Shown here piece by piece: positions 1-64,000 of a stretch of 64,000 nucleotides of DNA (position 1 is its first letter; each line of letters opens with the position of its first letter). The position numbers were made by a program, and so were the translations under genes. Location: assembly GCF_964275005.1 (NCBI RefSeq), contig NC_092693.1, positions 23,587,122 to 23,651,121 of the forward strand, read 5' to 3'. This DNA comes from Diadema setosum. Taxonomy: Eukaryota > Echinodermata > Echinoidea > Diadematoida > Diadematidae. The notes under the pieces are model-generated. The model was given only the letters and a program-made list of their open reading frames with translations, searched no databases and was not told the DNA's origin.

Positions 1-1015
1 AGCGCCTCACCATGAGCTCGAGCTCCGTAACCTGGCTGTGGAATCATAGAGCACGTGTCAACTTCATACATGTTAGTTATGTTGTGAATGAGGAACCGCT
101 GTAAACAAAAAAGCACGCGGAAAAAAAAATGGGTGTAGCCTTTGATCAAAGAACTCACGGACTACAATATTTCATGAAAATAATGTTCTCTGCATGATTG
201 CTCTCTGAGATATTTTCAATAACATTATCACATGTATTTATTACTCCATTGAGAATATAATACCTCCAAATCACATAATAAAGAAAATTTCTACCACTCA
301 ATGGAGAACATCATTTTCGAGCGCTATCTTTAGAGGCTACTTATGAAAACACCACCTTTCAGGGCTCACACCACAGAACTCAGTTCTGTGGCTCACACCC
401 ATAAATATTTCCCCATAGGGATGTGTGTTAAAAATCAAATTTCAAAAAATTCTATAAAACAGATGGGATAAATGAGGTGTTTCAGCTTCACTAACCTGGA
501 TAAGTTAGATATACCCTTTCATTCATCAAATTCTCAGGGTGGATAATTCAGTTCAAATTCTGTCCAGGGGTCCGCAAAGCCAGACTACGAGTTCTTATCA
601 CTCAAAAAATCACCCATTTTCCGTACACGTACCCAATGAAATATAGTCCCCTCAAATTCCACCAGAAAAGCTTTCATCTTCCAACCAAAATGTAATGTGT
701 AGAGGAATTCATACTCAATATCTACAGCTATTCAGTTTTTTGCCAAACTACATCATTGATTTTTAATCAATGTTTTTCTTCATTTATTTTGAAGGGGCCT
801 GGGGCATTCCCTTGTATTTACGGGTGTGAGCCCTTCACTGCCATTGGTAGTGAAAGTGACCTTTTGACCCGCACTTCTCTTCCTCCATTAAAAAAAAAAT
901 ACAAAAAACAAAACAAAACAAAACAAAACAGAGCAAAATCTAGAAATGGGATTTGACCCCACTGATCTCTAACGTGAGTAGGCCTAAGCCCTCGCTTGTA
1001 AGGACGAAAATTGCC
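1..1015. other. Intergenic, no feature recognised
   Basis: No coding exon, RNA gene or clear transposon is visible. The sequence is AT-rich single-copy-looking DNA with a short A-rich stretch near 890-940. Confidence 0.5.
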
Positions 1016-1018
1016 ATG

Positions 1019-1112
1019 AACAACAAGAAGAAGACGACGAAGAAGAAGATGAAGAAGTATAAGAAGAAGAAGAAGAAGACGAAGAAGAAGAAGAAAAAGA
1101 AAAAGAAAAAGC
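1019..1112. repeat. (AAG)n-rich microsatellite
   Basis: A purine-only run of imperfect AAG/GAAGAA units. The long Lys-rich and Phe/Leu-rich reading frames across it are low-complexity artefacts, not genes. Confidence 0.9.
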
Positions 1113-1655
1113 ATGACAAAAACATCACAGGCCAATGGGAAAAAGGCATACATAAACCAAGGACGATGTTTTTGATGTAACAAATTTGTATGAACCAGCC
1201 TTTCTCAAGCTATATATATTATACTACTATAGTATACAGACAGAGAAAGTATATTGGTTGTATGAATTCTTCATAACAAACCACGTATACTTTCTGTTAC
1301 CACTTATAAAAGACCTGTTAGTAAAGGGCGTTGAAATAATTTATGAAAGTTGTTCTACAGTTCAAGGACCGAGTCACACGTTATTCAATCTGCCTGTGTC
1401 AATGCTTTAAATGCTTTACACTTGCAAGCATCAGTATGGTCCTTCTGTTGTTGCTATATGTCAGGCAAGATTCCCAGTTTATCATGTCTTTTAAAAAGAA
1501 GGAAAAAATAACTTTAGGCCTACATGGGGTGGGGGTTGGGAGGATGGGGTCATTTTTTCTTTCTTTCATGACCACTTCGTGTCGCTGGCTATTATTGATC
1601 TGACATTCTGTGACACATTTACACTCGTGATTTCATCTTACGAAATTTGAAGAAG

Positions 1656-1817
1656 ATGCATGAAGAAGACGACCTCGAGGAAGTAGAAATGAAGAAGATG
1701 AAGGAGAAGAAATTAGAGGATTTGAGAAGGAGATTCTTAGAAGTGCTGACCATCAACACTTTCGCGCTTCATCACCTGCACACGCACTCACAGGCACCAC
1801 TCCTGTTTACCAAGTAA
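1656..1817 (+). CDS. Possible terminal coding exon, unknown gene
   Basis: An open frame starting at ATG 1656 runs 53 codons to TAA at 1815-1817. It also stays open upstream (about from 1625), so it could be the 3' part of a spliced exon rather than a whole gene. The first half is highly charged (repeated Glu/Asp/Lys, then LEDLRRRFLEVL, suggesting helix or coiled coil), and the last 20 residues are His/Thr-rich. A canonical AATAAA lies 65 bases after the stop, the spacing expected of a terminal exon. The upstream part is compositionally close to the nearby (AAG)n repeat, so it may be chance. I do not recognise the protein and found no matching upstream exon inside the window. Confidence 0.3.
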   Translation: MHEEDDLEEVEMKKMKEKKLEDLRRRFLEVLTINTFALHHLHTHSQAPLLFTK

Positions 1818-1881
1818 TTGTATAAAACTGGATTTACGCGCACTTTAACATGGCCCATCTGTATTAGTGTTCAAGTACTAC

Positions 1882-1887
1882 AATAAA
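1882..1887 (+). promoter_or_regulatory. Candidate polyadenylation signal AATAAA
   Basis: AATAAA sits 65 bases downstream of the TAA that ends the candidate exon at 1656-1817. Its only support is this position. Confidence 0.3.
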
Positions 1888-2219
1888 AAATGGTAATTTA
1901 ACTCTGGCTGTCCGTCTGTTCAAGCACGGCTTATAACGGCGGCCCTCTGCATCATATGTATATATTATATATTGTACTGTGAATTAAGTCATTATTGGCC
2001 ATATAAACATTTTGTATGTTATTTAACGTTTCATTTGTCTTTACATACAAAATATGATTTACTATGTAATATGTCAATAATTTTCAGAATTGTATTTCTG
2101 TAATTGAACCTGCCTTTGTTATTTTTGTTATTCTGAAAGAAAATATGAAATGCAGAAAATAAAATCTTTTCAAACAATAGTATACTGAGTAAAAGTATTA
2201 CGTTGCAAGTATTATTTAA

Positions 2220-2601
2220 AGGGATGGTACAGTTTTGGTTGAGACCTAATTTCAGGTTTCTAACATTTTTTGATGAAATATTGAGAAACCTTTTATAAAA
2301 TATGAAAGAGCATGTAAGTCTATGAGGAATTGAATGTTTATTTGATGGAAATTGGTTTTGAAATGGCTGAGATATCCCAAAAAGAGTGATTCTAATAAAG
2401 TGTGGGACCCACACTTTATTACGATCGCTTTGTTTTACTTTGTTTTTGGATGTTTCAGTCATTCCATACCGGATTTTCATCAAATAAACTTTGAATTCCT
2501 CTTAAAATGGTATGCTCTGTGCTATATCATAAGTGTTTTCTTGGTATCTCACAAAAAGTTAAAAGCCCAATTCTTATCTCCACCAATACTGTACCATCCC
2601 T
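2220..2601. mobile_element. MITE, TTAA target duplication, family 1 copy a
   Basis: A 382-bp palindromic non-autonomous element. It begins AGGGATGGTACAG and ends CTGTACCATCCCT, and each end is flanked directly by TTAA. The interior is imperfectly inverted around a centre near 2405 (AGTGTGGGACCCACACTT). No transposase is encoded. A second copy lies at 43509-44438. TTAA duplications are typical of piggyBac-type transposition, so a piggyBac relative is the likely source; this is inferred from the target site only. Confidence 0.8.
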
Positions 2602-2960
2602 TTAAATCATACTACTAAAAACAATACAAATTTTTAGATTATATTAATGTGCAATAAACATACAAAGCATGCAAATAAGATAGTAGATAATTTTCCAGTC
2701 AATGACAGATAAAACGCAGGATGGAAATGGATGGAGCTTCATAATCAGAGGAGGTTATTCGTAAAAAATGAAAAAAAAATAATTATTTCATAAACTATAT
2801 TACATATAGCAGGTCATTTAACAATATTATTCGGTACATATCTTTCAATATGGTAATATCATCAGACTGAACGTCACCAAAGTTAGAAGGGAGATTAATG
2901 TTATACTAGAAGGATAAAGTCATTAAAAACCATCATCTTTTTCATCCCTCGTTTCCCAAT

Positions 2961-3859
2961 AATATAGGTTTTCCCGGCCAATTTCGCACTTTTTTCAGTC
3001 CAATTCCTAATTGCTGCATTCAATTTAGCACAATTTAGCCCAGATGGCATGTTTGGTATATCAATTTTGAAATCTTTTCATTCAAATTCATTTTGGAGCA
3101 TTCAAATTACCTTTAGCATCATTCGAATCAGCACTTTTTCATTTCAAATTCGTAAGGCAAGCACCATTTCGCAAATCGTTCATTCAATTTAGCATGATGT
3201 AGTCACGTGATCACGAATACGCTGCGCTCGTTCATTCGAATTCATTCTTGGGCATCCAATTTCGCATTTACTGCAGTCAATTTAGCAGACACGTTTATCC
3301 TTTGATTCCTTTCTTAATTTTCATTCATCATAAGTATTGTTTACAAGCATCTTGACATTTCATATTTTCGCATTCATTCTTTATTCTGATATCATCTTTG
3401 CAATAATACTTTCAAAATATGTGTATGTGTTTATAATGTTCTATAGCATTATTTCATTCACAAATACATTAATCTTAAGTTTGTTTTGACATTGATTGGG
3501 AGTAGGAGGTTTCAATTTACATCGTGATTATTTCCTTCATCTGCATGTTTCATTATTTTCATTTGGTGGGTGCTATATTGCGTTGATTATCATTGGGAGT
3601 AAAGTTCTTGGATCAGCTCTAGAGATCAAGCATTTGAAGGTTATTACCATCAAATGCTTCTATGATTCTTTCCCTGTCTTCTTGAGACGTATACGCCTGT
3701 ATTTAACTTGTGCTGCCATGCCTGGACATAATTATTATTAAGAAAGTGAAGTGAATCTATGGTACTGGTGCATGTATAGTTCTGATAACATGTATGAAAG
3801 AAGAGGGGCGTTACAGAACAACAAACTTGAGTTATTTAGGATCAAAGATAATAATGATG

Positions 3860-3911
<52 letters not shown>

Positions 3912-5641
3912 TAATAATAATAATAATAATAATATAGGTTTTCCCGGCCAATTTCGCACTTTTGTCAGTCCATTTGATAAAAGGTTCATTCAATTTAGCG
4001 AAAATCCTCGTCACTGCACATTCTGTCATTCAAAATTGCAACTTGTTCGTTCAATTTAGTATTTCGGTCAATGAAATTCGCACATGTGCCTTTCGAATTC
4101 GTAAAACAGGCATTCAAATTGGCACGTGTTCTTCAGTCATTCAAATTCGCCAGCACTGGCGGAAAATGGTATTTCAGTCATTCAATTTCGCGTATGGGCA
4201 GTCAAATTCCAAACATGTTCATTCAAATTGGCGTAATGTTATTTCTATTTTGAAAAAAGGTGAGAACCGTGATTTATACGTATTTAAATGTGAATTTCTG
4301 TTTCATCCACACACTGTTAAGTATATAGTAAAGGTATCTTTGACCGTAAATAATTCAAGTTTATTGTTCTGTAACGCCCCTCTTCTTTCATATATACATG
4401 TTATCAGAAGTATACATGCCATGCTTGCACCAGTACCATAGATTCACTTCACTTTCTTATGTCCAATCATGGCAGCACGAGTTAGATACAGGCGTATCTC
4501 TCAAGAAGACAGGGAAATAATCATAAAAGCATATGAGGGTAATAACCTTTACTTATTGATGGCTAGAGCTGATCCAAGAACTTTTATTTATTCCTAATGA
4601 TAATAAACGCAATCTAGCACCCACCACATGAAAACGACGAAACATGTAGATGAAAGAAATAATCACGGTGTAAACTGAAACCTCCTTCTCCCAATTAATG
4701 TCAAAACAAACTTAAGATCAATGTACCTGTGAATGAAATAATGCTACCGAACATTATAAACACATACACATACTTTGAAAGTACTGTTGCAAAGGTGATG
4801 TCAGAATAAAAGCATAAACGTGTCTGCTAAATTGACTGCAGTAAATGCGAAATTGGATGCCCAAGAATGAATTCGAATGAACGAGCGCTGCGTATGCGTG
4901 ATCACGTGACTATCTCGTGCTAAATTGAATGAACGATTTGCGAAATGGTGCTTGTCTTACGAATTTGAACTGAAAAAGTGGTGATTCGAATGATGTAAAA
5001 GGTAATTTGAATGCTCCAAAATGAATTTGAATGAAAGGATTATAAAATTGAAATACCGAACATGCCGTCTAGGCTAAATTGTGCTAAATTGAATGCAGCA
5101 ATTAGGAATTGGACTGAAAAAAGTGCGAAATTGGCCGGGAAAGCCTATAATAATGATAATAATTATTACATTTATATGGCGCTTCATACTGACGTTTCTA
5201 AGCGCAGTTCTTGGATAGTAAAGGTATCAAAGATACATTTACTATATACTTAACAGTGTGTGGATGAAACAAAAATTCACATTTAAATTCGTATAAATCA
5301 CGGTTCTCACCTTTTCAACATAGAAATAACATTACGCCAATTTGAATGAACATGTTTGGAATTTGACTGCCCATACGCGAAATTGAATGACTGAAATACC
5401 ATTTGCCGCCAGTGCTGGCGAATTTGAATGACTGAAGAGCACATGCCAATTTGAATGCCCGTTTTACAAATTCGAAAGGCACATGTGCGAATTTCATTGA
5501 TCGAAATGCTAAATTGAACGAACAAGTTGCAATTTTGAATGACAGAATGTGCAGTGACGAGGATTTTCGCTAAATTGAATGAACCTTTTATCAAATGGAC
5601 TGACAAAAGTGCGAAATTGGCCGGGAAAACCTATATTATTA
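2961..5641. mobile_element. Compound foldback element with two interleaved inverted-repeat pairs
   Basis: Four long segments end in the same tip (GGTTTTCCCGGCCAATTTCG or its complement): A 2961-3850, B 3933-4334, A' 4335-5151 (inverted copy of A) and B' 5218-5641 (inverted copy of B). Inside the arms a short motif, CATTCAAATTCGC or CATTCAATTTAGC, recurs every 20-30 bases with varied spacers. No transposase frame is present. Long inverted repeats built from short subrepeats are the hallmark of foldback elements, described in sea urchins as TU elements; membership is inferred from architecture. A (TAA)n run separates A from B. A short ATGGCGCTT...CTAAGCGC module lies between A' and B'. Confidence 0.75.
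3848..3933. repeat. (TAA)n / (AAT)n microsatellite
   Basis: About 28 near-perfect trinucleotide units lie at the junction of arms A and B of the foldback element. The Asn-, Leu- and Ile-rich frames over it are not genes. Confidence 0.95.
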
Positions 5642-7930
5642 TTCCTCGTCATGCGGGCAACTTTACCCTCTCCACTTATTATTTCAGACAACTTAATATG
5701 AACTAAATTTATGTTCATTTGTTTTATGCATTTTGGGGATATTGAAACGTTATCACAGGGGGAAAAAAGAGCATTGTGTATTGTCAGGTTGATTGATAAT
5801 TCTTATTCAGACCAAGGAGATGACTTTCAGCATTGATATGTCGTGCAATGAACATTCTCGACACGGGAACATCGTTATAGCAGAGGAATCGAGAGCAGAA
5901 CAGAAGAGCTATAGTGGCACAATACCCCCCTCCCCCCTCCTCCCCCGAAGAGAAGGGCCAGGGGCCCGCATGAACACACACAAAAGTTATGGTGAAAACC
6001 TCTTCCAAAAGCTCCAAAGACAACAGAATAAGAGTGGTGTTTGTTTGTTTGGTTTTTTTTTTCTAATATAAGGGAAAATAAATCAAGATCCATACAAATG
6101 ACCTCGATCGGATTAACCTCCCACGCATCCCCGCGGGCTACTCTCGTTTTGTGAGCGTTTATGGTTGAGAATCACCATCCCTCAGCTCTGTCGCTGTACA
6201 GATCTTCTGAGAATTTGAGCGGTAAATGAGAAAATAATTATGCAACAATTAGCAATCAATTTGTTTGGCGCTTTTTCTTGCAAATCCTGACTGCTTTAAT
6301 TGAAAATTTCCGAAAGAATTCCATCCAAAATGTGCACCAGATCGACAAAGTATGTATACGGCCATGAACTCAGCTAACGTCTCTAGACTATTGTGTACTA
6401 TGGGCTTATAATTATAGCTCATTTAATAGGAAGTGATTAACCAGGAAAAAAAAGGGGGGCTGACAGATTTAGCAGCACAATGCTGAACTTGGTGTATATG
6501 TTAAAATAGTTCATTGTATGTATAGACGAAGAGCATCAGAGGCTTTTCTACATGGCATGTTCAACTTCACAGGTAACAATTTAATTGATTTTTACGTTTG
6601 AAAATTTTTGATATACCCCTCCCGCCAATTTTGAACCCCCTCCATAAACATAGAGTCCTAGTTAATGGCCTTTGCCCATGGCGTAAATTTCACGAACTGT
6701 GTTTATATTCTCTGAAGTTTGTTTGTTTTTTTTTTTCATGTTCCATATTCCACATTTCATACAAGTTTTATATTCCATTTGATTTGAAGCAGAAATGTTT
6801 TTTGAACCAATAATGCACAAATGTAAAAGGACATATTATTGGCGTGTAATACAAGAGGAACCCACAAAAAAGTAAAGCTTGTAGGATGTGGGCTCCAAAA
6901 ATATAACATAGGTTTTTAGTACATATCAATGTCAGCAGTGACGTAACATGCAAAATTCAAAATATCGAGAATATTACAATGTTTACGGGATGTACAAGGT
7001 ATAGTATATAACGTTTATGATTAACTTATGGTATAAATGCTAAGAAAAGTAGCAAGTTGATCAAACTAATGAAGTCATCCGAGCGAGGCATCATTTGAGT
7101 ATTATGCACACACACAAAAAAAAAAATTCAAGTGATTACGGCAAAATAATTAAACATAGGATTTTAGAAAATTGGCTTTGAGATTTTTCTTAAAGGAGCT
7201 TAAAGAACTTGAGTGCAACCGAACCGAATCTAACTCATTCCAGAAAGAAGTTTGACCTAGAAAGAAGTTTGACCTCTAGTTAGCATGACCTTTTACAGCC
7301 AATTCAACTTTACTTCTAAACCATGCATCGGTCGCTGTTTAGGAAAGTTGTGGAGCTCCCTCTTGTGTCCAGTACTAGTATCCAGACTCTTTTTTCCCCT
7401 CTGGATTCCTTCCGACGTGATGCATGATCCCTGGACAGTCCAAGAATCTACGAGTAACCGTTTCTCGTCATTTTCATGTCTAAACCTTTACAGTCAGTGT
7501 GTGTGTGTGGGGGGGGGGGGGGGGGGCTTACAAACAGGCATAGTCTGTGACACAAAAGAGAACACCATAAAAAAATTATCATAATGAGGCGACTCTCATG
7601 CACATAATGAGATTTTATATATTTGCCCCTTCAGAAGGAAAATATCAAATTGATCTGAAAAGTATATAAAGCTTTATTATTTTTGAGAGAAGGTATACGT
7701 ATAAAAATCCACGGAAACAATAAGGCTTTCTTTCTTTATTCGTTTGTTTGGGTGTTTGTTTCATTTTTTTTTCCATGCCGGGAAGATGGCTGGATGGTCC
7801 AAAATATTGTGCTAAACTATAAAGCATGGTCTTCCGGTGGGGTCCACTTGGCTGCATGTGAGACGGACCACTTCGATGAGGATAAGCACCCTGCTCTTTG
7901 CGATTAATGAATTAAAGGAAACAAAAACCA
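5642..7930. other. Intergenic, no gene recognised
   Basis: AT-rich DNA with scattered homopolymers. A GT tract running into a ~20-base G run (about 7498-7526) is the only conspicuous structure. No splice-bounded coding exon was found on either strand. Confidence 0.5.
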
Positions 7931-7935
7931 AAGAA

Positions 7936-7975
<40 letters not shown>

Positions 7976-7978
7976 TTT
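7936..7978. repeat. (AT)n followed by poly-T
   Basis: About 22 bases of alternating AT run directly into ~20 T residues. Confidence 0.9.
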
Positions 7979-7979
7979 G

Positions 7980-8640
7980 AGTGAGAGCAGCAACATTAGT
8001 AGAACACATCCCCAGTGAAAGTTTGAGGAAAATCAGACAATCGATGCAAAAGTTATGAATTTTTAAAGTTTAGGTGTTGGAACCGCTTGATGAGGAGACT
8101 ACTAACTTATGATGTCATGTATGGACAACAATATAAAGAAAATATAAAGAGAACCCACAAATATTTACTTTTATTGCATAATGAAAGAGCACTTGACTAT
8201 AACTTTCAGAAATCAGGGGGAATATATTATGTCAGTATCAAGTTGATGGAAAGTGTAATTTTCATGCGAGATACTTAGAAAGAAAATACAATTATAAGAA
8301 GAATTCAAAGTTTATTTGATGAAAGTCGGTTTTGAAATTTCCACGAGTGAGATACCACCAAAAAAAAAAAGAATAAAAACCAAGCAATTCGAATAAAAGG
8401 TGCATAAGTCATGATCCCACCTTTTATTAGGATTGCTTCGTTTTGGATATCTCAGACATTTCAAAACCAATTTTAAAACTTTGGATTCTAAATTATGACG
8501 TCATGTATCGACACAATATAAAGATAAGGTAATAAAGAATAGGCCCTATATTAAAGGGAATTCCACAAAGAAAGAGCACTTGACTATGACCGCTTTCAGA
8601 AATCAGGGGGAATATGCATGCATGTCAGTATATGCTAGTT
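7980..8640. mobile_element. Degenerate composite of two MITE families
   Basis: The outer parts (about 7985-8275 and 8490-8630) resemble the AGGACAAG family seen intact at 34979-35537 (shared phrases such as AGTTTGAGGAAAAT and GAGCACTTGACTAT). The middle (about 8300-8490) resembles the AGGGATGG family of 2220-2601 (GTTTATTTGATGAAA, inverted CATTTCAAAACC). No intact termini remain. This looks like one old MITE inserted in another. Confidence 0.55.
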
Positions 8641-8963
8641 CATATTTCATAAGCAAGAGTTTTTTTCTGTATCTAAAAAAAATCATCATCAAAAAACGAT
8701 TGAAAACCGTAAGCCCCATCTCAACCAAAACTGATGTCGACTTTATGTCGACTTTATGTTTCCAGAATCAATATCACTAGAAATTGTTATTAACATTTAC
8801 AGAAAAGATCCTTTGTCCATTACTTTGTATTTTTAATTAGAACTCGGCCTAATGCCTGTTTTAAAAATTCTCCACAATTTTCATTATCATTCTATGAAAG
8901 TTAGAATATACACAGCCTATGCGGGCATAAGTTTGCGTATGCAGTGTACTTCATATTCTTTGT

Positions 8964-9390
8964 CAGGGATGTATCCAGGATTTTTTCTGGGGGGGGGGGT
9001 CGTAATCAAAATTTTTTGACCTTTACCTTTGCGAGGGAGCGGAACGACCGAGCGGGGGGAGGGTGTGGGAGGGGGGTGTCCCCCCTCCCACGGTAGGGAG
9101 TTTTTGAATTTTATATTTTAAAATGGGTCCATTTGGTGCATGCAAAAGTGACTTTTTCGGCATGGCAGTGCGGCTTAGAAATAAGGTATGGCATACTAAA
9201 ACTAAGTTTGCGAAAATTACGAGGTTTTTAAAAATTTGCTGGAACACCACCTGGTCACTTTTTTCCTGTTGTATATAGGGTAAAATGCCCTCAAAAAACA
9301 AAAATGTCTTTTACAAAAAGTGGACCTTTTGAAAATTTGGGGGGGGGGGGGGTCGTATACGACCCTCCCGACCCCCCATTGCATACACCC
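8964..9390. repeat. G/C-run-bounded dispersed repeat
   Basis: The segment opens with GTATCCAGGATTTTTTCTGG and a G run, has GAGGGTGTGGGAGGGGGGTG followed by its near-complement, and closes with a second G run and GTCGTATACGACC. It has no coding frame. The layout resembles a dispersed repeat found in several marine invertebrate genomes; that is from memory and unverified. Confidence 0.5.
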
Positions 9391-10371
9391 ATGTTTGTGA
9401 CCCTACCCCCCTCCCCAATCAATTTTCTCTTCATCAATGGAATTAAGTTATACAAACCATAAAGTCTTTACATCAATTACGTAATCAATTTCATCAACTA
9501 GATGGAAACAAATTGTACAAACCACAGAGTCTTCACATCAATTTCGTATTCCTTACACTCTCACTAATGCACTTTCTCGCCAAACAGTGCGAAAATACAC
9601 CAGATGGTGGACTGCACTTACTCGGCAGAAGAAGACAAACATGAAACACAATCTATATTATACCGCAATACCATCTTTCTTTCTTTCTTTTTTCTAGTAC
9701 AATTTGTACTTTTGTTACTGCTAATCTCGTCTCAATCATTTCATTCACAACTTTTTTCTTTTTTTTTAACTCTAAAGTAGTGTACTTTTACACACAATTC
9801 ATGATCGAATGATCGATCAACCATTATCAGCAACAGCATGCAGCCAGCTCATGCAATACGATCATTCGGCGGTGTATGTTCTCGGTTGGTTTCGGTTGCA
9901 GGCGCAGGCCCGGTATTATGGAGCGCTGTGGATGTGGATAGCCTCTACTTGCTCTGGCTATGCTAGCTGCTAGCTAGCGATCTTGACAAGCGTGTGTTGA
10001 TCCTGATGACCGCGACCGACCGGTCGTCCGGCCGCATAAATAACCGTGATCTGGGATCCTAGCTGTTGAGGGGCTACTAGTGCCGGTTGATCTCGAGCCA
10101 GTAAAAGCCTATCATGTATCAACACTGACGTTTGATGGCTGGGCAATAATATTAAAACAAAAGACCAATCTAGCCTGATCCGGGAGTACACATGGACAAG
10201 CAAGCCCCGGATAATGATGAGGCTTAAACGTATGAAGAGCGATGAACTCGAGCGATCTATTTGCCTGCCTGTAGTATTTGTAGGCTTGCTGTGGCAGTAG
10301 CAGTTGAGCTTCGGGAGCAGTCCCTGGGACCCTGGCCCTGCCCTGCGGTCGTCATCCACGTCGGGTTCGGC
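9391..10371 (+). promoter_or_regulatory. Probable 5' flank and 5'UTR of the transporter gene
   Basis: The ~540 bases before the first ATG at 10372 are less AT-rich and richer in CpG than the surroundings, as expected around a transcription start. A possible acceptor, TTTCGGTTGCAG, precedes 9902, so a non-coding first exon may lie upstream. A seven-codon upstream ORF (ATG 9918 to TAG 9941) would be in the leader if transcription starts before it. No TATA box or start site can be placed with confidence. Confidence 0.35.
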
Positions 10372-10528
10372 ATGATGAAGGGACTACTGTGGCTGCGGGA
10401 CCGGTGGGGCTGGTTGGTGACTGTAGCCTCCTTCATACTCTACTTTATCACTCTGGGAGTGCTGTATTGCTATGGTTTGCTGTTTATCAGTCTACAGGAA
10501 GAATTTAAGAGCAGTGCCACATTAGTAG
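10372..10528 (+). CDS. Transporter exon 1
   Basis: Codes residues 1-52 plus one base. The start is the first of two adjacent ATGs with no in-frame ATG upstream, and the WGWLV of TM1 follows 11 residues later. The donor is TAG|GTGAGT. Confidence 0.85.
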
Positions 10529-13500
10529 GTGAGTAAATGCAGCTGGCAAGCTGCATCAAACCTGTTGTGCATCAGTCTCATCTGTGTAGTGACTGGTGTG
10601 TTTATTAGGTGATCCGAGTATCCTCTCGGATCACCTTCTGTATCTGTACGGATTCTTTCTTCTTCTTTCTTTCTTTCTGGACAAAAGTTGTGTTTCGATT
10701 AGCTCAGAAAGTACTCTTCCTATCAATGCCAAAATTATACCATATATGTATCGTGTCCCAAAGACGACAAATCAAGTAAAATCATTGTGATCAGTTGACC
10801 GTGACGTCACTATGACGTCATTATATGAAAACATATTCTCAATCATATCTCATTAATGGAATGACATTTTTCAATGAAATTTACGTCACATAAAATTCAA
10901 GTTATGCGCATTCTACTCATCTTCTCAAAATTCATATTTTCTCTTAAAACGTGTGCGTACGCGCGCGTTGAAATATTTGTATGCTCAAATCGAGCTCAAA
11001 TTTTTTTTGCACACGTTTCAGACCATTTGGAACATTTTTTGAAAAATTGAAAAAATTGGACGGACGCGTACGCGTGCGCACATAAATGCACGCACAGCTC
11101 ATATGAAATAGAAATTTCCTGTTTTTTTTTCACTCTTATTGAATGCCTGAAATGTCAAGGAATATTTCTACCAAGTTTCAAGTCAATCTGACTCAAAATG
11201 ACGTCATACGGGCCTGTCAAAGTTGAAATTCTGCGCGCGCGTCAATGGCGATATACAGTGCAACAATGCCAAAAAACCGCCAATTTTAAATCCGATTTTA
11301 CTCGTCAGGATGGACGGTGACCCCCCATTTTCTTTACATATTCTAAAAGCTAATGGGTTTTACATGTTATTTCATGGGTTGGCGAAGCTGGAAAAATGAT
11401 TAAAAGATATCAAATTTCTTAATAAAGTAAAAAAAAGTAAATTTTCAAAATGACGTCATCAAATTTCAAGTTCACTCAAGCGTATCTCACTTATTCTTTT
11501 GTTGATTTTCATCCAAATTTCAATATGTTGTAGCTTATTAAATGTTCTTTCAGTCATATAATAACAACATTTTGATTGGATGTCGGCATCACTTCGTAAA
11601 AAGGGATTGAAAGTAACATTGTCAAATTTGACCAGTTAACGTGTTATCTCTATGGGAGTGCAGTTTTTCTGGAAATGAAAACTGACATGACTATTTTTAT
11701 CGAGCACTAGCTCACTTATGCTTTGGTGAATTTCTCCCATATTTTAGTATGTTGTAGCTGAGACTTTGGGCTATCGTAAGTGTGCCCTTTGCTTTTTCAT
11801 ACGGAGTCGACATCACGTCCAAAAACTTGGTTGAAATTAAAGCTTATCTTCGATGTATTGAAATATTTCTTTCTTTCTGCAACTTTCTTTGCAATAACTC
11901 AAGAAAAACATACCCTATCACCACCATATTTTGCACATGTTTAGTTCATGTCACGTACATTATTTCATAAAATAACAACTACTTCATCAGACGCCATCTT
12001 GGGTATGTAAATTAGGGTCAAAGGTCATAAATGTTTCAGCCTGTATCTTGGTAAATACATGTCCTATCTTTCCCATATTTTGCACACGTAAAAACTATGT
12101 TACAAGGGTCATTTCACAAAATAACCACTTTTTGCTCAGATGTCATCTTCTCTGTGCAAAGTGGGGTCAAAGGTCATACAGCTGTATGTACTTCTTTCTT
12201 TATCTTCGTTGTGACGTGCTATGTCTATGGGAGGGGATTTCTCTAGATGTGAAAATTGACATGAATGTCTTTATCGAGCACTAACTCACTTACCCTTCGG
12301 TGAATTCCTCCCAGATTTCAATATGTTGTAGCTGAAACTTTGCGCTATCGTACGCGAGCCCTTTGTCTTTAAATGGTGTCGGGATCACGTCCAAAAACGT
12401 GGTTGAAATTCAAGCTTATCTTCGATGTATTTTCATATTTCTTTCTTTTTCCAACTTTCTTCGCAATAACTCAAGAAAAACAGCCCCTATGACCCCCATA
12501 TTTTGCACATATCGTCGGTTGAGAATGATAAGGGCGTTTGAAAAAGTTGTCACAAAACCCATAGTGTTCGAGACAACTTAACGCCCTTCTCATTCTCAAC
12601 AGACGATATTTAGTTCATGTTACGTACATTATTTCATAAAATAACAACTACTTGATCGGACACCATCTTGTGTATGTAAATTAGGGTCAAAGGTCATAAA
12701 TGTTTCATCCTGTATCTTGGTGAATACATGTCTTATCTTTCCCATATTTTGCACATGCAAAGACCATGTTACAAGAATCATTTCACAAAATATCTACTTT
12801 TTGCTCAGATGCCATCTTGGGGGTGCAAAGTGGGGTCAAAGGTCAAATATACTTCATTCTGTATCTTCGATAGTGTATACGGAATTCGGTACCTAAGATG
12901 GCAGGTCTGACTCCCTTTTCTACACGGCCAATGTCTCTAAACACAGATGAAACCTATATAGTCATGCCTACTGCGATCAGGACTCGAATCATTGATTTAA
13001 AAAAAATCGGATCACCTAATTTGTCAGTCTTGACAAATTCCGAGTCTATTTTTTTTTGTGTGTGTGTAACGTTAGGCCTATCTGTAATATTTTCATCTGT
13101 CTCGTGTTGTGATCGTAAAGCAATATTCAGCTGATATTATTTCCTCTTATTACCTCCGCCAAGGGAGGAGGTTATGGTTTTGTTACCGTTGGTTTGTTGG
13201 TTTGTTTGTCCGTGTGCAAAATAACTAAAAAATAGTTAACAGATCTGGATGAAACTTTAATAATTGCAGGAATACTAATGTTAGAATTATACAAGTAACA
13301 GATAATTACATTTTGGTAGTGAATTTATGAAGGATTTTTGATATTTTTGCAGGTAGGGTCAACAATGAACTTGGGAGTTCAGGGGGGTGTTTCATCAACG
13401 TTAGTCAGCGCTGACAAGTTGTCAGCGCTGACAATCAACCGTAGTAACAGTCAGTGACCAGAGCATCTCAGCCAATCATAACCAAGGATTTTGCTGAAAT

Positions 13501-16500
13501 TGTCGGCACTGACTAACGTTGATGAAACACCCCCCGCGCGTATTTGAGGTTTGCATGCGTGCACTAAAGTGCATGCTCTAGTTTCTGCCAAGATGTGGCG
13601 CGCCGCGCAGCTGGAAGTTTATGATGTAACAAAGAGGTTTCTAAATTGGTTGGGAAATCGGGTGACTTTCAATTCAGCACACAATGCTAAAGTACGTAGG
13701 GCCTAATGGGTGGAAATCACTGATATCTCTATGGAAGAACAAGATCAGTGGTGGAAATGAGCTGCATGCTTGGCGGAGGTCTGCGCTCTCAGAGTGCTTT
13801 TCTGGTTCTTGTAATTTCCATGTTCCATTTACAGTGACTATTTTTATGTTTATGTTCGTTGTCTTCCTTTCATTGAATTGGAAAAAAAAAACAAGGCCTA
13901 TAAGAGAATATTATTCCATTATTTTCAGTTTGAAATCACAGTTAAGAGTGTCATGCACAAGTTGCATGATATCATCATCATAGAGCTACACTGTAGCTCC
14001 ATGATATCATCAACTGAAATGTGATATCATGATATGGATACAGGGTCCAGGGAGGTGATCACCTCCCTGCAGGGTCCAACATCGGTTGTATGGTAGCGGC
14101 CAGTGACCCAAGCCATGGCCACTACAAATTGATATTGAGCCACCAAATTTTCCAAAAGCTTATCTTTTGGTGGCCTGATAGGACATCTAAGATCCAAATG
14201 AATTCTTATGTTTCATCAAGTTATAATGGAATTAAAATGAATTGTTAAATATTTCATTTTATTTCTGGTCATTTCATTTGTTTTCGAGCCATTTAGTGGC
14301 CCAAAGGCAACCAGAGAAAAATTCCAATGTCGAGCCCTGTGAATAGCCTGTATACCAAAAATGGTTCGACATGAGCATGTGACCACAAGTACTGTTCACA
14401 AAGTATCCATGTGCAGAAGATTTTTTCACATTCGCTTTCACAAGCGAAAAGAGCAAAATATTCTGTATACCGAAGCATTATACTTCATGCATTGTCTTCG
14501 CATAACATCACACATTGCAACTGATTGACAAATTGCCCTAATCCTTATAGCATGCAGCGGGGTACTGGAGGTCGTAGGTTCGAATCCTGCTCGAGTATGT
14601 ACGCCCATGATTTTTTATCTTGGCAAAACACTGATCAATTCAGTGCTTATTTACGTCGATGTAGAGCAATTTGTCAATCAGTTGCAATGAAAACATCTCG
14701 ACGGAAGAATTTCATGAATTTGAATAACAAAGCAGTACCCGCTGCATGCTATAAGGATTAGAACCAACACTTGCTGTCGGGCGAAAGCTCGGTGGTCTAG
14801 TGGAGATGACGCCTGTCCGGTGATCAGGAGGTCATAGGTTCGAATCCTGCTTGAGTATGTACGCCCATTATTTTTTATCATGGCTACTACTAAAACACTG
14901 ATCAATTCAGTGCTTATTTACGTCGATGTAGGGCAATTTGTCAATCAATTGCAATGAAAACATCTCGACGGAAGAATTTCATAAATTTGAATAACATCAC
15001 ACATGTTGCCAAGATAGCTAGTTGTGATAGTTGTTTATGATACTTCTGAATGAAGATTTGATATTCAACTCTCTTTTATATCACTGGACAATGTTCAGAT
15101 TGTCACCAGTCTGCAATTTCATATGACTTAGGTTCATTTGTAATATTGTCTTCTTCCTTTACAATGTGAGTTCATAGGCTTATAAGATAGGGGAATGAAA
15201 CCCAAGTATGTACATACATTGTATGTAGTCAAGTGGATTGGGTAAATGCAGTAATACATTTTAACACATCAGCAAAGTTTGAGGGAAAGGACAATCTGTT
15301 CTTGAAACAGAATTGTTAAAGTTTCAGTGCCACCATCACTAGATGATGAGACTATTCCAGACCATAATGTCACAGATGGAAAACAGTATATAAGTCAACA
15401 AAAAATATCATTTTTCATGGAATAACACATTCCCTCAACTTTTACTAACATGTCAAAGGGTAAGTCTAGTGCTCTTTTACTATGCTGGAACTGTGAGAAT
15501 ATGTTGAATTTTCTTTGTATATTTTCTGTATATCATTTTCCATCTGTGAAGTCATGATCTGTAAGTCATCTCACCCAGCAATGGTGGCACTTAAACTTTA
15601 ACAATTCGTTACTTTTGATTGAATAGACTGCCCGGTTTCTCTCAAATTTTGCTGATGCATTCTATATTGCTGCATATACTTGATCCACAGGTATATATTT
15701 GGGTGTCTACCTCCTTTAATGTACAGTTCTCTGTAGTATAGTGTAAGGATGAACAAATGCATGCTGGCGGACTCAATGGAAGACCCTCCCTGTCAAGCAT
15801 GACTGATCTCATTGTAAATAATGCTTGCATACCATGGTAATCAGGGACATTGTACCTGTGCATGCAGTATAAACATAAAGCCCTCAATTCTGTGACAGAT
15901 ACTGTACCTGTCTTCTTCCTCTTTTTTCATTCCCCCTCCCCCCCCCCCCCCCCAAAAAAAGCATACAATTATACTTCATGTCATTCTGTCACTTCCAAAC
16001 TGGCCATAATCATCCATGGACCTCCTTGTTGCCATTGATGTCATAAAGTATTTTAAACACACGCACAAACACATATTGCACCAGCAGAAGGGCATTATCT
16101 TATTGATAAAACAGAAGATAAGAAAAAGCTTGAGAGGTAAACTGAAGGTACAATTGTAAGCCTGCCACTTTGATTTTTTTTTTAAAGAAATTTTCTGTGG
16201 ACATGATTCCAGACATATAATTATTTCACATCCTGCAGCACATAAATTGATGATGCCATAGGATTTGTGGAATTTGTTGTGATCCTTGACAGATAAACCA
16301 ATTGTGACCGTGCATCACAAAAAGTCGCACCGAGTTGATCTTGTGTGAGAACTGAAAATTGGTGAAATGGGTCAGCTTAGCCAGTTTTAAGATTTTCATA
16401 TTTTCTGAAAGAGCAAATCTTCTTCTTTATAGTGCTAAAGTTTGGGATCATAAAACAGAATGGAAATTGTGTTTTTAGCAGTTTTTCTTGATCACTTTTT

Positions 16501-17186
16501 TTTTTGTGTAGAGCACTGTGTTAAGGTGTGTCTTAAAGGTAGGGGATACCTTTTACAGAACTCCCAAAATGCAGCAAAACATTAAATATGAACCCCAGGG
16601 GACTTGTTTAGGCCACTGCTTAGAAATTTGGAAGTCAACAGTTATCTACAATTTGAATAATGCACAAAACTCAACTACTCAGTAGTTCTGTGTGTCAGCC
16701 ACACTTAAGCCTTTTTTGTTGCAGTCTTCTGTATTTTTTTTAAATCTATTTATTCTAAACACAAATCTAAAAGTATAAGAGCTGATGTAATAACATATAG
16801 AGTGTGTGGCAAGAATGTACATAGAAATGTTTGTAAGTTTTGATGAACTTTCTTCACAAAATATACATGATGGACACACATGCAGTGCATGGGTCTGCAA
16901 AGGTAGCCTAGTAATGTACTGGAATGTACGGTGAGCCCCGAAAAAAATTGAATTCAAAATCTAACGGTCAATAAAAATGTACTAAATGTTACCTTCCACT
17001 TTCAGTACTTTATGGGAGTTTCTAAAATGATACTCTCTTCAACATACCACTGTGTTTATACAACTCTTCATTTAAGGCATGCAAATGGGATTCCCTACCT
17101 TTAAAGAGTCCCCTTTTTATTTCTTAACCCTTTCTTGAGCACTTTTTTGTAGAGCACTGTGATAAGGTGTGTCTTAAAGAGTCCCC

Positions 17187-17222
<36 letters not shown>

Positions 17223-20200
17223 ATTGCGATCGCCCTTCGTCCAGCGTCCGTCGTGCGTTGTGCGTCGTGCGTCGTGCGTAAACTTTTTACATTTTCATCT
17301 TCTTCTTTAGAACCCCATGACGGATTTTCACCAAACTTGGCAGGTAGCATCCCTAGGGGGATAGAATCTCAATTTTTCAAATGAGCACCACCTGGGGGGC
17401 CCCTGGGGGGGGGGGGGGAGCCCAAACCCCCTAAAATTAAGGAATCTTTAAAAATCTTCTTCTATAGAACCAGAAGTGATAGGGCTTAGTTAATACTATG
17501 AGTTAGTACATTGATGACTGTAGTTTCAAGTTTGTTCATGGGGGAATCAGGGGTGCCCCCCTTGGGACCCAGGGGAGGGGGTTGGGAGGGGTCCTAATGG
17601 GGACTAAATTGTACATTTTCATCTTCACTTGGAGATCCCCATGTCTGATTTTCACCAAACTTGGTAGGTAGCATCCCTAGGGGGGATAGGATCTCAATTT
17701 GTTCAAATGGGCACCATGGCCCACCTGGGGTCCCCAGGGGGCCCAAACCCCCTAAAATTAAGGAATCTTTAAAAATCTTCTCTAGAACCAGAAGTGACAG
17801 GGCTTAGATAATACTATGAGTCAGTACATTGATGACTGTAGTTTCAAGTTTGTTCATGGGACTGGCGGAATCACAGGTGCCCCCCCCCCCCTTTTGGGAC
17901 CCAGGAGAGGGGATGGCGATGGGTCCTAATGGGACCTGAATTGTACATGTTCATCTTCTTTTTGAAAACCTCATGATGAATTTTGACCAAACTTAGCAGG
18001 TAGCATCCCTATGGGGATAGAATCTCAATTCCTTCAAATGGGCACCATATCCATCTTGGGGGCCCCTAGGGGGCCCACCCCCCCCCCCCCACACACATTA
18101 AGGAATATTAAAAATCTACTCTAGAACCAGAAATGATAAAGCAAAGTTAATACCATGAGTTTGTACATTGATGACGTTAGTTCCAAGTTTGTTCATTGCA
18201 GATCCAGGGCTGCATGCCCCCCTCCACCCTGGAGTTGAGGAGGGGGGATCCATATATGCAGACCTAAGTTTCCAATGTTCTCAGGTATGAGTGTGCAAGA
18301 ATGCATGGAAGGTGAAATTGTGATACTCGGGTGAGCGCGTGACCCCCGGGTCTCTTGTTATTTCTTAACCCTTTGCACAGTCTTAACTCTCAGCTCTAAT
18401 AACTTAGGAAAAGATGATGCCACTGCTTTGAAAGTTGGCAGTAAACATGAACAAAGTGTGTTAATAAAGTATACCCAATTTCAGCTTAATCTGATAATCT
18501 CTTCATTGTTGTTGCTCAGATGATTTACATCCTGTTTTTGTCACATTCATCCACAGCTAGCATGGCTAAAGATTAAGTGCTTGAATAGACCCTGTACTTC
18601 AGAGCCTCTTTTCTCAGTTCACACTTTTCCAGAGTGTGTGCTTTTTTTCAAGCATTTAGATGGCTTAATAGGAGTGTCTATTTGAGCTGAGTTATTTAAG
18701 CTTAGAGTCTGCTCTTTCATAATCTGCCCTTAACTAAAAATCCATGCATGGCGACTTTTTGTTGGTTTTGTAATGCAGGTCACAATTGATACTCTGGAAC
18801 ACCTGAAATATTATACACTAAACAAGAATGATTACATGTACACCACTATACACACAAGTGAGTTATTACAATATCTATATGCATTTAAGCTTATAAGCCA
18901 GTTCGGGGTTCCAGTTTGAGCATGAGCAGAAAAAGGTCATTTGTACCGAGAGATAAGTTGCTTTTTAAATTCACTGAGATAAGCATAGATCTGTAATATT
19001 ATGATTATTCATGTAATCCTTATAAATCGTGCCATCCAGTACATCCACCTGACAGCAAGCCTGGTATTTGGCAATGTTAATAGAAAATGTTTGTTAATGT
19101 ATTCAAAACAGCACAATGAAATGGATGCTTCCCAAAGTGTTGATTGACGAACCATTCTGGTCACTTTATCTACACAGGTTCATTTTTTGTTAGAATACGA
19201 GTTCCATAAATTGCTATGTTGGGCAAGCTACTGCATTATGTCGCTTTGAATTGAGTGAAGTGCCTAACCAACTGAGAAAAATGAAAGGTCATTTGTACCC
19301 ATGTGCACATGAGCTATCTCCAAACTGGCTTATTGCCCCACCCCACCCCTTCATACAATCACAGATCATCATTTAGGCCTATTAAATGTATCGGCCAACA
19401 TAGCTACAGTAAACTACACTGTAGTTGTTGTGCAGCTGGTGCCACTGGGCAGTCATAGTGGCCTGTTGTATGTCCTCCAGGAGAAGCCAAGTCAGTAGTC
19501 ACTAGTCTCCTTTAGGCACAAGTTCACTATACTTTCTCATTGTGGGGTTTTCCATTTGGTGGCTATTGGCAAGTGGTTATTATAAACAGGTGGTCACTAT
19601 AGCAGGTGTGACTGTATCTAATGAAATTTTTAAAATGTGATTACATTTGAACAGCTATGAATTGGTCGTACTGAGTACAGAGTTTCAGAATTCATAGTAC
19701 TTGATTGGACTGAAGAATAAGAAATCACAATGAGCAAGGATAATGACATGGCAACTTTATTTGAAGAATGTATGAGGGGGGGGGGGGGTCAAGGAAGCAG
19801 AACAAAAGAAGAAAACACACATGAACTACTGTGGATGAACTTGTTAAGCAAGTGGTATTGTAATGGAAATACATTGCTGCATTTCTGAAATATGTGAGAG
19901 CCTCTTATATCATCATCCAGGGTGTTCCGTGTACTTTGTTTAGGGTTTTCAAAGCATTGGTTTAAATCTTTTTGGACAACAGTAAATTCCACAAGTCTAC
20001 ACTATACACGAAGTTGTCGATTTACTAGTACATGACGTGAAATTATGAAAATTGTCTGGACTTCTGCCCCTTTGCACATGTTCAAGGTCAAAGGTTGTGG
20101 TCAAATTCTTAAAATTTCATTATTTCCCCATATCTCTGCAGTATCTAAGGGTATTTTCATGAAACTTGATAAGAGAGGGCCAGATACATTCAAGGTTGGA

Positions 20201-23200
20201 CTGTATGTGCTCTCTGAAACAGTTCAGCCATCGGAATGAAACCTGGTTTATATTATTATAAACAAATGTAAATACTGAACACATTTGTAGTTGTGCCAAA
20301 CTTTCAAACATGCCATTTCAGTTTTTTGTTTTTTTTTTTGCCAGTTGGATGAAACTGTCATCTCACAATGTCAAGAAGTACTTTAGACCAGTTGGGAGAA
20401 CAATGCAATATGGGGGAGGCATGCCAGTCACCACAGTGACATTTCTAGTTTCTGTCTGACTTTGATGAAACTGACACGCAATTATTCTATTTTACTTAAA
20501 GGACATTATGTCCATTGCAAATGCATTTTGACTTGTGTAGATTTATAATACCCTGATTATCACTTATGTGTCAAAAAGAATATCTAAATACCGGTACATT
20601 CATTGTATGTACTTTTTATTTTATGATAATTTTTCTGATATTTTTCTTCAGATTACTTTTTTTTTTTTTTAGATACATCCACAGGAAAAAAAAAAAAAAG
20701 CACCCAGACTAAGATTCTGGTATGACATCATTTGTCGATTTTATTTTCATTCCCAAAACATCGCTTTCCAAATGAAATGTTCATGACCCCTGGGAAAAAT
20801 AGTTTCAAAGATTTTGAGTAGTAGAATGTACATGTATTATGCCCTTTTGAAAGGGATTATAAATACACTATTGCATGCTGTGATGTCTTACATATTGTGC
20901 TTATTTGTGTTCGAGGATGGATCGGATCCCTGGCTTGGGCCATCTCTACCCTCACAAGCCCCCTGACTGCCCTCCTCCTACGCTGCTGCCAGACCCGGGC
21001 CATTGCCGCGCTGGGGGTAGTCTTCTGCTCATCTAGCCTCCTCATCTCGTCGGTGGCGCCCAATGTCTACACCCTCTTCGCCTCGTTCTCCATCATGTAC
21101 GGGATGGGCATCAATTTTGCACAGCACTCCACCCTGTGCCTCATCTACACCTACTTTCCGAACAAGAACTCCACGCGTACCGTGTCATTTGCACTCACCG
21201 GATGTCAAGTCGGTGAGACATCTTATTCCAGATATTATGGTGATTGCTTGATAGCAAACAAAATGAGGACATTTTGAAAGCACATCATATATGGACACAT
21301 AATTTGAGACATAGAACGGTAGTAGCCTTCTTCCTTCCTACTAGCCCTACCCCCCCCCCCCCCGATACACAAACAGAGACATGGGCTAATTTCTACCACT
21401 CTCGTCTGTCGTGTTCACCATCAGACTAGCTTTTCACTGATTTTAGATTAAGCATTACATCACCTGTCCAGAACACTGTATATCACAGCTCCCTTTATCA
21501 ATTTTACCAATGAGGAATCAAAAGACTCATTTCCTGTCATTATTTTATCTCTTTCAAGCAGTGTAACAGGTCTGTTTATAGTCTGTCCAAAGGGATCAAT
21601 GCAGAGCTGGCGAGCTTTTTCAAAAGGGGGAGGGCCACTTCCGAGTTTCATGAGCTAACAAGCAAAAAAAAAAAAAAAAAAAAAAAAAAAGAAAAAAAAA
21701 AGGCCTTCAGCACAACTTGTGGTGCCACTTCTGGGTTTCTTCAGCAGAAAAAAAAAAAAAAAAAAAAAGGTTTTCAGTTCATCTTTCTCCTTCCACTTCC
21801 AGGTTTCTTCAGTTGACAAGTAAAAGTGGTGACACCTTATCTATTCCATTGTATGGTTAAAAAAAGTGATGGGGGGGGGGGGGCCCAGACACAACACAAA
21901 GGAATCTTGCACAAGCAATGGTAGCCACACAGTCAGGACGATGCCATTTAGGTTCTGTTTCAATTGGTGCTGTGAGGAATGTTGTGCAACGAGTGGTCAT
22001 ATATGCCTTTCTTCATATCCGTCATGTAATTTTGCTCTATTCCGTCTGACCTCCTGTTTTTGATCCTTCACGTTTTTTGAAGGACGAATTGAATGCTACA
22101 TTGAAGGTTAGATTTGAGTCTCTTTTGTTATTGTGTTGGCTATCCGGGGATTAAATATGCCATATATCCCAAGCATCATCATCTCTATCACACAATCAAG
22201 CAAAAAAAAAAAAAGTTGTATTGGCATAACAGGCCATATGAAAATAGGGTCAGTAGGTCAGTTTTTTTAAGGCAAATGACATAGCGCAATATTTTACTGC
22301 CACACTTTGCAGTGAAGCAAACACTGTATGACTCCACATAATGTTAAGTTAAAAAAAGATAGTGAAAACAGCCGAATCTTTTAAAAATGATAATGCGACT
22401 ACACTTGTGGATTAAATAGAAACAAGTGGATAAATCGCAAAAAAAAATAAAGCTGAAAGTTGTGAAACTCAAATGAGAACCGGGAAAATGTTTGAAAAGA
22501 TGGCGACTGCGCCAAAGCGATAACAATTGCACTATCCACATCGAAATATTGTGTTATCATGAGTGCGATAGCGATTTTTTTTTTTCTTTAATCTCTAGGG
22601 TTGGGGACACTTTTAGTGTCATTTGCGTTATGCCAATACCACTTTTTTTTCTTTTTTTTTTTGAGGGGGGCCTTAATCTTATGAGAACTAATCATGGTTT
22701 AGTTGATGAAGCACAATATGTCCTGGAAAGAGTACTTCTCCACTTGGTCTGTGTTCTGTTTCATCATGGTGATGTGCAGGAGTGTCACTGGTATTTTAAG
22801 TATGATGCCACACAGTCTTTTTTTCCTTCACTGTCTCTCCAGGTTTGCTTTCCTTGAATCCCCTAATGGCTTATTTCGTGGCTACGATTGGTTGGCGGCC
22901 GGCACTGCGCATTTTCAGTGCAATCGTTTTCGTTCCAGGAGTCATCAGTTGCATCATCTTGCTTCCCCCCAAAAAGAAGACTACCGTCGGGAATCCCAAA
23001 ACGGGGAAACGTCTGGCCTTGTACAAGGACCAAGGTGATACAGACAGTCAAATAAAGGGTACAGATTTCTCACTGCAGTGCAAAAGACACGACAGTTCAG
23101 AGCCCAAGTTGAACGCTCGCGATTCGTGTGGAAAGTGTGGAAAGTTTGACTTTTGCGAGTGCTGCCACGCCGACAGCGGGGAGAGTGAAGCAGAGGAGAG

Positions 23201-26200
23201 GGGGAGCGAGGAGAAATGTTCACAAGACATGACCAAATCTCCTGTCCAAGAGAGGCTGTCCAAACATCCTGATACTTATTTCTTCGTGGCTGCTCTGGCC
23301 ACTCTTTCACTCTCGTGGACCTTCTTCAATGTCAACTTGGTAAGTATCAATAAACCTGTGATGTTTCATTCCATTTGCCACACTGTCTGTGTATATATAT
23401 GAAATGTGTGTAACTAGGGCTCGACACCAACTTTTTGTCGCAAAGATTTTTTGAATCTGAAATTTTGGCATCCCAAAACAAATGCAGCTGCCAGAAATAA
23501 AAGAAAACATAAAAATCCATTTTGAATCTTAGTTGTCTGATCGGGCCACCAAAAGATAGCCTTTTTTTAAAAGTTTGGTGGCCCAACATTGATATTTGTG
23601 GCCGTTGGCTACTGCTAAATACCGAGCTCTGGTGTAACAATTTCTGTTGTCCAATAGTGTAATGATATATAGCATGCATTATATGTGGTTAAAAAACAAA
23701 AATATGTTGAAGTATATGGATGATATCATGAAATCAGATGCTGAGATCTGATACATGTCATGCGTCTGTGTGGAGTATTACCGCAGCACATTGTTGAAAG
23801 AGGACGGTAGATGAAAGGAAATTGGATACCGGGTAGAATAAAAGCCCTTTGATATATTTACATACAAACACTCCAAAATGGAATTTGACCTTAAGGAGCC
23901 AATTGTCAAAAAGGGAACACAAAAAAACACTTCAGAAAATTTTAGATAAAGACCCTTGGAAAGCACATTGTTATGATAATGATATAGTTATCACTCACAG
24001 TGGTATCCCCCCCCCCCCTGCCATTGTCTTATCCTTCCCATACTTATCAAAATGACTGATAAATTTTCAGTGCATCTTTTGTCTCCCCAGACTGCTATGT
24101 CATGATGTATGATACAGATTAGTGTTCAAATGATTTCATATTTTCCATTCCTCATGTTTCATGACACGCTACAACAAAGGGATCCAAAAGTCAGGGCAGG
24201 ACAATTTCTGAAATGACATGACATTATTCCCTTACTCTTCCACTTTAAATATAACATATAACACAACTCATAAAAGTACTCCGCTGCGGAGATATCAATG
24301 ATTTTGTTAGCGCATGTCTAGTGGTTTAGGAAATGAGCGTTTTGAGAAAACTGCTTTCAAAGTTTTCTTTCCGACGCTATCATGATCAAGGAGAGGCAAG
24401 ACAGTTTTCACTGCTTGACAATAGAAGGTATGCTCCTAACAACCTCCACAATGTTCATTCAAGCTTAGCCCCAGCAGTCTACTCACGACCAATCAGTAAC
24501 CAGGATGCCACGCACTGAACAATAAGATCACTCCGTCGTTGCTAGGGGTGGAGTCTAGCTGTGACGCTAAATCCAAATTTTTGGACATGTTCTGTTCCGT
24601 TTAAAGTCAGAAAATCATGGCCCAGAAAAATTTTATGTCCGTGTCCACGTCCGCCGCTGAGATTTTCTTGTGAGCGCTCTACTGGCTGCAGTTCTTCTTC
24701 GATCATCTTCAAATTTGGCATGAAGGTGTATTATGGTAAACCAAAGACGCCTATTGTTTTTGGTGATGGCGCCTTCGCTTGTTTTGTCTTTATACATGAA
24801 AAGGTAAATTTAACAGGGTCTGCTTGTGTGTGCGACGCTGGCCTTGTTTCTTGACCAATTTTTTTTTTCAAATTTGGTATGTAAATGTATCATAATCAAA
24901 TCTATACACCTATACCTATTGATAATGCTGCCCTCACTGTTCCACCTTTTACAGGGTCAAAGGTCACCCTGATCATGTCAAAATTTGCAAAAATGCTTAT
25001 TTATGCAATAACTTGATTGTTACTCAACGGATTTTACTCAGACTTGCTAAGAAGGTGTATGGGTGGTCATCCTACATGAAGGACACAACAGTTTGTGGTG
25101 ACGGCGCCCTCAGTGTTCCGACTTGGAGGCCATGTCACATTTCTTGTATACATGCTCTATAAGCCACATTTCTTGTCGGATTTTATTCAAACTTGCTATG
25201 GAGGTTTGTGGGGGGTTATTCTAGGTGACAAAAGTTTCCATTGACAGCGCCCTTATTGTTTCAACTTTTAAAGGTAGGGAATCCCATTTGCATGCCTCAA
25301 ATGAAGAGTTGTATAAATACAGTGGTATGTTGAAGAGGGTATCATTTTAGAAACTCTCATAAAGTATTGAAAGTGGAAGGTAACATTTAGTACATTTTTA
25401 TTGACCGTTAGATTTTGAAGTGAATTTTTTTCGGGGCTCACCGTAAATTCCAGTACATTACTAGGCTACCTTTGCAGACCCATGCACTGCATGTGTGTCC
25501 ATCATGTATATTTTGTGAAGAAAGTTCATCAAAACTTACAAACATTTCTATATACATTCTTGCCACACACTCTATATGTTATTACAGCAGCTCTTATACT
25601 TTTAGATTTGTGTTTATAGATAAAAAATACAGAAGACTGCAACAAAAAGGCTTAAGTGTGGCCGACACACAGAACTACTGAGTAGTTGAGTTTTGTGCAT
25701 TATTCAAATTGTAGATAACTGTTGACTTCAAAATTTCTCAGCAGTGGCCTAAACAAGTCCCCTGAGGTTCATATTTAATGTTTTGCTGCATTTTGGGAGG
25801 TCTGTAAAAGGTATCCCCTACCTTTAAGGATGCCATGTCATACAATGTATTTCTTGTATGTGCTATACTACATGTAACCTCATTTCTCGTGGGATTTTAT
25901 TCAGACTTGCTAAGGATCAGTGAACGGATGGTCATTCTGCATGTACATGTACAGTAGGACACAACAGTTTGTGGTGGTGGTGCCCTCAGTGCTCCAACTT
26001 GGGTGCCAGTCACGTTTCTTGTGCATGCTCTATCAGTCACATTTCTTGTTGGATTTTATTCGAACTTGCTTATGGAGCTTTATGTGGAGTATTCTAGGTA
26101 ACAAAAGTTTTCATTGCCAGCGCTCTCATTGTTCATACTTTTATAGGATGACATGTCATATTCCTTGTATGTGCTGTTTACCAGCCTCATTTCTCATCGG

Positions 26201-29200
26201 ATTTTATTGTATCCTGCGACAGTTGCCATATTATACAACATTCTGGCCCAAAAAATAATTCAAATGGGGTATGGGAGACAGGTTCGGGGGATACATGTGC
26301 TCGAATGGGTCTCTTGTGCGAGTGCTTTAGTTGCCTAACCTGTTGCACACTCTGTGGCATCACATCTTCAAAACTTGATATTGTCTAAACTGTTTACCCA
26401 GTTGCCAGTTGTAGTATTATTTCTGCAGACCTTGGATTCTTAGTAAATACAGGTAAAGTGGGACAAACAAAACAAGATACCAAAGCTTGGACTTCTACTA
26501 TTGTGTCCAAATGCCTAATCTGTTGTGCATTCCACAGCATCTAATCTTCAAATCTTGATATGGTCTAAACTGTTTACTGGTTGCCAATTGTACTATTTCC
26601 ATGGTTGGACTCTTAAGAAAATAAAGTAGGACAAATAAAACAAAATATCAAAGCTTAGAATTTTAGAATTTGAAATTACCTATATCAGAACCCCATGGCT
26701 TAAAAATTGTGGTAATTTCAAAATTGATGGCAGTTACAGTTAATGAGAACCATGCATGATTTCTTGCCTTGGATTGGCTACAGAATAGTGTTGCTGTGGT
26801 AGTTATCACAGATTGCAGAGTTACCATTAATTTTAAATCTACCATAGTTCATGCAACGGGGCCAAGAAGTTTGATGCTTTGTGACATTACTGGGTTTCAG
26901 GGTGACAGGTTTCAGGGTCGCTATTTACTGCCTGAAAAGAATATGACCATTTTTCTCACAAGATACTGCCTTGTTGTTATACAAAGGTTTAAATCAGCCG
27001 CACCTGGATTACTGCTCCATTATTTGGATGAACGCAGGAAAGACTTTGTTAACAAAAATAAATGTACTACAGAAAAGAGCCCTTCATGCTGTCTTTCTGG
27101 TAGACAATCATTTCAGCAGTAAATCCATTTACAACCTCACTGGAGTTGAACCAGTTGAAATTCGCTGGAAGAAAGAAGCTGCCCTATTTATTTTTAAGCT
27201 CCTGCATAACAATTGTAACATGTTGCCGTCGTTTCTATGCGATAGAATAACAGCGAAACTGAATGCACATTATTCAAGAAATTCACAAAAAAAAACTGAA
27301 AAAACCTAGAACAAATTTTTTTAAACTTGGATGTATTTATACTGGCATAAGTAATATAAGTAATATTAGATTTTAAACAGTCTGACTTCCTTTAAAAATG
27401 CTCTTGATCCAGTCGTAAAGGTTCATACATGTACTCAGAGTTCACATTGAAGTGTTTGTTTAACCTGAATGAAGATAAACACCTCAGATGATTTTTTGTT
27501 ATATTGATATTGAGTATGTTAACAAGTCTTTGTTTCGTTGTGTTTTGTTCTCTCTTTTTTTGATATTCGTATCACCTCTATGTTTGATTTGATTTTGTTT
27601 CGTTCTATATCTTTGATTTGTTCTGTTTATGTCAAATACTGTGTTCACAGCCTCTCTGAAAAATAGCCTCTTGGCTGATTGAGGGCTTTTAACCCTGTGA
27701 TTAAATAAATAAACAAATAAACAGGTCCCAAATGATTGTAATCCCAAATACTGTAAAAGCGGACATTTTTGTGAGAGTAATTTTTCATGCTTTGTGACAT
27801 AAAATGAATTTTACATGTGTTTAATTCTGTGGATACGAAGAGACAAGATATTATAGTTACATATCACAAGCAAAAATATTACTGCCTTTTATTTTTACAC
27901 TAGTTCCATGTTGTGCAAAATGCACAAAAATTCCCACACAGTGAAAATATCTACATTTATCATATAGGGGACTCCCTTTTTAACCACGTCCTTGAGACCA
28001 GCAGTTATCTTTGAATGATATGAATATCAAAATTTTATTGTATTTACTGAATGGTTAAGTATATAAAGATATATGGATTATAATTTGGGACCTGAATGTT
28101 TACTCTGTTGTAACAAGGATGTCGTTACAATCATGTTCATTATAACTGGAGCACACTGTCCTCTTCACATGTGAGCTCGATGGCGTTATGTATAATGATA
28201 ATATTAAATAACACTTATATAGCGCTTAGTACTGACGTTTCTAAGCGCATTAATACAGAAAAAATATTACATCAAAATACAGCATTATGTGCCTATAATA
28301 TAACAAGAACGACAAAAATTAGGATTGAGTGAATAGATCAGTTTTCAGTAAAAAGATAAGTTTTCAGCTGTTTTTCCCGTTTGTGGTATTATGCATGCAC
28401 ACCCAGGTGAGTTACACGGACAGTGTGGGCATCACAGCCAACCATGGGTCCATCATCCTCACCATCCTAGCGGGAGGAGAGATGGTCGGCAAGGCACTCC
28501 TCTCCATCTTCGGAGACCACATCCCCTTTGCCAAGGTCTACGTCATCATCGTCTGCAACGTCCTCTCAGCGGCCGTGTCTGTCGGCATGATCTTTGCCAG
28601 AAACTTCACCTCCATGATATCTGTTGCAATGAGTGAGGCTCCTATAAAATACATCTACAATATTATATTATTTTTTTTACAACATCATTGTTAGTACAAG
28701 TAGGAAGCATTAGACTTATTTATGTAGATGAAATGGCATGAGTCAGGTTTGTAGTTTCATGTACGTTCCAAAGGACAGATGTAAATTTACAGATCAGAGA
28801 ACCTGCTTCAAAACTGGCCGATTCCCATTTAAAATTCTACAGTTGCCCCTTCCTGTAAATTTCAACTGTTTTTTTTTTGTGTATTGTTGTTGTTGTTCGT
28901 GTTTATTGGCGCTTTTCAATCAGTCTGATTATCTGTGCCACGTCTTCTTCATACTATAGTAGGAGTCCATAAAAGAGTCTATGAGCTCAGTTCGGTTGAT
29001 CATGTCACGCTTACTCTGTTCTAGGTTTCGGCTTACCTATCAAGTGGCAGTGTGTGAGATCAATTTCCCTCCACCGTTAATAGTGCATTATGTACAGTGC
29101 ATCTATATACAAATATATATTCTATATAACTTGGTACTCTCTTTTTCATCTACTGTGTGTGTGTGATATGTCAACTAATGAGCTCCATCATTGATTGTAT

Positions 29201-32200
29201 TAGTTTATACATTTAAGCATATTGAAAGACAATGAACAAATATCTTAAAATGTCACACCACCAGCATAGTTTCATGTCATATGGGTAGTCAATCTTTACA
29301 CATTACATTCAAGATCCACTGTCTAGTATGCATGTAGTCTAAAGTACTTGAAGGACAAGTTCACTTTCATAGACTTGTGGATTGAGTGAATGCAGCAATG
29401 TTGGTAGAATACATTGGTGAGAGTTTGAGGAAAATAGGACCATCCGTTCAAAAGTTATGAATTTTTGAAGTTTATGCTTAGTCACTACTGGATGAGAAGA
29501 CTACTACAGCTTGTGATGTCACATGTGTAGAACAAAACATCTCGACGGAAGAATTTTCATGAATTTGAATAACAAAGCAGTACCCGCTGCATGCTATAAG
29601 GATTAGAACCAACACTTGCTGTCGGGCGAAAGCTCGGTGGTCTAGTGGAGATGACGCCTGTCCGGTGATCAGGAGGTCGTAGGTTCGAATCCTGCTCGAG
29701 TATGTACGCCCATGATTTTTTATCATGGCAACTACTAAAACACTGATCAATTCAGTGCCTATTTACGTCGATGTAGGGCAATTTGTCAATCAGTTGCAAT
29801 GAAAACATCTCGACGGAAGAATTTTCATGAATTTGAATAACAAAGCAGTACCCGCTGCATGCTATAAGGATTAGAACCAACACTTGCTGTCGGGCGAAAG
29901 CTCGGTGGTCTAGTGGAGATGACGCCTGTCCGGTGATCAGGAGGTCGTAGGTTCGAATCCTGCTCGAGTATGTACGCCCATGATTTTTTATCATGGCAAC
30001 TACTAAAACACTGATCAATTCAGTGCCTATTTACGTCGATGTAGGGCAATTTGTCAATCAGTTGCAAATATAAGGGAAGTATAAAGAAAATTCAGCATAT
30101 TTTCACTTTTCTCGCATAATAAAAGAACACTTGACTTGCTTCTTTCAGAAGGCAGGGGGAATACCTTAACATACGTCAGTGACAAGTTGAAGAACTGTGC
30201 ACTTTAAAAAAAAAGAAAATTATGTGAAATTATTTTAAATCTTTATACGTATTTTCCTTATATCCTTCTACGCTTGTAACATCATACACTGTAGTAGTCT
30301 TCTCATCCAACAGTGACTACGCAGATAATTTAAAAGTTCATAACTTTTTAAAATGGATTGTCAGATTCTCCCAAAACTGATGTGTTCTACTAATATTGCT
30401 GCATTCACTCAATCCACATGTACCCACGGTATATATATGAAGGTGGACTGGTCCTTTAAAAATGTTGTTATTGCTATGTGATTTATGGCAGTGCACTTTA
30501 TGATTTTTTGCAAACCTGATGACTTAACAGGGGGTACTCAGCAACATGGACTTCTAAAATACACTGTTTCATAGAAAATTTTCAGAAGCAATATTTATGA
30601 TTCAACTTAGCTTTGCTCATGGGACAAATGTACTAAGGCTCAGAGCATTGTATTCACTACTGTGTGGTGACTGTTGTTTGGGTCACTGTGGTATACTTCT
30701 GAAAGAAAGTTCTTGATGCGTGTAAGTGTACTGGACATTGTGGTGTGAAATTCAATTTGATGGTTTTGTCTATATAGTTCCAAATAACATGGTAAGTATG
30801 AGTGCATTGTACAATTTGTGTTTCACATGTCACTTGTGTATTGCTCCTGCACATAATCACGTATCTTGTATATCAGCCATAGGTCTTCTGAGAGCTGTGT
30901 TCAACACGGTGCCGTTTGGGTTAAGCATTGAGCTGTTTGGATCCTCTCGCACTGCCGAGGCGTCTACCCTCACCATGTTCAGCTACGGCTCAGGATACAT
31001 CATCGGATCAGTCATTCCAGGTTAGGTTACTTCCGCTCTACCTCTCTATCCCTTCCCCTCCCCCTCCTACCCCTCTCTTGCTCTCCTTCCTATTCTCAAA
31101 CACACCCTCCTCCCCTCCCCTCTCTATCTCTCAATCAATTTTTCCCTCTATCTCTTCCTACCCCATCCCCCTTCTCTCGGCCTATCTCTGCCCTCTTCTT
31201 TCTTCCCCATTCTCATCTTTACCTCTCTCCTTCTCTTGCTCCCCTCCCCCCATTCTCTTCCTACCCTACCAATTCTACCCTACCCATCTCCTCTTGCTTT
31301 CCTCCTCCCCTGAACTCCTCCCCTCCCCTCTCCTCCTCTCTCTCTTCTTTTTCCCTTTATCTCTTCTTCCCTCCCCATCCTACCCTTACTCCCCTCCTCT
31401 CTGCCTAAGTCTTTCTTCTTTCTTTCCTTCTATTTCCCCTCTTTATCTCCTCCCCTTTGTTCTCTCTCTCTTCCTCCCCTCCCCATGTTACCACTTCTCT
31501 CCTCTCTCCCTACCTTTACCCTGTTTCTCTATTGCTCATTCTCCTCCCAACCCCTCCCCTCTCTCCCCCCCCCCCCTCCCCATCCTACCCTTACTACTAT
31601 CCTCTTCTCCAGGCTCAGTCAGACTAGCGAAAAGATTGAGGAGTGTAAGATCGTGAAGTCATAACAATCTCTTGTCATCCTTTCACGCTGGCAGCCAAAC
31701 TTCTCGATCTTTGGATCAAGAATTTTGAGTCATAAGAACGCTTGCGCAAGAAAGAAGAAAGAGTGCACCGTCTGATTGCCAGTGATTGAAACGTTACAAT
31801 GAACTCCTGTATAACACAGTAGCCATGTGCTTCTGTGTCACCACCCCGAAAACAGGTGGTGGACTTGTCACGTGACAAATATCGCAAAGTTTCAGTTTTT
31901 AGTAGTCACACAAAAGATCAAGAAGTTTGGTGGGGGGTGGGGGAAATATCCCTAGTTTCACAAGAAGTTTTTACGGGAAATTTTGTGGGAAGTTTGCAGT
32001 CACACTGGCAAAACTTTGGGATCTTAAAGATCACAGTCTTAAACTTCTTGATCTTTTGCAAGTGTCTTTCTCTCCTCCTCATCTCCTCCCTCCCCCACTC
32101 CTCTCCTTTCTCCTTCCCCTCTCTCTCTCTCTCTTCTTCCACTTCCTCATCTCCTCCCTTCCCCACTCCTCTCCTTTCTCCTTCCCCTCTCTCTCTCTCT

Positions 32201-35200
32201 TCTTTCACTTCCTCCTCTCCCCTCTTCTTCTCTCAATCCCCTCCTCTCTACTGCTCTACAAGGCTAATCTCGCTTTAAATCAATCACAACTCTGTATGCG
32301 GTGATCATGTGACATGCAGCTTTTCGTGAGGAAAATGATTCTCCAGTTCTGCCCTTCAACAGTTGATGGACTTCTGCTAATGTCTATAACAAAAACAGTA
32401 TTCATATCAGTGCATTCAGTAGAATTATTCTATGTGTTTCCCATCCCATCCCTTCTTCCTCTCCCCCAAACCCCCCCCCCCCCCCCCACCCCACTACAGA
32501 CATCCAAAATGCCCTCTGGCTGCACAATAATTTGCACCTTCTTTCCTTTGGTTCATAAATTTTAAAGAGAATTTGTGGGAAAGAGGAGGACGATTAAAGT
32601 CCATGTGTTCCACTGGAATAGATGAGACAATTTACCAATCAACAGTGACGTGACCCAGAAACCACACGAATGTGTCAGAAAAGTTTCTCAACAGGAAACA
32701 CTAGTGTGTGTTTGCTGTAAAGGACATAGGCCTATAAAGGCCCATGAACTTATGGTGCATGTATCAAACCAGAAAAAAACAAAAAAACAAAACAGACACA
32801 TGCTTGCAAAAAACCAAAAAAAAACCAAAAAAAAACCAACAAAACAACAAAAAAAACCCCAGCCATTTCCACTGAATGCAGTTCTGCACCTGTATAGGAA
32901 CAAAAAAGTGCAATATAGGAAGCTTACAACTTCCTTTACACTTTTGCTCTGTTGGTGATCCATTCCCCACCTGATAATCAGAAACTGCTTCAGCCGGAAC
33001 TCTGTTTATTTTTCTAAACGTGTGCAACAAAATTCACTGTGACAAGGTTGTTATCTGTGATTTTCACCACTTAATTAGAGTCAAAGACTGCTTGATCGAG
33101 ACACATTTTGACTGAAATATTTCCATCGTTCATCATTCATTTTTGAAAATGATATATAAATCCTCAGAAATAATTATTGGGATTTAATTTTATTGTCAGA
33201 AGGGTTCATTTCCAACCAACCCTGAATAGACTTTGCTGATTGCACAGTCTAAACATTTGCCATTGGGCGGTATACAAATTTAGCATGTAGTGCTGGTGCC
33301 CACATTGTAGTTATACAAATAATGCACAGATGAGAGTGCATTAGTGGAGATGCAGTGCGCTTGAGGGTATTTACAATGGTGCAACATGGACAAGGAGCAG
33401 CCTAGTGCATGTTGCATGAAATTGTGAATACTGGAGAATGTGCTGCATCACCACTAATGTCACAAACTTACACCTGAGCATTATTTAGTTTATAACATGG
33501 GTCTATGAACTATCGTTAGCATGATATCAGCTGATGAAACTTTATATTTTGATACAACTGGGCTGTGCTTCAATTGCCTGTACAGATGACCTTGTAAAAG
33601 TGATTGTTAGTGTTTGTGCTGTGCTCACCTACATTGTATGTACTCGACTGGCCACGTGATGTACAGCTAGCTACACAGAATCATTCTACACAGATGGCTT
33701 AATACCACTAGTGGCTATACACCAAGCAATCAGTAATCTGCCATAGGATAAAATGCTGCGCTGTTGTTGTTGTTTTTTTTTTTTTTTTGCTGCACAATGT
33801 ATGCATGCATGCATGTTAATAGGAAAATAAAGAGCGCTAATGTGACTCATTTCAGTGCTTCTCATTACCTCCGCCAAAAGAGGAGGTTATGTTTTCGTTA
33901 TCGTTTGTTTGTCCTTGTGCAAAATAACTCAAAAAGTTGGAAACAGATTTAGGTGACACTTGCAGGAAAGGTTGAGAATGACGCAAGAAACAGATGATTA
34001 AATTTTGGTAGTGATCCGAAAACTTTTATGGATTTTCTGAAGGATTTTCAGTATTTTGGCAGGTAGGGTCAATGAACTTCAAGCTGCACATTTTTGAGGT
34101 TTTCATACGCGCACTAAAGTGCGTGCTCTAACTGCGTGGCGCGCCACGCAGCTGAGGGTTGATGACATAATAAAAGGCTTCTATATTGGGAATTCGGGCG
34201 ATTTTTAGCATGCATACATACATATGGGTGGAAATCACTGATCTCTATGGAAGAACAAGATCATTGGAGAAAATTAGTTGCTTGGCGGAGGTCTGCGCTC
34301 TCAGAGTGCTTCTCTAGTTGACTATATTTTTGAACCCATATTTATAACCTCTTTTATTCATGCACTTAACCAGGTTAGGACCACCCCTTCAGAGCAAGCA
34401 TGCTGCCTCTTTCCCTGCATTGGTAGGGTTACAGGTACACTGTATCATGACTTGATATGTACTGTGAACTCTTAGGAGGGTTATTTCCTGAATTATATGA
34501 ATGAATGTTTGTTCATTGAAACATTTGCCCAATAACTCTGATGAAATTGCTGTGTCCTTTTTCATTGTCATTTTGTTTTCTGCAGGTCATGGTGCGAGTG
34601 TACTGTATGTACCGAACATTTCGCAAGGTTTCATCAATTTTCGCAGATTTTGCAAGCCAGGTGCTTTTTGCGAAGTTAAAGATATGTGAATATTAACTCT
34701 GATCCCATTATCAATATGAAGTGCATGTGCACTTTCTCCCTTTCAGTACTTTGCTCCACAATTGCTAATCTAACTCCTTGCAAAATTGTAGGGAAGTCCA
34801 GATTTGCGAAAAATTATACTTGCTAAATGTATGTTTTATACAGTACTCTCGGCCATGGATTGACATTAATAACTGTGCATGGTTTTGTTAATAGTGAAAT
34901 TCCCACATAATAGGTTTCATGGTGGGTGGTTTGCACGGACCAAATTTTAGCTACCACGTAGACTGGAGCCCTACTTAAAGGACAAGTTCACCTTCATATT
35001 CATAAGGATTGAGAGAATGCAGCAATATTAGTAGAACACATCAGTGAAAGTTTGAGGAAAATTGGACAATCCGTTCAAAAGTTACGAATATTCTAAGTAT
35101 CTGCGCAGTCACTGCTGGAAGAGAAGACTACTACAGTGTATGATGTCACATGCGTACAACTATATAAGGAAAATAAAAAGAGAATTTCACAAAACTTTAC

Positions 35201-35965
35201 TTTTTGAATAAAGTGCACAGTTCTTCGACTTGCTACTGACGTATGTTAAGAGTAATATTATTTCCCCTGCCTTCTGAAAGAGAGAAGTCAAGTGTTCTTT
35301 TGTTACGGGAGAAAAATGGAAATATGTTGAATTTTCTCTATTCTTTCTTTATATCGTTGTACTCATGTGATATCACAAGCTATAGTAGTCTTTTCATCCA
35401 GCCTTGACTGAGCAGAAACTTCAAAAATTCCTAACTTTTGAACGGATTGTCCGATTTTGCTCAAACTCTCACTGATGTGTTCTACTAATATTGCTGCATT
35501 CACTCAACCCACATGTCTATGAAGGTGAACTTGTCCTTTATACAGGAGAAAAACTTGTCTCCCAACCCCTCCCGAAGCTGTGGCCACTGTACAAGCTGCA
35601 CTAATCACAGGGTTTGAGGTCTACTTTGATGTTCACTGCCGCACACATCCTGGTGAAAGCAGTGAGAAGTACTGTGTCAATACTTTGCCCTTCTCTCTTC
35701 AGGAGGCATCTATGATTTGACGGGCTCCTACACCTTGTCCCTCGTCTGCATGACGGGGTTCTTCGTCCTCTCGGCTGCCATGTTTCTCATCATTCCCTTC
35801 CGCAAGCGACTGGCGGACTTCATCGCCAAGGGCTGCCGGCCTCTCGGCCTCGGGGGACAGAGCAAGGAGGCACTTGGGGCCCGGAGCGATACCCACGGAC
35901 AAGGCTACCCCCCGGTGTCACAGGTCACCCAGTCCGCACAGAATGTCAAGGTGGATTTCCTCTGA
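10372..35965 (+). CDS. SLC16 monocarboxylate-transporter-like protein, six exons
   Basis: The exons 10372-10528, 20916-21212, 22843-23339, 28407-28632, 30877-31020 and 35703-35965 join in frame to give 527 residues. The order matches SLC16 carriers: TM1-2 (~14-74), TM3-6 (~81-193), a long cytoplasmic loop (~194-295), TM7-12 (~296-475) and a polar tail. SLC16 proteins move monocarboxylates or other small solutes across the plasma membrane. Family signatures are present but altered: the TM1 motif reads RDRWGW instead of DGGWGW, the TM4-5 stretch reads YFPNKNSTRTVSFALTG, and the usual Asp/Arg pair of TM8 is replaced by Glu342 and Lys346. The loop carries a Cys/His cluster (247-260). Family assignment is firm; paralogue and substrate are unknown. 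The six exons span 25.6 kb and several introns are full of MITEs. Confidence 0.9.
10540..11640. repeat. Intron 1 repeat-like AT-rich segment
   Basis: About 10790-11640 contains recurring GACGTCA and phrases such as TGCGTACGCGCGCG and ACGCGTACGCGTGCGC, alternating with T-rich stretches. It reads as part of the repeat that continues to 12890. No gene was found. Confidence 0.4.
11640..12890. repeat. Two tandem ~570-bp units with internal subrepeats
   Basis: Unit 1 (about 11640-12210) and unit 2 (about 12211-12890) share phrases in the same order: TATGGGAG, ATCGAGCACTA, ATGTTGTAGCTGA, CACGTCCAAAAAC, AGCTTATCTTCGATGTATT. Each holds ~130-bp subrepeats ending GGGTCAAAGGTCAT. Unit 2 is longer because it contains a 95-bp MITE. 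Confidence 0.8.
12512..12606. mobile_element. 95-bp MITE with TA target duplication
   Basis: The ends TCGTCGGTTGAGAATGATAA and the complement of TTCTCATTCTCAACAGACGA are flanked by TA on both sides. The same place in tandem unit 1 (CACATGTTTAG near 11940) lacks it, so the paralogous unit serves as an empty site. A TA duplication suggests a Tc1/mariner-type source. No coding capacity. Confidence 0.8.
13149..13806. mobile_element. CCTCCGCC-type inverted-repeat element, copy a (interrupted)
   Basis: Starts ATTACCTCCGCCAAGG and ends with CTTGGCGGAGGTCTGCGCTC and CAGAGTGCTT; the ends are short inverted repeats (CCTCCGCCAA / TTGGCGGAGG). A second copy is at 33864-34318. No transposase frame is visible. 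This copy is split by the palindromic MITE at 13382-13535. Confidence 0.7.
13382..13535. mobile_element. Palindromic MITE with G6/C6 tips, nested
   Basis: A 154-bp near-palindrome starting GGGGGGTGTTTCATCAACG and ending with its complement; both ends continue inward as GTTAGTCAGCGCTGAC or a close match. It sits inside the element at 13149-13806 and is missing from the copy at 33864-34318. Compare 37515-37641. Confidence 0.85.
14085..14340 (-). repeat. Dispersed repeat, copy a
   Basis: Read on the - strand it begins AGGGCTCGACA and contains GGCCACCAAAAGATAAGC and TTTGGTGGC, matching 23417-23640 in order but on the opposite strand. Function unknown. Confidence 0.6.
14516..14990 (+). mobile_element. 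tRNA-derived SINE, dimeric, with target duplication
   Basis: One full and one 5'-damaged unit lie head to tail with a 268-bp period. The full unit carries a tRNA-like head, A box TGGTCTAGTGG and B box GGTTCGAATCC, the internal RNA polymerase III promoter of tRNA-derived SINEs. The block is flanked by the 14-bp direct repeat ATAACATCACACAT (14502-14515 and 14991-15004). The left unit begins with inverted pieces of SINE sequence (14519-14560). The frames read on the opposite strand are artefacts. Confidence 0.85.
15225..15660. mobile_element. Degenerate AGGACAAG-family MITE
   Basis: Contains the family phrases in order (GTGGATTGGGTAAATGCAGT, AACACATCAGCAAAGTTTGA, later ATATGTTGAATTTTC and an inverted TCTCAAATTTTGCTGATG) but no intact ends. 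Compare 34979-35537. Confidence 0.55.
15661..16504. other. Intron 1, no feature recognised
   Basis: Only a C run followed by an A run (about 15935-15960) stands out; otherwise nothing is recognisable. Confidence 0.5.
16537..17100 (+). mobile_element. MITE, TTAA target duplication, family 2 copy a
   Basis: A 564-bp element bounded by TTAA at 16533-16536 and 17101-17104, with tips AGGTAGGGGATACC and the complement of GGATTCCCTACCT. A second copy in the opposite orientation lies at 25272-25823 with the same TTAA flanks. The largest frame inside is shared by both copies but shows no transposase features. Confidence 0.85.
17193..18358 (+). mobile_element. Dispersed element with hairpin head and ~300-bp tandem units
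   Basis: Begins GCTCACCTGAGCCGAAGGCT with its hairpin partner CAAGTGAGC, then a CGTCGTGCGT tract, then three ~300-bp tandem units (phrases ACCAAACTTGGCAGGTAGCA, GGAATCTTTAAAAATCTTC, AGTTTCAAGTTTGTTCATGG) and ends CCCCCGGGTCTCTTGT. TA lies at both borders. A nearly identical flanking copy at ~17115 gives the empty site CCCTTTTTATTTCTTAACCC. No coding frame. Confidence 0.75.
18359..20915. other. Intron 1 distal part
   Basis: A weak inverted pair, ATAAGCCAGTT (about 18893) and AAACTGGCTTAT (about 19322), may bound an old ~440-bp MITE. Otherwise there are only homopolymers (G run near 19777, A/T runs near 20660-20700). No coding exon found. Confidence 0.4.
20916..21212 (+). CDS. Transporter exon 2
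   Basis: Codes residues 53-151 plus one base: TM2-TM4 and the start of TM5. The acceptor is TTCGAG| and the donor G|GTGAGA; phase 1 at both ends agrees with the neighbouring exons. The exon is markedly GC-richer than the introns. Confidence 0.9.
21640..21825. repeat. Three degenerate ~70-bp units with poly-A tracts
   Basis: Units share CCACTTC(C/T)(G/A)GGTTTCTTCAG followed by an A run and (G)GCTTTTCAGCACA-like sequence. The A runs exceed 20 bases. Origin unknown. Confidence 0.5.
21826..22842. other. Intron 2 remainder
   Basis: Only homopolymer runs (G near 21868; A near 22202 and 22438; T near 22577 and 22644). No exon or transposon recognised. A pyrimidine tract leads into the exon-3 acceptor. 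Confidence 0.5.
22843..23339 (+). CDS. Transporter exon 3
   Basis: Codes residues 152-317: rest of TM5, TM6, the whole central cytoplasmic loop and most of TM7. The acceptor is CTCTCCAG| and the donor TTG|GTAAGT; the exon ends in phase 0. The loop is Lys-rich first, then a Cys/His cluster (CGKCGKFDFCECCH, 247-260), then Glu/Ser-rich. Confidence 0.9.
23417..23640 (+). repeat. Dispersed repeat, copy b
   Basis: Begins AGGGCTCGACACCAAC and contains GGCCACCAAAAGATAGCC and TTTGGTGGCCCAAC. Matches the complement of 14085-14340. Confidence 0.6.
24590..26333 (+). repeat. Tandemly organised dispersed element, interrupted
   Basis: Units of ~150 bp repeat the phrase ATTTTATTCAAACTTGCTA(T/A)GG with GACAGCGCCC(T/C)(T/C)A, and the end GAATGGGTCTCTTGTGCG resembles the end of the element at 17193-18358. 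The family-2 MITE at 25272-25823 is inserted in it. No coding frame. Confidence 0.6.
25272..25823 (-). mobile_element. MITE, TTAA target duplication, family 2 copy b
   Basis: A 552-bp element with tips AGGTAGGGAATCCC and GGTATCCCCTACCT, flanked by TTAA at 25268-25271 and 25824-25827. Inverted relative to the copy at 16537-17100 and nested in a tandem repeat. Confidence 0.85.
26962..27722 (+). mobile_element. 3' end of a CR1/L2-type LINE (non-LTR retrotransposon)
   Basis: The frame at about 26962-27309 encodes the typical end of a LINE reverse transcriptase ORF: HLDYCSIIWMNAGKTLLTKI, then NVLQKRALHAV, then VEPVEIRWKKEAALFIFKLL. It is followed by a ~400-bp 3'UTR ending in a short AATAAACA-type tandem tail (about 27703-27722). 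The 5' part is missing, the usual truncated state of genomic LINE copies. The exact clade is uncertain. Confidence 0.8.
27723..28406. other. Intron 3 end, with a short dispersed module
   Basis: At 28200-28262 a module ACTTATATAGCGCTTAGTAC followed by TGACGTTTCTAAGCGC recurs (with changes) at about 5165-5210. No exon otherwise until the CAG acceptor at 28404-28406. Confidence 0.5.
28407..28632 (+). CDS. Transporter exon 4
   Basis: Codes residues 318-392 plus one base: end of TM7, TM8 and TM9. The acceptor is ACCCAG| and the donor ATGA|GTGAGG. In place of the conserved TM8 Asp...Arg, the sequence reads GGEMVGKALL (Glu342, Lys346). Confidence 0.9.
29352..30455 (-). mobile_element. AGGACAAG-family MITE, split by a SINE dimer
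   Basis: The left end AGGACAAGTTCACTTTCATA follows TTGA; the right end CTGGTCCT precedes TTAA. The two halves match the intact element at 34979-35537 in order, separated by SINE sequence at 29530-30067. Confidence 0.7.
29530..30067 (+). mobile_element. tRNA-derived SINE, recent tandem dimer
   Basis: Two nearly identical 268-bp units start at 29534 and 29802, each with A box TGGTCTAGTGG and B box GGTTCGAATCC. The high similarity between units points to a recent tandem duplication or a dimeric master. Same family as 14516-14990, and a 3' fragment lies near 58299-58327. Confidence 0.85.
30877..31020 (+). CDS. Transporter exon 5
   Basis: Codes residues 393-440 plus one base: TM10 and most of TM11 (VFNTVPFGLSIELFG, then FSYGSGYIIGSVIPG). 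The acceptor is TATCAG|; an alternative AG at ~30881-30882 would drop two residues. The donor is CCAG|GTTAGG, weaker than the other donors. Confidence 0.85.
31031..31610. repeat. Polypyrimidine tract, part 1
   Basis: About 580 bases that are almost entirely C and T on the + strand, starting some 10 bases after the exon-5 donor. The 242-residue Ser/Pro/Leu frame over it is low-complexity. Confidence 0.95.
31619..32067. mobile_element. MITE inserted in the polypyrimidine tract
   Basis: The left end AGACTAGCGAAAAGATTGAG and the complement of CTTGATCTTTTGCAAGTGTC at the right are imperfect ~38-bp inverted repeats. C/T-only sequence lies on both sides, so the tract was continuous before insertion. 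Confidence 0.65.
32068..32245. repeat. Polypyrimidine tract, part 2
   Basis: Continues the C/T tract. It includes two tandem ~66-bp copies of CTCATCTCCTCCCTYCCCCA followed by CTCCTCTCCTTTCTCC. Confidence 0.9.
32246..33863. other. Intron 5, no feature recognised
   Basis: Holds a C run near 32472, an A-rich CAAAAAAC stretch at about 32775-32860 and a T run near 33774. No exon or clear transposon. Confidence 0.5.
33864..34318. mobile_element. CCTCCGCC-type inverted-repeat element, copy b
   Basis: Starts ATTACCTCCGCCAAAAGAGG and ends CTTGGCGGAGGTCTGCGCTC. It contains ACTAAAGTGCGTGCTCTA and the palindrome GCGTGGCGCGCCACGC, and lacks the insertion seen in the copy at 13149-13806. Confidence 0.75.
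34979..35537. mobile_element. MITE, AGGACAAG family, intact copy
   Basis: A 559-bp palindromic element with tips AGGACAAGTTCACCTTCATA and its complement, flanked by TTAA on the left and TTAT on the right. Other copies or fragments are at 7980-8640, 15225-15660 and 29352-30455. Confidence 0.85.
35703..35965 (+). CDS. Transporter exon 6, terminal
   Basis: Codes residues 441-527 and the stop: end of TM11 (GGIYDLTGSY), TM12 and a ~50-residue cytoplasmic tail rich in Gly, Gln and Ser. The acceptor is CTCTCTTCAG|. The final residues NVKVDFL do not match a PDZ ligand. Confidence 0.9.
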
Positions 35966-36242
35966 AATTGAATTTGCAGATGTTTTCGTGTGTTCATATG
36001 TAGTGACCAAGTCACCATTTTACCTACTGATGAAATTTCAAATGGGAAATCAAAAATGAGGTCCATTTGCACATCCAAAGTTTGATATTTAAAGTGAAAA
36101 CAAAGGTCTGGTAAGGGCCTGAGAACCCGTCTGGCACCATTTCATATTTGCTTGCAATATATCGAAAGAGTCTACAAAGAAACGTACCTGGCTGACGCGG
36201 TTTGCCGGAATGATGAGTCGTTTTGGAGTATTTTGAGAAAAA

Positions 36243-36271
36243 TAATAAAAGTCGGTAGACCGACTTTTATT
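36243..36271. other. Perfect hairpin containing AATAAA on both strands
   Basis: AATAAAAGTCGGT and its exact complement ACCGACTTTTATT are separated by two bases. It lies 278 bases after the transporter stop and offers AATAAA (36243 region) in both orientations, so it may serve as a polyadenylation site for that gene. It could also be the tip of an unrecognised element. Confidence 0.5.
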
Positions 36272-36399
36272 TCAGAAGGCTCCAGACTAACTCGGTCACA
36301 GGGAAAACTCGACCCTATTTCAGACAATTTACACACAGTTCGTCATCGCCGTGTTCATCAGTACTCTATAATACCACGGGTACCATAACGAGGCCTTAC

Positions 36400-36810
36400 T
36401 GAGCAGACAGGAAAGTGCGTGCTAATCCTGTACAAAACAAATGGACAGCGCGCGATCCTCAAGCCTACTACTAGTAGTATACGCACATCACCTCAGTTGC
36501 TGAGACGCGTGGTCTTTGAAGTTTTTGTTGTTGTTTATCAAGCGTCTTTGATTGTTTTTAGAGGTGCTTGAGAGGCGCACACTAATTTTGCATGCGCGCC
36601 AAAGAGGTTTTTGATGCGCGCGTTGTAACAACTCGGACCATTACTGCGAGTAGCCAGAACGCTATAATGTAGTTTGTACAGGCCGCTCCCATATGCATAG
36701 TACACCACACTGTACAATCCAGAGGGACAACCAATACAACTCATCCCGCCGTCAAGCAAAGCGAGGCCGAATTATCCCCGAGTCCGAGTCTAGCCTGACC
36801 CCGTTCGGGT
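36400..36810 (+). promoter_or_regulatory. CpG-richer segment ending in a strong donor-like site
   Basis: CpG dinucleotides are locally enriched (GCGCGCGATCC, CATGCGCGCC, GATGCGCGCG) and the segment ends TTCGG|GTAAGT at 36809. It could be a promoter with an untranslated first exon for an unknown + strand transcript. No downstream coding exon was found. Confidence 0.2.
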
Positions 36811-37514
36811 AAGTTCTGAGACTGAACGTTTTTGGTTAATATTTCCCATTTTCGTCGTTACCCATCGAATATCTTGCTATTACAGCGTTATTCCGCACAT
36901 TTCCTAGGCATAAGTTCACATTTTGGAGCAAAATTTGACAACTTTTGCAGGCGTACCAGAACTTTTTTGGGGCTTTAACTACCTCCTGTCAACATTCTAA
37001 AGTGTGGGCATGTTTTGAAATGAAACATTTTTTTTAGTTTTCTGTAGTATGTTGCTCATGGTATTTTGAATTGAGCTGTTCTGTCTCGAGTACCAGATCT
37101 CCTGAGCGCTTTGCCTATGTGTAAAAATTCAACAACCGTTATATTAAGGTTGTTTATTTAATGGTCTTCATTCTTGCTGCTGCTGTGGGAGGCTTATAGA
37201 AATAGTAAAGAGGCAATGTCATTACGATTGGAAAGAGAATTGTGAAAATTGCTGGCATTGAAAACAAAGCAGAAGAGTATTTGATGACTCTTTTTAGACT
37301 TTTGTTGTTACTGACTGGTCAACGTCAGTGATTTTAATGCATCATAGCAAAAGACTAGGGGCCACACAGGACAGATAACTTGGCCAGTCACATTTCATCT
37401 TTGAATGGATGCTCTGCACTCCTGTTTGGCTTGATCTCAAAGGGACGTTTCTACGTTAGAGGCAAAGCTTGTGGTTGGTTGGTTGGTGCAGTGTGTTCAG
37501 GGATAGTGATTCTT

Positions 37515-37641
37515 GGGGGGCATTCCATGAAGTGTTTTGTCAGATATTTCATCTGACAAACTGTTATAAGCCACTGAAATCCTTGCATCTGATTGGCCGA
37601 GAGCAAATTTTTCGGACAAAACACTTCATGAACTGCCCCCC
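37515..37641. mobile_element. 127-bp palindromic MITE with G6/C6 tips
   Basis: Starts GGGGGGCATTCCATGAAGTG and ends with the near-complement CACTTCATGAACTGCCCCCC. Same architecture as 13382-13535 but a different internal sequence. Confidence 0.85.
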
Positions 37642-38485
37642 TGGTCTCTGTCGAAACAGAGTTCCATCTGTCCTGCGTATTTTACTACCTGCCGACAAAG
37701 CATACACTTGTGAAACAGTGTGCTGAATTGTGCCGTATGTGATGTGACTGCAAAGCTGTGAGAATGCGTATTTTTGCGAGAAAGAGAGGATGGCTGTCAC
37801 ATACAGAGTGATTGAAAATGATATACTGATAAAAGAAGGCTCACATTTTATGACCAATTCTGTCAAAGTTACAAAGGCCAAAGGTTACAAAGACTCATTT
37901 AATTTTGTGCCAGCATAATTCATTCTGTTAAGTTACAAGTAGATGATATTGTGTTGATAGTCTGCAGAGCATTTCATTATAACAGTATTTTATATTATTA
38001 AGGTATTATATCAATGGGTCAAGATCTTGTCCGAAATGTTCTCATTAGCAATTGTTTTAGGGGGAAAAGCACACATAGAGAAGCAAGTCAGGATGAGGGT
38101 AATATGTGGAATTAAGTGTGGAAATAGAGAACAATATGAATTTAAGAATTATATATATATTTATATGAAACATTGTAAGTTTTTAGCATATGCAAGGACA
38201 TATGTTATTATTTTGCAACAGTATTGTAGAATATGCAGTGCACTTGTTCATGGAAATATTTCCTGTACTGCAGTCGAGTAGACTATGCTTGCTGTTGCCC
38301 TATCTTTATTCTAGACATGAAAAGAGAAAAAGAAAAGACAAACTGAAATGCAGCGTTGTTAGCCTCAGTGTTAAGCATAGTCTGACAAAGTGACTTGCTA
38401 TGGCTCATGTGTAATGAGATGTGTTATATATGCATGCACAGTTCATGCAATTCATATAGTATACTGGATGGCAGTGATTGGGAGT

Positions 38486-38635
38486 CCAGGGAATATTGCA
38501 CGAGTTAGGGCCAATATTGCACGAGTTATGGCCAATATTGCACGAGTTAGGGCCATTATTGCACGAGTTAGGGCCAATATGGCACAAATTGAAGATGAGT
38601 GCAATATTGGCCCTAACATATGCAGTTTTCCCTGG
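38486..38635. mobile_element. Inverted-repeat element containing a 21-bp tandem repeat
   Basis: Outer ends CCAGGGAA and TTCCCTGG enclose four copies of a 21-bp unit (ATTGCACGAGTTAGGGCCAA plus T), and the unit is present once inverted (GTGCAATATTGGCCCTAAC) near the right end. The 7-residue peptide repeats read over it are a by-product of the period. Confidence 0.8.
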
Positions 38636-41600
38636 TATTCCAAGAAGTAAAGCCATCTGAGGTAATTGTTCTTATCAATGATCATTATCTGTGGAAGGCA
38701 TAACGTGTAAAAAGTAGTTGCAGGGATTTGAAGTAGACTCTGCTCTGAAAAAAGTAGTGACTTGCACTTGTAACAAGAGTTCATGCACTTAGCAAAAGCA
38801 TCTGTGCACATCCGTGCACAGTGGCTTCAACCTATACAACAAAGCAGATTACTAACAGCTCTGAATGAACAGTAATGCTTGTTTCACATCATGGGAAAAT
38901 GAACATGGTTGTCACAATTGTATATATCAGGCAGGTTCTTTGTTTCTGTGCATGTGAGATACATGTTGTACGCATGTTTTGGATAAGAGGTCACTCAGGC
39001 TGTGTGCCTTTCATCGCCCCCTGAAATACTGCAGAAAAGTTGGACACCAGTTAGCTGAAGTATTACTCAAAAGTTAAAGAAACAGAATGTTACATTCCAG
39101 CCTTTATAGCAAAGAGTCACAAACATTAGTGGAAGCCAGTCTGCAAGGCATGTCTACCAGTATTTGTATTTCTATTCTGAATTTTTATCGTTGTAGATGG
39201 TGGATGTAATGTAGTCTTGATACAAAGATGCATTCATGTAGATTTAATGTTCATCAATTTTTATTCCACTCTGCTTAGAATATAATTTCTGCATTTAGTA
39301 CTAGTATTTAAAGTTTAAAGGGTTCACAAATGATAAATTGATACTGTAGGTGGTGATATTATTGTGCATTAGAATTTTCATGGTGAGCAATTTGTGGGTT
39401 CTCAAGTTCATGTGGTGCAACTGCTTCCTTGTATGTTTTCATCCAATTCACAGAAGACAGGGTTTAGTGTGACATCCCTATTTACTCTAGTACACACAAA
39501 TGATCCATTTGAATGTACACTCACAGGTAATCTATGAGTACTACTGTAGTTGTATTTATATGCTGATGAAGTGCACAGTTCAACCCATTCAAAGTCTGCT
39601 TTGACAGTCCTGAAGATATTTTCACCGGTTTTCAGATTCACACAAGCCAGAAGTAGCATGAAATAGGCAAAAATGTAAGTGAATGCTTCCAAATAATTTT
39701 TTTTTTCCATTTCCTGTGTGAGGTTACAATCCAGTTAATTCCCAATCTTCATTTTGTGTCCTCTTATGAAACTAACACCACTCTTTGTCAAAAAGCTGCA
39801 AGTGTGCAGAGGGGTGACCCTGTGGTGACCTTCAGTGGAATTTAAATCTGTTCAGTGCATGATTGACTGCTGTACAAAGATTAATAATTCAAAGACTTGC
39901 AAATTTTTTTGTAGTGTACGTTAAGCGGTGCATGGTTGACTGTCAACTTGAGGTTGCCGTCATGCTTGAAATTCTTCCAAACTTTAAACCCGTGTTTACC
40001 TTTTCATAGAGCTGTCACTTCATGAATGAAGAATTACAGGAAATGGGGGGGGGGGGGGGGTCAAGAAATTCCCCCTTTCCCTGCCTGTACCGTTTCCCAT
40101 GGTTTTCATTATGGGAGGAGGATGCGTGGTTTATGTTCTGGTCCAAAAGAGTTTTATTCAGCAGGTTTGCTATCATGCCACATATCTTTTTAGTAGAGGC
40201 AAAGCACAATGACCCTTTGATAAGACATAAAGTGTAGGTCCCGTGTGTTATAATGAACAGAGTAAAATCGAACAAGTAAGACTGGGCTTCATCCATGTTG
40301 GATGATATAAGAGAAGTTGATGATATCATTGTGCTACAAGCTTCCCTTCCTGTTGATCTATACAATCCGTACTTACAAAGCGTTACTAAATACGCACTAT
40401 GTTTGACTGAAATAGATTTGGATGAAATGAATTAGGTCTTAAATGAAATAATGCTGGAATAATATGTAATAATGACATGTAAGGGAGAGGCAAGCTGTAG
40501 TACCATTTGTTAAGTTGTTTTTCTCTGTATGCGTGTGGTGTACAGACCATAAATTAATTGGTTATGAGGTGATGCTTTCACCTCATCAGTTTGCACGTGT
40601 GATTTTGACCAGTATCGCTTTGATGTGAATGCATTTCAGATGTCTAATTTCCACAATGTTTAGTCCTAAATCCAATTTCAGTGAAAATTTTCTACCAGTC
40701 CTCTGTGTTGGATTCTTCTACTTTCTTTCTGTACCAAAGATAATGTAGTCGTTCAATGGGTTGTTCACTTTTACATGCACTTTTATTAGAGACCATTCCA
40801 TATGATGAACACTTGCTTGGAGTTCAAATTCCTTGTTGATGATGGCCAAATTAGCATCATGATTTCATAAAGCTTTCTGTCTCTGCCTGTACTTACCAGA
40901 AATATTTTCTCATATCCAATGGGGAAAAAAAGCACCCAAATATGTTATGCATTCCCCTGTGTAGAATTGTAATGCTTATAGATTGTAGTACTTTTTTATG
41001 TGTATAAATGCCAAAAATTTGAAGAATTAGTGCAACGAGTCAAACTAGTTGTTGAATCAAATGATGATTATAATATGCTGGTTAGGATTTTATGGTGTCT
41101 TACAGAGCTTGGGTTATTCTGACCGTATGGGTGCAATGATTGAAACTCACTACAGAGCACTACAGTTAATGTAGGTTTGATGGTAGGCCAATTTACTGAA
41201 GGCATTACTAACCTTTTTTTTTTTTTTTCACTTCCATTGTCAGAAAAAAAAACCCTGTCAAACAGAGATGTGTCTGTATTTTCATTTTTCTGTGTTCAAA
41301 ATCTGTGCCAAATAGCCTACAGTTGTGTTTTGTGTCAAGCATGAAAGGAAGATTTGAAAGTATTTGTGCACTCAGCACACAGTGCACACAGTGTATCACT
41401 AAGTGACTGTATAATATGTGTTGATTGTTCTGTGAGTAAAGGTAGTGTTAAAAGCTCTAGCAATGATATTGTTCTGTGCCACAGATTTTGAAGGGAAATA
41501 CACCCAGCACTGCAGAAGAACATTCATCTCTTGCTTCCATGTGTTTTCCTTCCAACTGCTCCCTTTGGATGATTTGTGTAAGACTGTTAAAATGCAGCAG

Positions 41601-41651
41601 AGGCAAAGCATGATGCTGTACCTGTGGAGACACAACAACAAACCACATCTA

Positions 41652-41837
41652 CAGTGCACTCCCGATATAACGAACACCATTATAACGAAATTCCGGCTAC
41701 AATGAAGTAAAAATTGAGGCCGCAACATTATCCACACTGTGTGTTTTTATTGTTTATTTGTTCTGTTATAACAAAATTTCGATATAACAAAAGAGAACTG
41801 CCGATCCCGAGGACTTCGTGATAACGGGAGTCCACTG
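41652..41837. mobile_element. pogo/Tigger-like MITE, copy a
   Basis: A 186-bp element with tips CAGTGCACTCCCGATATAAC and GTGATAACGGGAGTCCACTG, flanked by TA. CAGT...CTC.CG.TATAACGAA tips with TA duplications are characteristic of pogo/Tigger (Tc1/mariner superfamily). No transposase. Confidence 0.85.
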
Positions 41838-42837
41838 TATATTGAAAGCTATCAGTAGCTTATAGAGAGCACACATCTCTCCATATTCAAACAGATTACT
41901 GAATGGAATGTTCACACACACACACACACACACAAAGAAAAAACCCCACCCATCAAGGATACCATGGTAATGGACCTCATTAGAGTATGTGTACCAACGT
42001 GTGATGTCATAGCCATTCATTGCCAGTGAAACTGTGAACAACAACCTCGCCTAGCCTGAATAATTATCTGCAGACACTATTGTCGCTAATAATCAAGCCT
42101 GCATCTGGTTCCAACCCGAGCAGAACCCAACAAAAGACTGTGACAAAATCATCTCCACACAAGGAATCTATTGTGCCCATAATAGCCCTCAAATATTCCT
42201 CGTGAGATTTCAATAACAGTCCAGAATAAAAGTACTATTGTACTTCTGTTGAAATGAGCCATAACAGAGCTGGGTAAAAATCAGGTCAGTTTGGGCAGTT
42301 TTTAGTCAATCCAGACTGGCATCTACTTCCAAAGTATTTTTAATTCTTGCCCAAGCAAAATGTATAGGTCCATTTGATATGATTTTAGAATGTGTGACCA
42401 CTGTCGGTGGAAATGGACATAAACGAAAAATGCACAAACAAAATGAACACAATGAATAAAGATAGCAATGCACATAGCACGATGCTCTGATGTATTCTGA
42501 ACTTTTTTGCATGCCTTGATCTTGCTTGCTGGTGAATGTCACGGTCAAGAAGCAAACCTAACCCACCTTAAGTGTGTACTTCCACATCCGTCTGTGTATC
42601 AGGCGGTACAAAGTTCACTCAAAATCATTGTAATGTGTCAATCATGCAACCAAATAGCAATGACATGGAAACAAATCTCTTCACTTGACCTGTGTGTACA
42701 TAGATATGATGTAGAAAAGATTATAGAAACCATGGGTTATTGATAAATACATGGATAGATGTAAGCACATAGATAGTAGAAAAGAGCACATTGTTGATAA
42801 AAGGCATATATACATGTACAATGTATATCTATCAATC

Positions 42838-43010
42838 TATCTATCTCTCTATATACATACACACACATTTGTGCACACATACATAATATACATACATACA
42901 GACCTATATACATACATACATGTACATATATACATACCCCTACATACACACCAACACACAAACCTATACTTTTAATAATTGTTATATTCATACACACACA
43001 CACAATACAT
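42838..43010. repeat. Mixed (TC/TA/CA)n simple repeat
   Basis: Runs of TCTATCTATC, ATACATAC and CACACA with many variants. Confidence 0.9.
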
Positions 43011-43102
43011 ACGGACTTGCGCTAACATTGTGTACGAGAGCCATGCGGTTCCTGCGTGCAGTCCATATAGGAAGATCAAGATAGGAGTTGGAACTACTGG
43101 TA

Positions 43103-43273
43103 CAGTGCACTACCATTATAACGAAATTCCAGTTACAACGAAGTAAAAATTCAGGCCACAACGTTATCGGCTCCATGTATCTTAATTGTTTATTTGTTCG
43201 GTTATAACGAAATTTCGATATAACGAAAGAAAACTGCCGGTCCCGAGGACTTTGTTATAACGGGAGTCCACTG
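43103..43273. mobile_element. pogo/Tigger-like MITE, copy b
   Basis: A 171-bp element with tips CAGTGCACTACCATTATAAC and TTATAACGGGAGTCCACTG and TA on both sides. Alignable end to end with 41652-41837. Confidence 0.85.
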
Positions 43274-43508
43274 TAATAAAATGTAAAGCTGTGTGATAGC
43301 ACATCGTACTCCGCATAAAAGGGACAGGGAGGGAGAGGAGGAGAGATAGAGAAAATGGAGACAGGAGGGAGAGGGTGGGGTGGAGGAAAGAGATACAGAC
43401 AGAGACAGACAGACAGACAGACAGAGAGATAGTGATGGGGGGTGGGGGTGGAGAACTTTCCTACAGCAATGTATCCAGTACTAGGCCAGAATGAGCTGGC
43501 CATATCAA

Positions 43509-44438
43509 AGGGATCATATAGTTTTGGTTGAGACCTAATTTCAGGTTTCTTAGACCCCGTTTACAGTGCGAGGCTCGGCCGCGGCCGAGCCCACCTTCAT
43601 TTCAGTGTAAACGCGCAAAACGCCAAATGCGAGGCCAAAATTGGCCTCGCATTTGGCCTCGCTCTGGAGGTGGTCTCGGCCGTGGCCGAGCCGCGGCCGA
43701 GCCCGGCCTTTATTCAGTGTAAACGCAAACTGGGCCAAATGCGCGGCCAATTTTAGTCTGGCTTCCAAACCCTCTGCCTGTATATTTCGCTATTCAGGAT
43801 GTTAACCCCCTCAACGTCGAAAACTAGTATAGTTTAAGGTGGATTTGTCCTGCAAAGGATTTTTGTCCTTTGGCAAAGGCCTTTGCCCGAACGGCGACTT
43901 TGTCGCCACGCAATTCAGTTGGCAAAGGGTCCGAAAACCAGACAATACCAAATTGCGTTTGTTTACAAGCAGAGCGCCACTATGACAAAATATTGAAAGG
44001 TTTGAATTAAAAGCGCGGCCGAGCCCAGCAGTGTAAACAGACAAAATTGCGAGGCTCGGCCACGCAATTGAGGTCGGGCTCGGCCGCGGCCGAGCCGCGG
44101 CCGAGCCCGTCTATGAAAATGTCTTATGAAATATGAAAGAGAATGTAATTCTATGAGGAATTCAAAGTTTATGTGTATGACGAAAATTGGTTTGGAAATG
44201 CTTGAGATATCAAAAAAAGAGCGATTCTAATAAAGTGTGGGACCCATACTTTATTACGATCGCTTTCTTTTACTTTGTTTTTGGATGTTTCAGTCATTCC
44301 AAACTCGATTTTCATCAAATAAACTTTGAATTCCTCTTAAAATGGTATGCTCTGTACTATATCATAAGTGTTTTCTTGGTATCTTGCAAAAAAAATTAAA
44401 AGCCCAATTCTCATCTCCACCAAAACTGTATCATCCCT
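43509..44438. mobile_element. MITE family 1 copy b, split by a nested insertion
   Basis: Left end AGGGATCATATAGTTTTGGT and right end CCAAAACTGTATCATCCCT followed by TTAA match the element at 2220-2601. About 560 bp of unrelated GC-rich DNA (43553-44115) lies inside and is absent from the other copy. Confidence 0.85.
43553..44115. mobile_element. GC-palindrome-rich element nested in a MITE
   Basis: Many copies of CTCGGCCGCGGCCGAG-type palindromes, with GTTTACAGTGCGAGGCTCGG on the left, GTGTAAACAGAC and GCGAGGCTCGGCCACGC on the right, and internal GTGTAAACGC motifs. Far richer in GC than its surroundings. No coding frame. The exact ends (near AGAC / GTCT) are approximate. Confidence 0.7.
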
Positions 44439-44629
44439 TTAAAGCTTGCTTTAATATTAAAGTGCAAGAGTAAGCAAAGCAAGAAGGAGAAATCCTGAGA
44501 TAAAGACAGGAAGGAAATACAGAGCCAAGGTACACAGATGAACAATAAAGGCATGTCGACTAGAAAACAGTCATACTACCTGTTCTCCAAACACAACTTT
44601 TCCATACACAAACATATTATACACTGGTT

Positions 44630-44634
<5 letters not shown>

Positions 44635-44662
<28 letters not shown>
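44635..44662. repeat. (CA)n microsatellite
   Basis: Fourteen or so CA units; similar shorter tracts occur at about 41912-41933 and 45322-45343. Confidence 0.95.
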
Positions 44663-44666
<4 letters not shown>

Positions 44667-44769
44667 GTACTGATAAACACTGCTGTGACGAGATGTACTG
44701 TGGTAGAATTAATGTTTGAGAAAATATTCAAGAAAGTTACACAAATACTGTAGTTCTTGTCACGTAGCC

Positions 44770-45060
44770 TGTATGCACCACACAAACCCCCTGTCAAATG
44801 TGTGCCACATTATTCTGAGATTGCAGTGCTGGCATGCTTTGGGAAACATTCTCTTTGTCAAATCCGTCAACTTCTTATTAAAAAAATTTTTTTTTTTGTT
44901 ATGAATGAGCAAAGTCGTAGAGAAAATCCCAAGCTCTGATATGATGTATATTTTATGACAAATCTATAATTATTTTTCTTTCAAATGACCAGCAGCTATG
45001 TTATAGTAGAGGCATGACTTGCACACTAAGTAATGACAGAAACTCATATATGAATCCGAC
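44770..45060 (+). repeat. Dispersed repeat, copy a
   Basis: Shares GTGTGCCACATTATTCTGAG, GTAGAGAAAAT.CCAAGCT and GACAAATCTAT.ATT in order with 56450-56730 in the INTS8 intron. No coding frame. Confidence 0.7.
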
Positions 45061-46000
45061 TTCAGAGCACTCTAAATTTAAATACGGCGGTCATAACTGG
45101 GGGGCTTCCAAACAAGAACAAATGCACTTTCAATGGGTTATGCAATGAACCAGATGCATTGCTATGTCAGTGCATAACTTATCTTTTGTTAGGCATACTT
45201 GAAACCTCTCATTTAGTGACAATGAAACCGAAGTTCAGAAGCACAACTTCACACACACATACACCCACATCATACCTTGGGTACACAAAGTGCATTGTAC
45301 TTCTACTACTTTAATATAGACCCACACACACACACACACACACTTCGCTCAAACAACCACAGAAAGTACCAACATACTTCCACACACAAGCCAATACCAC
45401 GCACACAACACAACATCTACAATTATACACACACATACAAATATATGAAAAGCAGTAAAAAAAAAAAAAAAAAAAGAGAAAAAGCAAAACAAAACTCGGA
45501 GAACTGTGATGATTTGTCAAATAACATGACAGTATTATAAAACATAAAAGGCAAACATTCCATGCAAAAACTTCCAACACTATTTGCTTAATCGCAGCAA
45601 AACCAATATGGAATAACAATGCAACAATGGCTATTGATACACAGTCTAGTACACAGCCACCAGTGCTCATGTTTTGCTACTATACATCATTCCACACAAT
45701 AGACAGTTGGATGTCTGATACTCCAAAGACAGTCTTTTTGCCACAAGTCTCCGAGAGACATGAACAACGAAGTAAAAACCATACAAGAGAGTAAAACAAG
45801 ATATGGACTCCAAAATAATGACTGAAAACTACAGTGGTTTTGAAAAAGAGAATACTTTATAAAGACAGATGACAAACATGATACACATGATGTACAGAAA
45901 AAGAAGCAAGTTACATTGTAGTGGTAATGTATTGACAACGGCGTTCAAGTTTGTCCTCCATCTAAATAACATTGACAAAGTTAATCCTGTCTGTACCAGG

Positions 46001-46183
46001 TACAATTTTCGCAAATTGGAGCCGACGGCCTTTTTCGCGGCATGAAATTTCCATGAGTTGCCTCTAACATGCAATGCGTACAGTGTAGACAAGAACTTTC
46101 ACGTGCATTTTAATTTCGCGAATCTTGGCTCTCGCAAAATTCCCGAAATTAAAATGCATACGAACATTCCTCGTTTTACAGTA
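46001..46183. mobile_element. MITE, TACTGTAAAAC family, copy a
   Basis: The right end reads CCTCGTTTTACAGTA. The interior has TTTTCGC, GGAGCCGACGGCCT, GTGTAGACAAGA and TTAATTTCGCGAA. Homologous to 60062-60273. Confidence 0.7.
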
Positions 46184-47698
46184 CTTTGGGCACTGTGTAA
46201 AATGATGTATGGGTTTTCTGTGCCAAATTTGCACTCAAAGCACACAAAGGTTAAAGGCACATGGTCCCGGTGGTTTAGTCAAATACGTACGCGGGCGCAC
46301 AGCGCGTTTCCTACAGAGACCTACGCTATCGACTCCTCTTTAGCGCTTACGCTGTGGCCCACTTCCCCAAGTCCAAAGAAGTCCGATCCACTGTACTCAG
46401 TGGTCCAATCACAGCTCGGCTCATGATTCGGCTGAGGGGGATGACAGCTTTGGCAAACTTCTTTTGTGAATTCATACCAAGAAGCACATATGCACGCACC
46501 CTGGCATTACTACAAACTGCGCGATGCGCAGAGAAGACAACGAAGGCAACGTTACTTAGCAACACCTATGCACTTTACTCTTGATGACAGCTCAACTTCT
46601 GTAATCTTCGTATCAATGCTAACAGTGATCGGCAGTATCATCAACAGTGCTCTCTACGCTAACAGGATTATGCGCCTTTAGTAAGTGATGTGGATAAACC
46701 AAAATAATGCCAGTACCCACTCGACCACTCTATGCTCAGGTTGACTAAACTCAACAATGAAATTAGACCAACTGCATGGTATAAACACCATCCAAGCGAG
46801 ACAAGATGTAAGAAAGTTGAGGAGTTTTTTAATGTTTCACAAGTTTTCACTGAACAGTGTCAGTGTCAGCAACAATTCATGAACATGTCATTCACTTTGT
46901 TTTGTTTTAATCTGTTCATTGAAGTCAACTTGAACATTTTTAATATTGTCAGCATTTTCCAAGTCATTTTAAGTTTGGTGTATTGCTATCTCAATACTAG
47001 CGCCAGCAATAATCCAAAATTCGAAATCAGTCTGTGCTAGCAGGTTGACTGCAAGTAGCTAATGCTGGGCACGGTGCTAAATGTCATCTGTTAAACTGAG
47101 CTCCACTTTCATGATGGCCACGTAAGTGTCTTTCCCCACACTGGATAACAGCAGCTCCTAGGGATTATTAGATCTATCAATTAAAAATCGGTGTTTGTGT
47201 TAGCATTGCTATATCTATGAGATCCACACTCATGTCCATGGATGCACATCATCCCCATTCACATTATTACTACATGCACAGTCTATTTAGACACACAACC
47301 TCATCATCTACGCCTGGGAGCAAAGTTGAGAGCATTGAATTGCAGATGTAGAGAACTTTGTTGCTTTTTTAATCTCCTACATCACTTGTCTAATACAAAG
47401 CATTCATGACTGTATCTTTTCAGAGTTGACTTGAACCAAACACAATCACTATTTTTTTTTTTTTTTGTCAAGCAATGCCAGCATGATAACGTGGACTTTG
47501 CTGCAGTGTGATAATAAAAGCTAGCAACATCCAGCTACAATCCTACCACGGAGAAGCTTGCTATGCATGAAGTCCGGTATGAAGTCATTATCGCTGCCAA
47601 GACATGCTGAATGCATAACCCAAGTGAGAGTGAATAGAATAAGCCACTGGATGAGTACTTTTCACAGAGCCACATAGCAGCTAAAAACTGACCTTTTC
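46184..47698. other. Intergenic, no gene recognised
   Basis: The stretch 46260-46580 is somewhat CpG-rich with a CCAAT box, but no exon or transcript structure follows. The rest is featureless AT-rich DNA with a T run near 47452. Confidence 0.4.
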
Positions 47699-48313
47699 TT
47701 TATTCACTTTATTCTTTTCCTTTTTTATTTTTTCTTGATACTCTGGCAGGATGCTTTCAGAATTTTCTCCTCTATCACCACTGGTGACTACTTCCACATA
47801 ATAAGTTAACCTTGTATCCGATATGAAACCACTACAAAGATTGCTGTAAGCATTTTGCACTCATATCTTGACAATCAGGTACACACTCCCCTCAATGTCA
47901 CTCTTATGGGTATAAGACTCATTCGAATGCAGTACAACCTTCTCTTTATACAGCATGATCACAAAAAAAAAAAAAGAAAAAGAAGAAGACAAAATAGCCG
48001 TTTTTATCCCCAGTGATAAATCATTAAAGAAGTTACCATCAACTGTCCTTCCATTGGCGAAATGTAGTATAGAGACACAACCCAGAAATCTGCCTCATGT
48101 CCAATCAGCCTTGAAGAAGCCTTGGCTAAGCTTTCAGTATGTCCTTGGCATCACCAGTGATAAACACATGATTCCTATTCATGGAAGCATGGCACAATAA
48201 CGAGGGTCAAGTCACAGAATTGTAATTCTTCCATTTGTTTGTTTGTTTGCCTTCTACCTCTGGCCACACGTACTGTAAAATGTCCGCATTCCGTGGAGAA
48301 AAACTTTGGCACT
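47699..48313 (-). other. Probable INTS8 3'UTR with polyadenylation signals
   Basis: Downstream of the INTS8 stop on the - strand, AATAAA occurs at 47713-47708 and 47704-47699, about 600 bases after the stop. They are the first canonical signals in this direction, so the mature end probably lies just beyond. The A run at 47960-47975 (+ strand) is unrelated. Confidence 0.45.
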
Positions 48314-48430
48314 TCATAAGTACTGCTTGGCCATGGCCTGCAGGAACTTCTGCTGCCGTTTGCGCGCTGCCGTCGCCAAGAGATTCTCAGAGTTGCAGGT
48401 GTTGAGCTCCGGTTGACTCAAGACTTGCAT
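48314..48430 (-). CDS. INTS8: INTS8 terminal exon
   Basis: The acceptor is CACTTTAG|ATG. Codes 38 residues from MQVLSQPELNTCN to AMAKQYL, then TGA. Phase 0. Confidence 0.9.
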   Translation of the reverse strand: MQVLSQPELNTCNSENLLATAARKRQQKFLQAMAKQYL

Positions 48431-51400
48431 CTAAAGTGGCCAACAAAGCATACAACAAAAGAAGTGAAGATGAGATCTGAAAACAACACTTGTTTTTATG
48501 TACTTTTGAATATGCTTTCAAAATCTGTAAGCAAAACAAATCAACTACATTTGCAGAACAGAAGGTGATAACAATGTACAATGTAAAAGTAATTGTAGAT
48601 ATTTTAGTGTAAACATGTATGGTGAATGATATCATTGTAAATGTGATAATGTTGACCACACACCCATTCCGCTTAATACGAATGATGATGTTCAAAGACA
48701 TCACAAACCTGTCAGGACCTTTATTGACAATATTTAAATAGATTTATCACTTCCTTCACTCATATATTTGATTATTGAATCATCCAATGGACTAATCCAC
48801 GTGTTCAATTAGTCAGGTTAGTCGTTAAACCATCTCACATCATGTTGTTCAGTATGAGTTCTAGCACCGTTTCTGTTCTTTTTAAAGAACATACAAATAC
48901 ATTGCAGGTAGATTATCTGAAATATCATCACTATTGAAGTGAACTACATTTCCCCCAAATAATACCTGCAACAGATTCTTCTCTCATGAGAAGACCCATG
49001 AAGATGTTGATATATCTTAAGTGGTTAAAGAAAACATCAAGATAGAGAAGAAAAGATGAAAAAAAAGAACTCACTGCTGCCTGCTTTTTGTCAACTTCAC
49101 TCCTCTTATGGTGGGTGTCTGTTCATTGATAGTTAAGGAAATGAAGAAAGACAATTTGACTGTGCAATCTACCTAGATAAATGTTTGGCAAGAGAACAGA
49201 ATTCACAATGTCAGAGGGGAGAGGGGTGGTAAAGAGAACTTGGAGAAGGGGGAAGGTGGGGATGGGGGGGGGTAGAGGAGAATGGCTTACAGAAAATCTG
49301 TCAGGAGATCATCACCCTCTCTTCACAGTCAAGTAGCAACATCTTCGCTCTGGGAGTATGTGAAAACCAAAAGGCTCAAGATTACTGTATAAGCTGTTAT
49401 TTTCGCGAGGGTTTAATTTTCGTGAATTTCTCGAATCACAGTTGGATCGCGAATTTAACAACACGCGAAAATGTCTCCATCCACTATGTTAATAGAGCAT
49501 TAACGTAAGCGTCGGCGTCAATTCGTGAAAACAACATCGCGCGAAAATGTCTATGACCTCGTTATTCGCGAAAATATCTGCACGCGAAAGTAACAGCGTA
49601 TACAGGATTCTATTATCCACATATAACAACTGAAAACAAGACAATTTCTTCCTCTATTGGAGAGTAAACATAGAAAAAAAAAGATAAAAACAACAAAAAA
49701 GTAAAGTGTACAGTCTCTGAGTAGAAACAAAGAAAAAGAAAAGGGAAAATATAGTTCTCCATTCTCTTCAATCACCAAGAAAGGTCAGTTTGTCTGCCAG
49801 AGTTGGTGAGGAAGACGACACAGGAAGACACTTCTACTCCTTGCAGCCGCTAAGGTCACATGTAGTCATCATATTATATACCAGCATATCAACAGCTACT
49901 AACTTTTAACCTGTTGAAGATCAGCCCCAAGAATACTCGGGCATGTGTCTACAGGAAATGCGTCTTACAGCAAAATCAGTTCATCCTCAACGGGTTAAGT
50001 ATGAGCATCACGCACTCTAGAAACTTACAAACACACAATTATATACAATAATACACACTAATACTTTAACATAGCAAGTGCACCATGCTTTAGCTTAATC
50101 TTACAATCCATTTTCAGCGGTTGTAATGTATTTTATATCCCATATCTGTTTAACACACAACAAATGATGACTCAACACATTTGAACAGACCTCTTACCCT
50201 GAACGTTAATCCTATTTTTCGTTTTCGTTATTAGTATGTAGCATTTAACCATATTTGACTTTTCATTATTTACGCTAGTGGGATAGGAGTATCCAATCTT
50301 GCCAAGTTTTATGCGTTGCTTTGGATTGCAGTATTTCCCCTTTAAGAATTTGACCTCAATTTGACCTCTGCTGTTGTTGTGGTACAAGGTCAAAGGTGGA
50401 TGGTCACTACACTTTGTTGGACAGATTGCTTTGACAGATGTGGAAGGCAACCAGTTGACTTTTCCCTGCTTTGCTGGACAGTGATGCACCAGATTGCGTA
50501 CACGTCACTCGTGCAATCCACGCAAGAAAAGGATACGGATAAGAAACTCCAGAATGGCAAGGTCCCAGAAGCAGTCATAGAGGGCATCGCTTCCATCGTA
50601 GCTGTTGGGCGTCAAGAGAGGACGGGTGTAACGGATTCATCAATATTTGCACACTTATCAACCAGATATATTACTGACGTTTATTCACACCCCAACCAAA
50701 TCATTTCAATCAGAGCTGTTGAACATTGTACAAATAGTGAATGGTCACAAGTGCAGTGGCACAGGATTTCACCCGAGGTGAAAGATGAGGTGCATTATTC
50801 AATAAAGCAATGCCGAGTCGATTTTAGTGGAGTGGCCCATCTTTCACCAAATTCAAAATCTTGTTCAACTTCAACAGCAAAGACTCTACAGCATCTGTTT
50901 TAAAAACCTCAAACACTGATTAAGGTGGTCCCTACTGACTCTTCATATTGTACAAAAATGGTCACCATTCTTCATGAAATGCAAATGGTTTTACAATTGA
51001 ATAGTGGTGTGGTCATTAGTGAAAACAAAGGGAGGAAACTGTGGACAGTAAATGAGTGATTGAGTGCACATGGCAGAAGTATGTATATTGTGACTTTAGA
51101 GGAGTGCAATTGTGCAAAACAGGGAGTTGACTATAATCTTATCATGGGAGTAAATATAAATGGGAGACATCAGAGTGCAAGCACCTAACCTTTAACAGCA
51201 TGAAATGTACTACCATCTGAACATCCAGTTTTTGATTGCATCATCGGCACTTTGAATCTTCGCTAAAGACAACCCCCAACATCACATCACTGTGTTTTTC
51301 CCCTATCATCTTCCACTGCTGCTTAGCATCTCATCATTCTCATTGTGCTCCACACTCTTAGTTGACTTCATCATTGACCCCTGCTCCTCCCCACCCCTCG

Positions 51401-54400
51401 GCCCCCTTCTTCTCTCCCCCTCCCCCTCCACCTTCCCCCTCCTCCCACTACCACCCCTACAAGAGACACTGACCATCTCTTCTCCTGCAGGGCCTGGAAA
51501 GCAGTCACATAGTCGACCGGCTGCAGGAACTGGCACAGGATGGCCGCCTGGGTGTGGCACTGGAGCTGGGAGCAGCTCTTGATGCAGCGCCGGTAGACCT
51601 GCTCCGACCACACCCCCTTTGGGACCGGAGACTCAAAGAAGTTGGAGGAAACCATGGCAGCCTGGAGGTAGAACTTGAGGGCCGCACCATACTGCTTCTT
51701 GGCTGATAGGGGTCCAAGCAGAATGGATGTGGAAGATGGGTTATATTCCTATATTCCAAATGAAGATGTTCTTTTGCTTGATATATATCTTTTCCTCATT
51801 TTCACTTGTATTCTAATCAGTGATCATAAGGATGACAAAAACATGAAATATACTCAGACTATATTAACTATTGTCATAATCTTTATCAGTTTATATTTCA
51901 TGGGAAGAGTTTTTCCTGTATGTATTTTCATAATCGTTTTGAATACAGTCATTAAATCTTCACTGTCATCATCATTCTCATTAAAGAAATTAGAAATGAA
52001 CTCACCATAACATGCATCAGCCTGAGTGCACAGCCAGGATGGGTTCTTGGGGTCAACGGCTAATGTGTGACCTATGACCTCCATGGTGGTAGCTGTCACA
52101 GCTGTGACGTCTATGGAACTCTTACTGTGAGAATGAAGAGAATACAACATAAGAATTATAAGAAACACCTTTGATCATGAGGTGCAGTTGGCTTGTGCAT
52201 CCCACATCCTTGGTACTTACAAAGGAGTTTAGATCATGTGAATGCAAACCTACAGCACTTCAAACATGACCTATCACTTCAGGGTCTTTCGCAACAGAAA
52301 ATCATGTTTTGAATGCGGCTCACTTGTCAACAGGGTGTGTTAGTTTGTTCTGGTATTGGTCCTTACCACAGAAATTCATAGAAAAACATGAATATAAACC
52401 ATAATTCCACTCTATAAAGTTGTTGTGCATGCATAAGACTCGGCACAGCAATAGCATACCTGTCAACCCTAAAACTTAGTAAAGAGAAAATAACTGGGAG
52501 AAAATGGTGCAAACCTATGAATTTTTACCCATCTCCCATACATCACAATCAGCACGTGCTGACAAAACTAGGAACACCACATTTAATAGATCTTCTTCTT
52601 TTCTCAGAAATACACATAGAAATGTATCCATTTACCAGAAACACTTGGCAGATAAGCAATAGTGAGCCAGGCAAAAGCAAAACATAACCACAAAAAAAAA
52701 ACTGCAAAAGAATAAAACAAAACCACAACCAAACCAAGATGTCCTTCAATGCTGCACTCATAATGTAATGTGCAGTATCAACTTTAGGAGTGTTTCATTT
52801 TCTCGCATAAAATGGCACAAGAGTGCAATTGAATATTATTCAAAACTCACTCAGTGTTCCCCAACACTCATTTGGTGTTATCCAAAACTCACTCGGTGTT
52901 ATCCTACACTCACTTGATGTTATTCCACACTCACTTGGTGTTACCCAACACTCACTTGGTGTTACCCAAAACTCACTTGGTGTATAATTACCCAACACTC
53001 ACTTGGTGTTACCCAAAACTCACTTGGTGTTACTCAAAACAAACATGGTGTTACTCAAAACTCACTTGGTGATGGTGTTGGGCCAGAGGGCGGGATACTC
53101 GTGGGTGATGCTGTTAGGCATGTCGTCCTTCAAGATGTTATACAGCTTGACGAGGCAAGACAAGAGCAAGCTGAGACATTTGGGATCGTACAGCGCCCTC
53201 ACAAAGTTGACAAACTCGACCCTGTGAGGCGAGAGTAGGAGAAAAGCATTAAAAAGCCAATCTAGGCATGCGCATTGCTAGAGAGAGTTTGTCTTATATT
53301 CCTCACATTCTCTGAAATGGAATCAGCGATAATATGCTTTATGCTATAGTGCCCTTCTGTTATAATGAATGCAGTTATAATGAAATTTCGTAACTAGAAA
53401 GTAGAAACACAGGTCCCAAAATTATTATCTATATATCTCTATATCCTCTTATATTTCAGCTGTAACAAAATTTCAATGCAATGGAAGAAAACTGCCACAC
53501 CCAAGGACTTGGGGAGTCGGCTGTATCAAGCAATGAAGCTGCAGTGGCTGCGGGTATATAGTCTCCACTCATGAACTCAACCCCGAGGGGAATTTTATTA
53601 TAACTTATTTGCAAAAGTCGTCTCTTGACGAGGCACCAAGGTAGTTACGTGGTGGACATTGCAAATACTAAAAAAAATTCAAAGAATTAACCCTGAATGC
53701 AGGTAGAAGGGGAAAATGTAGCATCTCTATCATGTAGTTTCATAAAATCTAGTCAAATATTGCACACTATTTTTTGGTCTATTCACCATAGGTCCACATA
53801 AGTAATAGTCTCATGGATATGTTTGTTTGCCAAAAAAAAAGAAAGTTGTCAGGCACAAAAAAAAAAATTCAAAGAATTAACCCTGAATGCAGGGTATTAA
53901 AGTTTTCACTGCCATGGTAGCACGCTCATAGAATTTTTATTTTTTTTTTTTAAATCTATAGAAGAGAATCATCAATATGTTTCACACCAAACAAACTAAA
54001 TCCATAATGCTTGAACACTTCAATAGACCAATCGTCAAATACCACTTGCAAAAACTGATGATTTTCAGCAAACTCTGGCCACTCAAACAGAAACTTTAAA
54101 AGTTTGCAATTTTTTTTCTAATACTGTCAGATTATCATCAACTGTTCACTTTTTTGTGTATACATGTATTACTGTATACGCCATATATTTCGCGAGTCTA
54201 AATTTTCGCGAATCGGGACTTCCCTACAATTTTGCGAGTGGTTAAATTCACGATCGTGGAGTCTTTTACATTTATATCGGCATTAGAGTCAATATTTTCG
54301 CGTGTCTTTAATTAAGCGAATAGCAGCTGACTCGTGAAAATAAAAACCTCGTGAAATATTCAGCGTATACAGTATCATGCCCAGCCCGACCAGACGCCAT

Positions 54401-57400
54401 GCACTAGCACTAGCACAGCGTCTGACGGTGTGTGATACACATATCTACGAAACCCCATACACATATCTACTAAACCCCTCGAACATGGCCACACAACAAC
54501 AAAACTGTTGAAAATTTCTACATTCTTATCACAAATTTTACGAATCACTCACGTGAATTGAGATGCTTGGACTATGAGCATGGTATTTCAGTCCATAGTG
54601 AGCCCTCACGCAATATACACTGAGCAAAAAGTCCAATCTTAACCCGGAATGCTGTGATCATCGCTGGGCCATTCAAAATAAACCTTTCCCAGCTTTGAAT
54701 GATGCAAATTGCGCTGCTAGAGTTTGTACGCCCGCGAAGTCGACAGCGCCCTCTTTGCCCAGTACTGCGCCGACATTTCGAATCATTTCTGCAATTTCTA
54801 CGATTTCTGCGGCGTACAGGATTAAAAAAGGTGCAATTTTTGGTAAGTTGTAAAATGAGCATATCAATATCAATAGCTGAAAACGGTAGCTAAATAGATA
54901 AAGTTTTCACCTTATGTAGTTTTAGTAACAAATATGGTGCAGTAAATTCAAAATCGAGTCGGCGCCCCGGAATCCTGAGATTACGTAGTGTCCACACCGT
55001 ACAGCCCTGTCGCGACTTACACTTGTGTACAGCGACAGGGCTGTGTATAGTTATATCATGCCCATCTCTTTGACAATAGCATGGATTTGTTCTCTATGCT
55101 TGCACAACATCTGCACATATCTACCTCGTCATGATTGCGAGGTTAGTTTCTCGGTTGACCGTGTTGGCCGCTGCTCCTGTCGCCGAGCGTTTGGTCTGGT
55201 TGGTTGTGCTGAAGATGAGAGTGACAGCATTCCACAGCTCTTTGGCCACCGTCCGGCACTTGTTGGAATCGGCTGGGTCATCTCGCATACAGAAGGCCAC
55301 TAGACTACCAATCTGTGTATGCAAGAGGAGGCAAAATACTACACATTAGTACAATCATGATGAAAACAGTGTTAATGATGATGACAATAATAATAATAAT
55401 AATAATAACAATAATAATATTACAAATGATATTGATTTATACAATGCACAATGATTTTAAAGATTTTCTATGCGTTTTAATACATAAAAATCCACCTCAT
55501 ACATCAGGAAAAAAATAGTTTTTGAAGATTTTACAACTAGCTTAGTGTCTGTCTCTGTCCTAAATCTCTCTGGCAAGCTACTCTAAAAATTTGATAATGA
55601 CAATGATGATAAAAAAAAAATAAACAAAACAAAAACAATGTGAAATACATAGACTTACTCTCCAGAAGGGCATGGGTAGCTCCCCATTGAAGAAGCACAG
55701 CCAGCACTGACTGTTGAGGAGGAACAAGATGCACTGCTCAAGGACCGGCTCCCTCGTTGGGATATCACGATCTGTGGGATGTATTGAAAAAAAAAAAAAA
55801 ATTGAAACATTGAGACATTGAGACAGGCAGCCAGAGAACCAGACAGATAGAGAAGTGTGTGTGTGTGTGTGTGTGTGTGTAACCACGCCTAGATCGAAAA
55901 TTTAATGCAGTTCCTATTTGTCTTATGACAGACCTGATATATTCTTAGGCTTATATAGTCAAATTGCATAACAGTAATGTGTTCTGGACACAGGTATAAG
56001 GCATTATACACATACATGTAAGACGTTACAGTGCAGAAATGCATGATATAAATGTAAAGGAACATCAGAGCATGGCATCTACTTCACATGAGCAATACAA
56101 ACCATGTTTGGCTCCCAAAGAAAAATTAAAAGATTCTACTCACCACTCCTGTTACCAAGGAGACAGACCTGCACCTTCTGAGTGAGGTCCGAGCCAGCGT
56201 GCATGGCTCCCTTCTGCTCGGCCAGCCTAAGGAGCTGGACGTAGAGCAGCTCGTTCCTCAGTCCGGTGTAGAGACGGAAGGACGTCTCTCGGGTGGCTTT
56301 GCAGGCCGCTTCCAGGTGGTCTCGGGCCGCATCGTAATTCTGAAAAATACATATATGAATTCCTGGATGAGATACTAGGCATTGCATTCTCATGCCTTCA
56401 TTAAATCAGACCCTTCTGCAAACCTGCAGCTAAGACATACGTCGACTTTAACTCTTCATGTGCCATGGTGTAATCCCCCTGTGTGCCACATTATTCTGAG
56501 AAGATGTTGTCATGCTTTAAGAAAATATTCTGTTTTTTCAAATCTATGTAACTTCTATAGATTTCTGTTAAGCTGGACATATAGTGACTAAAGTTGTAGA
56601 GAAAATGCCAAGCTTTGCTTTGATGTAAATTGTATGACAAATCTATGATTGTGTTTCTTTCAAATGACTAGTAGCTAAATTGCTGTAAAGGCATGACTTT
56701 TGCACACAAAGCAGTGACAGAAACTTAGAATTTACAAGCAAATCCAGTACGGAACACCGCTTGTTAGTCAATCACAACATAAAATGCAAACTACAGTACA
56801 TGTGAGAGGAACGGAAGCATGAGAAACGCTTTTATTGTACTGCGGCATTTGGTGATTTATCGACAGGTTTGGGCGGGTTTGTGCGTTTAAGCAGAATATG
56901 CGAAGTTGGCACGCCGTCGACTGAGTCAGACGTGTGAATGTGGCACATAAAGATTGAACTATTGCCAAAACTGGCAAAAAGCTGTTGTTGCGGTGAATCC
57001 CCACTTGGATACAGCTAAACAAATAGTATAATATCAAGTCCAACTTTGGCATGTGCACCAGGGTTTTCCTTTCTCTCTCTCTCTGATTGTATGCTTCATG
57101 CAAATGTGATGCTAAAAATCTTGCCTCACATTATTACGATAATGCAAGATGATATCTAGAGGCAATAAGTAATATCCTTGACATCTTTTAATCTTTTGTC
57201 GTATCTTCTACCTTTGACTGATTTCCAGAACACAATGGACGCTTCTCAAATCTTGTGTTTGTCAGTTGCTTGATTAGAACAAAGTAAGAGAAGAAAACCC
57301 AATCAAATACTGCGAAACACATGGTATCGAGAAAAAAAAAACCCACCTACAATGCAAAATCAAATCACTACAAACATAAAAAATTACGCAAACATATCCT

Positions 57401-60400
57401 TTGCTGAAGTCTAAGTCAAACACAAAGATGCAATGTTCATCTGCTTTCATCTCCAAACCTGTTGAAGACGAGTCCCGAGAATACTCGGGCAGGTGTCTCT
57501 GGGAAATGCATGTTGTAACAAAATCTGTCCATCCTCAACAGGTTAAGAACTCGAACTTCGACAATAAAGCAGTGTCTTCTGTTCTCTGCCTGTGTAGTAA
57601 AATTCTTTACCTTTTTCTCTATGCAGTGATGAGCTTTGACCAGGAGAATGAAGAGGTAATCCTGCATCAGACGGTTGCCCATTCCCTCAATGATGAAGCC
57701 ATAGGTTCGGTCTACTTGCCACTGGTTTGGAGTTTAATCAGAGAGAAGCAGCAAACATATTAGAGGAGAATTTTAATAGTCGAACTATATTCTTAAACAA
57801 CAACACAAAACCCCAAACAAAAAATAATTTCTCGGTGAATCTGTGGAACCAGAAGCATCAGCTCAGCTGCTTGCACAGAATATGCGAATTTTCATGGATA
57901 TTATTTGATAGCAATGTTGAGGGTGATGATTATGATCACTCTTTTCATTGCTGTCATTTTTTTTTTATTATAATTATCATTACTATCATCATTCTTCATC
58001 ATCCTTCTTTTTCTACAAGAAGAGAGAACAAGATTCTTCTCCAATTTGTCTACCCTCTGTACAAATGAAATTTGTAAGAGCGCAACTGCTGATCTACACC
58101 TGTAGCGAACATGTCAGACATGTATGTTAAAATGTAGATCAGCAGTTGCAAAATTACAGATTTCATTTGTACAGAGGGCAGACAAATTGAAGAAAACTCA
58201 TATCTCATATCCTCACCCTTCTGCTTAATAATCTCTTGCTTTCAGTTAAGGTTCGTCTTGTTCAAATTACTGAATTCTTGCATCGAGTTGTTTTGATTGC
58301 AACTGATTGACAAATTGCCCTACATTGAAGTACATAATGTTCATGTAGGGCATTTTCATCATTACTCATCATTACTTCTGTTATCATTACTTTGCTGCAG
58401 ACAGCCGAGTGTTGCCTCCAGCTCCACAGGATTATCAACATCATCATCATCATCACCGTCATCACCATCTTCATCATCACCATCATCATCGTCATCATCG
58501 TCATCATCATCATCACCATCACCGTCACCATCATCACCATATCACCATCGTCATCATCATCACCAACACCATCACCATCACCATCACCATCATCATCATC
58601 ATCATCATCCTCGCCATCATGATCGTCACCACCATCGCCATCATCATCACCATCACCACAATCACCATCATCATCGTCATTCTTTTTAAGTCCTTACCTT
58701 GCTGCAGACTGATAAGAAGCGGCGATTGGGTGCGATCCTGTGGAGTGATTTGAGCACCGCCTCAAGCTCCACAGGATTCTCTGTCAGTAGGAGCTGTAGC
58801 TCAAGCTGACCCATCTGGAGTGGGAGGTTGTCTGCAGGGTGACAAGGTTTGACAAAGTCTCGGTACAAGTAAACAAATGTGGTGACTGTCGTGAAAACCT
58901 GTAATGAGTGACACCATTTCTAAAGAAGAGTACCTTTGAAGATAAGTGTGGCAATACACTAGTAGAATTGAAAGCCACCGATGAGGTAAAATACACAAGA
59001 AATTGGTTTTGCACTGAAAAACAGTTATCATCATTCGAATGAGAGTAAGGTATTTCAGATGGCATGGGCAGGGCTGCACACTAACCCAATTTTTCTACTG
59101 GTCCAACCTGTCTGTTGGACCAGCAGGTACCCAGTTTTCCCATTTTTTACTGGTCCATTTATGAAAAAGTTACTGGTGGGACAGTGATTTTTACTAGTCC
59201 CGGACTGTCGGACCAGTGCTAGTGTGCAGCCTTGGCATGGATGTCTAAAGATGTCCTTGTCATTTGACTGCAATAAAATTGCCGTAGCATTGGTTTTGAA
59301 CCCATGAAAACATATGCACTAACTTTTTTGTTTGTCAGTCCTGACATACAAGAAGCCACATGTTGCCAATAATATATCTTGAGATGGGCCAGGAAGAAAA
59401 CGTTTCATCTGAGTGGATGTGACGTACATGACAGTTCCTTACATACATAATGAATTAGGATAACGCTTCAAGTCAAGTCCACCTTGTGTCTCTACAACAC
59501 ATACTTTGTGCATGCACACATTATTACATCTGCTACCTGACATTTGAAAGTCAATGCTCTCTAAATACATCTGCATTATCTTCTTTACACTGCCATCTCT
59601 CGGCATGGTTCTCATAATCACTGCTCCCATTTTCAGGATTGTCGTATGAAGGGAAAATTCCCCTTTTTCATTGTCTACTGAACATGCTCCGAATGCTGCG
59701 GAGAAGTTACAGCAAGAAGTAAACTGACTGAACACAAAGACAGAGTAAGATTAAAGCAACCTAAGTTGGAGAGACAAACTGGCTGAAGGAAAAAGGCTCA
59801 GTCGGTCAGAGAGGAGTGTTCTAACTAACTGCCCACCTGTCTGACTGGCCAGGGCTGTGTCCATCCTGGTCATCTGGTGGTCATCTGTCCTCTGGCTAGC
59901 ACGCATGGCCTCCATGTCCGGAGCAGAGAAGAGTTCATTGGGGCAGCACTCCATGAGCTGTCGACCCAGGTCTGGCTGACTACACAGCATCCTGCTCCCA
60001 ATAAAGGAAAACGAGTCCTGCAACATTTATTCTCCTTTTCTTCTCTCACACACTTGAAGGTTACTCTAAAACATGATATCTTCACGGCATGAAATTTTCA
60101 CGAATGGGAGCCGATGGCCTTATTTGCAGCAAGAAATTTTCGCGGGTTGCCTCTAACATTCAATGCATACGGTGTAGACAAGATCTTTAATGTGCATTTT
60201 AATTTCATGAAACTAGGCTCTCGCGAAATTCACAAAATCTAACTGCATGTGAACATTCCTTGTTTTACAGTATCTTCATTAGACTTTTTTTGGGGTTTTG
60301 TTTTGTAGCTGTTGTTTCAGGGGTCTGTCTGTGTGTTTGAGAGTACATTTATTCATGTACAAAATTTAGCCCTTTTGATAGTGGCGAGATGTGCAAAGTT

Positions 60401-63384
60401 GATACCAGCTTCAATACTGACTGATGCAAGCCACTTGGGGGTGTCATACAAAGAGATCCATACCAACTTCACCTGTTTTCCATAGCGCTTGTAGGTAACA
60501 CCACTTTGCCAGGTTTGCACAATTATAAAACTATTCGAGGGAAATTAACCCTAACTAGGCCGGGCTATTTAGGTAGTTGATAGAGCCGGGGGGGGGGGGG
60601 CCTCCCAGGCCCCCCCTCCAGATCTCGGCCGTCGACCGCGCGATCGCGACAAAAATTGGCACACACATTGCCTATGATGTAATCTAAAATACCATGAAGT
60701 TAATTTTTCAAAAAAATCATCATTTATGCTAAATTATGCTAATTTATGCATGATGATGCATAAAATCAGACTATTTGGTATAAATCACCAAAAAAAGCTC
60801 AAAAAAGGTACATTTTTTGTGTAAATAATCTTTTTAGTGTCCTTAGCAAATGTAATTAAAAAAAATTGTGATATCAGAAAAAATTCTGAAGTATTTTATT
60901 GTTTTTTTGAATTTCTTATGTATTTCATTGTTTTTTCGACTTTATGTTTTCCATTGTTTTTTCGATGAAATTTGTCCGCGACATCGCTCCGAACAAGAAA
61001 ATATGTTATTCATCGATTTTAATCAATAAAACACTGAAATAATCATGCTTTTATGAAATTTGCCAGTAAGCACAGTTTGCATTGAAATTGTACACGAATT
61101 AACGTTTTTGAGCAATTTTTGGTCTGACATGCATGTACATATTTATGCGTAACTTCCGAACCGCGTGCCCGGGCGTCGCAAATTTGGTGTCAAAAGATGC
61201 GGGAGACTCGAAATAAAAAAGTCATGAAACGTCGCGGCGATAGCTTTTTGCGATTGCGATACATCGCGCGGAACGTCGAGGGGGGGGGCCTCGGAGGCCC
61301 CCCCCCCGGCCTAGTTAGGGTTAAGTGGACATCTTTTGATGTGCATGCCCTGTGAGTCTCTCCCACATAGGACCTTTCTGTTTTGCATGTCCCATCATGT
61401 GAGAAAATATGCTGCAGTTTAGGAAGCAAGAACAAAACGATAACACAAAGCACTGCACAAAAGTGGGTCTCACTCGGCCACAAATCAAACTTTTTTTTTT
61501 CGAATTTAGCATTTCTTTCCAACATCCATCCAACAAAGCTTGAACAAAATACAAAGCATGCATTACAAAGACATTATTTCATCAACTTCATTGACTTGAT
61601 CACAGGTTTGAAAGCCAGAAGGGAGTAACGCAAAGAGATGTTTAAAATTTTGGCCTTCCGCTAGCTCTCATTGGCCAGTATTTTAGACACGACTCATTCT
61701 TAATTCTTCCAATGGGGCAGATGTCTTTTTACCTGAGTAACGACTTGATGTTACGTTTCTGATCTTCTTTCTCTGTCGACAGAATCTTTTCAATGCACTG
61801 TGAGGAGGGAGAGATAAGTGAATCACATTTCAGTTTGTACACAAACATTTTCCAAATCATGTTTTTGGTTGGAAATGTAGGCACTACAACCCCTTCCCCC
61901 TAATAGGCATCATGACTACATTACCAAGAGACATCCGCAATTGGATGCGCAAGATACAATGTCTTCGTGTTGATTTAGCATAAAAAAAAAGTAAATGGAG
62001 CAAAGATTGGTCTATGGGAGACCTCATTACCTCATCTCAGTGGCATATAATGTCTTTGTTACTATTACAAAATGATGAAGCAGATCCTAATCAAATGATT
62101 GGCTGGCCAGGTACCTATTTTGCTTAGTGCATAATTTTGCCTATGACTAGTCATTAGTATACAAATAATGACTGCTATGAGGGGCACAGTTAAAATTATG
62201 GGCCCAAGGTGATGTGAAAACCATAACTATGCCCGAAGCAAAGCTGAGGGCATAGTTATGGTTTTCACATCACCGAGGGCCTACATAATTTTAAATGTGC
62301 CCCGAATATCAAGCTGTCATTATTTGTTTTATATACCGAAAATATAGATTCCGAAATATAGATACCGTAGCATTCGTAATCAACGCTGATCGACAGCGCG
62401 GCGGTCGTATCATTGGTGCGTACATGATTGTGATCTATGTGTACGTGGTTGCGACTGTCTGTCTCCAAACGTATTTACAGGGCACAGTCAATCAACTGTG
62501 CCCCGGGCACAGTAAATCATGACGTCATTTTGATTAACAATGGGGCACAGCTATTTTCAAGACTCCCCTTTTAACCAATCAGATGAGAGGATTCTATATA
62601 TGAGGTATACAATAAAGTATAATGACTGGTCATTAGCACTTTCACGATGCATTTGAAGTTAGATGTGACCTAGTAACATACAGACTTTGAGATGAGGGTG
62701 ATCCATCAAATGACAAGGATGTGCTTCATCATTGTATGAAACAACTAATGCACAATACTTTGTTCAGCATTAGCATTATTACCAACACTCTGTACCTTCA
62801 TAACAGTCCAAACACCCTCTGCTATTGCCTCGTGCATGTTACTGTCCCAAAGGTATCTCATGTGGGTAACTCATACTCATAAAAGCCCTTACTGCTCTGT
62901 ACAATTTGTGCTTTATCACTGTTTGGTGGAAACATGCAGAGCCTTGGAATTACATAACTCTCTTATTTTATGTCCCATTCTGATGAAACTTCAGCAAAGT
63001 CTCTCGGCACATTTTCCTTCTGTTCATCAAGGCTAATTTCAGCACTGCACACACTTTTGAGAGAGACATATCCCACCTGTGCGAAGAACTGAAATGTGGA
63101 AGTCGAGCCACCCATCAGAGCCGCCTGCAGCTGATGGATGCTGGGCCGGCCCTCCGCCGCCCACCGGACCAGATTGCACAGGGACACCTGCAGCTTGGTC
63201 TGGGCGTCGGCCACTGCAGACAAGGCCAGCTTGTCCCCGAGGCACTCCCGGTACCACACGGACAGCTCCTGCTGGGCGTTGTCCTCCAGAAGGATAGGAA
63301 CAACACCCTTGTGAAGGGGAATAAGGTCATATCTTGATGAATTCAAACACATCTCTCGTACTTTAAAGGGTGCATACTTCCCTC
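48314..63384 (-). CDS. INTS8: Integrator complex subunit 8, C-terminal ~700 residues (5' end outside window)
   Basis: Fifteen exons with compatible phases join into one frame ending TGA at 48316-48314; the last fourteen give 610 residues after exon 1 of this window. INTS8 is a helical-repeat subunit of the nuclear Integrator complex, which cleaves nascent snRNAs and promoter-proximal transcripts; with INTS6 it anchors PP2A. The C-terminus fits the family closely: WDLAILEFLIH, HHKRSEVDKK, QPELNTCN and RKRQQKFLQAMAKQYL in order. Vertebrate INTS8 is ~995 residues, so ~280 N-terminal residues, including the PP2A-binding region, lie to the right. No frameshift or stop is seen in the 14 downstream exons. 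The 5' border of the first exon is uncertain because it adjoins a repeat array. Convergent with the transporter gene. Confidence 0.92.
48431..49074. other. INTS8 last intron, no feature recognised
   Basis: AT-rich, no transposon or exon recognised. Confidence 0.5.
49075..49118 (-). CDS. INTS8: INTS8 44-nt exon
   Basis: The acceptor is GAACAG| and the donor GCAGCA|GTGAGT. Completes a split His codon and codes THHKRSEVDKKQAA, matching the conserved HHKR motif near the INTS8 C-terminus. Too short to stand out without the protein alignment. Confidence 0.88.
49384..49605. mobile_element. MITE, TACTGTATA/TTCGCG family, copy a
   Basis: Left end TACTGTATAAGCTGTTATTT followed by TCGCGAGG; right end CGCGAAAGTAACAGCGTATA followed by CAG. 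The interior repeats TTTTCGCG and its complement. Related element at 54170-54375. Confidence 0.8.
49910..49994. mobile_element. 85-bp MITE with TTAA target duplication, copy a
   Basis: CCTGTTGAAGATCAG at the left and TCCTCAACGGG at the right, flanked by TTAA at 49906-49909 and 49995-49998. Same length as the copy at 57458-57542. Confidence 0.85.
50537..50601 (-). CDS. INTS8: INTS8 65-nt exon
   Basis: The acceptor is CCCAACAG| and the donor TATCC|GTATCC. Codes YDGSDALYDCFWDLAILEFL; the WD(V/L)xILE(Y/F)L motif is a family landmark. Phases 2 in, 1 out agree with both neighbours. The opposite-strand open frame of ~180 codons here is a shadow. Confidence 0.9.
50602..51473. other. INTS8 intron, with a polypyrimidine stretch
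   Basis: About 51350-51470 is C/T-rich on the + strand (purine-rich in the transcript) right after the donor of the upstream exon. No other feature recognised. Confidence 0.5.
51474..51702 (-). CDS. INTS8: INTS8 229-nt exon
   Basis: The acceptor is CTATCAG| and the donor AGATG|GTCAGT. Codes AKKQYGAALKFYLQAAMVSS through IKSCSQLQCHTQAAILCQFL to AFQALQEKR: TPR-like helices near the C-terminus. Confidence 0.9.
52006..52124 (-). CDS. INTS8: INTS8 119-nt exon
   Basis: The acceptor is TTCTCACAG| and the donor TATG|GTGAGT. Codes NKSSIDVTAVTATTMEVIGH to WLCTQADACY. Confidence 0.9.
52843..53065 (-). repeat. Tandem array of splice-donor-like ~21-bp units
   Basis: Read in the INTS8 direction, about ten units of consensus AACACCAAGTGAGTGTTGGGT follow the exon ending at 53066. 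The real donor (ACCAA|GTGAGT) is itself the first unit, and the exon end (AACACCATCACCAA) resembles the unit. Eight downstream units keep GTGAGT; two have lost it. Confidence 0.9.
53066..53221 (-). CDS. INTS8: INTS8 156-nt exon (donor abuts the tandem array)
   Basis: The acceptor is CGCCTCACAG| and the donor ACCAA|GTGAGT. Codes VEFVNFVRALYDPKCLSLLL through LYNILKDDMPNSITHEYPAL to WPNTIT. Reading through the donor meets TGA at once. Confidence 0.9.
53347..53522. mobile_element. pogo/Tigger-like MITE, degraded copy c
   Basis: Contains TTATAATGAAATTTCGTAAC, GAAAACTGCC and CCAAGGACTT in the order of copies a and b, with eroded tips. Confidence 0.6.
53523..55124. other. INTS8 intron
   Basis: Holds two copies of CAAAGAATTAACCCTGAATG (about 53678 and 53869), the MITE at 54170-54375 and a hairpin at about 55000-55045 with stem CAGCCCTGTCGC / GCGACAGGGCTG. 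A 66-codon - strand frame at 54673-54873 has no splice or family support. Confidence 0.5.
54170..54375. mobile_element. MITE, TACTGTATA/TTCGCG family, copy b
   Basis: Left end TACTGTATACGCCATATATT followed by TCGCG; right end CAGCGTATACAGTA. Matches 49384-49605 in plan. Confidence 0.8.
55125..55312 (-). CDS. INTS8: INTS8 188-nt exon
   Basis: The acceptor is GCATACACAG| and the donor ACGAG|GTAGAT. Codes IGSLVAFCMRDDPADSNKCR, VAKELWNAVTLIFST and a Thr/Ala/Asn-rich linker. Confidence 0.9.
55383..55417. repeat. (TAA)n microsatellite
   Basis: About ten trinucleotide units in the intron. Confidence 0.85.
55659..55771 (-). CDS. INTS8: INTS8 113-nt exon
   Basis: The acceptor is ATCCCACAG| and the donor TGGAGA|GTAAGT. 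Codes DRDIPTREPVLEQCILFLLN to GELPMPFWR. Confidence 0.9.
55856..55880. repeat. (GT)n microsatellite
   Basis: About twelve GT units. Confidence 0.9.
56144..56339 (-). CDS. INTS8: INTS8 196-nt exon
   Basis: The acceptor is TATTTTTCAG| and the donor AGTG|GTGAGT. Codes NYDAARDHLEAACKATRETS, LRNELLYVQLLRLAEQKGAM and TQKVQVCLLGNRS: TPR-like helices. Confidence 0.9.
56450..56730 (+). repeat. Dispersed repeat, copy b
   Basis: Same order of phrases as 44770-45060 (GTGTGCCACATTATTCTGAG and following). Confidence 0.7.
57458..57542. mobile_element. 85-bp MITE with TTAA, copy b
   Basis: CCTGTTGAAGACGAG at the left, TCCTCAACAGG at the right, TTAA on the right and a degraded CAAA on the left. Same length as 49910-49994. 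Confidence 0.8.
57611..57721 (-). CDS. INTS8: INTS8 111-nt exon
   Basis: The acceptor is CTCCAAACCAG| and the donor AAAAAG|GTAAAG. Codes WQVDRTYGFIIEGMGNRLMQ then DYLFILLVKAHHCIEKK. Phase 0 at both ends. Confidence 0.9.
58033..58195. mobile_element. Palindromic MITE with ~70-bp arms
   Basis: Arms CAATTTGTCTACCCTCTGTA continuing to CAACTGCTGATCTACA, repeated as the complement on the right with few mismatches. Central loop ~30 bp. No coding. Confidence 0.85.
58432..58685. repeat. (TCA/CCA)n microsatellite
   Basis: About 250 bases of imperfect ATC/CAT trinucleotides; the Ser- and His-rich frames over it are artefacts. It ends just before the donor of the next exon. A SINE 3'-end fragment (about 58299-58327, - strand) lies upstream. 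Confidence 0.95.
58698..58831 (-). CDS. INTS8: INTS8 134-nt exon
   Basis: The acceptor is CACCCTGCAG| and the donor AGCAAG|GTAAGG. Codes DNLPLQMGQLELQLLLTENP to LHRIAPNRRFLSVCSK. Confidence 0.9.
59070..59235. mobile_element. Palindromic element, GCTGCACACTA ends
   Basis: GGGCTGCACACTAACCC at the left and TAGTGTGCAGCC at the right, with internal inverted CTGGTCC / GGACCAG motifs. Confidence 0.7.
59537..59677 (-). CDS. INTS8: INTS8 141-nt exon
   Basis: The acceptor is ATGTTCAG| and the donor TGTCAG|GTAGCA. Codes VDNEKGEFSLHTTILKMGAV through MQMYLESIDFQMS. Confidence 0.88.
59837..59991 (-). CDS. INTS8: INTS8 155-nt exon
   Basis: The acceptor is TTGGGAGCAG|; the upstream AG at GTTGCAG is out of phase with the previous exon. 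The donor is CAGACAG|GTGGGC. Codes MLCSQPDLGRQLMECCPNEL to MTRMDTALASQT. Confidence 0.88.
60062..60273. mobile_element. MITE, TACTGTAAAAC family, copy b
   Basis: The right end reads CCTTGTTTTACAGTA. Interior phrases GGGAGCCGATGGCCT and GTGTAGACAAGA match 46001-46183. Confidence 0.75.
60549..61320. mobile_element. piggyBac-like MITE with perfect TTAA duplication
   Basis: A 772-bp element with tips CCCTAACTAGGCCGGG and its complement, flanked exactly by TTAA at 60545-60548 and 61321-61324. Each end then carries a G/C run (GGCCTCCCAGGCCCCCC type). The interior is AT-rich with no transposase. TTAA plus CCC tips are typical of piggyBac. Confidence 0.88.
61733..61797 (-). CDS. INTS8: INTS8 65-nt exon
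   Basis: The acceptor is CCTCCTCACAG| and the donor ACTCAG|GTAAAA. Codes CIEKILSTEKEDQKRNIKSL L; the leftover AG joins G of the next exon to give Arg. Confidence 0.88.
62158..62336. mobile_element. Long hairpin element
   Basis: Arms of ~80 bp: ACAAATAATGAC..GAGGGGCACAGTTAAAATTATG..GGTGATGTGAAAACCATAACTATGCCC and the inverse, with a ~13-base loop (GAAGCAAAGCTGA). The GGGCACAGT motif recurs to ~62600, so the repeat may extend further right. Confidence 0.8.
63077..63384 (-). CDS. INTS8: INTS8 first exon in window (5' border uncertain)
   Basis: The donor is GCACAG|GTGGGA. The certain part codes IPLHKGVVPILLEDNAQQEL, then VWYRECLGDKLALSAVADAQ, to TFQFFAQ. I place the acceptor at CACTCAG| (63385), but the first ~30 residues lie in a degenerate repeat; acceptors ending AAAG near 63361 or CAAG near 63332 are alternatives. 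Confidence 0.75.
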
Positions 63385-63683
63385 CTGAGTGATAGGAACA
63401 CCCTTGTGAGGGGAAAAGGGTCAAATCTTGATGAATTCAAACACATCTCTCGTACTGTAAAGGATGCATACTATCCTCATGAGTGATAGAAACAGTACAC
63501 ACTTATGAACGAAAAGGGGTTATACCTTAATTAATTCAAACACATCTCTTATACTGTAAAGATTTCATACTTTCCTCATAAGTGATGGGAACAATACCCA
63601 TGTGAAGGGGAAAAGGCAGCGACTTGATTACTTCAAACATATCTGTTTTTGTAAGGGGTACAAACTTCTCTCCTTTTAAAAAA
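63290..63683 (-). repeat. Four degenerate ~96-bp copies of exon-derived sequence
   Basis: ATTCAAACACATCTCT or a close variant recurs at 63341, 63435, 63534 and 63630 (periods 94, 99 and 96). Copy 1 runs into the INTS8 exon. The far copy (63601-63683) has the cleanest frame: EKFVPLTKTDMFEVIKSLPF, then PLHMGIVPI, resembling PLHKGVVPI of the exon. Copies 2 and 3 carry frameshifts and stops. Confidence 0.75.
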
Positions 63684-63890
63684 AAAAAATTTAAAAAATT
63701 AAATAAATTAGCACAAATTTTGAGGCACTGAAACATGTTGCTACATTTCCTTCTTACTCAAGAAATGAGGTTACATTTTCCTTGTGAATCACAAATTTGT
63801 CATATTTAGATATCCATGTCTGTAATAGTTGCTACTACAGATATTTCCCTCGGCTAGCATTCGTAGGTTTTTTTTCCCCTTTAAACTTAC

Positions 63891-63912
63891 AACTGTGCCA
63901 GCTGATCAATCC
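63891..63912 (-). CDS. INTS8: Possible 22-nt INTS8 microexon
   Basis: On the - strand GCTTCTTAG|GG..TT|GTAAGT frames a 22-base segment that can code IDQLAQ in one phase. It would join an exon starting at ATATGACC (63331) in frame. Supported only by good splice sites and a plausible peptide. Confidence 0.25.
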
Positions 63913-64000
63913 CTAAGAAGCAAAATAATGATCAAATGATTAGAAGACTTTTAATAATCAAGGAGAAATGCTTTGGCACCTTCTCTATCATATTTGCATC

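What the first reader, a model, noticed from the sequence alone, without database searches (positions are those of the whole stretch)
52843..53066. A splice-donor has been tandemly amplified: eight decoy 5' splice sites follow an INTS8 exon
Seen: in the sense of the gene, the exon end and donor ACCAA|GTGAGT are the first unit of a ~21-bp tandem array (AACACCAAGTGAGTGTTGGGT). Eight further units keep GTGAGT, and two have lost it. Reading past the true donor meets TGA immediately, so use of any later donor would put a stop in the INTS8 mRNA. Known: clustered 5' splice sites compete for U1 snRNP, and premature stops trigger decay. Inference: the array could be neutral expansion of a junction, a U1-binding buffer, or a switch lowering INTS8 output. 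A repeat unit that spans an exon-intron junction is unusual.
Basis: partly seen in the sequence, partly recalled or inferred. Interest (0 to 1): 0.8.

Follow-up and report, generated by a model that had tools for sequence, protein, structure and literature searches.

The report
Splice-donor minisatellite in echinoderm INTS8
In a gene of an echinoderm, most likely a sea urchin, a short stretch that includes the end of an exon and the signal for splicing has been copied about ten times in a row; it looks like a neutral repeat of a kind first described in amphioxus, here with many intact decoy signals.

Summary
On the minus strand the INTS8 exon end ACCAA|GTGAGT is the first unit of an 11-unit, ~21-bp array (53073-52838). 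Eight of ten later units keep GTGAGT; units 2 and 10 have lost it. The spliced protein aligns without a gap across the first donor to human INTS8, so the first donor is the real one; each of the eight decoys would give an immediate TGA.

"Unusual" does not hold. Tandem duplications of exon-intron boundaries are known in amphioxus as "mirages", reported not to disturb splicing. This INTS8 gene has two further junction copies: an acceptor-side array at exon a and a degraded donor copy after exon d. Three of 27 junctions against 1.2 expected from local tandem duplication is no shown enrichment (small sample). Donor letters are not clearly better kept than the rest of the unit (p 0.09), though 8 of 10 intact donors is a hint. 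The RNA has no unusual fold.

Best reading: a neutral, locally born mirage-type minisatellite, with the first donor used. A regulatory role is untested, since no RNA data or relatives were available.

The parts
53066..53221 (-). INTS8 exon i (..EYPALWPNTIT + AA of a split Asn codon)
   Evidence: phmmer to 7cun_H residues 756-803; spliced match without gap at the junction
53060..53065 (-). true 5' splice site GTGAGT, in unit 1 of the array
   Evidence: of the 9 GTGAGT only this one keeps the frame, and the join aligns to human INTS8
53053..53073 (-). unit 1, spanning the junction (8 exonic + 13 intronic bases)
53032..53052 (-). unit 2, donor lost (GTTTGT)
53011..53031 (-). unit 3, decoy CAA|GTGAGT
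52990..53010 (-). unit 4, decoy CAA|GTGAGT
52964..52984 (-). unit 5, decoy CAA|GTGAGT, preceded by a 5-base insertion (52985-52989)
52943..52963 (-). unit 6, decoy CAA|GTGAGT, identical to unit 4
52922..52942 (-). unit 7, decoy CAA|GTGAGT
52901..52921 (-). unit 8, decoy CAA|GTGAGT
52880..52900 (-). unit 9, decoy CGA|GTGAGT
52859..52879 (-). unit 10, donor lost (ATGAGT)
52838..52858 (-). unit 11, decoy TGA|GTGAGT
52006..52124 (-). next INTS8 exon j (acceptor tctcacag|TAAGAGTTCC)
63293..63616 (-). second junction-spanning array in the same gene: ~94-99-bp units, three extra copies upstream of the true acceptor of exon a (exon begins 63307, cacaAG|GGTGTTG)
   Evidence: TRF, copy alignment, junction scan
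58357..58436 (-). third case: one degraded copy of the end of exon d and its donor (true donor at 58697), beyond a GAT-type repeat (58434-58680)

Best explanation
This is a neutral, locally born minisatellite of the 'mirage' kind. A ~21-bp segment across the INTS8 exon-intron junction was duplicated in tandem, and the copies then multiplied and diverged. The exonic part of the first unit is held by the coding sequence (shown: the spliced frame and the Asn shared with human). Inferred: the first donor is chosen almost always, because it is the one attached to the defined exon. Rare use of a decoy puts TGA straight after the exon, so those mRNAs would be degraded. The cost is then small enough for drift, or array turnover, to keep the repeat.
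For: The first donor keeps the frame and the human alignment. The only 5 matches to the unit at up to 2 mismatches in the 913-Mb genome lie in this array (the reversed control gave 1; the tool warns that its counts are lower bounds), so it probably arose in place. Units 3-6 are nearly identical, units 2, 7, 8 and 11 differ most from the majority unit (unit sequences), as expected of tandem turnover. Local tandem copies are common: of 49,077 positions in 7 stretches of 10 kb from large contigs, 4.5% have a copy of at least 18/24 within about 600 bases and 0.9% lie in arrays of at least 5 copies. Three of 27 INTS8 junctions reach 18/24 against 1.2 expected (P 0.12; without the given donor 2 of 26, P 0.33). 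Donor letters differ in 3 of 60 cells, the other columns in 21 of 150 (Fisher p 0.09). RNA fold z = +0.78. Amphioxus mirages are reported not to interfere with regular splicing (passages).
Against: Eight intact donors in 10 units is more than the 4.0 to 4.8 expected from divergence of the other columns (P 0.013 with all columns, 0.044 without the two-state column 15), though units are not independent. Of 21 circular six-base phases, the donor phase and its neighbour are the best kept (8 of 10). The true donor and all 8 GTGAGT decoys have the same predicted U1 duplex energy, -5.4, so U1 pairing does not explain why the first would be chosen. The junction sample is small (27), so a moderate enrichment would be missed. 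No RNA, allele or relative was available.
Confidence: 0.84

Rival explanations
1. Poison-splicing switch: decoy use rises under some condition, adds TGA, triggers decay and lowers INTS8.
For: All 8 decoys give the same immediate stop and equal the true donor in predicted U1 pairing; the donor hexamer is kept in 8 of 10 later units, more than the 4.0-4.8 expected.
Against: No significant excess conservation of the donor columns (p 0.09). The stop is automatic for a phase-2 intron starting GTGA. Two other junctions of the gene carry copies without obvious purpose. Amphioxus mirages are reported silent.
Confidence: 0.05
2. U1 buffer or enhancer: clustered U1 sites strengthen recognition of a donor with A at -1 and -2, or suppress premature polyadenylation, without being cut.
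For: Eight U1-pairing sites within about 220 bases after a donor that pairs at 6 positions (-5.4, against -11.8 and -11.9 for two full-consensus donors). General knowledge of U1 in suppressing 3'-end formation (recalled).
Against: No conservation or expression evidence. Three other donors of the gene also begin GTGAGT (exons f, j, m) and showed no local copy of 16/24 or better.
Confidence: 0.07
3. Assembly error: the repeat is an artefact or its copy number is wrong.
For: Tandem repeats are often misassembled (general knowledge); no reads were available.
Against: At ~240 bases the array is shorter than a long read (general knowledge), and its units are distinguishable (9 different sequences in 10 later units).
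Confidence: 0.02

Closest known systems
'Mirage' minisatellites of amphioxus (Adh3, globins BflGb6 and BflGb9, troponin C; similar repeats in PGBD5) - PMC3087553 and PMC3902484, passages seen
   Same: Tandem units spanning a 5' or 3' exon-intron boundary; many but not all copies keep splice signals; both boundary types occur, as in this INTS8 gene.
   Different: Host is an echinoderm, not a lancelet. Eight intact decoy donors within about 220 bases at ~21-bp spacing; the globin units are 150-160 bp, the Adh3 units 10-72 bp. Splicing and length variation were not testable here.
[quoted passage not shown] title seen in two reference lists, and one citing line in PMC3618361; details recalled)
   Same: A minisatellite that multiplies donor sites at an exon end (as recalled).
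   Different: As recalled, a 12-bp unit in which some donors are used and add amino acids in frame; here every decoy would give a stop.
Internal tandem repeats at exon-intron boundaries in human duplicated genes (PMC2812944, passages seen)
   Same: Tandem repeats crossing boundaries and offering alternative splice sites.
   Different: Those vary in number between paralogues and can form new introns; nothing of that kind was seen or tested here.

Membership tests
mirage minisatellite | tandem, minisatellite-like repeat | tested here: met
   TRF period 21, 10.8 copies
mirage minisatellite | unit spans a real exon-intron boundary | tested here: met
   unit 1 holds 8 exonic and 13 intronic bases; boundary fixed by spliced alignment
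mirage minisatellite | many but not all copies keep the splice signal | tested here: met
   8 of 10 later units keep GTGAGT
mirage minisatellite | regular splicing is not disturbed | not testable with these tools
   no RNA data; of the 9 GTGAGT only the first leaves an open frame
mirage minisatellite | length instability between haplotypes | not testable with these tools
   one assembly; one array found
poison-exon or alternative-donor switch | alternative product carries a premature stop | tested here: met
   all 8 decoys give ITK*
poison-exon or alternative-donor switch | the alternative sites are conserved by selection | tested here: inconclusive
   3/60 against 21/150 differences, p 0.09; 8 of 10 intact donors, P 0.013-0.044 with units treated as independent; no relatives
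poison-exon or alternative-donor switch | decoys are used in RNA | not testable with these tools
   no transcripts held

The most novel reading that the evidence does not exclude
A U1-sensing feedback loop. Integrator, of which INTS8 is a subunit, makes the 3' ends of U1 and other snRNAs (established knowledge, recalled). If free U1 is plentiful, the donor array is multiply occupied, a decoy is used, the INTS8 mRNA gains TGA and is destroyed, and Integrator output and thus U1 supply fall. The array would be a U1 meter placed in a gene needed to make U1.
Probability: 0.02. Interest if true: 0.85.

Novelty: new member of a known kind. Interest (0 to 1): 0.3.

Why it matters
If the reading is right, junction-spanning minisatellites are not a lancelet peculiarity but a by-product of tandem duplication that also occurs in echinoderms, here at three boundaries of one gene. 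The locus is also a natural test of splice-site choice: one exon faces seven donors with the same nine letters (CAAGTGAGT, the true one included) and two that differ only at -3 and -2, so whatever picks the first must be position, structure or exon context rather than U1 pairing strength.

Tried and rejected
Relatives: the search for homologous proteins with the exon (no candidate) and with the four-exon protein (150 candidates, none at E 0.001) found none; the genome tool says no relatives of this genome are held. So no cross-species test was possible.

Selection on decoys: column permutation p 0.09 and circular phase 1 of 21, or 3 of 21 without unit 1; Fisher p 0.09, 0.19 without column 15: not enough to claim selection, though the retention count (P 0.013-0.044) leans that way. 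RNA structure of the array: z +0.78, rejected. Predicted unpaired fraction is 0.58 at the true donor and 0.08 to 0.59 at the eight decoys, two of them at 0.58 and 0.59: no clear explanation of donor choice.

Genome-wide donor arrays: three AAGTGAGT with gaps of 8-38 bases gave 11 rows, 5 places by my grouping; the reversed control gave 93 rows. AGGTGAGT gave 20 rows, 6 places; control 29. So the donor words are not over-represented in such arrays; the control words contain TGAG repeats, so I draw no depletion either. Of the 4 other AAGTGAGT places, one (C18) lies on the antisense strand beside an SMC3 donor; there the array starts within bases of the donor, but a 24-mer across that donor has no copy of 15/24 or better, so a junction-spanning unit is not shown. 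In the other three I recognised no exon at the array start, by eye only (one search had looked at the wrong place in L033, mended). The 6 AGGTGAGT places were not examined.

Junction scan: my first list had two wrong acceptors (exons c and d); I re-derived them by frame and repeated the count, with the same three junctions at 18/24 or better. At 17/24 it is 4 of 27 against 1.9 expected (P 0.12), at 19/24 2 of 27 against 0.96 (P 0.25). The exon e donor (17/24) and exon l acceptor (16/24) I count as background. Two of the 27 junctions (exon a0) lie outside the window. Missing from the 27: the donors of exons g and l and every junction upstream of a0. The null left out low-complexity 24-mers (the junction probes were not filtered) and used 7 of the 19 stretches (one at a contig's first bases); the mitochondrial one and 11 from small contigs were dropped. 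An earlier coarser null gave 4.45% at 18/24. Tandem-repeat coverage over 21 stretches, small contigs included, is 8.1%, and 6.3% for periods of 12 or more.

Full report
What is there. On the minus strand the window holds INTS8 exons from exon a (63307) down to the C-terminus at about 48.3 kb, human residues about 345 to 995; earlier exons lie in the adjoining sequence that I fetched. The exon at 53221-53066 matches human INTS8 residues 756-803. It ends ..ATC ACC AA|GTGAGT, and from 53073 to 52838 eleven ~21-bp units lie head to tail, the first of which includes the exon end and the donor. Eight of the ten later units keep GTGAGT; unit 2 has GTTTGT and unit 10 has ATGAGT.

Which donor is real. 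Exon j begins at 52124 after ..ttctcacag. Joining exon i at the first donor gives ..WPNTIT-N-KSSIDV.., and the joined four-exon protein aligns to human INTS8 (7cun_H) at E 1.3e-59 with no gap at the junction and with the Asn in place. Each of the eight GTGAGT decoys would give ..ITK and a stop. The stop is a consequence of a phase-2 intron that starts GTGA.

The organism. Contig C102 (15,708 bases) looks like a mitochondrial genome. Its first 9,990 bases carry ND1, ND2, COX1, tRNA-Arg, COX2, tRNA-Lys, ATP6 and COX3 in that order, with long frames under table 9, the echinoderm code (the protein genes were named by me by eye). From recall this is the sea urchin order, which some sea cucumbers share; I write echinoderm, most likely sea urchin. 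The species was not identified.

Is it special in this genome? The only 5 matches to the unit at up to two mismatches fall in the array (reversed control 1 match; counts are lower bounds). But local tandem copies are common. I took a 24-mer across each of 27 INTS8 junctions and looked for a second copy within about 600 bases. Three junctions have a copy of 18/24 or better: this donor (9 further places at 16/24 or better), the acceptor of exon a, and the donor of exon d (an earlier list with two wrong acceptors gave the same three). Of 49,077 positions in 7 stretches of 10 kb from large contigs 4.5% reach that mark, so 1.2 of 27 are expected (P 0.12; leaving out the given donor, 2 of 26, P 0.33). 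Arrays of at least 5 copies cover 0.9% of those positions and 1.25% of 10,045 positions of the INTS8 gene body. No enrichment at junctions is shown, in a small sample.

The two companions. Upstream of exon a, units of ~94-99 bp repeat the end of the intron, the acceptor and roughly the first 26 exon bases; of three extra copies one keeps CAAG|G, one has TAAG and one has lost the AG. The boundary rests on the previous exon ending NYK and on the human protein continuing in step. After exon d, beyond a GAT-type repeat, lies one degraded copy of its last part and donor (blastn pieces of 21/23 and 35/46 identities, E 7e-05 and 2e-04 in a 721-base search). Another array, on contig C18, starts within bases of an SMC3 donor, noticed only because its other strand carries AAGTGAGT; an ungapped 24-mer across that donor has no copy of 15/24 or better, so it is donor-adjacent, not shown to span the junction.

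Do the decoys matter? The predicted U1 duplex is -5.4 for the true donor and for all 8 decoys, against -11.8 and -11.9 for two full-consensus donors. Donor columns differ from the majority unit in 3 of 60 cells and the other columns in 21 of 150 (p 0.09; 0.19 without the two-state column 15); 8 of 10 intact donors against 4.0 to 4.8 expected gives P 0.013 to 0.044 if units are treated as independent, which they are not. Among the 21 circular six-base phases, the donor phase and the one before it are the best kept. This is a hint, not a demonstration. The array RNA folds no better than shuffles (z +0.78).

What is known. PMC3087553 (abstract and passages) describes 'mirages': minisatellite-like tandem duplications of 5' or 3' exon-intron boundaries in amphioxus globin and Adh3 genes, with splice signals in many but not all copies, length instability, no interference with regular splicing by the authors' account, and a proposed role in intron gain; it adds that the copies could act as cryptic sites. 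PMC3902484 (passages) adds troponin C and PGBD5. The human IFI6 minisatellite with multiple donors (Turri et al. 1995) I know from its title in two reference lists and one citing line and from recall. PMC2812944 (passages) treats internal tandem repeats at human exon-intron boundaries. Two searches naming sea urchin or echinoderm and two for mirages listed no paper whose title points to such a case in echinoderms; they cover only open papers with those words.

Verdict. The INTS8 array meets the three features of a mirage minisatellite that could be tested; two could not be tested. The evidence favours neutral tandem duplication across a junction, with the first donor used and stray decoy use removed by decay (both inferred). 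It is a new member of a known kind in another group of animals, notable for eight intact decoy donors. The boldest reading not excluded, a U1-sensing brake on a subunit of the complex that makes U1, has no positive evidence.

Noticed in passing
window 63293-63616: Acceptor-side junction array (~94-99-bp units) upstream of INTS8 exon a; whether its unit occurs elsewhere in the genome could not be tested (search not answered).
   Followed up: partly
window 58357-58680: GAT-type repeat followed by a degraded copy of the end of INTS8 exon d and its donor.
   Followed up: partly
L034, about 1500-1617 (contig C18): 19-bp array starting within bases of a donor of SMC3 (..SQD|GTAAGTGTGAACAG); on the other strand some units carry AAGTGAGT.
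   Followed up: partly
window 29534-30067: Perfect 268-bp tandem duplication, each copy with a predicted tRNA-Thr(GGT); a third such tRNA at 14785-14859.
   Followed up: no
window 17288-18196: 332-bp tandem repeat, 2.8 copies, 81% matches.
   Followed up: no
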